Assembly (NCBI GenBank): GCA_025964295.1
Contig: JAOPZD010000497.1
Coordinates: 1 to 8,078, forward strand
Reading direction: 5' to 3'
Length of the DNA: 8,078 nt
From: Conexibacter sp.
Lineage (GTDB): Bacteria; Actinomycetota; Thermoleophilia; Solirubrobacterales; Solirubrobacteraceae
The notes under the pieces are model-generated. The model was given only the letters and a program-made list of their open reading frames with translations, searched no databases and was not told the DNA's origin. The position numbers and the translations under genes were made by a program. Each line of letters opens with the position of its first letter. Positions within the stretch are counted from its first letter, which is position 1. Positions 1-8,078 of this stretch are shown here, piece after piece.

Positions 1-557
1 CCACCGCCGCCCAGCCCCACCCCGGCCTCGCCGTCGTCGCCGTCGACGGCGCGCCCTCCGGCTCCGGCGGCCGGCTCGAGGACCTCGTCCGCGGGCGCCA
101 GGACGTCGTCAGCGACCCGTGCGGCGGCCCCAACCGCGACATGCTGTCGGTCTCCGGCATCGTCCCCGACGGCGTCGCCGCCGCGTTCCTGACCAGCCCC
201 GACGGCACCGCCGTCCGCGCCGACGTCAAGGACAACGCCTACGCCTTCGTCGTCCCCCGCGCCAAGACGCCCGAGCAGCGCTACGTCGTCTGGACCGGCG
301 GCGACGGCACACCGCACGTCCAGCCCCTCGGCTCCCCGGTCTTCGCGCCCGCCCGCTTCCGCTGCGTCGTCACGCCCAGCCGCCGGCTCCCAACCGTCTC
401 CCCCGACGGCTCCGGCCTCTGCGGCCACTTCGACCGCACCGTCCCGCTGCCCACGACGCGGCCCGTCCCCCCGATCGCCTACGCGCCGTGCGTCGTCACC
501 GCGCCCGCCGTCCGCATCGTGCCGAAGCTGCCCCGCCCGGCGAAGCGCCACAAGTAG
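1..557 (+). CDS. Hypothetical protein, C-terminal part (5' end cut by window edge)
   Basis: The reading frame is open from the window edge (first whole codon at base 3) to a TAG at 555-557, giving about 184 residues with no start visible upstream, so I treat it as 5'-truncated and not as starting at the internal ATG at 141. I do not recognise a family. The visible protein has four cysteines (in DPCGG, FRCVV, GLCGH and APCVV), few hydrophobic runs, no membrane segment, and a basic proline-rich tail ending in RPAKRHK. Evenly spaced cysteines and many Thr/Pro/Gly residues suggest an exported beta-rich protein, but this is inference, since the N-terminus that would carry a signal peptide lies outside the window. 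Third codon positions are almost all G or C, which supports real coding. It ends 13 bp before tRNA-Ser. Confidence 0.7.
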   Translation, partial: TAAQPHPGLAVVAVDGAPSGSGGRLEDLVRGRQDVVSDPCGGPNRDMLSVSGIVPDGVAAAFLTSPDGTAVRADVKDNAYAFVVPRAKTPEQRYVVWTGGDGTPHVQPLGSPVFAPARFRCVVTPSRRLPTVSPDGSGLCGHFDRTVPLPTTRPVPPIAYAPCVVTAPAVRIVPKLPRPAKRHK

Positions 558-570
558 CCTTCCCCTCTCC

Positions 571-657
571 GGAGGGGTGGCAGAGCGGTCGAATGCACCG
601 GTCTTGAAAACCGGAGACGGCGCAAGTCGTCCGCGGGTTCGAATCCCGCCCCCTCCG
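571..657 (+). tRNA. tRNA-Ser (anticodon UGA)
   Basis: A complete cloverleaf can be drawn. The acceptor stem 571-577 (GGAGGGG) pairs with 650-656 (CCCCTCC), with discriminator G at 657. The anticodon stem 598-602/610-614 (CCGGT/ACCGG) encloses loop 603-609 with anticodon TGA at 605-607. A long variable arm (GACG...CGTC, about 616-631) is typical of class II tRNAs such as serine. The T stem 633-637/645-649 (GCGGG/CCCGC) encloses TTCGAAT. CCA is not encoded; CTG follows. It reads UCA and, by wobble, other UCN codons. A TAnnnT-like -10 (TAGCCT, 555-560) overlaps the stop codon of the upstream gene, but I see no convincing -35. The serS gene for its synthetase lies about 2 kb downstream on the opposite strand. 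Confidence 0.97.
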
Positions 658-702
658 CTGGCCCGCCGACCTGAGCGACGGAACAGGGTTGTCTCCTTCC
701 CC

Positions 703-732
703 TTGGCGTCGGGCCCGAACGGTCGTTAGGCT
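703..732 (+). promoter_or_regulatory. Candidate housekeeping promoter of the secreted multidomain protein gene
   Basis: TTGGCG at 703-708 and TAGGCT at 727-732 are separated by 18 bp, a plausible actinobacterial sigma-70-type pair. Transcription would start near 739, giving a leader of about 48 nt that carries the ribosome binding site AGGAGGGG (775-782) four bases before the ATG at 787. No function is seen in the rest of 658-786. The call rests on pattern alone. Confidence 0.35.
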
Positions 733-786
733 GCCCCGGCGCGGCGCCCGGATGGCGCTGCGGGCAGGGCAAGCAGGAGGGGAACC

Positions 787-2223
787 ATGCAATCGTCCCG
801 GAGAAGCGTCGCGGCGCTGGTCAGCGCCGTGGTGGTCGCGTTGGTCGCGGCCGTTCCCGCCAGCGCGGGCGTGATCGGTGGTGGGCTGGCCGGCTACGTC
901 ACCGATGCCGACACCGGGCTGGGCCTGGGCGGCGCGTCGCTGACCTGGAACGGGACGACCGCGCCTCCGCCCTCGCTGACGACCGACGGCACCGGCCGCT
1001 ACCTCTTCACCGGCCTGGACGCGGGCAGCACCGGGTCGCTCGCCGTCTCCGGACCGCCCGGGTGGGAGCGCACGAGCGTCGACGCCATCCGGCTGCTCCC
1101 CGACGACATCGGCAGCCAGAACGTCACGATCCACCGCAACTGGGCGTCGACCGCCGGCGGCGCGACGAGCACCGCCAACGACGACGCCCAGTCACCCGCC
1201 GGCTGCGGCGCAGGCAAGGCCACCGACAACGACCGCGCCACCGGCTGGTCGGCCACCGTCGCGTCCCACACGGCCCAGGACCCCGCGGCGCTCACCGTCG
1301 CGCTGCCCCAGACCATCGACCTCCACGAGCTCCAGCTCGATCCCACCGCCGCCTGCGGCCACGACGCCGGCGCCGCCCTCGGCGCCTACCGCATCCTCAC
1401 CTCGCCCGACGGCGCGACCTGGTCCACCGCCGCCGAGGGCACCCTCGGCGCCGCCGCCCGCGGCAAGTCCACCACCATCGCGCCGACGGCCAACGCCACC
1501 CAGATCCGCTACGTCCGCCTGCTCGCGCTCGCGCCCCAGGACGCGGCCGCGCCGACCATCGACGTCCGCGAGCTCCAGGCCTTCGGCGTCGGCCCCAACG
1601 TCGCGCCCACCGGCACCGTCACCGTCGACGCGCCCCGCAACTACATCAAGAACGTCGTCCGCTTCCACGCGAGCTTCACCGACAGCGACAGCACGATCGT
1701 CCGCTACCTGTGGGACTTCGACGGCGACGGGCGCTTCGACCAGGCCACCAGCGGCCCGACGGTCGCGCACGTCTGGACGCTGCCCGGCACCTACCACGTC
1801 ACCGTCGGCGCCCGCGACTTCCGCGGCGGCCTGGGCACCACCGCCCTGGACCTGCGGATCATCGACCCCGCCTTCCTGGTCGACCCGATCATCCAGCGCC
1901 GCCCGCTGATCACCTTCGACCCCGTCGACGGCATCGACCTCCCGGTCCGCATCGCGTGCTCGTCGCGCTGCACGTTCACCGCGAGCCTCGTGCTCTCGCG
2001 AGGCACGGCCAAGGCCATCAAGTCGAAGAAGCGCACGATCCTCACGTTCAAGCGCAGGACCGAGGGCCCCGGCCTGGGCAGCTGGACCCTCGAGCTCCCG
2101 AGCAACACCATCAAGCTGCTGCGCCGGGCCCATCGCAAGACGGTCAAGGCGCGCCTGACCGCCAGCGCGGTCGACCTCCAGAAGCGACGCACGACCGTGC
2201 ACCGCTGGGTCACCTTCCGCTGA
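787..2223 (+). CDS. Secreted protein with discoidin-like (F5/8C) and PKD domains
   Basis: This 478-residue protein is probably exported by Sec. Residues 1-27 form a basic n-region (SRR), a hydrophobic core (LVSAVVVALVAAV) and an A-S-A cleavage site before G28. Residues about 31-115 resemble a carboxypeptidase-regulatory/SdrD-B-like beta fold (GYVTDADTGLGLGGASL, then TDGTGRYLFTGLDAG). Residues about 118-268 look like an F5/8 type C (discoidin) carbohydrate-binding domain (KATDNDRATGW, YRILTSPDGATW, IRYVRLLAL, VRELQAFG). Residues about 272-358 are a PKD domain, shown by YLWDFDGDG (307-315) and HVWTLPGTYHVTV. The C-terminus (about 375-478) is a basic beta domain containing CSSRC, a kind I associate with Solirubrobacter exported proteins. 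No catalytic domain, LPXTG motif or membrane anchor is visible, so it is probably a free or wall-associated binding protein. The strong AGGAGGGG ribosome site fixes the ATG start. Confidence 0.85.
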   Translation: MQSSRRSVAALVSAVVVALVAAVPASAGVIGGGLAGYVTDADTGLGLGGASLTWNGTTAPPPSLTTDGTGRYLFTGLDAGSTGSLAVSGPPGWERTSVDAIRLLPDDIGSQNVTIHRNWASTAGGATSTANDDAQSPAGCGAGKATDNDRATGWSATVASHTAQDPAALTVALPQTIDLHELQLDPTAACGHDAGAALGAYRILTSPDGATWSTAAEGTLGAAARGKSTTIAPTANATQIRYVRLLALAPQDAAAPTIDVRELQAFGVGPNVAPTGTVTVDAPRNYIKNVVRFHASFTDSDSTIVRYLWDFDGDGRFDQATSGPTVAHVWTLPGTYHVTVGARDFRGGLGTTALDLRIIDPAFLVDPIIQRRPLITFDPVDGIDLPVRIACSSRCTFTASLVLSRGTAKAIKSKKRTILTFKRRTEGPGLGSWTLELPSNTIKLLRRAHRKTVKARLTASAVDLQKRRTTVHRWVTFR

Positions 2224-2225
2224 GG

Positions 2226-2246
2226 AGCGCTGAGCTTCGGAGCGCT
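2226..2246 (+). terminator. Hairpin after the secreted protein gene, possible terminator
   Basis: AGCGCT at 2226-2231 and again at 2241-2246 is self-complementary, so the two copies can form a 6-bp stem with a 9-nt loop, three bases after the TGA stop. There is no T-run. Three tandem GCGCT units (2242-2256) follow and could offer alternative pairings. It may be a U-less terminator, but this is weak. Confidence 0.35.
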
Positions 2247-2268
2247 GCGCTGCGCTGCGGACGGCGGC

Positions 2269-2301
2269 GGTTGACGCGTGGCCCAGGAAGGAAGAGGGTA
2301 G
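2269..2301 (+). promoter_or_regulatory. Candidate promoter of the STAS gene, with sigma-B/F-like -10
   Basis: GGGTAG at 2296-2301 resembles the GGGTAY -10 box of actinobacterial stress sigma factors (SigB of Streptomyces, SigF of mycobacteria). A loose GNNT -35 (GCGT, 2276-2279) lies 16 bp upstream, within the usual 14-16. A TTGACG at 2271-2276 would instead serve a housekeeping sigma factor, but with a 19-bp gap. The last base of the -10 (G) departs from the consensus. The ribosome site AGGAGGTG (2329-2336) sits 11 bases before the ATG. Confidence 0.3.
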
Positions 2302-2347
2302 TTCCGCCTGCCTGGCCGCATCCCTCCGAGGAGGTGTCTCCCCACCC

Positions 2348-2737
2348 ATGTCCTTCGCCGAGCCCCGGTTCCGGACCACCGAGCGCGATGTCGACGACCG
2401 CACGACGATCGTCTCGGTCGACGGCGAGATCCACGTCAGCACCGCCCCCGAGTTCAGCGGCGTCCTCAGCGCCGCGGTCGCCGGCGGCCGCACGTCGCTC
2501 GTGCTCGACCTCACCGGCGTCACGTTCATCGACTCGACCGGCCTCAGCATCCTGCTCAACGCCCTGCGCCGCGTCACGCGCGCGGGCGGCCGGATGGCGC
2601 TGGTCTGCTCCAACCCGACGGTCCTGCGCCTGTTCGAGATCACGCGGCTGGACTCGACCTTCGACATCCACGCCGAGCTCGAGCCGGCGGTCGCCGCGGT
2701 TCAGGAGGCGGGCGGCAGCGACTCCGGCGCGCCGTAG
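2348..2737 (+). CDS. STAS-domain anti-sigma factor antagonist
   Basis: At 129 residues this is a single STAS domain of the SpoIIAA/RsbV/BldG type, slightly longer than the usual 110-120. Members of this family bind an anti-sigma factor and free its sigma factor. A kinase inactivates them by phosphorylating a serine or threonine in a conserved D-S-T/S-G motif, here FIDSTGL with predicted phospho-Ser63. Other family marks are the strand VSVDGEIHVSTAPEF (23-36) and the hydrophobic strand LVLDLTGVTF (51-60). No RsbW-like kinase, PP2C phosphatase or sigma factor lies nearby, so its partners are elsewhere. The protein is soluble and cytoplasmic. A clear ribosome site and the family N-terminus support the ATG. 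The last 37 bp overlap the end of serS on the opposite strand. Anti-sigma factor antagonist is secure; which sigma factor it controls cannot be told. Confidence 0.92.
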   Translation: MSFAEPRFRTTERDVDDRTTIVSVDGEIHVSTAPEFSGVLSAAVAGGRTSLVLDLTGVTFIDSTGLSILLNALRRVTRAGGRMALVCSNPTVLRLFEITRLDSTFDIHAELEPAVAAVQEAGGSDSGAP

Positions 2738-3954
2738 CCGCGCAGCACCTCGGGCAGGACGACCGAGCCGTCCTCCTGCTGGCCGTTCTCGAGCATCGCG
2801 ATCAGCGTGCGCCCGACCGCCACGGCCGTGCCGTTGAGCGTGTGCACGACCTCGGGCTTGCCCGTCCCGCCCGGCCGGTGGCGGATCTCCAGGCGCCGCG
2901 CCTGGAAGTCGGTCGTGTTCGACGTCGAGGTGAGCTCGCGGTAGCGCTGCTGGCTGGGGATCCACGCCTCGCAGTCGTACTTCTTGGCCGCCGAGGCGCC
3001 GAGGTCGTCGACCGCGATGTTGACCACCCGGTAAGGGATCCCGAGCGCCTGCAGGATCGACTCCTCGATGGCCAGGAGCCGCTCGTGCTCGTCGCGCGAG
3101 GTCTCCGGATCGACGAACGAGAACATCTCGACCTTGTCGAACTGGTGCACACGGAAGATCCCGCGCGTGTCCTTGCCCGCCGAGCCGGCCTCGCGCCGGA
3201 AGCACGGCGAGAAGCCGGCGTAGCGGCGCGGCAGCTCCTCGAGGATCTCGCCGGCGTGCAGCGACGCCAGCGCGACCTCGGAGGTCCCGGCGAGGTAGAG
3301 GTCCTCGTCGGCCAGGCGGTAGATCTGCTGCTCGGTGTCGGGCAGGAAGCCGGTGCCGTACAGCGCCTCCTCCCGGACCAGGACCGGCGGGATGACCGGC
3401 TCGAAGCCCTGCTCGGAGAGGTGGTCCATCGTCCACGAGACCAGCGACAGCTCCAGCCGTGCGATCGCGCCCTTCAGATAGGCGAAGCGCGACCCCGACA
3501 GGCGCGCGCCGCGCTCCATGTCGATCATGTCGCCGGCGAGCTCGAGGTGGTCGCGGACAGGCCAGGCCGGCGTCCACGGCTCGCCGACCTCCTTGATCAC
3601 CGTGTCCTGCGCCGCCGCGCTCTCCTCCGGGAGGTTCGGCAGCTGCGCCAGCGCCGGCCCGAGCTGTCCGTCGACCGCCGCGAGCTCCTCGTTGAGCGTC
3701 TTGGCCTCGCCGGCGACCGCGCGCATCCGGGCGATCGCCTCGTCGGCGCCCTCGCCGGACTTCTTGGCCGCGGCGATCGCCTGGTTGGCGGCGTTCTGCT
3801 CGGCGCGCAGGCCCTCCAGCCGGGGCAGGATCTCGCGCCGGCGGACGTCGAGCGCCAGGACCTCGTCCAGCACGCTCACGTCGGCCTCCCCGCGGCGCGC
3901 CAAGGCGGCGCGCACGGCGTCGGGGTCGCGACGGATGAGCCTGATGTCGAGCAC
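2701..3954 (-). CDS. serS: Seryl-tRNA synthetase
   Basis: At 417 residues (E. coli SerS has 430), this enzyme activates serine with ATP and charges tRNA-Ser, and also tRNA-Sec where present. The N-terminal MLDIRLIRRDPDAV and the helical, charged stretch about 30-105 form the coiled-coil tRNA-binding arm. Class II motifs are present: motif 1 around GFEPVIPPVLV (183-193), TGFLP (201-205), the serine-specific TSE loop in AGTSEVAL (T224-S225-E226), motif 2 with FRREAGSAGKDTRGIFRVHQF (252-272) followed by KVEMF, and motif 3 with NGTAVAVGRTLIAMLENGQ and Arg382. Nothing essential is missing. The start is GTG (3952-3954), chosen because it gives the canonical N-terminus. No Shine-Dalgarno precedes it; a TAGGCT box lies 8 bases upstream, suggesting a leaderless mRNA. 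It is a single gene on its strand and converges with the STAS gene. Confidence 0.98.
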   Translation of the reverse strand: MLDIRLIRRDPDAVRAALARRGEADVSVLDEVLALDVRRREILPRLEGLRAEQNAANQAIAAAKKSGEGADEAIARMRAVAGEAKTLNEELAAVDGQLGPALAQLPNLPEESAAAQDTVIKEVGEPWTPAWPVRDHLELAGDMIDMERGARLSGSRFAYLKGAIARLELSLVSWTMDHLSEQGFEPVIPPVLVREEALYGTGFLPDTEQQIYRLADEDLYLAGTSEVALASLHAGEILEELPRRYAGFSPCFRREAGSAGKDTRGIFRVHQFDKVEMFSFVDPETSRDEHERLLAIEESILQALGIPYRVVNIAVDDLGASAAKKYDCEAWIPSQQRYRELTSTSNTTDFQARRLEIRHRPGGTGKPEVVHTLNGTAVAVGRTLIAMLENGQQEDGSVVLPEVLRGYGAPESLPPAS

Positions 3955-3962
3955 GGCGGAGG

Positions 3963-3968
3963 AGCCTA
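3963..3968 (-). promoter_or_regulatory. Candidate -10 box of serS (leaderless)
   Basis: On the minus strand TAGGCT (3968 down to 3963) is followed by eight bases and then the GTG start of serS. A TAnnnT box 7-9 bases before a start codon, with no Shine-Dalgarno sequence, is the usual arrangement of leaderless actinobacterial genes, so transcription would begin at or next to the GTG. I see no good -35 at 17-18 bp. Confidence 0.4.
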
Positions 3969-3986
3969 CCCGCCCGTGCTGGGCGC

Positions 3987-4077
3987 CTAGTTCCGGGCGT
4001 TCTTGGACTTGCCGTGCCTGGGGCGCGGCCGCGAGGCGTTTGCCGCTAATTCCGGGCGTTCTTGGACTTGCCGTGCC
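3987..4077. repeat. Partial tandem duplication of the cytochrome c 3' end (32-bp units, 59-bp period)
   Basis: Bases 3987-4018 and 4046-4077 match at 31 of 32 positions (one G/A difference at 3990/4049). The right-hand copy is the real end of the cytochrome c gene, coding (minus strand) for HGKSKNARN and its TAG stop. The left copy repeats the same tail and a TAG in a different phase, since 59 is not a multiple of three. The 27 bp between them are unrelated. It fills most of the 91-bp gap between cytochrome c and serS. Confidence 0.9.
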
Positions 4078-4462
4078 CGGCGTACTTCGCGAGGAAGTCG
4101 GCCACCTGCTCGGCCTCCTTGCCGACCACGATGTCCTGGGGCATGATCGCGCCGGAGAAGCCGCCGTTGCGGATCGCGTACAGGATGCTCTGGCGATCCT
4201 CCTTGCGGACGTTGAAGTTCGGGCCGTCGACGCGCTCGCGGTCCTTGACCTTCAGCGCGCCGCCCTCGGCGCCGACGACGCCGAGCGTGTGGCAGCCCGA
4301 GCAGCGGTCCACGAAGAGCTTCGCGCCGGCCTGGTACTGGGGGTCCACCGTCGGGACCGTCGCGTTCGGCTGCTTGACGTCGCCCTTCTCCTGACCGCAG
4401 CCGATGACGCCGGCAGCGGCGATCGAAAGGGCGGCGAGGACGGTGAGAGGACGGCGACTCAT
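4046..4462 (-). CDS. Monoheme class I cytochrome c lipoprotein
   Basis: The 138-residue product starts with a lipoprotein signal: MSRRPL, a hydrophobic run, then V-I-G-C with lipidation at Cys22, so it should sit on the outer face of the membrane. A linker rich in Pro/Thr/Gln leads to one c-type heme domain with CSGCH (Cys54, Cys57, His58) and a likely axial Met107 in the segment GAIMPQD, as in class I cytochromes c. It ends in a basic tail GHGKSKNARN. It probably carries electrons between membrane complexes; donor and acceptor cannot be read from the sequence. The frame is open further upstream, and ATGs at 4477, 4474 and 4492 are alternatives; I prefer 4462 because it gives a normal short n-region and follows TATGAT by ten bases. 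It is divergent from a copper-protein gene, which suggests shared control. Confidence 0.88.
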   Translation of the reverse strand: MSRRPLTVLAALSIAAAGVIGCGQEKGDVKQPNATVPTVDPQYQAGAKLFVDRCSGCHTLGVVGAEGGALKVKDRERVDGPNFNVRKEDRQSILYAIRNGGFSGAIMPQDIVVGKEAEQVADFLAKYAGHGKSKNARN

Positions 4463-4490
4463 GCGGCCGGGCATCATACGTGACCCTTTC
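4463..4490. promoter_or_regulatory. Compact divergent promoter between cytochrome c and cupredoxin genes
   Basis: Only 28 bp separate the two start codons. On the minus strand TATGAT (4478 down to 4473) is one base from the consensus -10 and lies ten bases before the cytochrome c ATG. On the plus strand TACGTG (4477-4482) lies eight bases before the cupredoxin ATG. The two -10 boxes overlap, and neither gene has a Shine-Dalgarno sequence, so both mRNAs are probably leaderless or nearly so, and the -35 regions would fall inside the opposite gene. Confidence 0.45.
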
Positions 4491-4886
4491 ATGCGCAGGC
4501 TTGCCGCCCTCCTCATTCTGGGCGCGACGACCCTCGTGGGGTGCGGCGGCGGACCGTCGTACACCCACGCCCGGGGCGGCGTGCTGAAGATCGACCTCGA
4601 CGAGTACCGCCTCCGGCCCGAGAACATCGAGGTCCCGGCGGGCCCCATCCACCTCGAAGTGACCAACTCCGGTCGCCTCACCCACAACCTCGCGATCGAG
4701 TCGCCCGACCCGGCCAGCGGCGAGGAGCCGACCCTCTACGGCCGCACCGACACCCTGCATCCGGGCGAGCACGGCACCGAGCGCGCGCCGATCACGCTCA
4801 AGCCCGGCAAGTACCGCCTGACCTGCACGATCGGCAACCACGACGACCTCGGCCAGTACGGCGAGCTCAAGGTCGTCGCCAAGTAG
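4491..4886 (+). CDS. Cupredoxin-like copper lipoprotein
   Basis: This 131-residue protein begins MRRLAALLILGATTLVGC, a lipoprotein signal with lipobox L-V-G-C and lipidation at Cys18, so it should be anchored outside the membrane. The rest is a small beta sandwich of the plastocyanin/azurin type: residues about 31-62 (VLKIDLDEYRLRP...IHLEVTNSG), copper ligand His65 in LTHNLAI, and the C-terminal loop with Cys112 and His117 (C-x4-H). Where the axial methionine normally stands (H-x3-G-M) there is Gln122 (HDDLGQ). Single-electron transfer or copper binding is the expected role. The start is the ATG that gives the lipoprotein signal; the frame extends upstream but overlaps the divergent cytochrome c gene, its likely redox neighbour. 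A hairpin follows the stop by 7 bp. Cupredoxin fold is likely; electron transfer as opposed to copper storage is inferred. Confidence 0.82.
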   Translation: MRRLAALLILGATTLVGCGGGPSYTHARGGVLKIDLDEYRLRPENIEVPAGPIHLEVTNSGRLTHNLAIESPDPASGEEPTLYGRTDTLHPGEHGTERAPITLKPGKYRLTCTIGNHDDLGQYGELKVVAK

Positions 4887-4893
4887 ACGCCTG

Positions 4894-4919
4894 GGGGCGA
4901 GTCCTGGCTCGTTCGCCCC
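4894..4919 (+). terminator. Hairpin after the cupredoxin gene, possible terminator
   Basis: GGGGCGA (4894-4900) pairs perfectly with TCGCCCC (4913-4919), leaving a 12-nt loop that can close further through GAG/CTC. It starts 7 bp after the TAG stop and has no T-run, as is common in high-GC actinobacteria. Its right arm is shared with the repeat that precedes the next gene. Confidence 0.5.
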
Positions 4920-4954
4920 TAACCCGCGACATGGGCGGGTTCGACGCGATCGAG
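4907..4954. repeat. Palindromic repeat, upstream (degenerate) copy, overlapping the start of the DUF559 gene
   Basis: These 48 bp align without gaps to 5836-5883 with 40 identities; four of the eight differences are clustered at 4917-4920. The core AACCCGC (4921-4927) and GCGGGTT (4935-4941) still form a 7-bp stem, but the outer arms pair at only 9 of 13 positions, so the palindrome has decayed here. The ATG at 4931 of the nuclease-like gene lies in the loop, and the right arm codes for its first residues, MGGFDAIE. Confidence 0.85.
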
Positions 4955-5833
4955 TTGGAGATCCAGGCGCTGGCGGCACGGCAGCACGGACTGGCAGCCC
5001 GTCGTCAGCTGCTCGCCCTCGGTCTCGGCCAGGACGCCATCGACCACCGGCTCGCCAGCGGCCGGCTCGTGAAGATCCAGCGTGGCGTCTACGCGCTCGG
5101 CCACGCCCAGCTGCGTCGCGAGGGCAGCATGCTCGCAGTCGTCCTCGCCTCCGGCGTGGCGGCCGTCGCCAGCCACCGCAGCGCGGCCGCCCTGTGGGGG
5201 CTTCGCTCCTGGAGCGGCGCGTTCGTCGAGGTCACCGCGCCCGGGCGCGGTGGCACGATGAAGCGACGCGGCCGGCTGGTCCACCGGTCGCTCGATCTCC
5301 CGGGCAGCGAGATCGCGATCGAGCGCGGCGTACCGACTACGACCGTGGCTCGCACGCTGATCGATCTCGCCGCCGTGGTCCCAGCCCACCACCTCCGGCG
5401 AGCCGTCGAGCGTGCCGAGCTGTTCGACCTCGTCGCCGTCCGTCGCGTCCTCGATGCCCACCCGGGCCGTCCCGGCCGGAGGGCGCTCACCGCGTTGCTG
5501 GCCGACTTCCACGATCACGGAGACGCCCACACGCGCAGCGACCTGGAGGCGCTGCTCCTTCAGCTCTGCCTCGACCACGACCTGCCCCGGCCCGAGGTCA
5601 ACCGCTACGACGGCGTCCGCGAGAGCGACTTCCGTTGGCCGAACCACCGCCTCATCGTCGAAGTCGACAGCTGGACCTTCCACGGCCGCACCCGCCGCGC
5701 GTTCGATGGCGACCGTGCCCGCGACCGCGCGCTGCTCCGGGAGGGCTGGCGCGTGGCGCGCTTCACCGACCGTCAGATCCTCGCCGACCCCGCTGGGATC
5801 GCGGCCGAGATCCGCCTGCTCATCGCCGGCTGA
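4931..5833 (+). CDS. AbiEi-like N-terminal domain fused to DUF559/Vsr-like endonuclease fold
   Basis: The 300-residue protein has two recognisable parts. Residues about 9-56 (LEIQALAARQHGLAARRQLLALGL...GRLVKIQRGVYALG) match the winged-helix N-terminal domain of AbiEi-type antitoxins. Residues about 200-297 resemble DUF559, a relative of Vsr and other PD-(D/E)XK nucleases: Glu206, Asp233 in ESDFRW, then IVEVDSWTFH with Glu244 and Asp246, and the closing GWRVARFTDRQI. The middle (57-199) is the linker region seen in this actinobacterial family. DNA binding and possibly cleavage are inferred from the folds; to my knowledge function is unproven. No AbiEii toxin gene is adjacent, so it is an orphan. 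ATG 4931 puts 20 residues before the AARQHG helix, a usual length; earlier in-frame sequence overlaps the cupredoxin gene. No Shine-Dalgarno is visible. Palindromic repeats flank it on both sides. Confidence 0.85.
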   Translation: MGGFDAIELEIQALAARQHGLAARRQLLALGLGQDAIDHRLASGRLVKIQRGVYALGHAQLRREGSMLAVVLASGVAAVASHRSAAALWGLRSWSGAFVEVTAPGRGGTMKRRGRLVHRSLDLPGSEIAIERGVPTTTVARTLIDLAAVVPAHHLRRAVERAELFDLVAVRRVLDAHPGRPGRRALTALLADFHDHGDAHTRSDLEALLLQLCLDHDLPRPEVNRYDGVRESDFRWPNHRLIVEVDSWTFHGRTRRAFDGDRARDRALLREGWRVARFTDRQILADPAGIAAEIRLLIAG

Positions 5834-5886
5834 TCGCTCGTTCGCGTGGAACCCGCGATATGCGCGGGTTCTACGCGAACGAGCGA
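5834..5886. repeat. Palindromic repeat, downstream copy: 24-bp hairpin
   Basis: Starting one base after the TGA stop, 5834-5857 is the reverse complement of 5863-5886 at 23 of 24 positions. The single exception, 5848/5872, would be a G-U pair in RNA. The loop is only five bases (ATATG). It is far stronger than needed for termination, though it may well end transcription of the upstream gene. Read from either strand the arm encodes a peptide like RGF-Y/H-ANER, which is a by-product of the palindrome and not a gene. Confidence 0.93.
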
Positions 5887-5949
5887 CCCGTCCTTCCTCG
5901 AGGTCGTCGCCGCGCAGGGAAAGTGACGTCCGGCGCGAACTGAACACGC

Positions 5950-6039
5950 GACGCGGGCGCCGACCTCGATTCCGATCGCTCTTTTCGACGTTCACGCGAT
6001 CGCTCTCGATACGGCGGCAACCTGGTCGGCGCCCGCGTC
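5950..6039. repeat. Perfect 16-bp inverted repeat around a 58-bp centre
   Basis: GACGCGGGCGCCGACC (5950-5965) is the exact reverse complement of 6024-6039. Inside, CGATCGC (5973-5979) can pair with GCGATCG (5996-6002), giving a nested stem, and the 10-mer CGATCGCTCT occurs twice (5973-5982, 5997-6006). The centre includes a TTTT run, rare here. Arm centres are 74 bp apart. The right arm lies just upstream of the candidate -10 of the flavin reductase gene. No target-site duplication is evident next to the arms. It could be a structured RNA, a small mobile element or an operator pair. Confidence 0.85.
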
Positions 6040-6041
6040 TC

Positions 6042-6047
6042 TACCCT
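6042..6047 (+). promoter_or_regulatory. Candidate -10 box of the flavin reductase gene (leaderless)
   Basis: TACCCT is followed by eight bases and the ATG at 6056, the same geometry as at serS, and there is no Shine-Dalgarno sequence. The right arm of the long inverted repeat (6024-6039) would occupy the spacer between -35 and -10, so a protein bound there could block the promoter. Confidence 0.35.
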
Positions 6048-6055
6048 TCCGCACG

Positions 6056-6559
6056 ATGGAGGCGCCGCCCGCAGTCGACCCGGCCCGCTACCGAGACGTC
6101 ATCGGGAGCTTCGCGACCGGCGTCGCGATCGTCACCGCCCACGGCGACGACGGGCCGGCCGGCCTGACGACCAACGCGGTCACCAGCCTCTCGCTCGACC
6201 CGCTGCAGCTGCTCGTCTGCTTCGACAACGCGTCGCGGACGCTGCCGATCGTCCGCCAGGCCGGCCGCTTCGCCGTCAACGTGCTGCGCGCCGGCCAGGA
6301 GGACCTCGCCCGCCTCTTCGCCTCCAAGGCGATCGCCGAGGAGAAGTTCGAGGCCGCGACGCACACCGTCGCCCACGGCGTCCCCGTCCTGGACGACGCG
6401 CTGGCCTGGATCGCCTGCGACGTCGAGGCGCTGCACCCGGCCGGCGACCACACCGTCGGCATCGGCCGCGTGACCCACCTCAGCGCCGAGGCCGGCGGCG
6501 ACCCGCTGCTGTTCTTCCGCGGGCGCTTCGGGCGCCTCTGCCCGCCGTCAGAATCCTGA
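6056..6559 (+). CDS. Flavin reductase-like domain protein (FMN-binding split barrel)
   Basis: At 167 residues this has the full length of the flavin reductase-like family, whose members bind FMN or FAD and reduce flavin with NAD(P)H, often to supply a two-component monooxygenase. Family marks in order are FATGVAIVTAHG (19-30), PAGLTTNAVTSLSLDPLQLLVCFDNASRT (flavin-binding segment, about 34-62), FAVNVL (72-77), the conserved aromatic/basic region EEKFEA (95-100), GDHTVGIGRV (131-140), and the C-terminal PLLFFRGRFGRL. No partner oxygenase is in the window, so its substrate is unknown, and a heme- or cofactor-handling role is also possible in this family. It is cytoplasmic, with no signal or membrane segment. 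The ATG is the first good start, gives the normal N-terminus and follows a TACCCT box by eight bases. It converges with the membrane protein gene at a shared hairpin. Confidence 0.92.
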   Translation: MEAPPAVDPARYRDVIGSFATGVAIVTAHGDDGPAGLTTNAVTSLSLDPLQLLVCFDNASRTLPIVRQAGRFAVNVLRAGQEDLARLFASKAIAEEKFEAATHTVAHGVPVLDDALAWIACDVEALHPAGDHTVGIGRVTHLSAEAGGDPLLFFRGRFGRLCPPSES

Positions 6560-6560
6560 C

Positions 6561-6577
6561 CGCCGGGCGTCCCGGCG
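6561..6577. terminator. Bidirectional terminator hairpin between convergent genes
   Basis: CGCCGGG (6561-6567) and CCCGGCG (6571-6577) form a perfect 7-bp stem with a CGT loop. It fills almost all of the 19 bp between the flavin reductase stop (6559) and the stop of the minus-strand gene (6579), and being symmetric it can serve both. No T-run is present. Confidence 0.6.
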
Positions 6578-6578
6578 C

Positions 6579-7022
6579 CTACACCGTCCCGAGCGCCCGC
6601 AGCGCCAGGAACGCGATCACGAGCGCCGCGGCCGCCATCACGCCCAGCTCGCGGCGGACGATCTGCAGGACGATCGAGCGCTGCTGATCCTCAGGCAGGC
6701 GCCCCACGGCCTGGGCGTCCTCGAGGTCGCGCGCGTCGAGCACGATCTGCGCCGAGACGATCCGCAGCTGCTCGGCGACGAACCCCACGGCGACCGGCAG
6801 CAAGGCGTACAACCAGTACAGCGAGTCGGCCGGTTGCAGGCCGCTTGCAGCGAGAACGCCGGCGCCGGCGGCCTGCGCCACCGCGGCCGCCTGCCCGGTC
6901 CGGATCAGCACCCAGGCGATGCGATGGGGCTCGACCCGCCACCACAGGAAGGCGGACAGGAGCCCCGCGATCCCGTTCGAGATCGCGACCACGAGGGCCA
7001 GGACATGCGCGACGTCGGTCAC
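6579..7022 (-). CDS. Small four-helix membrane protein of unknown function
   Basis: I do not recognise a named family. From the GTG at 7020-7022 the product has 147 residues with four likely membrane helices at about 5-27, 34-60, 67-85 and 126-144. Between helices 3 and 4 lies a charged, probably cytoplasmic or peripheral helix (EQLRIVSAQIVLDARDLEDAQAVGRLPEDQQRSIVLQIVRRE). The first helix follows the start almost at once, so it probably serves as signal anchor. The frame runs open to 7208, but that extension would overlap nuoA and is polar and proline-rich, so I reject it. No strong Shine-Dalgarno precedes the GTG. It is divergent from nuoA with 73 bp between starts, so co-regulation with complex I is possible but only inferred from position. 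Start uncertain, coding fairly sure. Confidence 0.7.
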   Translation of the reverse strand: MTDVAHVLALVVAISNGIAGLLSAFLWWRVEPHRIAWVLIRTGQAAAVAQAAGAGVLAASGLQPADSLYWLYALLPVAVGFVAEQLRIVSAQIVLDARDLEDAQAVGRLPEDQQRSIVLQIVRRELGVMAAAALVIAFLALRALGTV

Positions 7023-7046
7023 GAGGGTTGCCTGCAAGTGCGGAGC

Positions 7047-7085
7047 GCCACTTTGTGGCAGCAAGTTACAAGTTGGTGATACAAC
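7047..7085. promoter_or_regulatory. Control region between the membrane protein gene and nuoA
   Basis: This is one of the least GC-rich stretches of the window. It holds a perfect 13-bp inverted repeat GCCACTTTGTGGC (7047-7059) and a tandem CAAGTT at 7062-7067 and 7069-7074, seven bases apart. Minus-strand TAACTT (7068 to 7063) and plus-strand TACAAG (7067-7072) or GATACA (7078-7083) are possible -10 boxes for the two divergent genes. I cannot decide between them. The nuoA ribosome site GGGAGG (7086-7091) follows. Confidence 0.35.
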
Positions 7086-7095
7086 GGGAGGCCGA

Positions 7096-7458
7096 GTGCT
7101 CCGGACGTACCTTCCAGCCATCGTCTTCGTCGGACTCGGGGGCCTTGTCGGCGCGTTGTTCGTGACCGCCGGCAGCTTCCTCGGGCCCAAGCCGAAGACC
7201 CCCACCAACTACCAGGCCGAGCCCTACGAGAGCGGCATGCCCTCGGAGGTCAACCAGGGCTTCCGCTTCGGGATCAGCTTCTACCTGATCGCGATGTTGT
7301 TCATCTTGTTCGACATCGAGGTGGTGTTCCTCTACCCGATCGCCGTCCAGTTGCGGGCGTTCGGGACGTTCGCGCTGATCGAGACGGTGGTCTTCATCGG
7401 CCTCCTGGTCGTCGCGTTCGTGTACGTCTGGCGACGTGGCGCCCTCGAGTGGCGCTAG
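7096..7458 (+). CDS. nuoA: NADH-quinone oxidoreductase subunit A
   Basis: This 120-residue membrane subunit of respiratory complex I is of normal family length. Three membrane helices are visible at about 5-29, 58-82 and 91-112. Between helices 1 and 2 is the family loop with PYESGMPS (43-50), and helix 2 carries the conserved acidic motif LFDIEVVFLYP. NuoA helps form the quinone-side junction between the membrane arm and NuoB/D/H. The usual YECG motif reads YESG; Thermus Nqo7 has, as I recall, the same change. The start is GTG (7096-7098), preceded by GGGAGG with a four-base spacer. The frame is open upstream to 6919, but that part is Arg-rich and antisense to the neighbouring gene. It is the first gene of the nuo operon, 15 bp before nuoB. 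Confidence 0.96.
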   Translation: MLRTYLPAIVFVGLGGLVGALFVTAGSFLGPKPKTPTNYQAEPYESGMPSEVNQGFRFGISFYLIAMLFILFDIEVVFLYPIAVQLRAFGTFALIETVVFIGLLVVAFVYVWRRGALEWR

Positions 7459-7473
7459 AACGGTAGGAAGCTC

Positions 7474-8049
7474 ATGGAGATCATCAAGCGGGAGAAGGCC
7501 GGCGCGGCGTCCACGGATTTCCGCATCCGCCAGCTGCAGGCGCGCGACATGCTGCGCGGCGACATCGAGGGCGACGACCTCGAGCGCTACGTGCAGGAGC
7601 GCGTCATCACCACGACGCTCGACCGCGCCGCCAACTGGGCGCGCGGCAACTCGCTGTTCCCCGCGACGTTCGGCCTCGCCTGCTGCGCGATCGAGATGAT
7701 GTCCGTGGTCGGCGCGCGGCTCGACATCGCCCGCTTCGGCTTCGAGGCGTTCCGCGCCTCGCCGCGCCAGGCCGACCTCCTGATCCTGTCGGGCCGCGTG
7801 TCGATCAAGATGGCCCCGATCGTCCGCCGCATCTACGACCAGATGCTCGACCCCAAGTACGCGATCGCGATGGGCGCCTGCTCGTCGTCGATGGGGATCT
7901 TCAACAACTACGCCATCGTCCCGGCCGACAAGTTCCTGCCGGTCGACGTCCACGTGCCGGGCTGCCCGCCGCGCCCCGAGGCGCTGATGCACGGGATCCT
8001 CAAGCTGCGCTCCATGGTCCACAGCGACCCGAGCATGGGCTGGCGCTAG
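7474..8049 (+). CDS. nuoB: NADH-quinone oxidoreductase subunit B
   Basis: At 191 residues this peripheral complex I subunit carries the N2 [4Fe-4S] cluster that passes electrons to quinone. All four ligands are visible: tandem Cys70-Cys71 in [11 protein letters not shown], Cys136 in [18 protein letters not shown], and Cys164 in [11 protein letters not shown]. The N-terminal 45 residues (charged, [14 protein letters not shown]...) extend beyond the short E. coli-type N-terminus, which is common in actinobacteria. [10 protein letters not shown] differs slightly from the frequent GAC(A)SSGGMF. AGGAAG (7465-7470) is a close ribosome site for the ATG, and the 15-bp gap from nuoA implies one transcript. 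The last 29 bp of the window after the stop hold no start I can assign; nuoC would be expected next. Confidence 0.98.
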
Positions 8050-8078
8050 CGCTATTGCGCCGAGCGCACCGTCGAGGT

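Follow-up and report, generated by a model that had tools for sequence, protein, structure and literature searches.

The closest described gene-repeat systems are the REP/RAYT pairs called REPtrons, in which, according to two papers (PMC8266576, PMC3733652), short palindromes lie mainly between genes, flank the gene, are specific to that gene where several families coexist and are sometimes clustered. In the same papers, the RAYTs are the proposed movers of the REPs (PMC8266576, PMC3733652), and CGTC-tagged REPs are described as dispersed palindromes having neither a RAYT partner nor a dedicated transposase gene (PMC3733652). A DNA-binding protein of another kind, AbiEi of S. agalactiae, acts on its own promoter, where two monomers bind a pair of 23-bp inverted repeats with a 3-bp spacer (PMC7319586).

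We have analyzed a stretch of 8,078 nucleotides from Conexibacter sp. (contig JAOPZD010000497.1; hereafter, the window), in which a gene for an AbiEi-type protein with a nuclease domain is bracketed by two copies of a palindrome. This gene and its palindrome most likely represent a RAYT/REP-like partnership that is built on an unrelated nuclease. Like the palindromes of REPtrons, which have a length of 20-50 nt and many, mostly extragenic copies, those described here are dispersed and extragenic (in the relatives), flank the gene and are paralog-specific. The enzyme, however, is AbiEi plus an EDxHD nuclease instead of the HUH/Y1 tyrosine transposase (TnpAREP) that REPtrons encode between the repeats; furthermore, the GTAG tag conserved beside the palindromes of REPtrons was not seen by eye in the consensuses and flanks of four families, the start codon lies within the 5' palindrome, and the half-site pattern suggests recognition of double-stranded DNA. 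The CGTC-tagged REPs are likewise dispersed without a RAYT partner, but their tag is different, and a partner gene is identified here.

In terms of the protein, the N-terminal fold with its winged helix resembles AbiEi of the type IV AbiE system (6y8q), and the operator of the latter (23+3+23; PMC7319586) is close to the 24+5+24 arrangement of the 3' copy in the window. The position is also AbiE-like, given that palindromes of 37-53 bp lie over the start codon in all eight paralogs of Conexibacter arvalis. Unlike in AbiE, no AbiEii is found among the three neighbors, a nuclease domain is added, and the operator-like sequence is dispersed over the genome in relatives. The C-terminal fold resembles I-Bth0305I (3r3p) and, more weakly, Vsr (1cw0), including conserved acidic/histidine residues; unlike EDxHD homing endonucleases, nonetheless, the gene is free-standing in the chromosome with no intron or intein, the nuclease is fused to AbiEi, and the cognate repeat is a dispersed palindrome. 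Because the REPtron enzyme, the toxin and the homing setting are missing, we classify the system as neither REPtron, AbiE nor homing endonuclease. In the open-access literature, we found no prior report on AbiEi/DUF559 genes with dispersed palindromes, which does not prove that none exists; given this and an unrelated enzyme, we judge the system to be a new kind of gene-repeat partnership rather than a variant of the REP type. If this is true, a second, unrelated class of enzymes is tied one-to-one to dispersed palindromes, REP-like repeats will have evolved more than once, and repressors of the toxin-antitoxin type as well as homing nucleases become linked to the spread of repeats. The paralogous protein-palindrome pairs (eight in C. 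arvalis) would also provide natural sets from which the DNA-recognition code of AbiEi proteins could ideally be deciphered.

The AbiEi-nuclease gene and the palindromes at its borders

The start of the gene was placed at the ATG that is used in the homologs and in the original prediction, while the listed open reading frame opens further upstream. Pfam families matched by the protein were solely of the AbiEi and DUF559/REase types, namely AbiEi_4 at the N terminus (E 7.5e-9) and DUF559 at the C terminus (residues 233-296, E 9.7e-7); the AbiEi models of PADLOC cover residues 11-185 (E 1.5e-24), and an NCBIfam scan gave no match. The best homologs exhibit 96% and 79% identity. When the protein was modeled with AlphaFold2 (mean pLDDT 86.4, pTM 0.63), the top match of the model in Foldseek was AbiEi (6y8q; E 4.5e-6, target TM 0.65, 198 alignment columns), and the nuclease part was matched by the catalytic domain of I-Bth0305I (3r3p; E 9.9e-4, target TM 0.79) and less strongly by Vsr (1cw0; E 0.012). 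Among 98 homologs, the residues that we take to be those of the EDxHD motif are kept in 98 (E206), 96 (D233), 95 (E244), 92 (D246), 97 (H251) and 97 (D261), and given this conservation of the catalytic residues, the nuclease domain is predicted to be probably active. No gene for the AbiEii toxin (DUF1814) was detected among the three neighbors scanned, which match cytochrome c, a cupredoxin-like domain and flavin reductase. Both in the window and in its closest relative (G015), the AbiEi-DUF559 gene is free-standing between the cupredoxin-like and flavin reductase genes. The family is multi-copy, with 2-13 matches per genome in ten relatives, some of which are fragments.

Features of the AbiEi-DUF559 locus in the window (boundaries of the two protein parts are approximate)
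Feature	Position	Strand	Remarks
GGGGCGAG element, GGGGHGAR class	4894..4901	+	Motif counts in homologs
5' palindrome copy	4907..4954	+	Partly decayed; over the start codon, operator-like position
AbiEi-DUF559 gene	4931..5833	+	300 aa; ORF frame, Pfam, PADLOC, homologs
AbiEi-like part	4931..5500	+	About residues 1-190; winged helix and AbiEi core; Foldseek and PADLOC
EDxHD/Vsr-like nuclease domain	5528..5818	+	About residues 200-296; DUF559 and Foldseek
3' palindrome copy	5834..5886	+	Near-perfect

The original prediction held that the gene is bracketed by two copies of a repeat, and indeed 40 of 48 bases are identical when 4907-4954 and 5836-5883 are aligned in the same orientation; no other pair of 48-mers in the window with a distance of 48 bases or more matches as well. 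The runner-up pair, at 3970/4029, has 38 matches, and the best pairs in five triplet-shuffled windows have 32-36. As predicted, the 5' copy includes the start codon (4931), whereas the placement of the other copy one base after the stop codon was slightly off; the stop codon occupies 5831-5833, the palindrome begins at 5834, and its 48-bp match to the 5' copy begins at 5836. The two 24-nt arms of the 3' copy are 96% complementary around a 5-nt center, ATATG. As single-stranded DNA of the + strand, the 3' copy has a hairpin z of -9.65 and the 5' copy of only -1.75, and the 5' copy is thus decayed as a palindrome, in line with the earlier description of both copies.

An Rfam search over 4880-6100 returned nothing at the gathering score, and sub-threshold matches resembling miRNA were dismissed as a mere reflection of the long hairpin. 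For the 22-mer at the core of the window palindrome, there was no exact match in the genome contig collection; when the palindrome was searched in 146 genomes (the family of G001), with apparently at most six candidates scored per genome, the one weak match, in G017, was taken as chance.

Palindrome families in related genomes

The closest relative, G015, shares the locus with 80% DNA identity over 3.9 kb and 79% identity in the protein, and its two palindrome copies match each other and differ from those of the window. The 3' copy in G015 is in frame at the end of the gene, and the terminal peptide of a Baekduia alba protein (P0004), compared by eye, is that encoded by this copy. This pairing between the two ends of the gene was then scored over 83 loci (82 relatives and the window; 81 distinct genes, since two are present twice), where every 5' flank was compared with all 3' flanks. 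The own 3' flank was the top match in 27 of the 83 loci and not in the other 56, and the mean score was 18.5 for matched and 11.2 for mismatched flanks. Among 98 distinct homologs, furthermore, 24 have a palindrome with a score of at least 15 in the start region, 11 have one at the 3' end and 29 have one at either place, compared with 4/980 random flank windows and 0/294 gene-body windows. With a score of at least 13, a palindrome was found at either end in 41 homologs (controls, 9/980 and 1/294); the palindrome is hence common but not universal, because 57 of the 98 homologs have none at this score at either end. In loci labeled Acidimicrobiales/Acidimicrobiia/Microthrixaceae (L055-L057, L072), the 5' copy is situated further upstream.

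In each arm of the palindrome, two conserved blocks, one outer and one inner, are separated by a gap that varies. GGTC N2-8 GACC occurs in 8 of 41 gene palindromes, while 0.8 would be expected from shuffled arms, and is a possible shared inner contact. The similarity of the proteins correlates weakly with that of the palindromes, mainly above 55% identity (permutations reaching the observed value among 500: full length, 74; nuclease part, 95; helix-turn-helix part, 18). Covariation between the arms, which is an indirect sign at most with regard to the REPtron type of processing of a single-stranded hairpin, was weak, with the observed changes on both sides reached by 8 (G001), 486 (G021) and 68 (G032) of 1000 shuffles; selection of a hairpin by compensatory change is weakly supported by covariation in these three genomes and was not adopted.

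According to the original prediction, a gene-repeat system should be accompanied by many copies of the repeat, and dispersed palindromes were indeed found in relatives (G015, G021, G001, G032 and G151); the four that were cross-searched had no match at E<1e-3 in any of the other genomes searched. Counted as distinct places at E<1e-3, including gene-adjacent ones, the palindrome of G015 occurs at 10 places in its own genome and at none in five others (best E 0.027), that of G021 at 18 places and at none in five others (best E 0.083), and that of G151, a MAG labeled Microthrixaceae, at 8 places and at none in three others (best E 0.014). One palindrome of C. arvalis (G001) occurs at 19 places in G001, and five other genomes have no match up to E 0.05. 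For G032, which was searched alone with a 201-bp query containing two copies, at least 30 rows fell below 1e-3 among the best 40 of 390 candidates scored, with two overlapping pairs of rows and a few weak rows that look coding. The copy number in relatives is thus in the tens, not hundreds. Among the copies listed, 13/18 in G021, 4/6 in G015 and 16/29 in G032 lie between genes, as compared with 3-10% of background windows, where the coding/intergenic split depends on a crude ORF caller with a GC3 rule and some of the "coding" calls are probably spurious.

The flanks of the copies in G015 (L140-L154) and G021 (L162-L181) contain, by eye, recurrent ATTCGGGGCCGAAT-like and CAACGGTGCATTTGGG-like motifs, as in mosaic BIMEs. 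In G032, five palindrome copies (L117-L119, L124, L105) form a regular array at C1:3164624-3164996 with starts 73-82 bp apart.

The pairing of paralog and repeat was followed in C. arvalis, for which the sample was 1.12 Mb plus four paralog loci outside it. All eight paralogs carry a distinct palindrome of 37-53 bp over the start codon, and four of the eight have a matched 3' copy. For seven of the eight palindromes, there are solo copies away from the genes, 29 in total (1, 2, 5, 5, 6, 7 and 3), with none for C2b, while eight control palindromes with shuffled arms had no match in the sample. With the same crude ORF caller, 22 of the 29 solo copies are intergenic, compared with 682 of 4000 points placed at random (binomial P 6e-12). 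When the sample was searched de novo for palindromes, eight clusters of at least three members emerged, of which six include the start palindrome of a paralog and one resembles the palindrome of C2b (3 of 1000 shuffles reach the score); the eighth, with 11 or 12 members depending on the run, consists of GC-rich sequence of low complexity and was not counted as a family. In three order-5 Markov controls, 60-72 palindromes were detected and none formed a cluster of at least three, versus 196 palindromes and 7 clusters in the same real sequence. The link to DUF559 genes that had been anticipated for the repeat is therefore seen in C. arvalis, where the seven de novo families all trace to AbiEi-DUF559 paralogs, one of them by weaker similarity.

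Turnover at orthologous sites and competing explanations

We examined four solo sites of C. arvalis, two of which had usable orthologous flanks; for those at C2:183452 and C4:294080, no interpretable orthologous gap was found. The comparison comprised twenty paralogs from four genomes (eight from G001, two from G002, four from G003 and six from G037), leaving out presumed duplicates on contigs equal in length to those of genes already included (L029, L014 and L016), a fragment in G002 (L296) and a weak match on C47 of G003. At site A (G001 C2:185234), palindrome-like sequence is present in three Conexibacter genomes, although degraded in G002, and scores against the genes of the resident genome are 29 (G001), 31 (G002) and 45 (G003), versus 15, 14 and 22 for the best gene of the other genomes. 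At site B (G001 C4:299483), the palindromes of G001 and G037 match their own genes (37 and 39; best foreign gene, 18 and 24), and G002 and G003 are at background (15 and 14), with no palindrome in the former and a GC-rich hairpin in the latter, as judged by eye. Shuffled sites scored at most 17-21. At the two sites, each of the five occupied alleles thus has its match in a gene from the genome in which it resides. The original prediction had looked for empty sites in close relatives, and what the other Conexibacter genomes have at the orthologous site is either no palindrome or one matching their own gene. At the solo sites, neither a target-site duplication nor a precise insertion junction was resolved.

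In terms of sequence, therefore, the palindromes of the relatives are paired with individual paralogs, dispersed, extragenic and specific to their genome, with turnover at two orthologous sites, and the active site of the protein is conserved; the suggestion of a RAYT/REP-like pair with a nuclease gains support from dispersal, genome specificity, one-to-one linkage with paralogs and the orthologous sites. We favor, with a probability of roughly 0.6, the explanation that gene and palindrome constitute one gene-repeat system, in which an AbiEi-type protein with a nuclease binds the palindrome, is autoregulated through it and seeds it. The palindrome, with a length of 37-53 bp where this was measured, would be bound in double-stranded form by two monomers, each occupying one arm, like AbiEi on its operator, and the copy at the start codon would place the gene under its own control. 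Elsewhere in the genome, the same palindrome would be seeded between genes; the nuclease might cut at or near the bound site, and host repair would then add copies or overwrite the palindromes of rival paralogs. The specificity of the protein and the palindrome would drift jointly, resulting in a private repeat family for each paralog. Of these steps, recognition of the own palindrome by the protein is strongly implied, and so is the earlier idea that the protein recognizes or is controlled by the repeat; binding to the start-codon copy with autorepression is likely from the established behavior of AbiEi. That the protein moves the repeat, as was also proposed, is less direct: from the dispersal, the private families, the turnover at sites and the conservation of the active site, we infer that the nuclease may disperse or overwrite the repeat, and binding, autoregulation, cleavage and enzyme-driven dispersal are all to be read in this conditional sense. 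We are evenly divided on the broader proposal of a RAYT-independent REP system, where the AbiEi-nuclease fusion would write its operator-like palindrome into intergenic sites and overwrite those of rivals, and several enzymes with private families would compete on one chromosome, accounting for the dispersed families of the sample.

The main rival is that the protein only binds, i.e., it is an AbiEi-like autorepressor with extra operator sites for a regulon, chromosome organization or titration, which come and go through ordinary mutation and recombination while the nuclease does other work. The operator-like position and the AbiEi geometry would agree with this, and recognition of double-stranded DNA is suggested by the conserved outer and inner blocks together with the scarcity of covariation in G021 and G032. 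It is nonetheless hard to see how point mutation would produce 37-53 bp palindromes that occur at as many as 19 places in a family and are private to each paralog, and unrelated palindromes occupy one orthologous site. Furthermore, only 3 of the 22 intergenic solo copies lie between divergent genes, compared with 112 of 481 gaps (a modest depletion), and the nuclease residues are kept in 92-98 of 98 homologs; we consider binding alone to be a doubtful, though serious, explanation. Placement relative to transcription also bears on whether the palindromes might be transcription terminators or mRNA hairpins unlinked to the protein, as the 3' copy directly follows the stop codon and 8 of the 22 intergenic copies lie between convergent genes. 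The start-codon copy and the paralog-specific match would then be unexplained, and the matched 5' copies contradict this reading, which we find scarcely credible.

Alternatively, a RAYT or some other transposase could move the palindromes, which would then be ordinary REPs or MITE-like elements that merely flank the AbiEi-DUF559 genes. The REP-like size, extragenic placement and clusters of the palindromes would fit, and a search of nine relatives for transposases of the Y1_Tnp class (the RAYT domain) hit one each in G015, the closest relative of the window, and G021 and two in G020. However, no Y1_Tnp match was found in the other six of the nine genomes (G001, G002, G003, G005, G016 and G032; some are drafts), and RAYTs are unlikely as a general cause because these six include G001 and G032; the de novo families of G001 trace to AbiEi-DUF559 paralogs, and the start-codon palindrome is present in 8/8 paralogs of C. 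arvalis, so that we regard this alternative as very unlikely. The gene could also move together with both palindromes as a mobile or homing element of which the palindromes are the ends, as would be suggested by the bracketing with matched copies and by the resemblance of the nuclease fold to the homing endonuclease I-Bth0305I. Yet the gene is at the same locus in the window and G015 within 3.9 kb of 80% identical DNA, no two paralogs compared within the same genome exceed 67% identity, and there are more solo palindromes than genes (29 versus 8 in the C. arvalis sample); mobility of the whole unit is therefore highly improbable.

Other elements of the window

A motif of the GGGGHGAR class, which is represented in the window by GGGGCGAG, was found at -65..-20 in 30 of 98 homologs, 36-61 nt upstream of the start codon, compared with 15 of 1603 control windows. 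It was absent within 40 bp of the dispersed palindrome copies at all 29 sites of the G001 sample. The element is probably a promoter or leader element. In one paper on REPs, a GGGGWSAS motif is described in inverted repeats around tyrosine transposase genes (PMC3733652).

Downstream of the AbiEi-DUF559 gene, 5950-6039 forms an inverted repeat with 25-nt arms, 84% complementary and 40 nt apart, upstream of the flavin reductase gene; it is kept in G015 and is a possible RNA element, with no Rfam match listed. At the 3' end of the cytochrome c gene, a 35-bp direct repeat (3987-4021 and 4046-4080; 94% identity, spacing 59 bp) looks like a recent local duplication. An ordinary tRNA-Ser gene with the anticodon tga is located at 571-658, between the first two large open reading frames.
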